A stretch of 40,895 nt of DNA, taken from positions 1 through 40,895 of the forward strand of contig JAFVSJ010000001.1 in the NCBI GenBank assembly GCA_017503805.1, in the 5' to 3' direction. The stretch's first letter is position 1; the number at the start of each line of letters is the position of its first letter. The notes beneath the pieces are model-generated. The model was not told where the DNA came from. It saw only the letters and a list, made by a program, of their open reading frames with translations, and did no database searches. Shown piece by piece: positions 1 through 40,895 of this stretch. The position numbers and the translations under genes were made by a program. Origin of the DNA: Tidjanibacter sp. GTDB lineage: Bacteria; Bacteroidota; Bacteroidia; Bacteroidales; Rikenellaceae.

Positions 1-106
1 CGGGACGGCGGTCGGCGGGCGCTTCGTCCAGGACCGACATGTCGCGGATGCCGCTCATCGCCATATTGAGTGTGCGTGGAATGGGAGTGGCGGAAAGGGT
101 CACCAC
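1..106 (-). CDS. mfd: Fragment of transcription-repair coupling factor Mfd (foreign, contig-end chimera)
   Basis: Read on the minus strand from about 106 down to 2, one frame gives [19 protein letters not shown], then [16 protein letters not shown]. This is the helicase motif of Mfd (SATPIPRTL, then the [10 protein letters not shown] stretch), the ATP-driven translocase that removes stalled RNA polymerase and recruits UvrA. The wording after the motif ([17 protein letters not shown]) is that of Clostridia; Bacteroidota Mfd normally reads LMGARDLSVI followed by a PPPNR-type stretch. By hand count about two thirds of these bases are G or C, against A+T-rich DNA immediately to the right. Neither end of a gene is present and the frame runs directly into an unrelated lipoprotein gene, so this is probably a mis-joined read or contig end and not a gene of this organism. 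Confidence 0.75.
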
Positions 107-357
107 GCATTGGATATATTCTCAACAAACAGACCTGACACATAATGCTTGAGGAACATAGGCACCTCATCGTTAAATTCGTTGAAATCACCTATCCTTG
201 CCGCCATTCCTGTTGCTGACTCATCTAACACGAATAGTCCGCTTGTTGGGTGAGGGAAGGTCGGGAAATTGGGATCATTCCGCAACTCGCCACATCCGAT
301 AAATGCCAAAGGAATTAAGGTTGACAAAAGTAAATTGATTCGTTTGAGTTTGTTCAT
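107..357 (-). CDS. Lipoprotein, 3' end missing at the chimeric junction
   Basis: Starting at the ATG at 355-357 the product begins [22 protein letters not shown]: a positively charged start, a hydrophobic stretch and a lipobox ending at Cys22, so it should be an exported lipoprotein. About 80 residues follow before the sequence collides with the Mfd fragment near 100-112. I do not recognise the family. An upstream in-frame ATG (525) is rejected because it would lie before the promoter at 417-448, which fits the 357 start with a leader of about 50 bases. The in-frame stop at 100-102 probably falls in the foreign sequence, so the real C-terminus is unknown. Confidence 0.6.
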
Positions 358-416
358 AATCGAGATTGTTTTTGGGTTAAACTTTGGGGATTCGGTCCGA
401 GGGGGTGGCTCTGCTG

Positions 417-448
417 CAAATATAACGTATTGAGTTGAAAAATACAAA
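417..448 (-). promoter_or_regulatory. Bacteroidota-type promoter for the truncated lipoprotein
   Basis: On the minus strand TTTG (445-448) is followed by 20 bases and then TATATTTG (417-424), an exact match to the -33 TTTG / -7 TAnnTTTG pattern of Bacteroidota primary promoters. Transcription would begin near 410, about 50 bases before the lipoprotein ATG. Confidence 0.7.
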
Positions 449-520
449 TATCTTGTGAAAATCAACACTGTTGAGCATATAAATATCATCGTCTTGTGGG
501 GATAATTACGGGAAGAGAAA

Positions 521-560
521 AACAAACCCCTCGGCTATGGCCATAGCCGAGGGGTTTGTT
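521..560 (-). terminator. Perfect 20-bp-arm palindromic terminator
   Basis: Bases 521-540 and 541-560 are exact reverse complements (arms begin AACAAACCCC and end GGGGTTTGTT). It lies 26 bases beyond the stop of the minus-strand endonuclease-family gene and should end that operon. The A/T-rich outer arm supplies the U tract in either direction, so it can also act on plus-strand transcripts. Confidence 0.8.
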
Positions 561-586
561 TATTGCAGTTATATCCACCCTACCGC

Positions 587-1786
587 TTACTCCTCTTCGA
601 TGAGCAGCAGGCGGGCCGAGATGGCCTTATGGTCGGAGTAGTCGAGGTCGTAGGAGCCATACTCCTTGATATCGAAACGTTCGCTCTCGGGCAAGATATA
701 ATCTATGCGGAAGAGGTCGTAGAGCCCCCTATAGGTATATTCCACACCTCGGCCACAGCTCACAAAGGCATCGTCGAGTTTGCGTGAGCGCATAGTGCGG
801 TAGGTGTACGAAACGGGGGTGTCGTTGAAGTCGCCACAGACCACCACAGCGTGGGGCGAGTCGGCCACTACCGTCGCAACATTCTCCGCCTCACCCGCAC
901 GGATGCGGTAGTTCTCCGCCATCTTTTCGGCCACATTAAGCAACTTCGTGCGTGCCAACGTGTCGTTCACAATCTGAGCCGAGAGGGTTTCGAAGCGCTC
1001 CTCATAGGAGATGCCCGTAGATTGGAGGTGGACATTGACAACCCTCACCGTATCGCGGCCAATCTTCAGGTCGGCCCAGATGGCGTTGACATTATTCTCG
1101 TCGCTATCGGCAATTCCGTGGCGCACGATGGGCCAAGTGCTCAGCAGGGCATAGCCGCAACCGGTGCGACTCTCGCGCTGCTCGGGGATGGCATTGACAA
1201 AGAGAGAGTAGTTGATTCTCGGCAGTCTATCGCGCAGGTCGGTCACCCCTCTCTCTTCGGTAAACTCCGCCTCCTGCAAGGCAATGATGCCGGCATTCTG
1301 GGAGCCAAGCCACTCGCACACACCCTCGTAGCAATCCTCGTCAGTAGGGAGGTTCTTGAAGTTGGCAACATTGTAGCTCACCATCACAATATCATCCCTC
1401 GTACGTTCCACCTCGGGGGTTGAGCGTACCATATCGGGCCTCCAGATGAGTCCCACATTAGCCACACCCACAAGCAACACCGCTGCCATAGCAAAAAACC
1501 ATTTGCGCCAGCGTATTGCCCACCATAGGGCACAACCAATCGTGAGGTAGTAGAATATCTGATAGAAAAGTCCCGCGAGGGTAAAGATTGCCGTCGAGCG
1601 GGGGTCGACAACCCTCGCAAGGCAGCCTGACAAAACACCCACAGCAGCGACCACGCTCGCAACCATCATAACCACATCTATCCCCCTCAGTATCACACGC
1701 AGCAAGCCGCCACGCACGCGTTCGCGCTTGGCGTTGCTATATTCGCTCTGGTAGTAGCCGTCGCCTCTACCTCGTTTGGTTGCCAT
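587..1786 (-). CDS. Membrane-anchored endonuclease/exonuclease/phosphatase family protein
   Basis: 399 residues. The N-terminus is charged (MATKRGRGDG), then about three hydrophobic segments within residues ~25-110 (GIDVVMMVASVVAAVGVLSG and following) anchor it in the inner membrane. The C-terminal two thirds is an EEP (DNase I-like) domain: VMVSYNVANF (metal-binding Asn), IIALQEAEF (catalytic Glu), VNVHLQSTG, VVCGDFNDTP (Asp/Asn pair), RIDYIL and a final YSDHKAISARL with the catalytic His. Family members hydrolyse phosphodiester or phosphate bonds in nucleic acids, sphingomyelin or inositol phosphates; the substrate here cannot be told. The layout of N-terminal membrane segments plus EEP domain is common in Bacteroidales. 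It is the last gene of the 4919-to-587 minus-strand cluster, 50 bases after the rhomboid gene, and is followed by the 521-560 terminator. Confidence 0.85.
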   Translation of the reverse strand: MATKRGRGDGYYQSEYSNAKRERVRGGLLRVILRGIDVVMMVASVVAAVGVLSGCLARVVDPRSTAIFTLAGLFYQIFYYLTIGCALWWAIRWRKWFFAMAAVLLVGVANVGLIWRPDMVRSTPEVERTRDDIVMVSYNVANFKNLPTDEDCYEGVCEWLGSQNAGIIALQEAEFTEERGVTDLRDRLPRINYSLFVNAIPEQRESRTGCGYALLSTWPIVRHGIADSDENNVNAIWADLKIGRDTVRVVNVHLQSTGISYEERFETLSAQIVNDTLARTKLLNVAEKMAENYRIRAGEAENVATVVADSPHAVVVCGDFNDTPVSYTYRTMRSRKLDDAFVSCGRGVEYTYRGLYDLFRIDYILPESERFDIKEYGSYDLDYSDHKAISARLLLIEEE

Positions 1787-1836
1787 AATTGTTTGGGATT
1801 AGGAGGGTTAGATATGTGGGGATATATTGCTGCGGA

Positions 1837-2496
1837 TTAGTACCATATTTGGTTGCGGCGTTTCCAATAGCGCAGCAGCAGGAAGCCGAAAATCATACCA
1901 CCCAAGTGGGCAAAGTGGGCCACATTGGAGCCTGTGGAGGCCACACCTCCGAGCAACTCCAAAACGCCGTAGAAAACCACAAACCATTTGGCTCTCAGCG
2001 CAATGGGCGGGAAGAGCAGCATCACCGTATTGTTGGGGTGGAGCATACCATAGGCCAGCAGCAGTCCAAAGACCGCACCCGAAGCACCTACAGTCGTGAA
2101 GCGAGGTATCATCCTCACTCCCTCGCTGAGCATAACAGCCACCTCGGCATAGTTGACACAGAGCTGGATGAGAGCCGCACCCACGCCGCAGACCAGATAG
2201 TAGGTAAGGAAACGTTTGGAGCCCAAGTCGTACTCAATCACTCTACCAAACATCCAGAGTGCAAACATATTGCAGAAGAGGTGGGTGAAGTTGGCGTGCA
2301 TAAACATATAGCTCACCACCTGCACAATGCTACCCAATCGGAGCGGAAAGCTGAGCGCAAACATCTCATAGAAAGAGTTTTTCAGTTCGCGTGGCAGAAG
2401 CATCTGTGTGAGGAATACCAGCACATTGACTATGAGCAGGTTTTTGACCACGGGGGGTATATCAACTTGTGGACGGTAGTATCCGTTGCTATTCAT
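1837..2496 (-). CDS. Rhomboid-family intramembrane serine protease
   Basis: 219 residues with about six hydrophobic segments. The catalytic serine motif GASGAVFG (Ser139) and the catalytic histidine in VAHFAHLGGMIFG (His197) are both present, as is the HANFTHLFCN stretch (residues 67-76) that forms the oxyanion region. Rhomboids cut transmembrane segments of other membrane proteins within the bilayer; the substrate here is unknown. The N-terminus (MNSNGYYRPQ...) is a short cytoplasmic tail. The gene sits 54 bases after mutL and 50 bases before the endonuclease-family gene, all on one strand, so co-transcription is likely, though a functional link to mismatch repair is not implied. Confidence 0.93.
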   Translation of the reverse strand: MNSNGYYRPQVDIPPVVKNLLIVNVLVFLTQMLLPRELKNSFYEMFALSFPLRLGSIVQVVSYMFMHANFTHLFCNMFALWMFGRVIEYDLGSKRFLTYYLVCGVGAALIQLCVNYAEVAVMLSEGVRMIPRFTTVGASGAVFGLLLAYGMLHPNNTVMLLFPPIALRAKWFVVFYGVLELLGGVASTGSNVAHFAHLGGMIFGFLLLRYWKRRNQIWY

Positions 2497-2550
2497 TGCT
2501 ATTTTCTATTCTTTTTTGGTTCTTATCTCTATCCTTATCATCGGGGCGCT

Positions 2551-4536
2551 CTACTTGCCAAAGAGAGTGTCGAGTTCACTCTTCTCGACAATGCGTACCA
2601 CGGCCGAGCAGCTACCCATAGCGTGACTCAAGTCGCTGAGCATAGCCACCAATGCCTCCTGTCCGACAGCCCCCATAGAGACCACACCGCGTGTACGGGA
2701 AAGTACCCTCGCCAGACGCTCCTTGCGCTCCCTCGCAGGAGAGCCAACCCCCTCACGCAGCGAGTCGATCATCTCATAGAGAACGTTCTCGGCCTCGGCT
2801 TCATTGTGTAGTTCGGCAGGATATGCGGCAAGTTCTATATAATTGTCTCCAACGACCTCATAATCGAATCCAAACGAGGTGAAAAACTCTTTCTCCTTAC
2901 GCAGGCACTCCAAGTCATCGAGCGAAAAGACCTTCCTCTGCGGGAAGAGCATACGTTCGCCCACGGCGGCCTCGTCGGCATTGATGAGGTTCATATAGTA
3001 GTTGTAGAGCACCAACTCTCTTGCCTTCTCGAGATCAACGATTGCGAGCGCACCCCTATAGAGTGCAGCAGCGTAGCCTCCACCAAGCGAAAGCACACCG
3101 CCCACAACGCCAAAATCTTCGGGGACAAATTCGCCCCTATAGGCTGTCAACTCCCCCTCCGAGAAGATGCGCAACTCCTCGTCGTCACCCTCAATAAGGC
3201 TGCCGTACTCATTCATACGAGGCTCCTCGGGGCTGCTCGGGTAGCTCTTCACCTTGTCGCAAAGTAGGCCTCTATTACTTTTGCCTTCGATGGAGCTATC
3301 TCGCTCCTCTCCGTAGACTTCAGTACCGAAGCTACCACCGAAGCCGCCTCTACCAAAGCTACCGCCGAAACTGCCGCCAAAACCGCCACCGAGTTCGCTT
3401 CCGAACTCCTTGGTCTCACCCTCCGACTCCTTGGCGAAGGGATTATAGAAAGGATTATTGTGGGTGCGTGGCTCCTCCATATTGCCGCGCGCATTGCCCG
3501 AGTATACAGGGATATCAATATCCTGCTCCTCGAAATCCATCATAGGTATCACACCCGTCTTGGCCAGCGACTCCCTCACGGCAGCATTGACAATCTGCCA
3601 AATCTCGCTATCCTCGCTAAACTTGACCTCTGTCTTCTGCGGGTGGACATTCACATCGACCTTCTGCGTATCGACCCCGAGGTAGAGGAAATAGGAGGGT
3701 GTAAGTCCGGCGGGGATGAGTTTCTCGTAGGCAGCCATCACAGCCCTATGGAGATAGGGGCTCTTGAAAAATCTGCCGTTCACAAAGAAGAATTGCTCCT
3801 CCTTGCGTTTCTTGGCACACTCAGGGCGGCCTATGTAGCCCTCGACCTTGACGATGGTTGTCGTGGTCGACACCTCCAATAGTTGTGCCGCCACACTCTT
3901 GCCCATCAGTCCCGCAATCCTTGCACGCAGCGAACTCTTCGGAAGATTGAAAAGTGGAGCATCGTCGCGGTAGAGCGCAAAGGCAACCTCGGGGTGGCAG
4001 AGCGCCACACGACGGAACTCGGTCTTTATCTTGCCCGCCTCCCTCTCGCTGCTCTCAAGAAACTTGCGACGCGCAGGCACATTGAAAAAGAGGTTCGACA
4101 CCTTGAAGTTGCTACCCTTCGGAGCAACCACCATCTCCTGTGAGCGATACTCACCACCCTCGATGATAATCTGGGTGGCCAACTCCTGCTCCTCGGTGCG
4201 TGTGATGAGCTCCACCTCGGCCACCGCAGCAATCGAAGGAAGCGCCTCGCCACGGAAACCAAAAGTCTGAAGCTCATAGATATCCTCCAATGAGGTAATC
4301 TTGCTCGTGGCGTGTTTGTCGAAAGCAAGCCTTGCGTCGGCAGGGGTCATACCCACACCGTCGTCTATGACCTGCACAAGTTCCCTGCCATCGGCACGGA
4401 AGTTGACCGTCACAGTCGTCGCTCCCGCATCGACTGCATTCTCGGTCAGCTCCTTGACCACCGACGAGGGGCTACCTACCACCTCACCGGCAGCAATCTG
4501 ATTGGCTACACTATCGGGTAAAACTCTGATTTTCAT
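2551..4536 (-). CDS. mutL: DNA mismatch repair protein MutL
   Basis: 661 residues from the ATG at 4534-4536 (MKIRVLPDSVANQIAAGEVV, the usual MutL start); an ATG 24 bases upstream only adds a non-conserved tail. The N-terminal GHKL ATPase is intact: E29 and N33 in the KELTEN motif, DDGVGM at 58-63, the TSKI and GFRGEAL lid motifs, then a S5-like domain ending near residue 330. A low-complexity Gly/Phe linker (repeats of GGSFG, about residues 380-410) leads to the dimerisation domain. There the metal-binding endonuclease signature DQHA(x)2E(x)4E is not seen; the matching place reads AIVDLEKARELVLYN. The protein should couple MutS mismatch recognition to downstream repair, but nicking activity is doubtful. 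It is downstream of the small membrane protein gene with an 80-base gap. Confidence 0.96.
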   Translation of the reverse strand: MKIRVLPDSVANQIAAGEVVGSPSSVVKELTENAVDAGATTVTVNFRADGRELVQVIDDGVGMTPADARLAFDKHATSKITSLEDIYELQTFGFRGEALPSIAAVAEVELITRTEEQELATQIIIEGGEYRSQEMVVAPKGSNFKVSNLFFNVPARRKFLESSEREAGKIKTEFRRVALCHPEVAFALYRDDAPLFNLPKSSLRARIAGLMGKSVAAQLLEVSTTTTIVKVEGYIGRPECAKKRKEEQFFFVNGRFFKSPYLHRAVMAAYEKLIPAGLTPSYFLYLGVDTQKVDVNVHPQKTEVKFSEDSEIWQIVNAAVRESLAKTGVIPMMDFEEQDIDIPVYSGNARGNMEEPRTHNNPFYNPFAKESEGETKEFGSELGGGFGGSFGGSFGRGGFGGSFGTEVYGEERDSSIEGKSNRGLLCDKVKSYPSSPEEPRMNEYGSLIEGDDEELRIFSEGELTAYRGEFVPEDFGVVGGVLSLGGGYAAALYRGALAIVDLEKARELVLYNYYMNLINADEAAVGERMLFPQRKVFSLDDLECLRKEKEFFTSFGFDYEVVGDNYIELAAYPAELHNEAEAENVLYEMIDSLREGVGSPARERKERLARVLSRTRGVVSMGAVGQEALVAMLSDLSHAMGSCSAVVRIVEKSELDTLFGK

Positions 4537-4616
4537 TCTTCTCTTGCAGACAACTAACAACTCCCACCCCGAGGGGCGAGAGTCGAGTGTGACTCTTTGG
4601 GCTACGAGCCACTAAC

Positions 4617-4919
4617 TTAAAAAACGATGCTACGGAGCAGTGCGTAGAAACCGATGATGAGCATCACCACCAGCACAAGCCTTGTAGCGTTACCCTTGCG
4701 ACGTGCCGCAGCCACCTCCTCATTGCGCTGATGGCGCTGTTGTGCCTTTGCCCTGAGCAGGTCACCGGGTTTGCGTTCGCCCTTGTCGTCTTTCTCGATG
4801 GGGGCGTGTCCGAGCTCTATACGACGCTGGTTGCGAGCCTCCAGCTCGGCATCGTAGTAGCGGGGGTTGTAGCTGAATTGACGGGGCTTGCGCCTGAGTG
4901 ATTGACCTATTCCAAACAT
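4617..4919 (-). CDS. Conserved small protein with C-terminal membrane anchor
   Basis: 100 residues. The first ~75 are strongly charged and basic (MFGIGQSLRRKPRQFSYNPR, then a YYDAELEARNQRR stretch), and the last ~20 (RLVLVVMLIIGFYALLRSIV) form one membrane segment, so it would be a tail-anchored cytoplasmic protein. I recall similar short proteins with a FNYxPRYYD start in other Bacteroidales near mutL, but no function is known to me. It is the first gene of the mutL-rhomboid-EEP cluster. A TACATTTG box at 4973-4980 on the minus strand could serve as its -7 element, without a convincing -33 box. Confidence 0.7.
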   Translation of the reverse strand: MFGIGQSLRRKPRQFSYNPRYYDAELEARNQRRIELGHAPIEKDDKGERKPGDLLRAKAQQRHQRNEEVAAARRKGNATRLVLVVMLIIGFYALLRSIVF

Positions 4920-4942
4920 AGCTTCGGGTTATTATTAAAGTG

Positions 4943-4978
4943 CATTTGTGGGTGGCTGTTGTTGGCCACCCACAAATG
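4943..4978 (-). terminator. Stem-loop terminator after dnaJ
   Basis: Arms 4943-4956 (CATTTGTGGGTGGC) and 4965-4978 are exact reverse complements, 14 bp, with an 8-base loop. It starts 20 bases after the dnaJ stop. The tract that follows on the minus strand (CACTTTAATAATAA) is only partly U-rich, so termination may be incomplete. Confidence 0.65.
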
Positions 4979-4998
4979 TAGTTATTTTATTCGGAATC

Positions 4999-6159
4999 CT
5001 ATCCGAAAAAGTTTCTCATCCTATCAAAAATATTCTGCTCCCCACGGCGTACCTCGGCCTTCTTGAAGTTGGGCTGCTCCGAAAGCTTCTCGAGCAGTTT
5101 CTTCTCCTCGCTCGTCAGCTTCGTGGGAATCTCTACGTCGATGATGACCAGAATGTCGCCCCTGCCGTAGCCATTCAGTTCGGGCAGGCCCTTGCCTTTG
5201 AGCCTCAATACCTTACCCGCAGGCGTGCCCGATGCAATCTTAATACGGGCCTTGGAGTCGATGGTGGGCACCTCGGCCTCGCCACCCAAGATGGCTGTGG
5301 TCACAGGGATGCGCAGGTTGTAGAGCAGGTCGCTGCCATCGCGGACAAAGTCATCACTCTTCTCCTCTTCGATGTAGACCAGCAGGTCGCCGCTGATGCC
5401 ACCGTGACGGGCCGCATTACCCTTGCCGCTGACGGAGAGTTGCATACCCTCCGAGACACCTGCAGGAATGGGGATCTCCACAACCTCCTCGCCTCTGAGG
5501 ATACCTTCGCCGTGGCAGTGGGGGCAGGGGTCGGAGATAATCTTACCCTCGCCACCGCAGTTGGGGCAGGCGCGACGTGTCTGTGCCACGCCAAAGAAGC
5601 TGTTGACCGTCTCGATGGTCTCACCCGAACCATTGCACCTCGGGCAGGTGGTGTAGCTGTTGGAATCCTTCGCTCCCGAGCCACCACAGACATCGCAGGT
5701 CACCTGCTTATTGATTTTAATCTTCTTGGTGCAACCCTCTGCAATCTCCTTGAGCGAAAGGCGCACCTTCACCCTCAAGTCGCCACCGCGGTTGACCTTG
5801 CGACCACGCGAGCCGCCGCCAAAACCGCTAAAGCCACCTCCAAAGTGACCTCCGAAGATATCTCCAAATTGGCTGAAAATATCCTCCATCGAGAAACCAC
5901 CGCTCGAGAAACCGCCGAAGCCGCCAGCTCCGCCCTCCATACCGGCGTGGCCATACTGGTCGTAGCGAGCCCTCTTCTGCTGGTCGCTCAGGACATCGTA
6001 GGCCTCGGCAGCCTCCTTGAACTTCTCCTCGGCCTCTTTGTCACCCGGATTCTTGTCGGGGTGATACTTTACGGCCGCCTTGCGGTAGGCCTTTTTTATC
6101 TCATCGGCGCTGGCATTTTTCTCCACGCCCAGCACCTCGTAGTAATCTCTTTTTGCCAT
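4999..6159 (-). CDS. dnaJ: Chaperone protein DnaJ
   Basis: 386 residues, full length. J domain at the start ([14 protein letters not shown], then [10 protein letters not shown] with the HPD motif near residue 33), Gly/Phe-rich region at about 75-120, then four CxxCxGxG-type zinc repeats: [24 protein letters not shown] and CPHCHGEG, and the C-terminal substrate-binding and dimerisation domains ending in FDRMRNFFG. It delivers unfolded clients to DnaK and stimulates its ATPase. It lies 69 bases after grpE, so the pair forms a co-chaperone operon; dnaK is not in the window. Confidence 0.98.
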
Positions 6160-6228
6160 AATTGATTGTTGAGTATCAACATTTTACGTCTATGCCTTGA
6201 CTCTCTCCCACATAGGGCCCGAGCAAGA

Positions 6229-6807
6229 CTACTCGCCCACTACCACCTTGGCGTAGCGGATGACCTTCTCCTTGAGTTTATAGCCCTTCTGCACCACGTC
6301 GATAATCAAGCCCTTCTTGTCATCGCCTGCGGGGAACTTGGCTACAGCCTCGTGTAGGTCGGTGTCGAGAGGAAGGCCCACAGCCTCAATCTCGGCCACA
6401 CCACGACCTTTGAGAGCGTCGTTCATCTTCATACGGATGAGCTCCACACCCTCTCGCACGGAGGCAACGTCGGTGGCGGTCTGCATAGCGGCCATAGCCC
6501 TGTCGAAATCATCTACGACAGCGAGCATCGACTTGATGACATCCTCGCCACCACTCTCGATAAGCTCCATCTTCTCGCGCAGAGTGCGCTTGCGATAGTT
6601 GTCGAACTCGGCCGAAAGGCGCAGATATTTATCTTTCCACTCCTCTGCCTCGGATGTCGTTTTGTCACACTCTGCCACAGGCTCCTCTGCCACTTTGTCA
6701 GTTTCGGGAGTCTGCTGCTCGTTGTTGTCTGTATTTTCGGCAGTTGTCTGTTGGTCGTTAATTTGCTGATTTTCAGCGGTAGTTTTCTCTTTTTTACACT
6801 TGGTCAT
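6229..6807 (-). CDS. grpE: Nucleotide exchange factor GrpE
   Basis: 192 residues. A polar, Gln/Thr/Glu-rich N-terminal tail (about 55 residues) is followed by the long coiled coil (EEWKDKYLRLSAEFDNYRKR) and the C-terminal beta domain that opens the DnaK cleft (GLPLDTDLHEAVAKFP, then KKGLIIDVVQKGYKLKEKVI). It releases ADP from DnaK. The start at 6805-6807 is the only Met before the conserved coil. No TAnnTTTG box is apparent immediately upstream; the gene is preceded by the repeat-bearing gap 6808-7083. Confidence 0.97.
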   Translation of the reverse strand: MTKCKKEKTTAENQQINDQQTTAENTDNNEQQTPETDKVAEEPVAECDKTTSEAEEWKDKYLRLSAEFDNYRKRTLREKMELIESGGEDVIKSMLAVVDDFDRAMAAMQTATDVASVREGVELIRMKMNDALKGRGVAEIEAVGLPLDTDLHEAVAKFPAGDDKKGLIIDVVQKGYKLKEKVIRYAKVVVGE

Positions 6808-6847
6808 ATTTGGTTTCTATTTGTTTCTACCCTATGATGTTCAAAAT

Positions 6848-6941
6848 GTGTGCCGTACGCATCTGCGGCGCTTTGCGAGGAGTCGGCGCGCTCGTTGTGC
6901 ACAAAAAAACGCAGATAACGAGATGAATGCAAGGCGCACCC
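6848..6941 (+). repeat. Decayed repeat copy plus shared leader module in the grpE-rplY gap
   Basis: This occupies most of the 276-base gap between grpE and rplY. Bases 6848-6855 (GTGTGCCG) can pair with 6884-6891 (CGGCGCGC) using two G-T wobbles and enclose CGCA and GAGGA, recalling the CCGCAG / TGAGGA loop of the intact repeats, but the inner helix is lost. Bases 6903-6941 (A-run, CGCAGAT, ending CAAGGCGCAC) align with 29754-29795 (A-run, CGCATAT, ending CAAGGCGCAC). In both places this module comes before the hairpin element. Confidence 0.5.
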
Positions 6942-6983
6942 ACCCACCTGCACACTCACAAAAAAATGCAATCTGTGAGGAGA

Positions 6984-7063
6984 TTTTTGTGCTAAACGAG
7001 AGAGCGAGTCCGCAGCTTACTCTCGTAAGTGAGGAACTCGCTCTTCGAAGTGTGGTGCAAAAA
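6984..7063 (+). ncRNA. Structured repeat element, copy 1 (putative RNA fold, 3' of rplY)
   Basis: Outer helix P1: 6984-6992 (TTTTTGTGC) with 7055-7063 (GTGCAAAAA), nine pairs including two G-U. P2: 7000-7009 (GAGAGCGAGT) with 7036-7045 (ACTCGCTCTT), ten pairs. Internal loop: CCGCAG (7010-7015) opposite TGAGGA (7030-7035). P3: CTTAC (7016-7020) with GTAAG (7025-7029), loop TCTC. The same loops and helix lengths recur at 29799-29919 and 29929-30055 with different helix bases. Whether it is transcribed is unknown; the wobble pairs favour the plus strand. It could instead be a palindromic mobile repeat. Confidence 0.6.
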
Positions 7064-7083
7064 GCACCCACAGAGTGCTTTTT
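7059..7083 (-). terminator. Terminator of rplY, touching its stop codon
   Basis: AAAAAGCAC (7059-7067) pairs exactly with GTGCTTTTT (7075-7083), loop of seven bases. The rplY stop codon occupies 7084-7086, directly against the stem. The A/T outer pairs make it work in both directions. Its left arm shares bases 7059-7063 with helix P1 of the repeat element, so the two stems exclude one another on the plus strand. Confidence 0.8.
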
Positions 7084-7641
7084 TTATTTGCCGGACTGAC
7101 GAGTAGCCAATACAGCCACAACACTCATACTTGCGGGCTGGAGCATAGTAAGACCCTCGAAGTTGAGGTCGCCAACGTTGATGGTCTTGCCAACGCCAAG
7201 GTTGGTGATGTCGATAACGAGCTCGTCGAGCAGGTGCTCCTCAAGACCCGAAACGGTCAGTTTGCGGCGGAGAACCTGGAGCTTACCACCGGCCTTAACA
7301 CCCTCCGAGTTACCGGTAATGGTAACGGGAATCTCAATTGCTACGGGTTTGCCTGCAGCTACACGGAAGAAGTCGATGTGCTGGCAGTAGTCCTTCACGG
7401 GGTGGAACTGAGTCTCGCGCATAACGCCTTTCTCAATGTTACCCTCGATGTTGATCTCTACGATGTAGGATTTGGGAGTGTAGAGGAGTTTCTTTGCCTC
7501 TGCAGCCTCAACGGAGAAGTGGATGGTCTCGCCACCGTTGCCGTAGAGTACGCAGGGGATGAGTTTCTCGCGACGGATGTCTTTGGCGCTCTTCTTGCCG
7601 AACTGCTCGCGCTTAAAGCCTTTGATCTGAATAGTTTGCAT
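7084..7641 (-). CDS. rplY: 50S ribosomal protein L25 / general stress protein Ctc
   Basis: 185 residues: the two-domain (TL5/Ctc) form. The N-terminal part binds 5S rRNA (MQTIQIKGFKREQFGKKSAK, then LIPCVLYGNGG and the PKSYIVEI/HIDF segments); the C-terminal TL5 beta domain follows (PVAIEIPVTITGNSEGVKAG, then the LRVSGLEEHLLDELVIDIT-like stretch). It stabilises 5S rRNA in the large subunit and in some bacteria is stress-induced. It is a single-gene unit with its own promoter (7734-7766) and terminator. The stop codon overlaps the start of the terminator's T run, as it does for obg at 30054. Confidence 0.96.
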   Translation of the reverse strand: MQTIQIKGFKREQFGKKSAKDIRREKLIPCVLYGNGGETIHFSVEAAEAKKLLYTPKSYIVEINIEGNIEKGVMRETQFHPVKDYCQHIDFFRVAAGKPVAIEIPVTITGNSEGVKAGGKLQVLRRKLTVSGLEEHLLDELVIDITNLGVGKTINVGDLNFEGLTMLQPASMSVVAVLATRQSGK

Positions 7642-7733
7642 AATCGTTTTGTATAAAAAGTTAATAATGTTACTTGGGTGACACTCAGCACGGTCTATGC
7701 AATCTCACCGCGCCCCATAATCACTTGCGGCCG

Positions 7734-7766
7734 CAAAGATAAGAACTTTTAGCGGAAAAAAGCAAA
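7734..7766 (-). promoter_or_regulatory. Promoter of rplY
   Basis: Minus strand: TTTG (7763-7766), 21 bases, then TATCTTTG (7734-7741). This is a full Bacteroidota consensus match. The leader is about 85 bases long and includes a 12-base palindrome (TTGCGGCCGCAA) just below the -7 box. Confidence 0.75.
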
Positions 7767-7872
7767 CCCGCGCGCAAAAACTTACTCATCTCTCGGTAGT
7801 TTCGGCTGTCGGAACTACCTATTGTAAGTTATATGGCGGTCATCGTTGGGGTGAATATACCAATAAATGGGG

Positions 7873-7904
7873 ATTGACGAGAGAGGAAAAAAGTGTTATT
7901 TTTG
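7873..7904 (+). promoter_or_regulatory. Promoter of feoAB
   Basis: ATTG (7873-7876), 20 bases, then TATTTTTG (7897-7904); the gene starts at 7932, leaving a leader of about 20 bases. No clear Fur-box palindrome was found in the 290-base gap shared with rplY. Confidence 0.7.
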
Positions 7905-7931
7905 CGGGGCAAAAATAGCATCACAAGATAA

Positions 7932-10475
7932 ATGAAACTATCGGAACTGAAAAACGGAGAGAAAGCCGTCATTGTCAAGGTGGCAGGTCACGGCGGATTC
8001 CGTAAGAGAATAATGGAGATGGGATTTGTGCGAGGCGTGGAGGTACGCTCCGTACAGGATTCGCCTATGCACGACCCTGTGAAATACACCGTTATGGGCT
8101 ACGACGTTTCGCTCCGCCGCAGCGAGGCCGAGATGATAGAGGTACTCCCCCACGGCGAGGCCAACCGCCCCATAGAACCCGCACAAGGCATCGTCTGCAA
8201 CAACATCTGCGAGAGTTGCGCCATCGGCAGCTGCGGAGTCAGAGGCGGCCGCACGCTACGCAAAAACGAGATAAACGTCGCCCTTGTGGGCAACCCCAAT
8301 AGCGGTAAGACATCGCTCTTCAACATCCTTTCGGGCAGCAGCGAGCACGTAGGCAACTACAGCGGCGTGACCGTAGATGCCAAGCTCGGCAAGCTCACCT
8401 ACAAAGGCTACCGCATCAACATCACCGACCTGCCGGGCACCTACTCTCTCTCGGCCTACACCCCCGAAGAGGTCTACGTGCGCAAGCATCTCTACGAAGC
8501 TATGCCCGACGTGATACTCAACACCGTGGTGGCCTCCAACCTCGAACGCAACCTCTACCTCACCAGCGAACTCATCGACCTCAACCTCCGCACGGTTGTG
8601 GCTCTGAATATGTACGATGAGCTGCAACAGAGCGGCGGTGTGCTCGACTACAAGTCGCTCGGTGCGATGATAGGCATTCCACTCATACCCACCATCGCCA
8701 AGACAGGCTACGGCATTGAGGCTCTGCTCGATGCCATCATCGAGCTCTTCGAGGGGCGCAATAGCGAAGCGCGACACGTGCACATCAACTACGGCACCTC
8801 GCTCGAGGAGGAGATACGCCGGCTCTCTGCAAGCATACGCGATGCACACGACCTGCCAAAGCAGTTCCCCGTGCGCTATTGGGCCATCAAACTCCTCGAG
8901 GGAGACAGCGAGGCGGCCAAAATGCTCTCCGCCTGCAAGGACTACCCCCTATGGAAGGAGGAGGCCAAAAGTGGCGCAGCAAGGGTGTCGGCCGTAGATG
9001 GCAGCGACATCGAGACCATCTTGAGCGACCGCAAGTATGGATTCATTGCCGGTGCATTGGAAGAGACGCTCCACGAGAAGGGAGTCGACTTCAACCGTCG
9101 TTCGCGTCGCATCGACCGCCTCGTGGTCAACAAGTGGATAGGATTCCCACTTTTCATACTGCTGATGTGGCTGATGTTCTGGGCCACCTTCACCCTCGGA
9201 GGCTATCCGCAGGAGTGGATTGAGTCGGGATTCGGATGGTTGGGCGAATGGCTCTGGAGTGTGATGCCCGACGGAGCTCTGCGCGACTTGGTTGTGAACG
9301 GCATCGTAGGCGGTGTAGGCAGCGTGGCCGTATTCCTGCCCAACATCTTGATTCTCTACTTCTTCATCTCACTGATGGAGGACTCGGGATATATGGCTCG
9401 AGCGGCATTCATTATGGATAAGCTGATGCACCGTATGGGGTTGCACGGCAAGTCGTTCATACCGCTGCTGATGGGATTCGGTTGCAACGTACCCGCCATT
9501 ATGGCCACTCGCACCATAGAGAGTCGTTCGTCGAGGCTGATTACGATTTTGGTCACCCCCTTCGTATCGTGCAGCGCGCGTCTGCCCGTATTCCTGCTCT
9601 TGGCCGGCACCTTCTTCCCCCACAATGCCGCCACCGTACTCATTGGGCTTTATCTGCTCGGCATCCTCGTTGCATTCCTCACGGCGCGACTGCTCAGGGC
9701 AACGAAGTTCAAGAAAGACGAGACTCCGTTCGTAATGGAGCTCCCGCCCTACCGTATGCCCACCGTGAGGGCCACGCTGACACATATGTGGGACAAGTGC
9801 TACGAATATATCCGCAAGATAGCCACAACCATTCTGCTTGCTACCATACTCATCTGGGCACTCTCCTACTATCCTCGTCCCAAAGAGGAGGTTATCAATA
9901 GCGTGGTGACCACCGAGGTTGTGGCCGAGGCAACCACAGAGGCTCCCACAACCCTCGTGATAGGCTCCTCGCAGAGCCCTGCCCAGCCTATGGTCGTAAA
10001 GACCGAGGTAGCTGTCACCTCCAAGACAGATAGAGATATTACAACTGCAACCGCCGCTGCCACCTCCACCCCCAACTCGGAGGCCGACCGCTACGCCCAC
10101 TCCTATCTCGGCCAAATAGGTCGTTTCATTGAGCCTGTAATGCGTCCACTCGGATTGGATTGGCGCGCCGGCATTGCTCTGCTTTCGAGCACCCCCGCCA
10201 AAGAGTTGGTGGTGAGCACAATGGCAGTGCTCTACGGTGGCGACGACATCTCCTCGCTCTCGAAGAACATCACAGCCAACAGCGGAATCACCCCCGCCTC
10301 GGCCGTGGCATTTATGATATTCATCCTCCTCTTCTTCCCCTGCATCGGCACTCTGGCCACCATCAAAGCCGAGACGGGCAGTGCGAAATGGATGTGGTTT
10401 ACAGCCATCTACAACACCCTCATTGCTTGGGTTTTGGCCCGCATCGCATACCTTCTCTGCGGCCTGATATTGTAG
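7932..10475 (+). CDS. feoB: Fused FeoA-FeoB ferrous iron transporter
   Basis: 847 residues. Residues 1-75 are a FeoA (SH3-like) domain (MKLSELKNGEKAVIVKVAGH), fused, as is usual in Bacteroidota, through a Cys-containing linker (CNNICESCAIGSCG) to FeoB. The GTPase shows G1 GNPNSGKTS (about 118-127), switch GVTVD, G3 DLPGTYS, G4 NMYD and G5 in the TIAKTGYG region. Two Gate repeats with several membrane helices follow, including GFGCNVPAIMATRTI and PAKELVVSTMAVLYGG. It imports Fe2+ across the inner membrane. Two oddities: an insertion rich in Thr, Ala and Val of about 70 residues (roughly 652-722) just before the conserved SYLGQIGRFIEP; and TVVASNLERN where VVDASNLERN is usual. It stands alone with its own promoter and terminator. 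Confidence 0.96.
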   Translation: MKLSELKNGEKAVIVKVAGHGGFRKRIMEMGFVRGVEVRSVQDSPMHDPVKYTVMGYDVSLRRSEAEMIEVLPHGEANRPIEPAQGIVCNNICESCAIGSCGVRGGRTLRKNEINVALVGNPNSGKTSLFNILSGSSEHVGNYSGVTVDAKLGKLTYKGYRINITDLPGTYSLSAYTPEEVYVRKHLYEAMPDVILNTVVASNLERNLYLTSELIDLNLRTVVALNMYDELQQSGGVLDYKSLGAMIGIPLIPTIAKTGYGIEALLDAIIELFEGRNSEARHVHINYGTSLEEEIRRLSASIRDAHDLPKQFPVRYWAIKLLEGDSEAAKMLSACKDYPLWKEEAKSGAARVSAVDGSDIETILSDRKYGFIAGALEETLHEKGVDFNRRSRRIDRLVVNKWIGFPLFILLMWLMFWATFTLGGYPQEWIESGFGWLGEWLWSVMPDGALRDLVVNGIVGGVGSVAVFLPNILILYFFISLMEDSGYMARAAFIMDKLMHRMGLHGKSFIPLLMGFGCNVPAIMATRTIESRSSRLITILVTPFVSCSARLPVFLLLAGTFFPHNAATVLIGLYLLGILVAFLTARLLRATKFKKDETPFVMELPPYRMPTVRATLTHMWDKCYEYIRKIATTILLATILIWALSYYPRPKEEVINSVVTTEVVAEATTEAPTTLVIGSSQSPAQPMVVKTEVAVTSKTDRDITTATAAATSTPNSEADRYAHSYLGQIGRFIEPVMRPLGLDWRAGIALLSSTPAKELVVSTMAVLYGGDDISSLSKNITANSGITPASAVAFMIFILLFFPCIGTLATIKAETGSAKWMWFTAIYNTLIAWVLARIAYLLCGLIL

Positions 10476-10494
10476 GCCATTCGTCACAATAGAC

Positions 10495-10530
10495 AAAAAA
10501 GGCTGTTGCGAAGATGCAACAGCCTTTTTT
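10495..10530 (+). terminator. Bidirectional terminator between feoAB and aspartate kinase
   Basis: Arms 10495-10509 (AAAAAAGGCTGTTGC) and 10516-10530 pair perfectly over 15 bp with a 6-base loop and T run. It separates convergent genes and can serve both. Confidence 0.92.
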
Positions 10531-10558
10531 TGGATTTCACTATCCTCAATCACTCCCA

Positions 10559-11818
10559 CTACGACTTGCGGAGGATGCGGAGCACCTTGCGTGAGCGTTG
10601 GGTCATATAGACACCCTCGGCCTCTACAAACTCGGCAAGCTGACTCTGGGTGTAACCACGAATGGTCAGCAGTTCCATATCGGTGTTATACTTGACCGAG
10701 AAACCACCTGCGTGGAGGTCGGCAATAATCTCCTCCAAGTAACGCGAGTGGTCGATGCAGAGCGCCATACTGATGGCCGAATTCTGAATCAGATGCACCT
10801 TGGCCCTATGGCGTTCGAGGATGGCAAAGACCTCGGCCATACGCTCCTCAAGGATGAAGGAGTAGTCTTGTGGCTTGATCGAGAGGAGAGTCTGCCCCTT
10901 CTTGAGTATCAAGATTGGCAGGTCGATGGGTTTGCTTATCTGCTCCTTGATGACACTGCCGGGCAGCGAGGGATTAAGGAAGCACTTGACGTAGAGTGGG
11001 ATGCTCTTATTCTGGAGTGGTTTGATGGTCTTGGGGTGGATAATCTGCGCACCGCTATAGGCGAGCTCGATGGCATCGAGGTAGGTCAACTCGGGGATAT
11101 ACGACACACCTTCAAACTGCTTGGGGTCGCCATTGAGGATTCCCTCCACATCTTTCCAAATCGAAACACTCTCGGCCCCAAGTATGTAGCCCGCAACGGC
11201 AGCCGAATAGTCGGAGCCCTCGCGACCGATGGTGGTAGTAGCACCCGACTCGGTGGCACCAATGAAGCCCTGACCTACAATGACCTTTGCCGACGAGCTA
11301 TCCACTGCCCTAAGGAGCCTCGGGGTGGAGGCCTCAATATCTATGTTGGCATCGCGGAATCGGCTGTTGGTAAGGAAGATGCGCCTTATGTCGAGCCACT
11401 CGGCCGAGGTACCGTCGAAGGAGAGGTAGTCGGCCACAATGGTGGTGGAGATGAGTTCGCCGAAGCTCACAATGCGGTCGTACCACTCCTCGTAGGTGCG
11501 GCTCTTGGGGTTGGCCAGGGTGATAATCTCCTCGAGTTCCTCGTAGAAGGTGCGCACACGCTCGGGCAGGTGGGGTGCGCCCCAGAGGTCGGCAAGGATC
11601 TCGGCGTGGTAGTCTACGATGGTCTGCATAGCCACCACAGCCTCACCTGTATGTCCCTGCCAGAAGGCCTCCATCACTCGCTCGAGTGCGTTGGTGGTTT
11701 TGCCCATAGCCGAGACAACCACAAAGAGTCGTCCCTCGGTGTTGCGTGCAATCTGTGCAAGGTTTCTCACACCGGCGGCATCTTTCACAGATGCTCCGCC
11801 AAATTTATATACCTTCAT
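10559..11818 (-). CDS. lysC: Aspartate kinase (monofunctional)
   Basis: 419 residues. Starts with the kinase signature MKVYKFGGASVKDAAGVRN; later GREGSDYSAAVAGYILGAE and WKDVEGILNGDP are the nucleotide- and substrate-binding motifs of aspartokinases, and two ACT-type regulatory domains follow from about residue 290 (LSIKPQDYSFILEERMAEVF). It phosphorylates L-aspartate, the first step to lysine, threonine, methionine and diaminopimelate. Which end-product inhibits it cannot be read from the sequence. It is not fused to homoserine dehydrogenase. It lies 35 bases after the acyltransferase gene and is probably co-transcribed with it. Confidence 0.95.
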   Translation of the reverse strand: MKVYKFGGASVKDAAGVRNLAQIARNTEGRLFVVVSAMGKTTNALERVMEAFWQGHTGEAVVAMQTIVDYHAEILADLWGAPHLPERVRTFYEELEEIITLANPKSRTYEEWYDRIVSFGELISTTIVADYLSFDGTSAEWLDIRRIFLTNSRFRDANIDIEASTPRLLRAVDSSSAKVIVGQGFIGATESGATTTIGREGSDYSAAVAGYILGAESVSIWKDVEGILNGDPKQFEGVSYIPELTYLDAIELAYSGAQIIHPKTIKPLQNKSIPLYVKCFLNPSLPGSVIKEQISKPIDLPILILKKGQTLLSIKPQDYSFILEERMAEVFAILERHRAKVHLIQNSAISMALCIDHSRYLEEIIADLHAGGFSVKYNTDMELLTIRGYTQSQLAEFVEAEGVYMTQRSRKVLRILRKS

Positions 11819-11853
11819 TTCTGATGAGTTATTAGTCTGTTAATCAATGTTGT

Positions 11854-13179
11854 CTATCCGACCTGTTCGGCTTTGCCTTGCGCCTTGAGATATTTATACA
11901 TCTCCTCGGTGGCGAGCGAAATCTTAGTCACCGAGAACTCCTCGCCACGGGGGAATACGAACATAGTGTCGGTCAGGGTGCTGAGGTCTACGCAGTCGCG
12001 CTTCCATCGGCGGTAGTCATACTCGATGTGAATCGAGTAGCGCTGCGATGCAGGAATCGAGAGCGAGTAGTCGAGACCGTCGAACTTGCCTTTGAGCATA
12101 AATCCGTCGAGGTTGTGGACAAATCGGGCCTCGCCCAGTTCCAAAAATTTCTTCGGGTGGGGCAGCGCCCTCACGTCGGCCTCTACATCTACGGAGTAGG
12201 TGCCCGCCTCCACCTCACGTCGCACATTCTCGCGCTCCCACTCATACCAATCGGGGATGTGGCAGAAGTGAGTTTCGCCCTCGAGGGCCTCGAGTTGGCC
12301 ATATTCGTTCATCTCCCAGCGGTGGCCGCAAACATCGCACCACAACTGCGTACCCTCGCTCCTCATACGGTACTCCTTGCCGCAGTGGGGACATTGGTAG
12401 AGCACTTTGTGGAGTCCCTCGGCACGGGTGCGCTTGGTCATACGTATCTGGTTGTCGCGCTGCCAAGCGAAGTCGTCGTAGTAGAACTCGCGGTCGATGA
12501 CCTCCATAATCTGGTTGTAGTCCATCTTCTCAATCTGCTCCACCGTGAGTATCTGTTTCATCGTGGCCTCGGTCTTTATGAGGCGGTCGCCGGTGTGCCA
12601 GAAGGGGGAGTTGATGTGGTTACCCTGCGTGATGAGAGTCACCACGGGTAGCTTGAGCAGTTTGACAAGTTTGCCGAGCGAAGGGGGAAGTATGGCATTG
12701 GTGCCGCAGAGCGAGTAGCGGGCCTCGGGGTAGAAGGCCACAATCTTGCGTCGCTCCTTCACCTCGCGCAGTTGGCGCACAAGTCGGGTGTCGTTGGTGA
12801 ACTTGCGCTTGGGGATGCAACCCACCCTTGCCATAAGCCAATGGAGCAGACCGCCGATGCCCACAAAGCCGTCGATGGCTACGATGTAGTAGGCGTGGTT
12901 GGGGAAGGTTGCCTTGACTGCGACCATAAAGTCGTAGAAGGCGTTGTGGTTGCAGAGGAGCAGGTAGGGGCGCTTGACACCCTCCATACCCACCTTGCGG
13001 ATGCGGGTGCGGTGGAGCCACGTCACGGGGAAGGAGGCTATCCACATCACGGGGCGCAACCACCACGACACGCGGCGTGGTTTTTTGCTCATATCGAGTC
13101 GGCGAACACCCTCCTGAAGTGGGGTGCGGTCGTCGAGCTGCTTGGGTTGTTCGGTATTCTCTTTTGTGTTTTGGTGCAT
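11854..13179 (-). CDS. PlsC-like acyltransferase with a zinc ribbon
   Basis: 441 residues. Residues ~40-210 form a glycerolphosphate acyltransferase-like domain: NHNAFYD (77-83, the HxxxxD catalytic pair) and FYPEARYS (149-156, standing for the usual FPEGTRS). Then come CPHC (263-266) and CDVC (281-284), a four-cysteine zinc ribbon, and a beta-rich C-terminal part of unknown role. PlsC enzymes put a second acyl chain on lysophosphatidic acid; the altered motif (EARYS) leaves the acceptor uncertain. I associate this acyltransferase-ribbon layout more with Firmicutes, so transfer is possible but unproven. Its promoter is probably near 13225-13232. Aspartate kinase follows. Confidence 0.82.
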   Translation of the reverse strand: MHQNTKENTEQPKQLDDRTPLQEGVRRLDMSKKPRRVSWWLRPVMWIASFPVTWLHRTRIRKVGMEGVKRPYLLLCNHNAFYDFMVAVKATFPNHAYYIVAIDGFVGIGGLLHWLMARVGCIPKRKFTNDTRLVRQLREVKERRKIVAFYPEARYSLCGTNAILPPSLGKLVKLLKLPVVTLITQGNHINSPFWHTGDRLIKTEATMKQILTVEQIEKMDYNQIMEVIDREFYYDDFAWQRDNQIRMTKRTRAEGLHKVLYQCPHCGKEYRMRSEGTQLWCDVCGHRWEMNEYGQLEALEGETHFCHIPDWYEWERENVRREVEAGTYSVDVEADVRALPHPKKFLELGEARFVHNLDGFMLKGKFDGLDYSLSIPASQRYSIHIEYDYRRWKRDCVDLSTLTDTMFVFPRGEEFSVTKISLATEEMYKYLKAQGKAEQVG

Positions 13180-13224
13180 AAAGGTTTGATTGAAATATTT
13201 TCAATGAAAATAGATTATGAAAGG

Positions 13225-13232
13225 CAAAGGTA
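13225..13232 (-). promoter_or_regulatory. Probable -7 box for the acyltransferase-lysC operon
   Basis: TACCTTTG on the minus strand, 45 bases before the acyltransferase ATG. No good TTTG lies 19-21 bases upstream of it, so the match is partial. Confidence 0.45.
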
Positions 13233-13311
13233 ATAAAAAAAGCCGAAACTTTCCATCCCCACCCCCACAATAGCCTCCATAGAGTCCACAAGAGGCGAGC
13301 CAAAAGCTGGT

Positions 13312-13342
13312 TTTGCACTCTCACAATTTTGTGCTAACTTTG
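13312..13342 (+). promoter_or_regulatory. Promoter of birA
   Basis: TTTG (13312-13315), 19 bases, TAACTTTG (13335-13342). Transcription from here begins near 13349 and rules out the in-frame ATG at 13347, supporting the birA start at 13416. Confidence 0.75.
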
Positions 13343-13415
13343 TAGAGTGGATGGCAACCACTTGCCACACACAACCAAGAGCATTTTTTTCACACCACAA
13401 AACCGACATTCGACT

Positions 13416-14132
13416 ATGGCAGTACTCATATACAAATCACTCCCCTCGACCAACTCCGAGGCACGCAAACCCGGCTATCGTCACGGCGATGCCATCATCG
13501 CACGCGAACAGACAGCAGGTCGCGGTCAGCGTGGCAACAAGTGGAGCAGCAACCCGGGCGAAAACCTCACCTTCTCGCTCGTCTGGGAGCCCACCTTCCT
13601 CGAGGCCAAACGTCAGTTTCTACTCTCCGAGGCGGTAGCACTCGCACTCGTAGACACACTTCGGGCCTACGACATACGCCCCAAAATCAAGTGGACCAAC
13701 GACATCTATGTGGGCAACCGCAAAATCTGCGGCATACTCATCGAACACGATCTCGGCACCGAGGGCAAGTTGGCCCGCACGATTGTGGGCATAGGATTGA
13801 ACATCAACCAGAAGGAGTTTGCCGAGTGGGTACCCAACCCCACCTCTATGGCTCTGCTTGCAGGCCGCACACTCGACCTCAACGAGGTGTTCCAGAGACT
13901 CTACGATGCGCTCGAGGCTCGATACTCTCAACTCCAGAGCGACCCCGCCGCCATCGAAAAGGAGTATGGTCAGCTACTCTACCGACTCGAGGAGTTGCAC
14001 ACCTACGCTCTGCCCAACGGAAAACGTTTTGCGGGGGTAATCAGGGGCGTGCGCTCATCGGGCGAACTGCTCGTCGAGAGCGAGGGTATGGTTGTCCCCT
14101 ACCTCTTCAAAGAGATTGAGTTTATCATCTAA
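13416..14132 (+). CDS. birA: Biotin--[acetyl-CoA-carboxylase] ligase
   Basis: 238 residues from the ATG at 13416 (MAVLIYKSLPSTNSEARK). The biotin-binding glycine loop GRGQRGNKW (35-43) and the KWTNDIYVGNRKICGILIEH core (about 92-111) are intact, followed by GIGLNINQ and a small C-terminal SH3-like domain. It attaches biotin to the carrier protein of biotin-dependent carboxylases. There is no N-terminal helix-turn-helix, so unlike E. coli BirA it should not act as a biotin operon repressor. It has its own promoter and a stem-loop after the gene. Confidence 0.95.
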   Translation: MAVLIYKSLPSTNSEARKPGYRHGDAIIAREQTAGRGQRGNKWSSNPGENLTFSLVWEPTFLEAKRQFLLSEAVALALVDTLRAYDIRPKIKWTNDIYVGNRKICGILIEHDLGTEGKLARTIVGIGLNINQKEFAEWVPNPTSMALLAGRTLDLNEVFQRLYDALEARYSQLQSDPAAIEKEYGQLLYRLEELHTYALPNGKRFAGVIRGVRSSGELLVESEGMVVPYLFKEIEFII

Positions 14133-14187
14133 CCTCGGCCTCACCATCGTGCAGAACAAATAATCACAAAAAAAACGTAAAAAAATC

Positions 14188-14216
14188 AAAGGGGCGTGCA
14201 ACGTTTTGCCCCTTTT
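14188..14216 (+). terminator. Stem-loop after birA
   Basis: AAAGGGGC (14188-14195) and GCCCCTTT (14208-14215) form 8 bp with a 12-base loop, then a T. The loop contains the GCAACG element of the putative ECF promoter for the next gene. Confidence 0.5.
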
Positions 14217-14227
14217 GTGCATCTATA
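14198..14227 (+). promoter_or_regulatory. Putative ECF-sigma-dependent promoter of the 14250 operon
   Basis: GCAACGTTTT (14198-14207) and GCATCTATA (14219-14227) resemble the AAC-type -35 and short -10 boxes of ECF promoters, and stand 22 bases before the sigma gene ATG. No TAnnTTTG box is present here. Autoregulation by the encoded sigma factor is an inference. Confidence 0.4.
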
Positions 14228-14249
14228 CCTACAGAGAGAGAATAGGCCA

Positions 14250-14792
14250 ATGACCCTACAGAGCATCATAGAAGGTCTCCAGCGTGGTGACAGCGAGGCT
14301 CGCAGAGAACTCTACCAGCACTACTCCACAGCGATGTTCTCGCTCGTGAGGCGCTATGTGCAAGAGAGGGCTGCGGCCGAGGATGTGTTTCACGATGCTT
14401 TCGTGACTCTCTTCACCAAGGTAGGCGACTACCGAGGCGAAGGCTCCTTTGAAGGGTGGATGAGGAGGATATTCGTCACCACAGCTCTCAACCATCTGCG
14501 ACGCGACTCCTCCCACGACTATGTCGACAACGACATCGGCGACCTACCACCCGGCAAAGCAGGCAGCGCTCCCCCCGAGGCCCTCGAACAACTCTCCAAC
14601 CAAGAGCTACTCCAAGCAATGGAGCAACTCCCCGAGGGATACCGCACGGTGGTCAACCTCCACGCCGTAGAGGGATACAGCCACGCCGAGATTGCCAAGA
14701 TGCTCGCCATAGAGGAGTCCACAAGCCGAAGCCAATACCTAAGAGCCAAGGCACGACTCGCAAAGATATTGGAGAGATATAAGCTACACTGA
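14250..14792 (+). CDS. ECF-type RNA polymerase sigma factor
   Basis: 180 residues from the ATG at 14250 (MTLQSIIEGLQRGDSEARRE); an upstream in-frame ATG at 14196 lies inside the promoter elements and is rejected. Region 2: ALYQHYSTAMFSLVRRYV-like helix, AEDVFHDAFVTLF and GSFEGWMRRIFVTTALNHLR. Region 4: LPEGYRTVVNLHAVEGYSHA, then EIAKMLAIEESTSRSQYLRA, the helix-turn-helix that reads the -35 box. It directs polymerase to a small regulon. The gene is followed after 66 bases by an anti-sigma/barrel fusion and then a lipoprotein. Confidence 0.92.
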   Translation: MTLQSIIEGLQRGDSEARRELYQHYSTAMFSLVRRYVQERAAAEDVFHDAFVTLFTKVGDYRGEGSFEGWMRRIFVTTALNHLRRDSSHDYVDNDIGDLPPGKAGSAPPEALEQLSNQELLQAMEQLPEGYRTVVNLHAVEGYSHAEIAKMLAIEESTSRSQYLRAKARLAKILERYKLH

Positions 14793-14858
14793 CACAACCC
14801 CAACAGAGCAAAAGCATAGAGAAAGTTTCACCAACCACAAACAAAGCAACTCGAAACA

Positions 14859-16169
14859 ATGAAAGATATAAACGACAAATATGACCACCTGCTCGGCGAT
14901 AAGCTCCGAGGGCTGCGCGAGGAGCCACCGGCCGATATGTTCGACCGCATAGAGGCTACCCTTGCAACTATGGCCCCCGAGCAGCCCGTTGCAGAGCAAG
15001 AGCAGAAGCGCGAGAGCGTGGTGGTGCCCTTGTGGCACAGACCACTCTGGCGCACTATAGGCCTCACAGCCGCCGCAGCGGTAGTGGCTCTGGCCGTGGT
15101 GATAGGTGTAAGGCAGGAGGCTCCTTCGATTGTGGAAGGGGTGGCACTTGCCGAGATGCCTGTCTTGGAGTATGGTTCCTTCTCGCTCGAAAGACCTGCT
15201 ATCCCCACCTTTGACCACCGCAACACCATAATGGGTACTACCCAAGAGAGTCTCCAAGCTCAGGATGTTGCGACTGTAGCCCATCTTGTCACCCCCGAGA
15301 AGATTGCCCACGAAGTGGCCGAGGCACACCAGGAGGCGGCCTCCACAACCGAGCAGTCGCACAAGGGTGGCAACACCCTCAAGTCCACCTCCACAAAGAG
15401 GTCGCAACGTCACTCCAGACGCAATAGGGACAACAACTCGCTCGAGGAGTATTGGCGTGGCGTGCTCACCGAATCGGAGTCGGGGAGCGGCTTCAATCTG
15501 CTCAACCCCTCCGAGGTGAAGATCTACGCCTCCAATGCCGGTTTCGGCGGCGATGATGTGAGGCTGGGCGTGACCTCCAACCCTATGATGGTGCAGGAGC
15601 AGAACAACCTCATCGGTGAGGGCAGCTACACCAACCCCCTCTTGGTCAGCAAAAACAATGTCTCATCGCTCGAGCACTCGGTGCCCATCACATTGGGCCT
15701 CACGGTAGGTTACCGCCTGAGCGACCACCTCTCCGTGGAGAGCGGCCTGCTCTACACCTCTCTCGACTCTCGCAGCGAAACCACAGGTAGTTTGAGTCAC
15801 TATGTGCGTCAGCGCACAATGTCCTACATCGGCATTCCCCTTGAGGCAACCCTCTCGGTGGCCGAGTTCTATGGATTGGAGCTCTACGCCTCACTCGGCA
15901 CCACCGCCGAGTTCAACATCTTGGCCGAGGACTACATAACCATCGACCGCTCCCTCTCGGACATCCAAACGCTCGACACCCCACTGCTGACGATGTCACT
16001 AAACCTCTCGGCAGGTCTCAACTACAACCTTTGGGGCAACCTCGGACTCTATGGAGAGGTGGGTTGCAGCTATTGGGCCGTAGACCCTACTACCTATCCC
16101 GAGAACTATCGCACACTCCACCCCTTCAGTTTCACCACCCAATTCGGACTCCGATTTATGTTTGAGTAG
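14859..16169 (+). CDS. Putative anti-sigma domain fused to an outer-membrane-type beta-barrel
   Basis: 436 residues. Residues 1-60 are a charged cytoplasmic segment (DKLRGLREEPPADMFDRIEA) like the N-terminus of Bacteroidota anti-sigma proteins. One membrane helix follows (about 65-84, IGLTAAAAVVALAVVIGV). A Ser/Thr/Lys/Arg-rich linker runs to about 200. From about 265 the sequence alternates as porin-like strands (VPITLGLTVGYRLSDHLSVE, LSAGLNYNLWGNLGLYGEVG) and ends in LRFMFE, a terminal aromatic barrel signature. There is no cleavable signal peptide. Similar proteins follow ECF sigma genes in other Bacteroidales. The gene order suggests it restrains the 14250 sigma factor; how one chain meets both membranes is unclear. 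Confidence 0.7.
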   Translation: MKDINDKYDHLLGDKLRGLREEPPADMFDRIEATLATMAPEQPVAEQEQKRESVVVPLWHRPLWRTIGLTAAAAVVALAVVIGVRQEAPSIVEGVALAEMPVLEYGSFSLERPAIPTFDHRNTIMGTTQESLQAQDVATVAHLVTPEKIAHEVAEAHQEAASTTEQSHKGGNTLKSTSTKRSQRHSRRNRDNNSLEEYWRGVLTESESGSGFNLLNPSEVKIYASNAGFGGDDVRLGVTSNPMMVQEQNNLIGEGSYTNPLLVSKNNVSSLEHSVPITLGLTVGYRLSDHLSVESGLLYTSLDSRSETTGSLSHYVRQRTMSYIGIPLEATLSVAEFYGLELYASLGTTAEFNILAEDYITIDRSLSDIQTLDTPLLTMSLNLSAGLNYNLWGNLGLYGEVGCSYWAVDPTTYPENYRTLHPFSFTTQFGLRFMFE

Positions 16170-16234
16170 CGGGCTGCGTAACAACGGGCGTATATAATAT
16201 ATAAATAGGTAGTACCTATAAACGACAAGGCAAT

Positions 16235-17092
16235 ATGAAAAACAGACTCTTCAACCACATCATAGCCCCTCTGCTCTGGGCAATGCTGGCACTCACTCTG
16301 GGTGCTTGTAGTGCCGAATACTCAGGAGATTACAACCCGATGGGGCCCAATATTGATAGCGAAATATCTGCGACCTACTCCACCACCTTTGGACAGTTGG
16401 ATGCTGCAAGCGAAACCATCATCACCGACAACGGCGAACACTTCACCATAGCGGAGTATGGTTCGCAACTCGCAGGTGTCGACCTTGCACATTACAACGG
16501 TCGCGTATCGTTCAACTACTCGATTTTGGGCGTAGATGCCGCCAACGATGGCTACTTCATCCGACTCAACCGATTCTACAAACTTGTGGTGAAGGATATT
16601 GTTCTGCCCACCAACGAGCAGGCCTCACAGCTCTCCTCACCCCTCTATGAGAGCGTTGCACCCGACACCGAAGAGGAAGAGGAGTTGGAGATAGAGCTCA
16701 TCCTCGAGCAGCCCGCCCTCCCCTATCAGGCCAACGTCAGTGGCGGCTACATCAACATCTACGTCTGCTATCGCAGTGACCTCACCCCCGATATTGTCAC
16801 CCCCGATATGGATCTCTACTGCGACCTGGCAGCCTCGACCGACGATACCCTCTGCTTCCAACTCATCTACCGCAATGTCGACGGATGGGGTGAGCACAAC
16901 TGCTTCCAATGGTTCTCGTTCCGCATCGTCGAGGAGATTATGCCACAGGCCTCCTCGGCACAGCTCTACGCCTTCTATTGGAAGTGGTGGGTGAACGAAC
17001 GTGAGCCCGAAGAGGGCACCGAGGTCTACACAAGCATCCTCCACTCATCGCCCTACGATAATGGTGACAGGATTGTGACAATGGGCTTTTAG
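16235..17092 (+). CDS. NigD-like lipoprotein
   Basis: 285 residues with a lipoprotein signal ending LALTLGAC (Cys25). The first domain (IITDNGEHFTIAEYGSQL, then GRVSFNYSILG and IRLNRFYKLVVKDIV) looks like the OB-fold half of NigD-type proteins, and the second half (GGYINIYVCYR, later CFQLIYRN and WFSFRI) like the beta-sandwich half. An acidic spacer (TEEEEELEIE) separates them. Function of this family is not known beyond being exported lipoproteins, often near sensory or polysaccharide loci. It is third in the sigma-factor operon (65-base gap), so it may be a target of that sigma factor. Confidence 0.65.
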   Translation: MKNRLFNHIIAPLLWAMLALTLGACSAEYSGDYNPMGPNIDSEISATYSTTFGQLDAASETIITDNGEHFTIAEYGSQLAGVDLAHYNGRVSFNYSILGVDAANDGYFIRLNRFYKLVVKDIVLPTNEQASQLSSPLYESVAPDTEEEEELEIELILEQPALPYQANVSGGYINIYVCYRSDLTPDIVTPDMDLYCDLAASTDDTLCFQLIYRNVDGWGEHNCFQWFSFRIVEEIMPQASSAQLYAFYWKWWVNEREPEEGTEVYTSILHSSPYDNGDRIVTMGF

Positions 17093-17189
17093 CCCCACCA
17101 ACCCCTCGCAGGATGCCCCCAACAGGGGTGGCAAAGAGGGAACAAGGGTGGAAAAAAGCGGTTAAAGAAGAAAAAAATCGCTCCATCGC

Positions 17190-17219
17190 TTGCAGATACG
17201 GAAAAAAGCACTACTTTTG
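17190..17219 (+). promoter_or_regulatory. Promoter of the tRNA-Gln gene
   Basis: TTG (17190-17192), 19 bases, TACTTTTG (17212-17219). It stands 10 bases before the mature tRNA 5' end. Confidence 0.75.
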
Positions 17220-17229
17220 TGGTCGCAAT

Positions 17230-17300
17230 TGGGCTGTGGTGTAATGGTAACACAACAGATTCTGGTCCTGTTATTCATGGTTCGAGTCCGTGCAGCCCAA
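17230..17300 (+). tRNA. tRNA-Gln (anticodon CUG)
   Basis: 71 bases. Acceptor TGGGCTG (17230-17236) pairs with CAGCCCA (17293-17299); D arm GGTGT...ACAC; anticodon loop TTCTGGT with CTG as anticodon, reading CAG; T arm CATGG-TTCGAGT-CCGTG. Discriminator A at 17300. CCA is not encoded and must be added. It has its own promoter and terminator, so it is a single-gene unit. Confidence 0.93.
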
Positions 17301-17303
17301 CTC

Positions 17304-17334
17304 AAAGCAGTGCTTACAAAATGAGCACTGCTTT
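17304..17334 (+). terminator. Terminator of tRNA-Gln
   Basis: AAAGCAGTGCT (17304-17314) pairs with AGCACTGCTTT (17324-17334), 11 bp, followed by a T run to about 17338. Confidence 0.92.
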
Positions 17335-17408
17335 TTTTATTCTCCGTATCCCCCACAAAAGAAGTAGTAAAATACAACTATCAATAACCCCCTAAAAACT
17401 CATCTATT

Positions 17409-18896
17409 ATGAAAAAACTTCTTCTCCCACTATTACTCCTTGCCATAGGCGCAGCAACTGTGGCTTGCAGTGAGCACTACGCACCCGGCGAGGGCGACTA
17501 TAACAACGGCACCTATCCGACACCCCCTCCCGCCCCCTCGGGCAATCAGTTCGCCGACTACGGCGAAAACCCCTTCATAGAGACCGCCACACAGCCCAAG
17601 TCCTCCTTCTCGGTGGATGCCGACGGCGCATCCTACGCCACCATCAGGGCACTCATCAACAACGGTCAGGATGTCCCCAAAGAGGCCGTGCGCATCGAGG
17701 AAATGCTCAACTACTTCAACTTCGACTACCCCGATGCCGTCGAACCCCACAAGCTCTCCTTCTCGCACGAGTTGGCCTACTGCCCGTGGGATGGCGAGCA
17801 CCTGCTGCTACGTTTGGGACTCAAGGGACAGGAGATTGCTGTCGAGAATTGGGCTCCCGCAAACTATGTATTCCTCATAGACGTAAGCGGCTCTATGAAC
17901 TCGGCCACCAAACTCGGCCTGCTCAAAAGGGGACTCCTCCTGCTGACCGAGCAACTCCGCCCCGAGGACCGAGTGAGCATCGTGACATACAGCGGCCGAG
18001 TTGACGTGCTGCTCGAAGGCGAGGCCGGCGACAACTACGACGCAATATCGAAGGCCATAGAGCGGCTCAAAGCAGGTGGTGTGACCAATGGTGGCGATGC
18101 CCTCAACACTGCTTATCGCATAGCCAAGTCGTGCTACATCGAAGGTGGCAACAACCGCATCATCGTGGGCACCGACGGTGACTTCAATATGGGTGTCACC
18201 TCGCAGGAGAGTCTGGTGGAGATAGTCAAACGTGAGCTCGAAAACGGCATCTATCTGAGCGTGCTCGGATTTGGACTCGGCAACCTCAACGACTCGATGA
18301 TGGAGCAACTCGCCGCCAATGGCAACGGTGTCTACGACTACATCGACAGCGAGGAGCAGATGATAAAGGTCTTTGCACAGGAGCGCAACCGTATGCAGGC
18401 TGTGACGAAGGATGCCAAAGTGCAGGTGGAGTTCAATCCCGAGTATGTACTCAGCTACCGACTCATCGGCTACGAAAACCGAGTTATGAGCACCGAAGAT
18501 TTTGAGAACGACGAGACCGATGCAGGTGAGATCGGTACCGGTCAGACCATCACCGCACTCTATGAGGTGGTGCCCTTGGTGGGAACCTCTCCCGATATGA
18601 AACTCGCCTCCTGCACGGTGAACTACAAGGATTTGGATGAGAACAACCTGACCTTCCAACACGACATCGACGGCAGCGCAGACTTTGCCAGCCCCGAGCT
18701 GAAGTGGGCCGCATCGCTCGCTGCGTGGGGTATGATTATGCGCGAGTCGCCCTATGCGGGCACTGCCGATATTGCTCTGGTGAAGAGTCTTGCCGAGGCG
18801 GGTGCCGCCTCTGCCTCGGTGGCCAAAGTAGACCCCTACGGTTGGCGCAAAGCACACCTCGAACTGCTGGACAAGTGGATTGCCGCAGAGAAATAG
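17409..18896 (+). CDS. von Willebrand factor A domain lipoprotein (YfbK-like)
   Basis: 495 residues with a lipoprotein signal ending ATVAC (Cys20) and a Pro-rich linker (TYPTPPPAPSG). Residues ~60-120 match the domain N-terminal to vWA in YfbK-type proteins (FSVDADGASYATIRALINNG, then EEMLNYFNFDYP). The vWA domain carries the metal-ion adhesion site DVSGSMNS (Asp near 158), a Thr in GGVTNGGDAL and GTDGDFNMG. The last ~150 residues are the conserved YfbK C-terminal domain ending in WRKAHLELLDKWI. The domain binds protein partners through a divalent metal; partner and role are unknown. It follows the tRNA terminator and is closed by the 18951-18990 hairpin. Confidence 0.9.
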   Translation: MKKLLLPLLLLAIGAATVACSEHYAPGEGDYNNGTYPTPPPAPSGNQFADYGENPFIETATQPKSSFSVDADGASYATIRALINNGQDVPKEAVRIEEMLNYFNFDYPDAVEPHKLSFSHELAYCPWDGEHLLLRLGLKGQEIAVENWAPANYVFLIDVSGSMNSATKLGLLKRGLLLLTEQLRPEDRVSIVTYSGRVDVLLEGEAGDNYDAISKAIERLKAGGVTNGGDALNTAYRIAKSCYIEGGNNRIIVGTDGDFNMGVTSQESLVEIVKRELENGIYLSVLGFGLGNLNDSMMEQLAANGNGVYDYIDSEEQMIKVFAQERNRMQAVTKDAKVQVEFNPEYVLSYRLIGYENRVMSTEDFENDETDAGEIGTGQTITALYEVVPLVGTSPDMKLASCTVNYKDLDENNLTFQHDIDGSADFASPELKWAASLAAWGMIMRESPYAGTADIALVKSLAEAGAASASVAKVDPYGWRKAHLELLDKWIAAEK

Positions 18897-18950
18897 TGCT
18901 GTGGCGAATAGTGTGAGTGCTACGGCATTGGCGTGACCACAGCCTACGAA

Positions 18951-18990
18951 ACACAAACCCCTCTATCCCAACGGATAGAGGGGTTTGTGT
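18951..18990 (+). terminator. Strong bidirectional terminator
   Basis: 18-bp perfect arms, 18951-18968 (ACACAAACCCCTCTATCC) and 18973-18990, loop CAAC. It lies between the convergent vWA lipoprotein and deoxynucleoside kinase genes. Confidence 0.92.
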
Positions 18991-19063
18991 TATCGGTGTA
19001 GAGTCTGTTTCTACGGGCCGACTCAAAAACATCATTGGCTCGGGGCAGGCCTCACGCTCACGT

Positions 19064-19699
19064 TTAGAATCCTATGCTGCGGGTGGCGCGTTCGTCTGCA
19101 AGGTTGAGCTCGTCGAGGTTGCGGATGATGGTCTGTGCCAACTCGGGGTTACCCACAAAGTCCACCTCGTCGATATTGATAGTCAGCAGTTTACCCTTAT
19201 ATGTCGAGATCCACTCATTGTAGCGATTGTTGAGTCGCTCGAGGTACTCGAGGTCGATATTCTTCTCATACTCCCTGCCTCGTTTGAGAATCTGGCGTAC
19301 CAACGTGGGGACACTCGCCTTGAGGTAGATGAGGATGTCGGGTGCGGGCACGAGGTCGGTAGCGAGGGTAAAGATTTTCATATAGGTACCGTAGTCCCTC
19401 GAACTCATAAGCCCCATCTGGTGGAGGTTGCCGGCAAAGATGTGTGCATCCTCGTGGATGGTCCTATCCTGCACCACGTGGCCCGTACTCTCGCGGAGCA
19501 TCTGCAAGGTCTGATTGATGCGACTGCCGAGGAAGAACATCTGGAAGTTGAACGACCAGCGGCTCATATCGTCGTAGAAGTCGGCAATGTAGGGGTTATC
19601 TATATCCTCATAGTAGGCCTTGGCTCCGTAGTGGCCCGAGAGAATCTCGGTCAGCGAGGTCTTGCCGCTGCCGATATTGCCTGCGATAGCTATGTACAT
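19064..19699 (-). CDS. Deoxynucleoside kinase
   Basis: 211 residues. P-loop GNIGSGKTS (7-15 region), YYEDIDNPYIADFYDD near residue 30, the substrate-binding QMFFLGSR helix, and QDRTIHEDAHIFA in place of the usual DRS motif. The lid region LVRQILKRGREYEKNI carries the Arg residues that bind phosphates. It belongs to the dCK/dGK family, which salvages deoxynucleosides with ATP; preference for deoxyadenosine or deoxyguanosine is typical of Bacteroidota members but is not shown here. It is last in the trkA-GH3-kinase series on the minus strand, 105 bases after the GH3 gene. Confidence 0.92.
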   Translation of the reverse strand: MYIAIAGNIGSGKTSLTEILSGHYGAKAYYEDIDNPYIADFYDDMSRWSFNFQMFFLGSRINQTLQMLRESTGHVVQDRTIHEDAHIFAGNLHQMGLMSSRDYGTYMKIFTLATDLVPAPDILIYLKASVPTLVRQILKRGREYEKNIDLEYLERLNNRYNEWISTYKGKLLTINIDEVDFVGNPELAQTIIRNLDELNLADERATRSIGF

Positions 19700-19746
19700 T
19701 GTTACTCGGTGTTATAAAGTGAAAAAAATTAATCGTTCTCTCCCTT

Positions 19747-19793
19747 CGTGAGCTCCGGCTCCCTCACATTGGGGGGACTCCGGCATCCTCACG
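19747..19793. repeat. Short direct repeat inside an inverted repeat
   Basis: Between the GH3 and kinase genes, CTCCGGCTCCCTCAC (19753-19767) is repeated as CTCCGGCATCCTCAC (19778-19792), 13 of 15 identical. The pair is enclosed by CGTGAG (19747-19752) and CTCACG (19788-19793). Confidence 0.6.
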
Positions 19794-19804
19794 TCTGCGC
19801 TCCG

Positions 19805-21358
19805 TTACTCTCCCTCCTTTGGGCCCTCTCCGCCCCTCTTGAGGTCGAACTCTTTGAGTCGCTCAACGTAGGTACGCTCAGCATTCAGGCGCGGAATCTT
19901 TATCTGGCCCCCCAAGCGTCCCTCGCTGCGCAGCAACTCCTCGAAGGTGTCGGGAGCCACTTTGGTGATGGTCGGTGGCAGGAGTGTGAAGTTGTTGCGG
20001 CGCTTGGCAGCATAGTCGGTGTTGACCTCGCAGAGCGCCCTGTCGAGCGCCTCGCCAAAGGCCTCCAGGCTGCTCGGCTCCTTATAGAAGCTCATAACCC
20101 ACTCGTGGGCACCCTTGGCCGACTCGCCCTCAATCTGCCCCATAAATATGGGGGCCATCGTATACTCCCTTATCTCGGCACCCGTAGCGTGGCAAGCTGC
20201 CTCCACTGCCTTCTCGGCATTGTCGATGATAATCTCCTCGCCGAAGGCATTGACAAATAGCTTGGTGCGGCCCGTAAAGCGGAACTTATAGGGCGCAGTG
20301 CTTGTAAACATAATCGTGTCGCCCATCATATAGCGCCACAAACCGTTACTCGAGGTGATAATCAGAGCGTAGTTTTTGCCCTTCTCGACACCCTCCAGCG
20401 GCACTACTCTCGAGTAGTCGCCGAGGTGGTCGGTGGGCAGAAACTCATAGAAGCAGTTGTAGTCGAGCATCAACAACATCTCGTCGGTGTAGGGCTGCTC
20501 GGCAATGCCAAAGAAACCCTCGCTGGCGTTGTAGGTCTCGATATACTTCATCTTATCGGAGGGCAACAGCTTGGCGAACTGCGCCTTGTAGGGCTTGAAG
20601 CTCATACCGCCATGCACAAAAAGTTCCATATTGGGCCACACCTCGAGGATGTTGCTCTTGCCCGTATAGTCGAGGATGCGCTGCATCATCACGAGGTTCC
20701 ACGATGGCACACCGGCAAAGACCCTCACATCCTTCTTGGTCACCTTCTCGCAGATGAGCTGCACCTTCTTGTCGAAGTCGGCAAGCAGAGCGATGCTCTT
20801 ATGGGGCTCACGCACTACACCTCCGATGGCGGGGGTGTTGTCTATGAGGATGCTCGAGAGGTCCCCGATGGGGATGGTGTCGCCCTGCTTCTCGAGCTTC
20901 TTGCTACCGCCGAGGATGAGCGTCTTGCCCAAGTAGGCTCCGCCGTTGGGGTAGAGGTGGGTGTAGATGGCTGCCACATCGAGGGGGCCTTTGATATGCG
21001 AATCACGCAAACCCTGCTTGGTCAGCGGGATGAGTTTGCAGGCGGCACTTGTGGTGCCCGACGAGCGGCTAAACCAACCCACCGGCGTGGGCCAAGTAAC
21101 CCTCTTTTCGCCATTGCGAATACGCTCTACATAGGGGGCCAAGTCGGCATACTCCATCACAGGCACACGCTTGCGGAACTCCTCATAGGGCATTCCGGCG
21201 TGGATGTCGTGTTCGCGACCGAATATGGTGCGTTCACCTGCCTTGATGAGGCGCGCATACTGACGTTGTTGCACCTCTATCGGGTGACTCTTGAAATACT
21301 CTATCGCCCTCAAGCGAGGAGCAAAATAGAGTTGCAAAAATCTGTTTATCAGTTTCAT
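19805..21358 (-). CDS. GH3 auxin-responsive promoter family protein
   Basis: 517 residues covering the whole family length. An adenylating-enzyme fold is indicated by SRSSGTTSAACKLIP (ATP-binding loop, about residue 95), YNASEGFFGIAEQP (second motif, about 275) and LIITSSNGLWRYMMGDTIMF (third motif, about 330). Plant members join amino acids to acyl hormones such as auxin via an acyl-adenylate; the substrate of the widespread Bacteroidota homologues is unknown to me. It lies in a minus-strand series between trkA and the kinase, with gaps of about 100 bases each, so they may be separately transcribed. Confidence 0.9.
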   Translation of the reverse strand: MKLINRFLQLYFAPRLRAIEYFKSHPIEVQQRQYARLIKAGERTIFGREHDIHAGMPYEEFRKRVPVMEYADLAPYVERIRNGEKRVTWPTPVGWFSRSSGTTSAACKLIPLTKQGLRDSHIKGPLDVAAIYTHLYPNGGAYLGKTLILGGSKKLEKQGDTIPIGDLSSILIDNTPAIGGVVREPHKSIALLADFDKKVQLICEKVTKKDVRVFAGVPSWNLVMMQRILDYTGKSNILEVWPNMELFVHGGMSFKPYKAQFAKLLPSDKMKYIETYNASEGFFGIAEQPYTDEMLLMLDYNCFYEFLPTDHLGDYSRVVPLEGVEKGKNYALIITSSNGLWRYMMGDTIMFTSTAPYKFRFTGRTKLFVNAFGEEIIIDNAEKAVEAACHATGAEIREYTMAPIFMGQIEGESAKGAHEWVMSFYKEPSSLEAFGEALDRALCEVNTDYAAKRRNNFTLLPPTITKVAPDTFEELLRSEGRLGGQIKIPRLNAERTYVERLKEFDLKRGGEGPKEGE

Positions 21359-21459
21359 ATTTATTCTCTTCCTAAGTTTCTCTGCTGTAGTTTTGTGGTT
21401 GCAATTGCGGTTAGTAACTTAGGTGTCGTAGAGTTTGACTCTTCTGGTTGGTGTCGTCG

Positions 21460-22800
21460 TTAGTTGAAGAAGCGGCCTATCTTGCTGATGGCCGAGGGGA
21501 GCGAAAAGACCACCACTCGGTCGTAGGCATTAATCTGCGTGGTGCCGTCGACAAGGAATACATTGTCGGCCCTGACCACACCGCCGATGGTTGCACCTGC
21601 GGGGAATCCGAGGTTGGCAACGGGGGCCTTCGTAGCTGGCGAGTTGGGCTTGACGATGAACTCGAGCACCTCGGCCTGCGACCCCCTTAGGCAGCGGATA
21701 GCCTGTACATCGGTATCCATCGTGAAGCGGAAAATGTTGCTGGCGGTGACCATCTTCTTGTTGATGATGGTGTCTATACCTATGCTCTCTGCAAGGTTTA
21801 TATAATTGAGGTTTTCCACCTCGGCGATAACCTTCTTCACACCCATCCTCTTGGCGAGCATTGCGGCCAGAATGTTGGTCTCGCTGCGGCCCGTGACCGC
21901 CACGAAAGCATCCATACTCTGCAATCCCTCCTCGAGCATCGCCTCAATATCTCGACCATCCTCGTTGATAATGAGAGTATCGTCGAGCAACTCGGCAAGT
22001 CTGTAGGCCTTCTCGGCATTGTACTCGACGAGTTTAACATTCCGGTGCTTCTGCAGTTCGAGCGCCACACGCACACCCACCTTGCTACCGCCGAGAATCA
22101 TCACATTCTCCACCTCGATGTCGGTCATACCGCAGAAGGAGACCAATCGAGAGGTGTCGACCACGTTGGAGATGACGTAGATCACATCACCCACGTGATA
22201 GACATCGCCCCCGTGGGGGATGAGTGTCTGCTCATCGCGTGCGATAGCCACAGTGCGGAACGGGATGCCCACAGCCTCCGAATTGAGCTCCTCGACCTTA
22301 TGGTCCACAAAGGGCGAACCCTGGTCGATGCGGAATACGGAGAGTGCGAGTTTGCCGCCCGAGAAATCCACATAGTCGGTTGTGGAGGAGTGACCGAGGA
22401 GGTTGACCACCTCGAGTGCAGCGATCTTCTCGGGGTAGAAGAGGTAGTCGATACCCATATTGATGAATACCTCCTTATTATTGGGTTCGAGGTACTCGTT
22501 GTTGTCGATTCGTGCGATGGTCTTGCGAGCTCCGAGCTGCTTGGCGAGCATTGCGGAGATGATATTTGGGCTCTCCTCTCGATTCACGGCAATGAAGAGG
22601 TCGGCCTTGCGCACGGAGGCTTTTTTGAGAGTAGCAAATGTGGTGCAGTCGCCTTCGATGGCCACCACATCGGAGATGTTCGTCACATTTTCGAGCATCT
22701 TGGGGTCGGAATCAATGACGGTGATTTCGTGGGAGCTTTCGCCCAACATCTTGGCCAAGTGGCTACCCACCTCTCCGGCTCCGGCAATTACGATACGCAT
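21460..22800 (-). CDS. trkA: Trk potassium uptake regulatory protein TrkA
   Basis: 446 residues made of two tandem RCK units. Each has an NAD-binding Rossmann half: MRIVIAGAGEVGSHLAKMLG with VIDSD at the end of strand 2, and VENVMILGGSKVGVRVALEL. Each is followed by a TrkA_C domain (near 145-215 and 370-446). It gates the TrkH/KtrB-type K+ channel from the cytoplasmic face in response to nucleotides. The usual trkH partner is not downstream here; it may be encoded elsewhere. A -7 box at 22913-22920 gives a leader of about 105 bases. Confidence 0.95.
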   Translation of the reverse strand: MRIVIAGAGEVGSHLAKMLGESSHEITVIDSDPKMLENVTNISDVVAIEGDCTTFATLKKASVRKADLFIAVNREESPNIISAMLAKQLGARKTIARIDNNEYLEPNNKEVFINMGIDYLFYPEKIAALEVVNLLGHSSTTDYVDFSGGKLALSVFRIDQGSPFVDHKVEELNSEAVGIPFRTVAIARDEQTLIPHGGDVYHVGDVIYVISNVVDTSRLVSFCGMTDIEVENVMILGGSKVGVRVALELQKHRNVKLVEYNAEKAYRLAELLDDTLIINEDGRDIEAMLEEGLQSMDAFVAVTGRSETNILAAMLAKRMGVKKVIAEVENLNYINLAESIGIDTIINKKMVTASNIFRFTMDTDVQAIRCLRGSQAEVLEFIVKPNSPATKAPVANLGFPAGATIGGVVRADNVFLVDGTTQINAYDRVVVFSLPSAISKIGRFFN

Positions 22801-22912
22801 AGTTCTCTGCTTCTAAAGAAATCTCTATTCACTCTCTTTCTCACCTAACCATCTCCACCTACAGTGGAACTCTCTTCTCAAAAAAATGTGAAGAGTAGGG
22901 TGTAATATCACG

Positions 22913-22920
22913 CAAATGTA
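22913..22920 (-). promoter_or_regulatory. Probable -7 box of trkA
   Basis: TACATTTG on the minus strand. The best upstream TTG is 18 bases away, so the -33 match is imperfect. It is separated by one base from the plus-strand -7 box at 22922-22929. Confidence 0.5.
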
Positions 22921-22921
22921 G

Positions 22922-22929
22922 TAAATTTG
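22922..22929 (+). promoter_or_regulatory. Probable -7 box of the 22960 gene operon
   Basis: TAAATTTG, 30 bases before the ATG at 22960. No TTTG lies at the usual -33 distance. Confidence 0.5.
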
Positions 22930-22959
22930 CACGAGAAACAACCAAAAAAATCGCACTAA

Positions 22960-23229
22960 ATGTCTACTATATTTGTTGTCATCATCATAAGCGTCGCCGT
23001 AGTGGCTTTCTTTATGATAGCCCTCTCACTCACTCAAATGATTAAGGGGCACCCCATTCAGTCGGAGATTTCGACCAATCCGCATATGCAGCAGCGTGGC
23101 ATAAAGTGCGCAATGCAGCAGGAACGCGAGGCCCAACTCGAGGCTATGGGCAAGGAGGGTTGCGACACCAATAGCGAGTGCAACGGCGAGTGTTCGGCCT
23201 GCGGCGCAGTCGACTACCACCATCGTTAG
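22960..23229 (+). CDS. Small membrane protein with a Cys-rich tail
   Basis: 89 residues. One membrane helix at the N-terminus (IFVVIIISVAVVAFFMIALS), then a polar segment and a tail with cysteines spaced C-x6-C-x3-C-x2-C (GCDTNSECNGECSACGAVDY) plus a Cys nearer the middle (GIKCAMQQ), ending in His-His-Arg. Five cysteines and paired His suggest metal binding. I do not recognise the family. The gene has a plausible promoter, is 66 bases upstream of comEC and probably heads that operon. Confidence 0.65.
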   Translation: MSTIFVVIIISVAVVAFFMIALSLTQMIKGHPIQSEISTNPHMQQRGIKCAMQQEREAQLEAMGKEGCDTNSECNGECSACGAVDYHHR

Positions 23230-23295
23230 CCCCCTTTCTCCCCCCCCGAACAGACTCTCTGCGGGCATCAATCCAAACACGCCACCTCCCCGCCT

Positions 23296-24753
23296 ATGCG
23301 CACTCTACCTCCATTTCTAAAGATTCTTCCGCCCGTCATCGTGGGTATCCTACTTGGGCGTTGGATAGATGTGGAGTGGTGGATTGCTGCCATAGCTTCG
23401 TTTGTCTGTCTCTTCTGCGCACTCCTCTGGCACAAGCGCAACATCGGGCAAGTTTACGCCCTCTGCTCGCTTTTATTCTGTGCCCTTACGACAACGCTGA
23501 TGCGAGCTCCCGTCACCGCCACCGCCTACAGCACCATCCACACCACCCAACTCACCACAACATCCCTACCCGAACTCAGAGGCAACAGCTATCAGGCTGA
23601 TGCAAAGGTTGTTATCGATGGCAGACAACGGCTCGTAAGACTCCACACCCCCACCTCCCTACCACTCGAGGTAGGCACTATGGCCACAGCCACAGGTCGG
23701 ATTATTCCTCTCCCCGAGGGGAACTACGGCTCGCTACTCGCACGTCGTGGTTACTACGCCACCCTCCGCATAGACAACCCCTCAGACCTACTCACCGAGG
23801 GTTCCACAAGTTCCATCGCCATAGCCGCCCGCAGAGTGCAGTCACGTCTGCTCGGCCACATCGACAGCCTCCATCTCCCCACTCGAGAGAGCGGAGTGGT
23901 CAAGGCAATGCTACTCGGCTGGCGAGGTGGGATAGAGACCTCTCTCCGAGAAGATTATGCACGCGCAGGAGCCTCGCATCTATTGGCCATATCGGGATTG
24001 CACGTGGGATTCGTAGCACTATTGGTCTGGTGGTTGCTTTGGTTGCTCCCTGCAGCAGGCAGGCGTGGCCACATAGTGCGCAACATTGTAGCCATAGTGG
24101 TGATGGCCGGCTACGCCTTCATCACGGGACTCTCTCCATCGGTTGTGAGGGCCACACTGATGTTCTGCACAGCGCAACTCGCATTCGCATCGGGCCGACC
24201 GGGTATCTCCACCAATACCTTCTGTGCCGCCATAACACTGATGCTGCTCCTTAACCCCAACAACCTCTACGACATCAGCTTCCTACTCTCGGCCACCGCC
24301 GTTGCGGGCATACTCATAGGCTATCAACCCATCTACTCTTTCTTCGTCTCGGACCACACACCTCGAGCTATCGGTTGGCTCATAGGTCTCTTTGTGGTAG
24401 GCTTTTGCGCCACCGCAGCCACCCTCCCCATAGTGTCACACACCTTCGGTACGGTGAGTATCGTGGGGTTGGTGCTCAACCCTGTGGTGGTACTCTGCGC
24501 CGAGCTAATTGTGCTTTGCGGAATAATTTGGGTATCTTTGCCCCTCGGATGGCTCTCCCCTGTGGCCAAGTGGCTCATAGGCGATGCCGCCTCGCTCCAA
24601 AACCGAGTGGTCGAGAAGGCAGCCGAGGCAGAGTGGGCAGCCATAGATGTGGGGCTTCCGCTGTGGGTGGTCCTGCTCTCCTACGCACTCATAGTTGCAG
24701 CTCTCGTCACAGCCGCAGCTCTCAACAACTCCAAACGCTATGCAAAACGATGA
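23296..24753 (+). CDS. comEC: ComEC/Rec2-family competence protein, short form
   Basis: 485 residues. N-terminal hydrophobic helices (ILPPVIVGILLGRW and onward) and an OB-like DUF4131 region lead to the Competence membrane domain, with the signature ASHLLAISGLHVGFVALL (about 228-245), FITGLSPSVVRATLMF and many further helices. ComEC forms the inner-membrane channel that carries single-stranded DNA into the cell during transformation. The protein ends after the membrane domain; the C-terminal metallo-beta-lactamase-type nuclease domain of longer members is absent, and no frameshift is seen downstream. Its last 14 bases overlap the next gene's start. Confidence 0.88.
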   Translation: MRTLPPFLKILPPVIVGILLGRWIDVEWWIAAIASFVCLFCALLWHKRNIGQVYALCSLLFCALTTTLMRAPVTATAYSTIHTTQLTTTSLPELRGNSYQADAKVVIDGRQRLVRLHTPTSLPLEVGTMATATGRIIPLPEGNYGSLLARRGYYATLRIDNPSDLLTEGSTSSIAIAARRVQSRLLGHIDSLHLPTRESGVVKAMLLGWRGGIETSLREDYARAGASHLLAISGLHVGFVALLVWWLLWLLPAAGRRGHIVRNIVAIVVMAGYAFITGLSPSVVRATLMFCTAQLAFASGRPGISTNTFCAAITLMLLLNPNNLYDISFLLSATAVAGILIGYQPIYSFFVSDHTPRAIGWLIGLFVVGFCATAATLPIVSHTFGTVSIVGLVLNPVVVLCAELIVLCGIIWVSLPLGWLSPVAKWLIGDAASLQNRVVEKAAEAEWAAIDVGLPLWVVLLSYALIVAALVTAAALNNSKRYAKR

Positions 24754-25921
24754 ACTCCAAATAGTCACCTCCGCAGAGTTCCGCGCCGAGGTAGAACGCA
24801 ATCTCACACGCGATGCGGCAGCCGTAGCACTCGATTCGCGTGTGCCCAATGCCCGCTTGGTGGCCACACAGGTGAAGTATCTCCAGCGTGCCGCCCGCAA
24901 ACTGCCCTCCTACTACCAGGCGCGAGCCGTGCTCCCATCGCTTGCCTTCGAGCAGTCGAGCAGCGAGCAGTGTGCCGCCCACAAGCGTTTCGAGGGCAGG
25001 TTGGCCGTAGACCTCACCTGCGGACTTGGCGTGGACACCCTCTATCTCTCGCGTCGATTTGAACGCGTGGTGGCACTCGAGCACAACCCCACCCTCGCCG
25101 CCATCACTCGCCACAACCTCTCGCTTATGGGAGCCTCCAATGTGGAGGTCATCACAGCCGAAGCGGAGGAATTTCTCGCCACACTCGACCACGCCGACCT
25201 CATCTATGCCGACCCCGACCGTCGCAGCAGTGAGGGGCGCAAGATGGTCTGCTTGGCCGACTGTTCGCCCAATTTGGAACTCCTCCTACCCACCTTGAGG
25301 GTCAAGGCCGACCGCCTCTCATTTAAGCTCTCTCCACTATTCGACCTCACCGAGGCCCGCAAAGCCTTTGGTGCCGATGCCGACTTGGAGGTCATCTCGC
25401 TCGGCGGAGAGGTCAAAGAGGTGGTTGTCTACATCTCCAACCTTGCCGACTCCCCCACACAGGGGCTAACCACCGCCACCGCACTCGGGCTCGGCTCCTA
25501 CACAGCCACAGCAGAGGAGCGCAATGGCAGAGCTGACATCGGCTCATCAATACCCTTTGAGTCGGCGCACTACACCCATCTCGTTGTCCCCGATGCAGCA
25601 CTCCGCAAGGCGGGTTTGGTGGAGGGTTGGTGCCGCCAAGAGGGTTTAGACCCGAGGGGGCCCTACGGATTCGCCACCTCGGAGCCCACAACCCCACTCG
25701 GCCACATCTACACCATTGAGGAGTCTCACCCCTACAGTCCGAAGCGCCTCAAGCCAATCATAGGGCGCACCATACAGCTCATACGCCACTCCTTCCCCCT
25801 CTCGAGCGGAGCCATCTGCAAGGCTCTGGGCGCACGCGAGGGTGCGGGTGCCACTTGGGCATTCGCAGAGATAGAGGGCAAGATGTGGGCCCTGCGCCTC
25901 GGGGCAATAAATAATAGATAG
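24740..25921 (+). CDS. THUMP-like (PG_1098-type) SAM-dependent methyltransferase
   Basis: 393 residues from the ATG at 24740, inside the end of comEC; an upstream in-frame ATG (24695) would extend deep into comEC. Rossmann methyltransferase core: VDLTCGLGVDTLYLSRRF binds SAM, VVALEHNP is the acidic strand-2 end, and DLIYADPDRRS is the catalytic-loop region. The C-terminal part (HTHLVVPDAALRKAGL-like, later FPLSSGAICKALG) resembles the ferredoxin-like and THUMP-like domains of the P. gingivalis PG_1098 structure family. The likely substrate is RNA; the target base is unknown. Translational coupling with comEC is suggested by the overlap. Confidence 0.85.
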   Translation: MQNDELQIVTSAEFRAEVERNLTRDAAAVALDSRVPNARLVATQVKYLQRAARKLPSYYQARAVLPSLAFEQSSSEQCAAHKRFEGRLAVDLTCGLGVDTLYLSRRFERVVALEHNPTLAAITRHNLSLMGASNVEVITAEAEEFLATLDHADLIYADPDRRSSEGRKMVCLADCSPNLELLLPTLRVKADRLSFKLSPLFDLTEARKAFGADADLEVISLGGEVKEVVVYISNLADSPTQGLTTATALGLGSYTATAEERNGRADIGSSIPFESAHYTHLVVPDAALRKAGLVEGWCRQEGLDPRGPYGFATSEPTTPLGHIYTIEESHPYSPKRLKPIIGRTIQLIRHSFPLSSGAICKALGAREGAGATWAFAEIEGKMWALRLGAINNR

Positions 25922-25993
25922 GGTATCGGGGGAGCGGGAGCAAATCCCCTCCTCTCAAATCTTTCCACTCCTATAAATTCTCACCGAAAAAAA

Positions 25994-26019
25994 CGCCTGC
26001 GACAACTCTATCGCAGGCG
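25994..26019 (-). terminator. Terminator overlapping the end of the AraC gene
   Basis: Minus strand: CGCCTGCGA (26011-26019) pairs with TCGCAGGCG (25994-26002), followed by seven T. The gene's stop codon (26008-26010) is in the loop, so the left arm encodes the last residues. Confidence 0.85.
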
Positions 26020-26874
26020 GCGGGGTGTTGTCCCCGTAGACTTCTTTATGAACTGCACAAAAGCCGAGGAGCTCGAGAAGTTCAACAGGTCGGCTATCTG
26101 TTGCACCGTAAGGTCGGTGGTGCGCAGCAACATCTTGGCATCTATCAATATGGCTTCGTGAATCCAATCCAATATCGGGCGGCCCGTGGTCCGTTTGATT
26201 GCTGTGGAGAGATATTTGGGTGTGAGTCCCAGCTCCGAGGCGTAGAACCTCACCGAGCGGTGGGCACGATAGTTGATGGCCAGCAGGCGGAAAAACTTGT
26301 CACTCAGGTCGTCGGCTCTGATGTTGCGGCTGGCATCTATGCTGAACGTGCGTTCATACTCGGCTATGATTTCGAGTATGAGTGCGTAGAAAATCGAACG
26401 GATTATCTCACCCTTATAGCGGCTCTCCTCGAGGCTCTCCTTGTGCAGAAAGCGGTAGTAGCTCATAAGGTCGTCGAACTTCTCACGACTAATCCTCAAC
26501 ACCGAGATATAGCGCGAATAGCTGAAGATATTGGTGTCAATGGGCGATGGCATATTGAGCACATAGTCCACCGAAACAGCAATGCAACTGCAGACTTCGA
26601 GTGCTGCGGCTGAGAGTCGTTCGACGTGGTGATTCTCGGGTAGAATCACCACATTGTGGCCCGAGAGCCTATACTCTTTGCCGTCGATGGCGATGGTAGC
26701 ACCCTCACTCCGACAGAGCAAAATGACTATGCCGTTGCGAATCAGTACCCCTTCCGCACCCTCAAGTGCAGTGTTGGGCAGGCCGAGTTCCACCAAGAAA
26801 TCTCCCCCAATACCCTCCCGACGGGCAAGTTCCTCCACATTGAGTTCCTTTATTTTTGGCACAATGCCCTCCAT
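26008..26874 (-). CDS. AraC-family transcriptional regulator
   Basis: 288 residues from the ATG at 26874 (MEGIVPKIKELNVEE); an in-frame ATG at 26904 lies in the -7 box and is rejected. The N-terminal half is a cupin-like ligand-binding domain (VLIRNGIVILLCRSEGATIA, then NVVILPENHHVERL). The C-terminal ~100 residues carry two helix-turn-helix motifs: VRFYASELGLTPKYLSTAIK and DLTVQQIADLLNFSSSSAFV, ending FKKxxGTTPRRLR-like. The effector is unknown. It is divergent from the Ca2+-type ATPase gene, with 120 bases between the starts, so the ATPase is a candidate target. Confidence 0.92.
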   Translation of the reverse strand: MEGIVPKIKELNVEELARREGIGGDFLVELGLPNTALEGAEGVLIRNGIVILLCRSEGATIAIDGKEYRLSGHNVVILPENHHVERLSAAALEVCSCIAVSVDYVLNMPSPIDTNIFSYSRYISVLRISREKFDDLMSYYRFLHKESLEESRYKGEIIRSIFYALILEIIAEYERTFSIDASRNIRADDLSDKFFRLLAINYRAHRSVRFYASELGLTPKYLSTAIKRTTGRPILDWIHEAILIDAKMLLRTTDLTVQQIADLLNFSSSSAFVQFIKKSTGTTPRRLR

Positions 26875-26903
26875 AAGCGAAATTTGATAAATAATTACTC
26901 CCA

Positions 26904-26911
26904 CAAATATA
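26904..26911 (-). promoter_or_regulatory. -7 box of the AraC gene
   Basis: TATATTTG on the minus strand, about 30 bases before the ATG at 26874. No clear -33 TTTG. Confidence 0.5.
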
Positions 26912-26934
26912 ACAAATTTCTCTCAACATCGCTC

Positions 26935-26942
26935 TACCTTTG
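26935..26942 (+). promoter_or_regulatory. -7 box of the P-type ATPase gene
   Basis: TACCTTTG, 51 bases before the ATG at 26994. The -33 position has no TTTG, which would fit a promoter needing an activator such as the adjacent AraC protein. Confidence 0.5.
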
Positions 26943-26993
26943 CACTCAAAGTTTAAGTAACCATAACATAAACAACAATCCCCAAGAAAAACA

Positions 26994-29600
26994 ATGACAA
27001 CAGAATTTTATCGTAGGAGCGTAGGCGAGGTCGCAACCCAATGCGACACCAACACAGACAATGGAATCTCTGCCCAGGAGGCCGCCTCAAGGCTCGCACG
27101 CAACGGCTACAACGAGTTCGCCAAGAAGAAGCACACCTCACTCTGGACCAAGTTCATCTCGCAGTTCAAGAGTTTTATGATTATCGTGCTCCTCATCGCT
27201 GCACTCATTTCTGCCATAACAGGCCACCTCAACGGCGAGGGTATCACAGATGCCATCATCATCCTCTCCATACTCATCGTCAACGCCATCATAGGCGTAT
27301 TCCAAGAGGCTAAAGCCGAGAACGCTCTCGACGCTCTCGAGCGACTCTCGGCACCACACTGTAAAGTCATAAGAGATGGCAAGCACCTGGTAATCGAGTC
27401 GCGCGAATTGGTCGTGGGCGACATCGTGGAGATTGAGACGGGTGACAGCGTGCCGGCCGACCTGCGACTCGTAGAGAGTGTGAACCTCAAAATACAGGAG
27501 GCCGCACTCACAGGCGAATCACTCCCCGTGGAGAAGCAGACCCATCTGCTCACAGAGTCGCTCCCCATAGGCGACCGCAGCAATATGGCCTTCAGTTCGT
27601 GCAGTGTCACCTACGGCCGAGGTCGAGGCATCGTGGTAGCCACAGGCGAGCAGACAGAGGTGGGCAAAATCGCAGCTATGATTAGCTCGGTGCCCGATAT
27701 GCGCACCCCTATGCAGGTGAAGCTCGACAAACTCGGCAAGACTCTGGCCGTCATCAGTCTGGTAGTCTGTCTGGTCATCTTCGTCATAGGTCTCTGCTAT
27801 GGTCGCGACCTGATGGAGATGTTTATGACCGCCGTGAGCCTCGCTGTGGCAGCCATACCCGAGGGTTTGCCAGCCGTCTCTACGGTTGTGTTGGCATTGG
27901 GCGTGCAGCGACTCGCCAAGCAGAATGCCATCGTGCGTAACCTCCCCTCGGTGGAGACTCTCGGCAGCACCACAGTCATCTGCTCCGACAAAACGGGCAC
28001 CCTCACACAGAACAAAATGACCGTCGTGGGGTCCTATCCCGCACTCACAGAGCAGCTGCTTGCCGTAGGGACACTCTGCAACGACACCACACGCGGCAAC
28101 AATGGCGAACTCTTCGGCGACCCCACCGAGACAGCCCTCGTAGCCTATGCCGAACTCAACAACTACACGCAGTCCGAGGCCTTGACACGCCACCCGAGGG
28201 TGTCGGAGATCCCCTTCGACTCGGAACGCAAGCTGATGACCACCATCCATCGCAAGGATGAGAGCACTCTCATCGTGGCCACCAAAGGAGGTTTCGACGA
28301 GCTGTTGGCAAAGTGTAGCTACATTGAGCACAACGGCCGGGTGGAAGCGCTTACCGAGAGTGATAAAGAGTCTCTTGCTGCCGTAAATACTACGATGGCT
28401 GAAAAGGCTCTGCGTGTGCTCTCAATGGCATACAAAGAGGTGACCATCACATCGGAACCCGACGCAGAGCAGTTGGCCACCATCACAGCCAATGCCGAGA
28501 GCGGTCTGACCTTTGTCGGTATGGTGGGTATGATTGACCCGCCACGCGAGGAGGCCAAAGTGGCTGTGGAGCAGTGCAAGGCGGCGGGCATCAAACCCGT
28601 GATGATTACGGGTGACCACAAAATCACCGCCCAAGCCATCGCACAGAGTCTCGGCATAATGGCCCCGAGCGACCGAGTACTCACAGGTGCCGAGGTGGAG
28701 CAGATGAGCAACGAGGAGTTGAGCCAAGTGGCGGCCGATGTCTCGGTCTTTGCGCGTGTGGCCCCCGAGCACAAAGTGCGCATCGTGGAGGCCTATCAGA
28801 AGCTCGGCAATGTGGTGGCTATGACGGGTGATGGCGTGAATGATGCACCCGCGCTGAAGCTCGCCAACATTGGTGTGGCTATGGGCATCACGGGTACCGA
28901 CGTGTCGAAGGAGGCTGCCGATGTGGTCTTGGCCGACGACAACTTTGCCACCATCGTACACTCCGTGAGCGAGGGTCGACGCATCTATGACAACCTCATA
29001 AAGTCTATCCAATTTATGATTTCGACCAACCTCGGCGAGATCACCCTACTGCTCGTGGCCGTACTCTGCAACTTCGATATGCCCCTGCTCCCCATACAGT
29101 TGCTCTTCATCAACCTTGTGGGTGACAGCCTCCCCTCGCTCGCATTGAGTGTAGACCAAGCCGCCGCCGACATTATGTCGCGCAAGCCGATAGACCCCAA
29201 AGCAGGTATCTTCACTCGCCCCTTCACACGTAGGGTGGTGACACAAGCTCTCATTCTCGGTGCGATGACCATCGTTGCCTACCTCATTGGTCTGGAGAGT
29301 TCGGTCGACGTGGCCCGCACGATGACCTTTGCGGTGATGATTTTCTCGCAGTTTGTGATGATCTTCTCCATCCGTTCGGGCAACCGATTCTTCACGGACC
29401 GCTTCTTCAGCAACAAGTGGCTCTGGATGACAATCGTATTGGTGATAGGTCTCACCCTGCTGGTGATGCTCGTGCCGACACTTCAGTCACTCTTCCGCCT
29501 TGCACCCCTCACCTCGCAGCAGTGGTGGATTACGATAGGACTTTCGCTGGGTGTCTTGCTGCTGAGCGAACTCCCCAAACTCTTCCTCCGCAGGGAGTAG
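26994..29600 (+). CDS. Calcium-type cation-translocating P-type ATPase
   Basis: 868 residues, full length. N-terminal cation ATPase domain (MTTEFYRRSVGEVATQCDTN), actuator TGES loop (AALTGESLPVEKQ), M4 with PEGLPA (ion-binding), phosphorylation site CSDKTGTLTQNKM (Asp332), nucleotide domain with KGGFDELL, hinge MVGMIDPPREEAK and MTGDGVNDAPALKLANIG, then M5-M10 with FINLVGDSLPSLALSVD. These are P2A/P2B (SERCA/PMCA-like) features; Ca2+ export is the likely role, with Mn2+ possible. It is monocistronic, ended by a hairpin at 29621-29652, and divergent from an AraC regulator. Confidence 0.94.
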   Translation: MTTEFYRRSVGEVATQCDTNTDNGISAQEAASRLARNGYNEFAKKKHTSLWTKFISQFKSFMIIVLLIAALISAITGHLNGEGITDAIIILSILIVNAIIGVFQEAKAENALDALERLSAPHCKVIRDGKHLVIESRELVVGDIVEIETGDSVPADLRLVESVNLKIQEAALTGESLPVEKQTHLLTESLPIGDRSNMAFSSCSVTYGRGRGIVVATGEQTEVGKIAAMISSVPDMRTPMQVKLDKLGKTLAVISLVVCLVIFVIGLCYGRDLMEMFMTAVSLAVAAIPEGLPAVSTVVLALGVQRLAKQNAIVRNLPSVETLGSTTVICSDKTGTLTQNKMTVVGSYPALTEQLLAVGTLCNDTTRGNNGELFGDPTETALVAYAELNNYTQSEALTRHPRVSEIPFDSERKLMTTIHRKDESTLIVATKGGFDELLAKCSYIEHNGRVEALTESDKESLAAVNTTMAEKALRVLSMAYKEVTITSEPDAEQLATITANAESGLTFVGMVGMIDPPREEAKVAVEQCKAAGIKPVMITGDHKITAQAIAQSLGIMAPSDRVLTGAEVEQMSNEELSQVAADVSVFARVAPEHKVRIVEAYQKLGNVVAMTGDGVNDAPALKLANIGVAMGITGTDVSKEAADVVLADDNFATIVHSVSEGRRIYDNLIKSIQFMISTNLGEITLLLVAVLCNFDMPLLPIQLLFINLVGDSLPSLALSVDQAAADIMSRKPIDPKAGIFTRPFTRRVVTQALILGAMTIVAYLIGLESSVDVARTMTFAVMIFSQFVMIFSIRSGNRFFTDRFFSNKWLWMTIVLVIGLTLLVMLVPTLQSLFRLAPLTSQQWWITIGLSLGVLLLSELPKLFLRRE

Positions 29601-29620
29601 GCAGAGATAACCGAATAGAG

Positions 29621-29652
29621 AAAACGGAATCCATTGGTTTGGATTCCGTTTT
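29621..29652 (+). terminator. Terminator of the P-type ATPase gene
   Basis: AAAACGGAATCC (29621-29632) pairs with GGATTCCGTTTT (29641-29652), loop of eight bases, followed by T. Confidence 0.92.
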
Positions 29653-29657
29653 TGTTT

Positions 29658-29798
29658 CTCCTCGTTCGGCCGAGGAGCGGAAGGAATTGCACCTGCGGCA
29701 TCGGGAGCCATAAAAAGTGGGGGGGTGCGGAGGAATTTGCACTCGGGAGCGGTAAAAAAGCGCATATCGCGGAGGAGATTTCAAGGCGCACAGCCTCG
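29658..29798 (+). repeat. Tandem partial repeat units upstream of the structured elements
   Basis: A small hairpin (29658-29664 CTCCTCG with 29671-29677) is followed by units that each begin with CGGGAGC, then TAAAAA, then a (G)CGGAGGA core: about 29702, 29744 and 29797 (the last is the start of copy 2). The second unit (29754-29795) ends in CAAGGCGCAC and matches 6903-6941. No coding potential is credible here. Confidence 0.6.
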
Positions 29799-29919
29799 GG
29801 AGCGGTAAAAAGCGTGATTTGCGGAGGAAATTTCGCGATAAACAAGGTGGCGAGTCCGCAGTTGACTGAACGTCAATGAGGAACTTGCCCAACGTAGGCG
29901 GTGCGAAATTTACCGCTCC
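29799..29919 (+). ncRNA. Structured repeat element, copy 2
   Basis: Closing helix GGAGCGGT (29799-29806) with ACCGCTCC (29912-29919), extendable. P1 AAATTTCGC (29828-29836) with GCGAAATTT (29903-29911). P2 GGCGAGT (29849-29855) with ACTTGCC (29883-29889), one G-U. Loop CCGCAG (29856-29861) opposite TGAGGA (29877-29882). P3 TTGAC (29862-29866) with GTCAA (29872-29876). The stretch from the A-run through GCGTGATTTGCGGAGG to CGCGATAAAC is identical to copy 3. No promoter box was found next to it. Confidence 0.65.
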
Positions 29920-29928
29920 AACTGAAAT

Positions 29929-30055
29929 AAAAAAGCGTGATTTGCGGAGGAAATTTCGCGATAAACGAAGTAGCCGGCCCGCAGTTTGCTGACGCAAATG
30001 AGGAGCCGGCTATCTGATGTGCAGCGCGAAATTTACCCGCAAGGCACGCTTTTTT
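29929..30055 (+). ncRNA. Structured repeat element, copy 3, merging with the obg terminator
   Basis: Nested helices: AAAAAAGCGTG (29929-29939) with CACGCTTTTTT (30045-30055); TTGCGG (29942-29947) with CCGCAA (30037-30042); P1 AAATTTCGCG (29951-29960) with CGCGAAATTT (30025-30034); P2 GTAGCCGGC (29970-29978) with GCCGGCTAT (30005-30013); loop CCGCAG (29979-29984) opposite TGAGGA (29999-30004); P3 TTTGC (29985-29989) with GCAAA (29994-29998). The outer stem with its T run also acts as a terminator for obg, whose stop codon (30054-30056) overlaps it. Confidence 0.65.
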
Positions 30056-31040
30056 ATTTGTTTAATATCGCCCACAACGCATCCTTCAACTCCACAATGC
30101 CCTGCATAGCTACAGACGAAATGAAATAGGCAGGTATGCCCTCGGGCAATGTGGTACGAAGGTGGTCCACAATCTCCTCGTCGACCATATCGCACTTGGT
30201 GATGGCCAGCAGACGCTCCTTATCGAGCAACTCGGGGTTGTACTCCCGCAACTCGCCCAGCAGAATCTCATACTCACGCTTGATGTCGTCGGAGTCGGCA
30301 GGAACCATAAAGAGCAATACCGAGTTGCGCTCAATGTGGCGCAAAAACCTCATACCCAAGCCCCTACCCTCGTGGGCACCCTCGATGATGCCGGGAATGT
30401 CGGCCATAACAAACGAGTGGTTATCGCGTACCTCCACGATACCGAGGTTGGGCTCCAGAGTGGTGAAAGCGTAGTTGGCAATCTTGGGTTTGGCGGCCGA
30501 AACCACCGAGAGCAGTGTAGACTTACCCGCATTGGGGAAGCCCACAAGGCCCACATCGGCCAGCACCTTGAGTTCCAAGATGAATGCTCCCTCGAGGCCC
30601 TCCTCGCCGGGTTGTGCATAGCGGGGAGCCTGATTGGTGGCTGTCTTGAAGTGCCAATTGCCCAGACCGCCACGACCTCCCTTGAGCAGCACGAGTTCCT
30701 CTCCGTGGGAGGTAACCTCGCCCACAATCTCACCCGTCTCGGCATTGCGTGCTACCGTTCCGAGGGGCACCTCTATAATCTGGTCGGCTGCGGTCTTGCC
30801 CGACATACGGCTGCCGCCTCCAGCCTCGCCATCTTTGGCAAAGACGTGGCGGGCATACTTGAGGTGGATGAGGGTCCAATATTGGCTATTGCCACGGAGG
30901 ATGACACTGCCACCTGCACCGCCATCGCCGCCGTCGGGACCGCCATAAGCCACGAACTTCTCGCGGCGGAAGTGTGCGCTACCTGCGCCACCCGCACCCG
31001 AGCGGCAAAATATCTTTACATAATCTACGAAATTAGACAT
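30054..31040 (-). CDS. obg: GTPase Obg/CgtA
   Basis: 328 residues from the ATG at 31040 ([20 protein letters not shown]), the usual Obg start; an in-frame ATG at 31094 adds a non-conserved tail. The Gly-rich Obg fold ([29 protein letters not shown]) covers residues 1-158. The GTPase follows: GFPNAGKST, the TTLEPN switch, [16 protein letters not shown] and ISSVAMQG. There is no C-terminal OCT domain, as is usual in Gram-negatives. It acts in late 50S subunit assembly and the ppGpp response. Unlike the genes upstream it has its own promoter (31123-31154). Confidence 0.96.
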
Positions 31041-31122
31041 ACTCTCTATGTGTGTATAAGGTGTGTTGTGGTCGGCCCTCTTGTTTCCAACCAACTGACT
31101 GTTTTATCTTGCTTTTCGGCCA

Positions 31123-31154
31123 CAAAGGTAACGCAAAACGGCTCAAAAATCAAA
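31123..31154 (-). promoter_or_regulatory. Promoter of obg
   Basis: Minus strand: TTTG (31151-31154), 20 bases, TACCTTTG (31123-31130). It lies in the era-obg gap, so obg can be made apart from the long upstream operon. Confidence 0.75.
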
Positions 31155-31185
31155 CCGCCCACAAAATTGGCCTCTTCTATGCCCG

Positions 31186-32085
31186 CTACTCTATGTAGCC
31201 AAATCGTTTGAGCTGTCGGCTGCTATTGCGCCAACCCTCATCGACCTTGACGTGGAGCTGCAAAAATATCTTCTTGCCCACAAACTTCTCGAGCTCTATG
31301 CGGGCCGCTGTGCCCACCTTCTTGAGCATCTCCCCTTTGCGACCGATGATGATGCCCTTCTGCGAGTCGCGTGCGACGTAGATGATGGCACTGATGCGGT
31401 CTATCGTGGGCTCCTCCTTATACTCCTCGATGACAATCTCCACCGAGTAGGGGATCTCCTTGTCGTAGTTGAGAAATATCTTCTCGCGGATAATCTCCGA
31501 GGCGAAGAACCTCATAGGTCTGTCGGTCAGTGTACCCTCCTCGTAGTAGGGAGCTCCCTCGGGCAGCAGGGTCATAATGGTGTCGAAAACGCCGCTCACA
31601 TTGAACCCCTCGAGTGCCGACACGGGGATAATCCTCGCCTCGGGTAGGCGCTCGTGCCACATCTCCACAAGCTCTTCGAGCTGCTGCTGATTGGAGAGGT
31701 CTATCTTGTTGATTACCACAATGGTGGGGATGGCACTCAGTTTCACCTTCTCGACAATCTCGGCGCTTGCCTCATCGCCCTTTTCGACGGTGTCGGTGAC
31801 GTAGAGTATCACGTCGGCATCCTTGAGCGCACCCGTCACGAAGCCCATCATACTCTCCTGCAGTTTATAGTTTGGTCGGAGGATGCCCGGGGTGTCGGAG
31901 TAGACAATCTGGAAGTCGTCACCACCCACGATGCCCATAATGCGGTGGCGTGTGGTCTGCGCTTTGGCGGTGATGATGGAGAGTCGTTCGCCCACGAGGG
32001 AGTTCATAAGCGTCGACTTACCTACGTTGGGGTTGCCGATGATGTTGACAAATCCCGATTTGAATTTCTTGGTGTTCTCGTTCAT
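31186..32085 (-). CDS. era: GTPase Era
   Basis: 299 residues. GNPNVGKST (G1), TTRHRIMGI (G2), DTPG (G3), NKID (G4) and SALEGF (G5), then the C-terminal KH domain with GIIIGRKGEMLKKVG that binds the 3' end of 16S rRNA. It works in 30S subunit maturation. The gene is 33 bases after the MATE exporter gene and upstream of obg, so two ribosome-assembly GTPases sit together. Confidence 0.97.
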   Translation of the reverse strand: MNENTKKFKSGFVNIIGNPNVGKSTLMNSLVGERLSIITAKAQTTRHRIMGIVGGDDFQIVYSDTPGILRPNYKLQESMMGFVTGALKDADVILYVTDTVEKGDEASAEIVEKVKLSAIPTIVVINKIDLSNQQQLEELVEMWHERLPEARIIPVSALEGFNVSGVFDTIMTLLPEGAPYYEEGTLTDRPMRFFASEIIREKIFLNYDKEIPYSVEIVIEEYKEEPTIDRISAIIYVARDSQKGIIIGRKGEMLKKVGTAARIELEKFVGKKIFLQLHVKVDEGWRNSSRQLKRFGYIE

Positions 32086-32118
32086 ATATTGTTCCTATTG
32101 TTACATTCTACCCAGAGA

Positions 32119-33435
32119 TTAACGTGTGGAGGTATCCATAAGCAGGTCGGTATCCACCCCTTTGGTGGCGATGAGCATCAGCACAAATCTCACCACGATG
32201 AAACCTATATAGGCAATCCACAGCCCCACATTGCCGAGCCATCCCTCCAGCGAGAAGAAGAGCACAAAAAAGGCCAAGAGGGCATAGAAGGTGGTGTTGC
32301 GCATAATGCGTGTTTTGGTGGCTCCGATGAGGATGCCGTCTATCAGGAAGGGGGTGAAGCCCACCAAAGGCACCATCACAATCCACGCTATATACTCCTC
32401 TGCACAGGCCATAATCGTAGGGCTCGAGGTAAAGATGCCGAGTATGGGCTGCCACCAGAAGATGTAGACCACAATGTAGAGCGCTGCCACCCCAGCACAC
32501 CACACAAACAGGAGTCGGTTGCTACGCCTGAGGCTCTCGCGGTTACCCTCACCGATGAATCGGCCCGTGAGCGACTCGGCCGCATAGCAGAATCCGTCGA
32601 GCATATAGCTGAAGAGCATAAACAGATTCATCAGCAACTCGTTGGTAGCCAAGATGGTGTCGCCAAAGCGTGCCGAGAAGGCGGTGAAGCAGGTGTAGAC
32701 CGTGCAGACACAGAGGGTACGCAGAAAAGCGTCGGAGTTGACCTTGAAGAACCTCACCAGCGGCTCCATACGAAGGCTCTCGCGCAGGTCGATGAGGCGG
32801 ATGTAGGCCCTATACCTCACAGTGAGTATGGCGAGTGTGATGAGGAGTGCGGTGTATTGGGCCACCACCGTACCCCACGCAATGCCCTCTACGCCCATAT
32901 CTAATCCGAATACGAACCAAAGCGAGCAGGCCACATTGACAATGTTGTTTATAATCGAGACAACCATAGGGGTTGTGGAGTCCTGCATACCTATGAGCCA
33001 GCCGTGGAGCGAGAAGATGCCGATGGCTGCGGGTGCGGCCCAGATGCGGGCAAAGAAGTACTCCCTTGCAAGGGTCATAGCCTCCTCGGAGCTTCCCTGC
33101 ATAATCTGCATTGCGAGCCCACCTATGGGCCTATTGAAAATCAGAAGCAGGAGTGCAATGGCGAGTGCGGCCAGGAGCGAACGGCCCAAGATGTTGGCAG
33201 CAGCACGTTTGTCACCCGACCCGTAGGCCTGCGCAGCGAGTCCGCTGGTGCCCATACGCAGGAAGGCGAAGTTCCAATAGATGAAGTTGAAGATGGCTGT
33301 GCCAATGGCAAGCGCACCTATGGTGGCATCGTCGCCTATGCGTCCTGCAATGGCGATGTCTATCATTCCGAGCAACGGTATGGTGACGTTGCTGATGATG
33401 TTGGGGATGGTGAGGCGCAATATCTCGCGATTCAT
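32119..33435 (-). CDS. MATE-family efflux transporter
   Basis: 438 residues with about twelve membrane helices in two similar halves. The start MNREILRLTIPNIISNVTIP, then LLGMIDIAIAGRIGDDATIG, matches the DinF-like branch of MATE exporters, and the second half begins near LRTLCVCTVYTCFTAFSARF. Such proteins export cationic drugs or metabolites in exchange for Na+ or H+; the substrate here is unknown. It lies 67 bases after the rRNA methyltransferase gene and 33 bases before era. Confidence 0.92.
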   Translation of the reverse strand: MNREILRLTIPNIISNVTIPLLGMIDIAIAGRIGDDATIGALAIGTAIFNFIYWNFAFLRMGTSGLAAQAYGSGDKRAAANILGRSLLAALAIALLLLIFNRPIGGLAMQIMQGSSEEAMTLAREYFFARIWAAPAAIGIFSLHGWLIGMQDSTTPMVVSIINNIVNVACSLWFVFGLDMGVEGIAWGTVVAQYTALLITLAILTVRYRAYIRLIDLRESLRMEPLVRFFKVNSDAFLRTLCVCTVYTCFTAFSARFGDTILATNELLMNLFMLFSYMLDGFCYAAESLTGRFIGEGNRESLRRSNRLLFVWCAGVAALYIVVYIFWWQPILGIFTSSPTIMACAEEYIAWIVMVPLVGFTPFLIDGILIGATKTRIMRNTTFYALLAFFVLFFSLEGWLGNVGLWIAYIGFIVVRFVLMLIATKGVDTDLLMDTSTR

Positions 33436-33502
33436 ACGTATTCGATGTGTGTGGTCTCTCTCTTTTCTCGATTGGTTAAGTTTGTGTCGCTATGTAGTCG
33501 GG

Positions 33503-34864
33503 TCAGATGAAGATGCGGAACTCCTTGGGGAGCATAGTGTTGGTGCGCTGGCCGATGCGCTTGGTAAACCCTACGGGGCACCCCCTCCACAGGAGCAGGT
33601 TCACGCCCTCGGAGAGCTCACTCGTGCAGCCGAGCTCCTCGCGGTGGAGGTAGCGGCCGAGATCCTCCTCGGAGAGTTCCCACGTCGGGAAGCTATCGAG
33701 TCGCAGCAGTGCCGAGAGGGCCAACGAGTGGTCGGGCTTGAACTTCTTGCCGAAGAGTTCGCCAATCTTCACACCCGAGAACAAGACGCTCATCTGCTCC
33801 GACACGCACCTGACATCCTCCCACAGCTCCTTGCGGTAGCCATAGATGCTTTCGCCGATGGTGGCAAAGTGGTAGTTGCCCTCGACAAGCAACCCCTCGA
33901 CCATCTTCCTCACCTTGGGTTCGACCTCACCAAAGGGGTTGCGACGTGGTTTGGGGCTGCGACGGCGGCCTCCCTCGCCCCCTTTGCGCACAATGGCCGC
34001 AAAGAGTCCTTCGCCCTCGGTGCGGTGGGGGTAGAAGTGGAAGCACTCGGCCACACCCGCCTCGGTGCGTGCGATATTCCACTCCTCGGGGCACTCAATC
34101 TCCACCCTCTCGCACTCAAACTCCTGGCAGAGCCACTCCATATTCTCCTCATTCTCCATCCCATTGAAAGTACAAGTGGAATATATAAAAATGCCTCCGG
34201 GGCGGAGCGATGCCCACGCATCGGCCATAATGCGGCGTTGGCGGGCAGCACAGAGCCTCACATTGTCGGGGCTCCAATTCTCCCTCGCCTCCTCGCTCTT
34301 GCGGAACATACCCTCGCCCGAGCAGGGGGCATCCACTGCCACCACATCGAACCATTCGACAAGCGACGACGAGAAGTGGCTCGGGTCGTTGGAGGTGACT
34401 ACGATGTTGCCCGCACCCCAACGGAGTGCATTGTCGGCCAGGGTGAGTGCGCGTGTGCGAATCACCTCATTGGCAACCACCAATCCTCTCTCGCCCACGA
34501 TGGAGCTATAGAGGGTAGACTTGCCACCCGGTGCGGCACACATATCGAGCACTCTCAACCCTGCGGTCTGCTTGCCAGCAAGTGCCGACTCCAAGAGGTA
34601 GCCCACAAACATCGACGAGGCCTCTTGTACATAGTAGGCACCCGCCTGAAAGAGTCCGTCGCGTGTGAAGGATGGGCGTTCGGGCAGATAGCGCCCCCAG
34701 CGGCACCAAGCGACCTCTCTACCCTGCGGCTCGGCGTAGGGTTTGGCGGGGTTGTGGCGCACCGAGACGGGTTGTTCGTCTCCTTCCAAGGCGGCAATCA
34801 GTCTGTCAGCCTCCTCGGTTCCGAGTTGTTGGCACATCAACTCCCTGAACTCCTCTCTCTTCAT
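33503..34864 (-). CDS. rRNA cytosine-C5 methyltransferase, NOL1/NOP2/Sun family (RsmF-like)
   Basis: 453 residues. The N-terminal part (SVRHNPAKPY, then GRYLPERPSFTRDGLFQAGA) and the SAM-binding core (VLDMCAAPGGKSTLYSSIVG) lead to the two catalytic cysteines in VDAPCSGEGMFRK and YSTCTFNGMENEEN. The C-terminal ~120 residues (KFKPDHSLALSALL) form the RsmF-type PUA-like extension. E. coli RsmF methylates C1407 of 16S rRNA; by length and motifs this is the likeliest counterpart, but the exact site is inferred. It is 44 bases downstream of nadE. Confidence 0.9.
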   Translation of the reverse strand: MKREEFRELMCQQLGTEEADRLIAALEGDEQPVSVRHNPAKPYAEPQGREVAWCRWGRYLPERPSFTRDGLFQAGAYYVQEASSMFVGYLLESALAGKQTAGLRVLDMCAAPGGKSTLYSSIVGERGLVVANEVIRTRALTLADNALRWGAGNIVVTSNDPSHFSSSLVEWFDVVAVDAPCSGEGMFRKSEEARENWSPDNVRLCAARQRRIMADAWASLRPGGIFIYSTCTFNGMENEENMEWLCQEFECERVEIECPEEWNIARTEAGVAECFHFYPHRTEGEGLFAAIVRKGGEGGRRRSPKPRRNPFGEVEPKVRKMVEGLLVEGNYHFATIGESIYGYRKELWEDVRCVSEQMSVLFSGVKIGELFGKKFKPDHSLALSALLRLDSFPTWELSEEDLGRYLHREELGCTSELSEGVNLLLWRGCPVGFTKRIGQRTNTMLPKEFRIFI

Positions 34865-34908
34865 CTCGTTCTATCTCGTTATGGTGTGTGGTTTTACGGC
34901 TATTGCTA

Positions 34909-35691
34909 CTACTTGACCCCCTTGGGCAGTGAGCAGGTGGGGATGGGCTCCATCTTGTGGAGGTTGGCACGGTGGCGGCGGGTGTATATCTCCATAACCT
35001 CCCTCTCTCGCCCCTCGTACTCCATAGCCAAGTGGCCCGCATCGTACTCCTCCATTGCCCACTCCAACTCGGCGTAGGTAGCTCCTATCTGCTCCTCGTC
35101 GCTCCTATCGTCGCCAAAGAGTCCGTCGGTGGGGCGGGCCTTGAGGATGGAGTCGCAGACTCCCAGGTGGGCCGAGAGCTCAAAGACCTCGCTCTTGGTA
35201 AGGTCGGCAATGGGGCTGATATCCACGCCACCATCGCCCCACTTGGTGAAGAAGCCGATGCCGAAGTCCTCAATCTTATTGCCCGTGCCGGCCACCAGCG
35301 CTCCGCGCAGACCGGCATAGAAGTAGAGTGTGGTCATACGCAGTCGCGAGCGGGTGTTGGCGGTGGTCAGTTCGTAGTTCATACCCTCCTTGGGGAGTGC
35401 AGCCAGGAGCACCTCGTAGCTCTCGGTGAGGTCGGTCGAGGCGCGTTCCACATTGGGGTAGCGCTCCACGAGCCAATCGATATGTTCGCCTGCACGGTTG
35501 ACCTGTGCTGCGGCTTGGTGGAGGGGCAGTTCCACACAAAGTGTGGGGAGTCCCGTCTGTGCGCAGAGTGTCGACACCAAGGCCGAGTCCACGCCGCCCG
35601 AGATGCCCACCACAAATCCTCGGGCACCACAGCCCGCAGCATAGCCACTGAGCCAGCTGACTATATATTCTCTTACGTTTTCGCAGTTCAT
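34909..35691 (-). CDS. nadE: NAD+ synthetase (NH3-dependent type)
   Basis: 260 residues from the ATG at 35691 (MNCENVREYIVSWLSGYA), the start most like other Bacteroidales NadE; ATGs at 35730 and 35727 are alternatives. The ATP pyrophosphatase loop SGGVDS (31-36), the NTRSRLRMTTLYFYAG stretch and GTGNKIEDFGIGFFTKWGDG are the family signatures. It has no glutaminase domain, so it uses free ammonia to turn nicotinate adenine dinucleotide into NAD+. It sits between the outer-membrane barrel gene and the rRNA methyltransferase gene. Confidence 0.94.
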   Translation of the reverse strand: MNCENVREYIVSWLSGYAAGCGARGFVVGISGGVDSALVSTLCAQTGLPTLCVELPLHQAAAQVNRAGEHIDWLVERYPNVERASTDLTESYEVLLAALPKEGMNYELTTANTRSRLRMTTLYFYAGLRGALVAGTGNKIEDFGIGFFTKWGDGGVDISPIADLTKSEVFELSAHLGVCDSILKARPTDGLFGDDRSDEEQIGATYAELEWAMEEYDAGHLAMEYEGREREVMEIYTRRHRANLHKMEPIPTCSLPKGVK

Positions 35692-35745
35692 ACTCTCTCT
35701 TATCGTCTTTTCGTTACATTCTATCATCAATTCGGGCGCCCCCCC

Positions 35746-37398
35746 CTAAAAGGCCATCCTCACACCCATACGCACGCTCGCACCCGGGGCTGCATAGGTG
35801 GCCCAATGGTAGATGGGTTGCGAGAGGAGGTTGTCGCCACGCAGCCAGAGGGATGTGGAGTGGCTCCACTTATAGTCGGCCTCCACACCGAGGTCCACAT
35901 AGCTCGGCACCTCCATCATTGTGCGGCCCGCAGCTCCTATGCGGGTGACCTCCATCTTTGAGGCCCACGCAGCCGAAGCACCCAGAGTGAGTCTGCGGGA
36001 GGCTCTCCAACGCCCCTCAAGCAGAGTCTGCCAATTCCTCGGTCGGAACTCCGCATCGACACTCTCGGCCGCTCCGAGGGCTACATACTTCACCTTTGCA
36101 CCCACAGCAATCTGCCACGTCGGTCGCCACTCGGCCTTCGCCTCGGCATACCACACTCGCTGCCCCTTGCTCACACCATAGGCGAGTCTCGGGGAGCCCT
36201 CCTCGACGCACTCAAACATATAGGTCGAAAACCACCTCGTAGCTCCCGAGACTCCGTAGGTCACCTCGCCCACCGAGCCCGTAGCGCCCAACTCGGCCAA
36301 GAATATCTTGCGCGAATCGACGGGGAGCATTGCCATATAGGGGCTGCGCCAGAGTCCGTCGCGGGTAGCTTTGGTCTGCACATCGTTGGCAACGGTCACA
36401 TAGGGGGTGAGTGCGGCAAATCGGTCGTAGGAGAGTTTGATGCTCGAGACCACGCCATTGAGTGTATTGTTGGCACCTCGGTAGACCATATAGTCGTAGC
36501 CCGCCATAAGTTCTACGGGCAGCCACCTGCCCACCCTGAAGTTCCACTCGGGAACGAAGGTTACGGATGTATCGAAATAGGGGCTTTGGCAGACCGACTC
36601 GACACCCGAGTAGTGGAGTGTCACACGACCGGGTAGCCAGCTGCGGAGGCTATCGAGTCCGAGGAGTCCGAAGTTGAAGTTGAACCTTCCCACCCTCTCC
36701 TGCGCATTGTTCCACGCATAGAGTCCCATAGCGTTGGCATCGTAGTGGAGCACCGACTCCCTCGAGAAGCGGCCCGAGACATTGAGGTTGGCCTCCACGT
36801 CGTTGGTCGACATCAGCCCTCGCTCGCCACTGACAGCCACACCGCCATAGCTCTCTCCGAGCCAACCGCGATAGTTCACGGCGGCCGAGAGGGAGGTGTA
36901 GTCGCCTATGAGCGAGGCGTAGTCCACCGAGGCCACATTGCGCATCAGCAGAGCCCCGAGGCGTTCCCCGTCGAGGTTGGTGGCCGAGCCCTCATAGCCC
37001 TCGTGGTTAACCCTCACCGAAAGATGTTCGCGCTCGTTCCTGACGGGGCTCCAATAGAGGTCCAACTCGCTCTGCAACGGCAGACCCGCACCCACATTGA
37101 GGTAGAGTTTCGAGGGTTTGGCCCAACGGGCTGTGGAGAGCCCTATGGGGTTGAGCGGTTGCACGTCAAACTCTGTGACGTGGGCTGTGGGTGTGATGCG
37201 ATAGTTCAGTTCGGGGCGCACGATGGTCGTGTCGAGCAGTTCTATCTCATACTCGATGCGTTCGGCCCCTCGTACCACAATCTCATACTCTTTCTGCACC
37301 TCAATCTCTTTGGAGAATCCACCCTCCTCTTGTGCATAGCCGTTCACACAGGTCAGAAGAAGTGCTGCAAGGATATATATCAGTCGTTTCATAGTCAT
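35746..37398 (-). CDS. Outer-membrane beta-barrel protein, TonB-receptor-like without a plug
   Basis: 550 residues with a signal peptide (MKRLIYILAALLLTCVNGYA; the second ATG at 37392 fits it best). After a short periplasmic part (QKEYEIVVRGAERIEYEIEL) nearly all of it is amphipathic strands with many aromatic girdles, ending in RMGVRMAF with terminal Phe, the assembly signature of outer-membrane barrels. The last segment (YVDLGVEADYKWSHSTSLWL, LLSQPIYHW) resembles the last strands of TonB-dependent receptors, but no plug domain or carboxypeptidase-like domain is seen. Substrate unknown. It is 51 bases after the large TPR gene, a pairing I believe recurs in Bacteroidales. Confidence 0.8.
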   Translation of the reverse strand: MTMKRLIYILAALLLTCVNGYAQEEGGFSKEIEVQKEYEIVVRGAERIEYEIELLDTTIVRPELNYRITPTAHVTEFDVQPLNPIGLSTARWAKPSKLYLNVGAGLPLQSELDLYWSPVRNEREHLSVRVNHEGYEGSATNLDGERLGALLMRNVASVDYASLIGDYTSLSAAVNYRGWLGESYGGVAVSGERGLMSTNDVEANLNVSGRFSRESVLHYDANAMGLYAWNNAQERVGRFNFNFGLLGLDSLRSWLPGRVTLHYSGVESVCQSPYFDTSVTFVPEWNFRVGRWLPVELMAGYDYMVYRGANNTLNGVVSSIKLSYDRFAALTPYVTVANDVQTKATRDGLWRSPYMAMLPVDSRKIFLAELGATGSVGEVTYGVSGATRWFSTYMFECVEEGSPRLAYGVSKGQRVWYAEAKAEWRPTWQIAVGAKVKYVALGAAESVDAEFRPRNWQTLLEGRWRASRRLTLGASAAWASKMEVTRIGAAGRTMMEVPSYVDLGVEADYKWSHSTSLWLRGDNLLSQPIYHWATYAAPGASVRMGVRMAF

Positions 37399-37449
37399 CT
37401 ATCAATCATAAGTTAGCGTATAACTCTCTCTGTCACTTCGGTTTGGTAG

Positions 37450-40400
37450 TTACTCTCGTGCCGAGCTATCGGTGGTGGCGGCAAGTCCCTCCACCCTCTC
37501 TCGGGCCATATCGAGGATGCCGTCATCGGCATTGCCATAGCCATCAACCACACTCTGGTAGGTGGCTCTCGCCTGGAACAGGTCGCCCCTCGAGACGTAG
37601 ACATCGCCCAAAAGCAAGAATGCTCGGGCCAACCAATAGGCGTGTGGGGTGTTGCGCTCGGCAAACTCATAGACCAAATCCTCGGCCTTCTCGAAGCTGC
37701 CATATTTGAATGCGGTCTCGATGATGCGGTAGGCACTCTCGGCACCCTCGGCACTTGTCACATCCTCACTCAGCGAGCTATAGATGGCCACCGCAGGATT
37801 GCGTTTGCCCGTAGCCTCGAGTGACTTGGCCTTGGCAAAGCGGGCCTTGCGCACCAACTCGGGCGAGGAGGCGGTGTGACCCACCACATAGTCTGCGGCC
37901 TCGATGATGTTCTCCGCCACGGCCGAAGTGATGGCCATAGTGAGGTACTTATCGAGCCTCTCACGGGCCACCTCATTGGAGGAGGCCATCTCCACAAGGT
38001 TGCGGTAGGCTCCCATAGCCGACCCCCAATCGGCACCCGCAGCAGCCAGCTGTGCGAGTCGTTCGTAGCCGCGTTGGGTGTAGTTATTGTAGTACATCGA
38101 GGTAAGTTTCGTAAGCCTCTCGCGTGCGGCGAGCGAGTCACCGAGGGTGGCCTTGCAGTCGGCAGCATAGTAGAGTGCGGCAGCCGAGTAGATGCCCTCG
38201 GGGTTCTCCGAGAGGTATTTGTCGAAGGCCTCCGAGGCAGCACTCTTGTCGCCTCCTATGTAGAGCCTCTGTGCCGCCACAAAGCTGAGCGAATCGCGCT
38301 GCGAGGAGCCCAAGTCGCCACTCATACCCACCCCGTCGGCGTAGGCAAAGAAGCCGTCTACGTCGTTGCGTTCGATGTAGATGTTGCGAATCTCACCCAT
38401 AGCGTTGTGCGCCTCCATAGAGCCGCGCGTGGTGGCCACCACACGTTTGTAGGCTCCCAGAGCCGCCTCGTCGTTGCCCGTATTGCGGTAGGCCAATCCC
38501 AAGTCGGCCAGCGCAGCCACATAGTCGCGCGAGGAGGGGTACAACTCCACATACTCCTCGAGCACCTTGGCACTACGCTCATAGTTACCCGAGGTGAGGA
38601 GCGTGTTGCCGAGTTCGTAGTGGGCCCTGACGGCGTAGTTGCCACGGCCACTCTCCACAATCCTCTCGAGGGCCTCCACACGGGCGATGGTGTTGCCCGC
38701 CATACCCTCCATCAGAGCCACACGGTAGGCTCCATAGTAGCTCTCATCGGTGGGGGTGTCGGCACTACGCGCATAGAGCGTGGCGGCCGAAGCGTACTCC
38801 TTGAGCGCAGCCTTCGCATCGCCCATACGGTTGTAGGCATCGGCATAGTAGTGGTCCTTCTCCCTGCGCAACTCCACAAAGTCGCGCATATCTTCGTAGG
38901 CCGCTCCGAAGCGCCCCGCATTGAAGTTGGCGTAGGCCATATTGTAGAACGCAAAGGGGTACTCGGCCCTGTGGGTCATATCCATAGCTATGTATTGGTC
39001 AAACATCGAAGCCGACTGCAGGTACTTACCCCTGCAATAGTCTATCTCGCCAAAGAGGTAGATGGTGCGGGCTGCGATGTCGTCGCTATACTCCTTGTAG
39101 TCGAGCGCAAAGCCGCAATACTCCTCCGCCTCGTCGAGCTCACCGCGCAGGTAGCACTCGGCAGCGTAGTAGTAGGCCACCCTCTGCATAGCCTCTTTCA
39201 CCCTGCCTCCCGAGGCTGCGAACTCCTCCAAGACACCGTAGGCACCCTTCAGGTCGTTGGCTGCATAGCAGGCCGAGATGAGGTAGCCCTCGATTTCGGC
39301 ACGATGTGCCGAGGTGGGGTAGGTACGCAGATAGGTGCTCAGGGAGAGTATCTCCTCATTGAAGTTGGAGCCTCCGAGCTCCACCTGCAGTTTGCAGTAG
39401 TTGTAGTGGGCATCCTCGCGCATAGCGGCATCGGCCGCACCCGCATAGACCATCGAGAAGCACTGCATAGCTCCCCTCTTATCGCCCTTGCGGAGTAGGC
39501 AGTCGGCCAGATGATAAGCCGCATTGTGGGTGAGCGAATCCTCCGCACCACAAGCCGCCCTCAGGTAGGCCGCAGCACGCTCCCACTCGCCCAAGCGGTA
39601 GAGTGAGTAGCCCGCAATATAGTTCTCCTGACGGCTCAAGGTGGCACCCTCCTCGGCGTGGAGAGCCTCCACGTGGCGCACAGCCTCGCTCCACTCGCCC
39701 AACTCGAAGTTGCTCTCGGCAGCCACACGCCTCACCTCGGCACGTCGGCCTCCCTCGATGCCCTCCAAAACCTCATCGGCACGCGAGGCCACATAGCGGT
39801 CGTTGCCGAGTCGCTGCTCCACATTGAGCAGATAGTAGGGTACCACAGCCCCATATCGTTCGGAGGCATTGAGCTGACCGAAGTACTCCTTGGCCTCGGC
39901 ATAGCGGCCACCCTCGTAGGCCATAAATCCGAGCAGATAGCGCGAGTGGTCGTAGCGGTCGGTCGAGGGCTCTATGGTCGTGAGCAGTTGTGTCGCACGC
40001 TCATAGTTGCCGAGTTTGTAGTAGCTATATCCCCCCTCGAAGTTGAGCGCCTCGAGCGCCTTGTCATCGAGCTCTGCGGTGCGGACACTCTCGAAAGCCT
40101 CCACAGCCTGCTCCCATCGCTCCCACTCGTAGTGCTCACTTGCCAACTGCGCATAGACCTCGTTCAGATAGGGCGAGGTGGGGTGCGATGCCACAAAGTC
40201 GGCCAAAGCCTCCGCTCCGTCGGCGAGTTGTGCCTCGGCAAAGGCCACAATCAGCTGTGCCTGCTCGGCCACCACAGGGTCGACACCTCGGAGTGCCGAG
40301 GAGGCTGACACAGCCCTACGGGCCTCTGCTTGAGCCTCACGATAGAGCCCCTCTATATAGAGTTCGTGTGCACGGCCGATATAGTCGGCTATGGAACGTT

Positions 40401-40488
40401 GCTGAGCCAGAGCATCGGTAGCTGCTGTTGCGAGCGCGCATAATGCGAGCGCGCGTAAGAATATGATTGTCAGATGGTTTCTTCTCAT
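37450..40488 (-). CDS. Large periplasmic tetratricopeptide-repeat protein
   Basis: 1012 residues with a signal peptide (LTIIFLRALALCALATAATD, cut near ALAQ). The rest is a run of TPR-like helix pairs from about residue 30 to the end; clear examples are YEWERWEQAVEAFESV, SYYKLGNYERATQLL, YSLYRLGEWERAAAYL, YYAAECYLRGELDEAEEY, GNTLLTSGNYERSAKVL and LGDVYVSRGDLFQARATYQS. It has no enzyme motif, so a scaffold role at the envelope is likely. It is first in the seven-gene minus-strand series and is linked by position to the outer-membrane barrel that follows. Confidence 0.88.
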   Translation of the reverse strand: MRRNHLTIIFLRALALCALATAATDALAQQRSIADYIGRAHELYIEGLYREAQAEARRAVSASSALRGVDPVVAEQAQLIVAFAEAQLADGAEALADFVASHPTSPYLNEVYAQLASEHYEWERWEQAVEAFESVRTAELDDKALEALNFEGGYSYYKLGNYERATQLLTTIEPSTDRYDHSRYLLGFMAYEGGRYAEAKEYFGQLNASERYGAVVPYYLLNVEQRLGNDRYVASRADEVLEGIEGGRRAEVRRVAAESNFELGEWSEAVRHVEALHAEEGATLSRQENYIAGYSLYRLGEWERAAAYLRAACGAEDSLTHNAAYHLADCLLRKGDKRGAMQCFSMVYAGAADAAMREDAHYNYCKLQVELGGSNFNEEILSLSTYLRTYPTSAHRAEIEGYLISACYAANDLKGAYGVLEEFAASGGRVKEAMQRVAYYYAAECYLRGELDEAEEYCGFALDYKEYSDDIAARTIYLFGEIDYCRGKYLQSASMFDQYIAMDMTHRAEYPFAFYNMAYANFNAGRFGAAYEDMRDFVELRREKDHYYADAYNRMGDAKAALKEYASAATLYARSADTPTDESYYGAYRVALMEGMAGNTIARVEALERIVESGRGNYAVRAHYELGNTLLTSGNYERSAKVLEEYVELYPSSRDYVAALADLGLAYRNTGNDEAALGAYKRVVATTRGSMEAHNAMGEIRNIYIERNDVDGFFAYADGVGMSGDLGSSQRDSLSFVAAQRLYIGGDKSAASEAFDKYLSENPEGIYSAAALYYAADCKATLGDSLAARERLTKLTSMYYNNYTQRGYERLAQLAAAGADWGSAMGAYRNLVEMASSNEVARERLDKYLTMAITSAVAENIIEAADYVVGHTASSPELVRKARFAKAKSLEATGKRNPAVAIYSSLSEDVTSAEGAESAYRIIETAFKYGSFEKAEDLVYEFAERNTPHAYWLARAFLLLGDVYVSRGDLFQARATYQSVVDGYGNADDGILDMARERVEGLAATTDSSARE

Positions 40489-40516
40489 AGGTCGAAAACA
40501 ATGCTAATGTAACCAA

Positions 40517-40524
40517 CAAATATA
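40517..40524 (-). promoter_or_regulatory. Probable -7 box of the TPR-protein operon
   Basis: TATATTTG on the minus strand, about 30 bases before the ATG at 40488. Candidate TTTG sequences lie too close (9 bases), so the -33 box is uncertain. Confidence 0.5.
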
Positions 40525-40607
40525 GCAAAAACAAATGGAAATCAGTCCCCCACACACAAAATTCATCCACCAAAGCCACCATATACCACCCCTGCCCCCA
40601 ATTAATC

Positions 40608-40720
40608 CTTCTCTAAATTAGGGGAGGATGATTATCATAAAGCCCTCCCACGAAAAAGTCCTCCCCTAAATTAGGGGAGGTGGATGCGTTAGCAGACGGT
40701 GGGGTGTGTCGAACGACGCA
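40608..40720. repeat. Palindromic intergenic repeat (AGGGGAGG type)
   Basis: In the 407-base gene-free end, CTCCCCTAAATTAGGGGAG (40661-40679) is a 19-base palindrome. A partial copy (CTAAATTAGGGGAGGATG) sits at 40612-40629. After the palindrome GGTGGATGCG and GACGGTGGGGTG follow, a pattern like widespread short intergenic repeats of gut Bacteroidota and Clostridia. Confidence 0.65.
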
Positions 40721-40775
40721 ACAACTTCCTCGTTGCTACTACACTTTCCAATACTCTACCCAACTATTTCTTTAT

Positions 40776-40892
40776 GCTACTTTTGGTGGCAAAAGTAGCG
40801 CAAAAGCCACCGCACGCACCTCCGTCGGGAGTGAGGAGCAGAAAAGTCTAAAACGGATGCTTCGCAATCAAAGCATTTGATGTCTCCGTTTT
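40776..40892. repeat. Hairpin-rich repeat at the contig end
   Basis: First stem GCTACTTTTG (40776-40785) with CAAAAGTAGC (40790-40799), loop GTGG; the alternative GGTGGC with GCCACC shares its loop. Last stem AAAACGGA (40850-40857) with TCCGTTTT (40885-40892), enclosing TGCTT and AAGCA, and a T run up to the end of the sequence. A 66-codon reading frame across it is not credible as a gene. Confidence 0.6.
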
Positions 40893-40895
40893 TTA

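Follow-up and report, generated by a model that had tools for sequence, protein, structure and literature searches.

A dispersed, probably REP-like nested palindrome that begins at the base after stop codons in Tidjanibacter

Three copies of a nested palindrome in the window

The window, the whole stretch of DNA analysed here, comprises 40,895 nt of a Tidjanibacter sp. contig (JAFVSJ010000001.1, positions 1 to 40,895) and holds three copies of a nested palindrome of about 125 nt. Folding and repeat comparison delimit copy 2 (29929..30053, plus strand) as complete, with an outer A-tract/T-tract stem, helices P1 and P2, an internal loop and helix P3; its minus strand forms the 3′ end of an OBG-family GTPase gene, whose TAA stop codon (30054..30056, minus strand) the palindrome immediately follows. 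Copy 1 (29807..29916, plus strand), delimited in the same way, is an array unit without an outer 3′ arm of its own, joined to copy 2 by the linker TCCAACTGAAAT (29917..29928), which recurs in slightly altered form between units elsewhere in the window's genome. Two remnant left arms of decayed units, of repeat families D2 and D3, lie at 29710-29738 and 29753-29782 (together 29710..29782, plus strand). Because copy 1 lacks an outer 3′ arm and is preceded by these two further remnants, 29710-30053 is a decayed array. Copy 3 (6960..7083, plus strand) is a full nested palindrome directly after the TAA stop codon (7084..7086, minus strand) of the ribosomal L25 gene. A first-pass annotation of this DNA had described two adjacent copies and a third on one plan; all three are present, but the third spans about 6960-7083 and not 6984-7063.

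The plan common to the three copies consists of the outer A-tract/T-tract stem, P1, P2, the internal loop CCGCAG opposite TGAGGA, and P3. The P2 and P3 base pairs quoted in the first-pass annotation are correct, and its statement that the loop bases are identical in all copies applies to the internal loop but not to the apical loops, which read TGAAC, TGAC and TCTC. Its alignment closes P3 with a G.T pair beside the internal loop; an equally plain pairing of the core runs C-G, C-G, a G.A mismatch, C-G and A-T, with one bulged G and one bulged A. A covariance model of the core, trained on copies that included all three, matched copy 1 at 29840..29898 (E 1.6e-18), copy 2 at 29963..30020 (E 3.3e-18) and copy 3 at 6994..7051 (E 2.3e-19), each on the plus strand.

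Folding of the plus strand was far more stable than expected for copy 2 (29925-30059, z -9.9) and copy 3 (6960-7095, z -6.8), with none of 200 shuffles as good in either case, and less so for copy 1, whose outer 3′ arm is missing (29805-29926, z -2.4, 6 of 200 shuffles as good). Folding of the minus strands was about equally stable, with z -9.8 over 29925-30059 and z -6.3 over 6960-7095.

Elsewhere, several types of inner module (TGAATTTTGCACC.., CAACTGC..GCGTTGC and ..GCGTCATACTGCGATAA) occur under similar outer arms, in copies of the L017 and L025 regions and at sites in the sister genomes G012 and G017, as if inner modules were exchangeable. A second palindromic repeat (CCTCCCCTAA..TTAGGGGAGG, followed by a GGTCGG-rich stretch) often adjoins the element, at L006 and L008 in the window's genome and at several loci of the genus mate G005, such as L150. 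On the gene-sense strand, many G005 elements are followed by degenerate short tandem stretches (CTTATAGGTCTTATAGG.., GTCTACCGTCTACC..), for example at L157, L163 and L194, and other elements of that genome have in common a second type of tail (ACTTTCAAGGGGAAGCGG..).

Position and orientation relative to stop codons

The first base of the palindrome directly follows a stop codon, in one orientation, a placement rule that the first-pass annotation had missed. We inspected 209 copies from four genomes for ORFs of at least 450 nt ending within 90 nt: one ended on the gene side of 152 and on the other side of 10, the flank being long enough to reveal such an ORF for 201 and 182 copies, respectively. 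The ends of 100 of the 152 gene-side ORFs sat 46-51 nt from the core, and 57 of the 209 copies had no ORF of at least 450 nt ending nearby on the gene side. Within the window, two minus-strand genes follow the rule: that of the OBG-family GTPase, with its stop at 30056-30054, and that of ribosomal L25, with its stop at 7086-7084.

The edge of the palindrome was located with a pairing register fixed by bases +6 to +20 downstream of the stop codon. A register was found in 52 of 140 copies, compared with 54 of 697 controls in which the arm was taken from another copy. With the register so fixed, the arm match was 0.79-0.87 at +1 to +5, fell to 0.63, 0.42 and 0.29 within the stop codon, and before it was mostly near a quarter (0.15-0.37). 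This drop towards chance speaks against a palindrome that zips into the end of the coding sequence. In a comparison between different methods, whose register setting favours a match at the stop, the outer stem lay 0-2 nt from that codon for 91 of 135 copies of the element versus 2 of 30 ordinary hairpins; the register fixed by +6 to +20 is free of this bias, and the edge given here relies on it.

Since ORFs end on the gene side (152 copies against 10) and the palindrome begins after their stop, the neighbouring gene is read through the element on the minus strand. This speaks against the plus-sense RNA proposed in the first-pass annotation: the neighbouring genes read the other strand and keep the same side in 152 of 209 copies.

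The orientation rule weakens beyond the genus, with an ORF of at least 450 nt ending within 110 nt on the gene side of 18 of 39 copies and on the other side of 7. Even so, 14 of these 18 gene-side ends fell 44-58 nt from the core, three Proteobacteria contributing a single copy each; at the Ghiorsea copy the ORF lies on the opposite side.

Stop codons at elements were TAA in 112 cases, TAG in 33 and TGA in 7, against 108, 71 and 67 for other long open frames, which suggests that element-adjacent stops are poor in TGA relative to a background that includes frames possibly not genes. At L169, L156 and L017, some ORFs seem to enter the arm and to end at an in-frame TAA or TGA inside it (..GCGGGTAA / GGGTGA). 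Judged from the sequence, the arm may serve as a back-up stop codon. In a 2015 study, Liang, Rudd and Deutscher are said to have found that a REP can stall ribosomes when it lies no more than about 15 nt from a stop codon.

Distribution, paired changes and turnover of the copies

The window's genome (1.25 Mb in 53 contigs, 59% complete) contains many copies. Copy 2 gave 41 blast matches, some of which represent both strands of one place; the core pattern occurred at 41 places, at least two of them chance-like, and never in reversed form; and the covariance model of the core returned 37 matches. The same model identified many further homologues in related genomes, with 94 matches in G005 (99% complete), 49 in G012, 47 in G017 and 13 in G016, and none in the near-complete genus mates G001, G004, G014 and G015.

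A 27-nt pattern taken from the core matched at least 110 stretches in a scan of named genomes, a collection large enough for a few chance matches to be expected, and no stretch of viral contigs. The 80 matches listed came mostly from Rikenellaceae and other Bacteroidota, and also from Zetaproteobacteria, Tolumonas, Ghiorsea and Pseudoalteromonas. The covariance model scored in all 15 genomes picked from these matches, with at least 20 matches in ten, 7 and 6 in two, and one in each of three. P2, which the 27-nt pattern does not require, is complementary in the distant copies examined closely (more weakly in L240), as is the long outer arm of the zetaproteobacterial copy, likewise not demanded by the pattern. 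The core, CCGCAG-helix-loop-helix-TGAGGA within a variable helix, recurs in other Bacteroidota and a few Proteobacteria. Carriers are patchy: when 149 genomes were drawn evenly from the order and searched with stricter filters, 10 had a model match, the window's own included.

The helices change in pairs well beyond chance. For the window's genome we used 29 of 35 cores, leaving out a chance match within a gene and five cores that closely resemble others in the set. Two-sided changes occur in 12 of 16 pairs, and 96.8% of cells pair, a level reached by 0 of 500 shuffles. Of the 40 pairs predicted for the complete element, 23 show two-sided change in this genome. A wider set of 31 cores (3 from the window and 28 from 25 other genomes) likewise had two-sided changes in 12 of 16 pairs, with 93.5% of cells pairing and 0 of 500 shuffles reaching that level, and shifting the partner by 1-3 columns lowered pairing to 28.6-46.4%. 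Among 134 distinct cores, P3 was Watson-Crick in 665 of 670 cells and P2 in 898 of 1072.

The paired changes do not, however, prove selection on an RNA. At orthologous sites in four genomes (42 copy pairs), P3 differs in 29 cells, all of them two-sided, with none one-sided or broken; P2, scored in a fixed register that allows no bulges, had two-sided changes in 86 cells, wobbles in 6 and broken pairing in 52. That one-sided states are so scarce in P3 suggests whole-stem exchange or mutual correction at least as much as single compensated mutations, and copies of a repeat can swap whole stems by recombination or palindrome correction. The first-pass annotation had taken the paired changes as the mark of selection on structure; they are strong, but selection on RNA does not follow from them here. 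Its further point, that all wobbles are allowed on the plus strand, survives as an excess of G.T there that is weak in the larger sample: 33 G.T against 16 A.C in the 134 distinct cores, with 14 of the 33 at one P2 position, and 10 against 2 in the 31 cores once the invariant G.T is left out. This weak excess would fit single-strand recognition of the plus DNA strand as well as RNA.

Copies also turn over between genomes. G005 holds groups of 6, 5, 3 and 3 copies that have an identical 43-nt core at different genes, and in the stop-adjacent members of these groups homology runs from the stop to the T-tract. Two gene sites, that of the L25 gene among them, are occupied in all four of the genomes compared (G000, G005, G012 and G017), and P2 and P3 differ between the L25 copies; 36 gene groups are common to at least two genomes. 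The obg site is occupied in 3 of 23 genus genomes (G000, G005 and G022). Comparison of the sister genomes G012 and G017 yielded 12 sites from 18 query ends, the other 6 ends having no counterpart among the sequences compared. The element is absent from one genome at 3 sites, the outer terminator alone is left at 1, different inner modules are present at 5 and the same module at 1; of the remaining two sites, one is cut by a contig end and one is decayed. The site that kept its outer terminator (G017, end 104) shows a deletion that fits recombination between CCGCACTT repeats. A MITE or other non-autonomous transposon would be marked by dispersed copies, insertion polymorphism and a target duplication; dispersed copies and presence/absence were seen, a clean target duplication was not, and the three absent alleles may be deletions and not empty sites. 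Two of the absent alleles (ends 107 and 122) show no terminator hairpin, so that the outer arms seem to arrive with the element. Insertion into the loop of a pre-existing terminator was set aside on these two alleles, where deletion is possible.

Readings of the element and comparison with known systems

We consider the element to be, probably, a REP-like, non-autonomous, dispersed nested palindrome of gene 3′ ends that often acts as a terminator. The hairpins and the paired changes are real, and the element is not a single regulatory RNA. The first-pass annotation had named a palindromic mobile repeat as the main alternative to its own reading, and this alternative fits better, given the many dispersed copies, the arrays, the identical recent copies and the presence/absence between genomes.

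A tie to transcription termination is supported, on sequence features, for about 60% of stop-adjacent copies: a T5 tract is present in 93 of 148 and absent in 55, and the element probably often helps to end transcription. A simple terminator scan limited to loops of 3-8 nt found no terminator in copy 1 or copy 2; in copy 3 it picked out a single short hairpin, on the plus strand. These T5 tracts, the conservation of sites over four genomes, the exchange of modules at the same site and the ordinary terminator that follows the obg stop of G018 at the corresponding position are all what one would expect of a vertically inherited family of intrinsic terminators, non-mobile and homogenized by recombination. 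We regard such a family as unlikely, however, since whole elements are present or absent at 3 of 12 sites, carriers are scattered over 10 of 149 genomes of the order (the window's own included), many near-identical copies stand at unrelated genes, and copies without a T-tract keep the same stop-codon edge.

A classical REP, a hairpin moved by a RAYT (a Y1 tyrosine transposase) that binds single-stranded DNA, is also improbable, although the element's bulged, dispersed palindromes at gene 3′ ends resemble REPs as described in PMC3733652, and the slight one-strand preference in pairing would suit such recognition. Y1_Tnp (PF01797) was detected in 6 of 15 distant carriers, and the Bacteroidetes Y1 subclass 2.6 is flanked by ‘atypical secondary structures’ (PMC6006769). 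Against this, Y1_Tnp was absent from the other 9 distant carriers and was found in 1 of 23 genus genomes, G007 (locus L087), which has only chance-level core matches; none was found in the genus carriers, which are drafts in which related enzymes below the Pfam cut-off are possible. A REP of this kind would be expected on the flanks of a Y1 gene in its genome, but the flanking sequence available for 13 Y1 genes contained no convincing core, with L337 giving one chance-like match, and no unpaired GTAG tag stood beside the core hairpin in the core alignments, where CCGCAG and TGAGGA are invariant. We therefore set the Y1/RAYT enzymes aside as movers of the element; the search for a mobilizing enzyme, made with Y1_Tnp, returned no candidate.

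A plus-sense structured regulatory RNA is very improbable: covariation and the small G.T excess favour it, but the neighbouring gene lies on the other strand in 152 copies versus 10, the copies form arrays, and 29500-30250 contains no promoter-like site (shuffles 0.5).

Under the REP-like reading that we prefer, the unit would be copied or moved as a folded DNA strand, recognized at its asymmetric bulged core (CCGCAG/TGAGGA) by an enzyme provided in trans. Once landed, it would be carried as the 3′ untranslated end of a gene, where copies with A-tract/T-tract arms would act as intrinsic terminators and the remainder as 3′ hairpins. Recombination between units (array contraction, direct-repeat deletion and conversion) would then swap inner modules while the outer arms stay. 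A bolder version is possible but doubtful: that a cross-phylum class of mobile hairpins is delivered in one orientation to the base after the stop by a non-Y1 enzyme recognizing the bulged CCGCAG/TGAGGA hairpin, thereby spreading finished gene ends through genomes. If the preferred REP-like reading is right, the family would have a sharp genomic address, directly behind the stop codon, and a core common to phyla, but not the enzyme that accounts for other REPs. It would connect a mobile repeat with the termination of transcription and with the 3′ ends of mRNAs, and its module swaps would offer a natural set for testing palindrome evolution. It would also carry a warning that paired changes among repeat copies need not imply selection on RNA.

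No Rfam family matched at its threshold in the window or at 19 distant loci, tRNAs apart, and the nearest hits below threshold were MIR2646 (E 0.03, 20.2 of 245 bits) and STnc540 (E 2). The first-pass annotation could link the structure to no named RNA family, and this stands, as do the real structure and the strong paired changes behind its proposal of an undescribed structured RNA; the plus sense of that RNA does not. Integron attC sites have paired R boxes (RYYYAAC/GTTRRRY) and go with an integron integrase; attC and kink-turn readings were considered and dropped. A non-exhaustive literature search, confined to main texts, recognized no publication as describing the element family, and the text of PMC5009743 that it covered had no passage on REPs.

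GTAG-tagged REPs and REPINs, moved by RAYTs, are extragenic palindromes of 20-40 bp, single or in arrays, mostly downstream of genes near the stop codon, and the REP end often provides the TAG stop codon (PMC3733652). The element is similarly dispersed, single or in arrays and close to stops downstream of genes, but is nested, about 125 nt long and locked in one orientation, with no Y1 gene in its genus carriers. According to the same paper, CGTC-tagged REPs occur in Bacteroidetes and Proteobacteria near ORF 3′ ends without a dedicated transposase, and have a CGTC/TGTC/CCTC tag, an 8-9 bp stem starting with AT, a loop of 4-5 nt and a CCA-like tail (PMC3733652). On its gene strand the element likewise has CCTC followed by AT (CCTCATTTAC; CCTC-AT-TTAC...) and, in most copies, a loop of 4-5 nt. 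Measured against that description, it differs in a P3 of 5 bp plus one A-T across the bulge, in a GCGG tail and in its position inside two further variable helices. Because the RAYT link did not appear, GTAG is absent and the CGTC form fits only partly, we file the element outside both named REP superfamilies.

Among candidate RNAs described in PMC8040213, the palindromic HMP2_4205 (132 bp), HMP2_1032 (106 bp) and HMP2_1065 (80 bp) are predicted Rho-independent terminators found mostly or wholly in Bacteroidetes. Compared by description, they resemble the element in being palindromic and of similar size, and one of them may belong to its family. Like intrinsic (Rho-independent) terminators in general, those 93 of 148 stop-adjacent copies place a hairpin with a T-tract behind it at the end of a gene; unlike such terminators, the element has more: a common internal-loop core, signs of mobility and T-tract-free copies.
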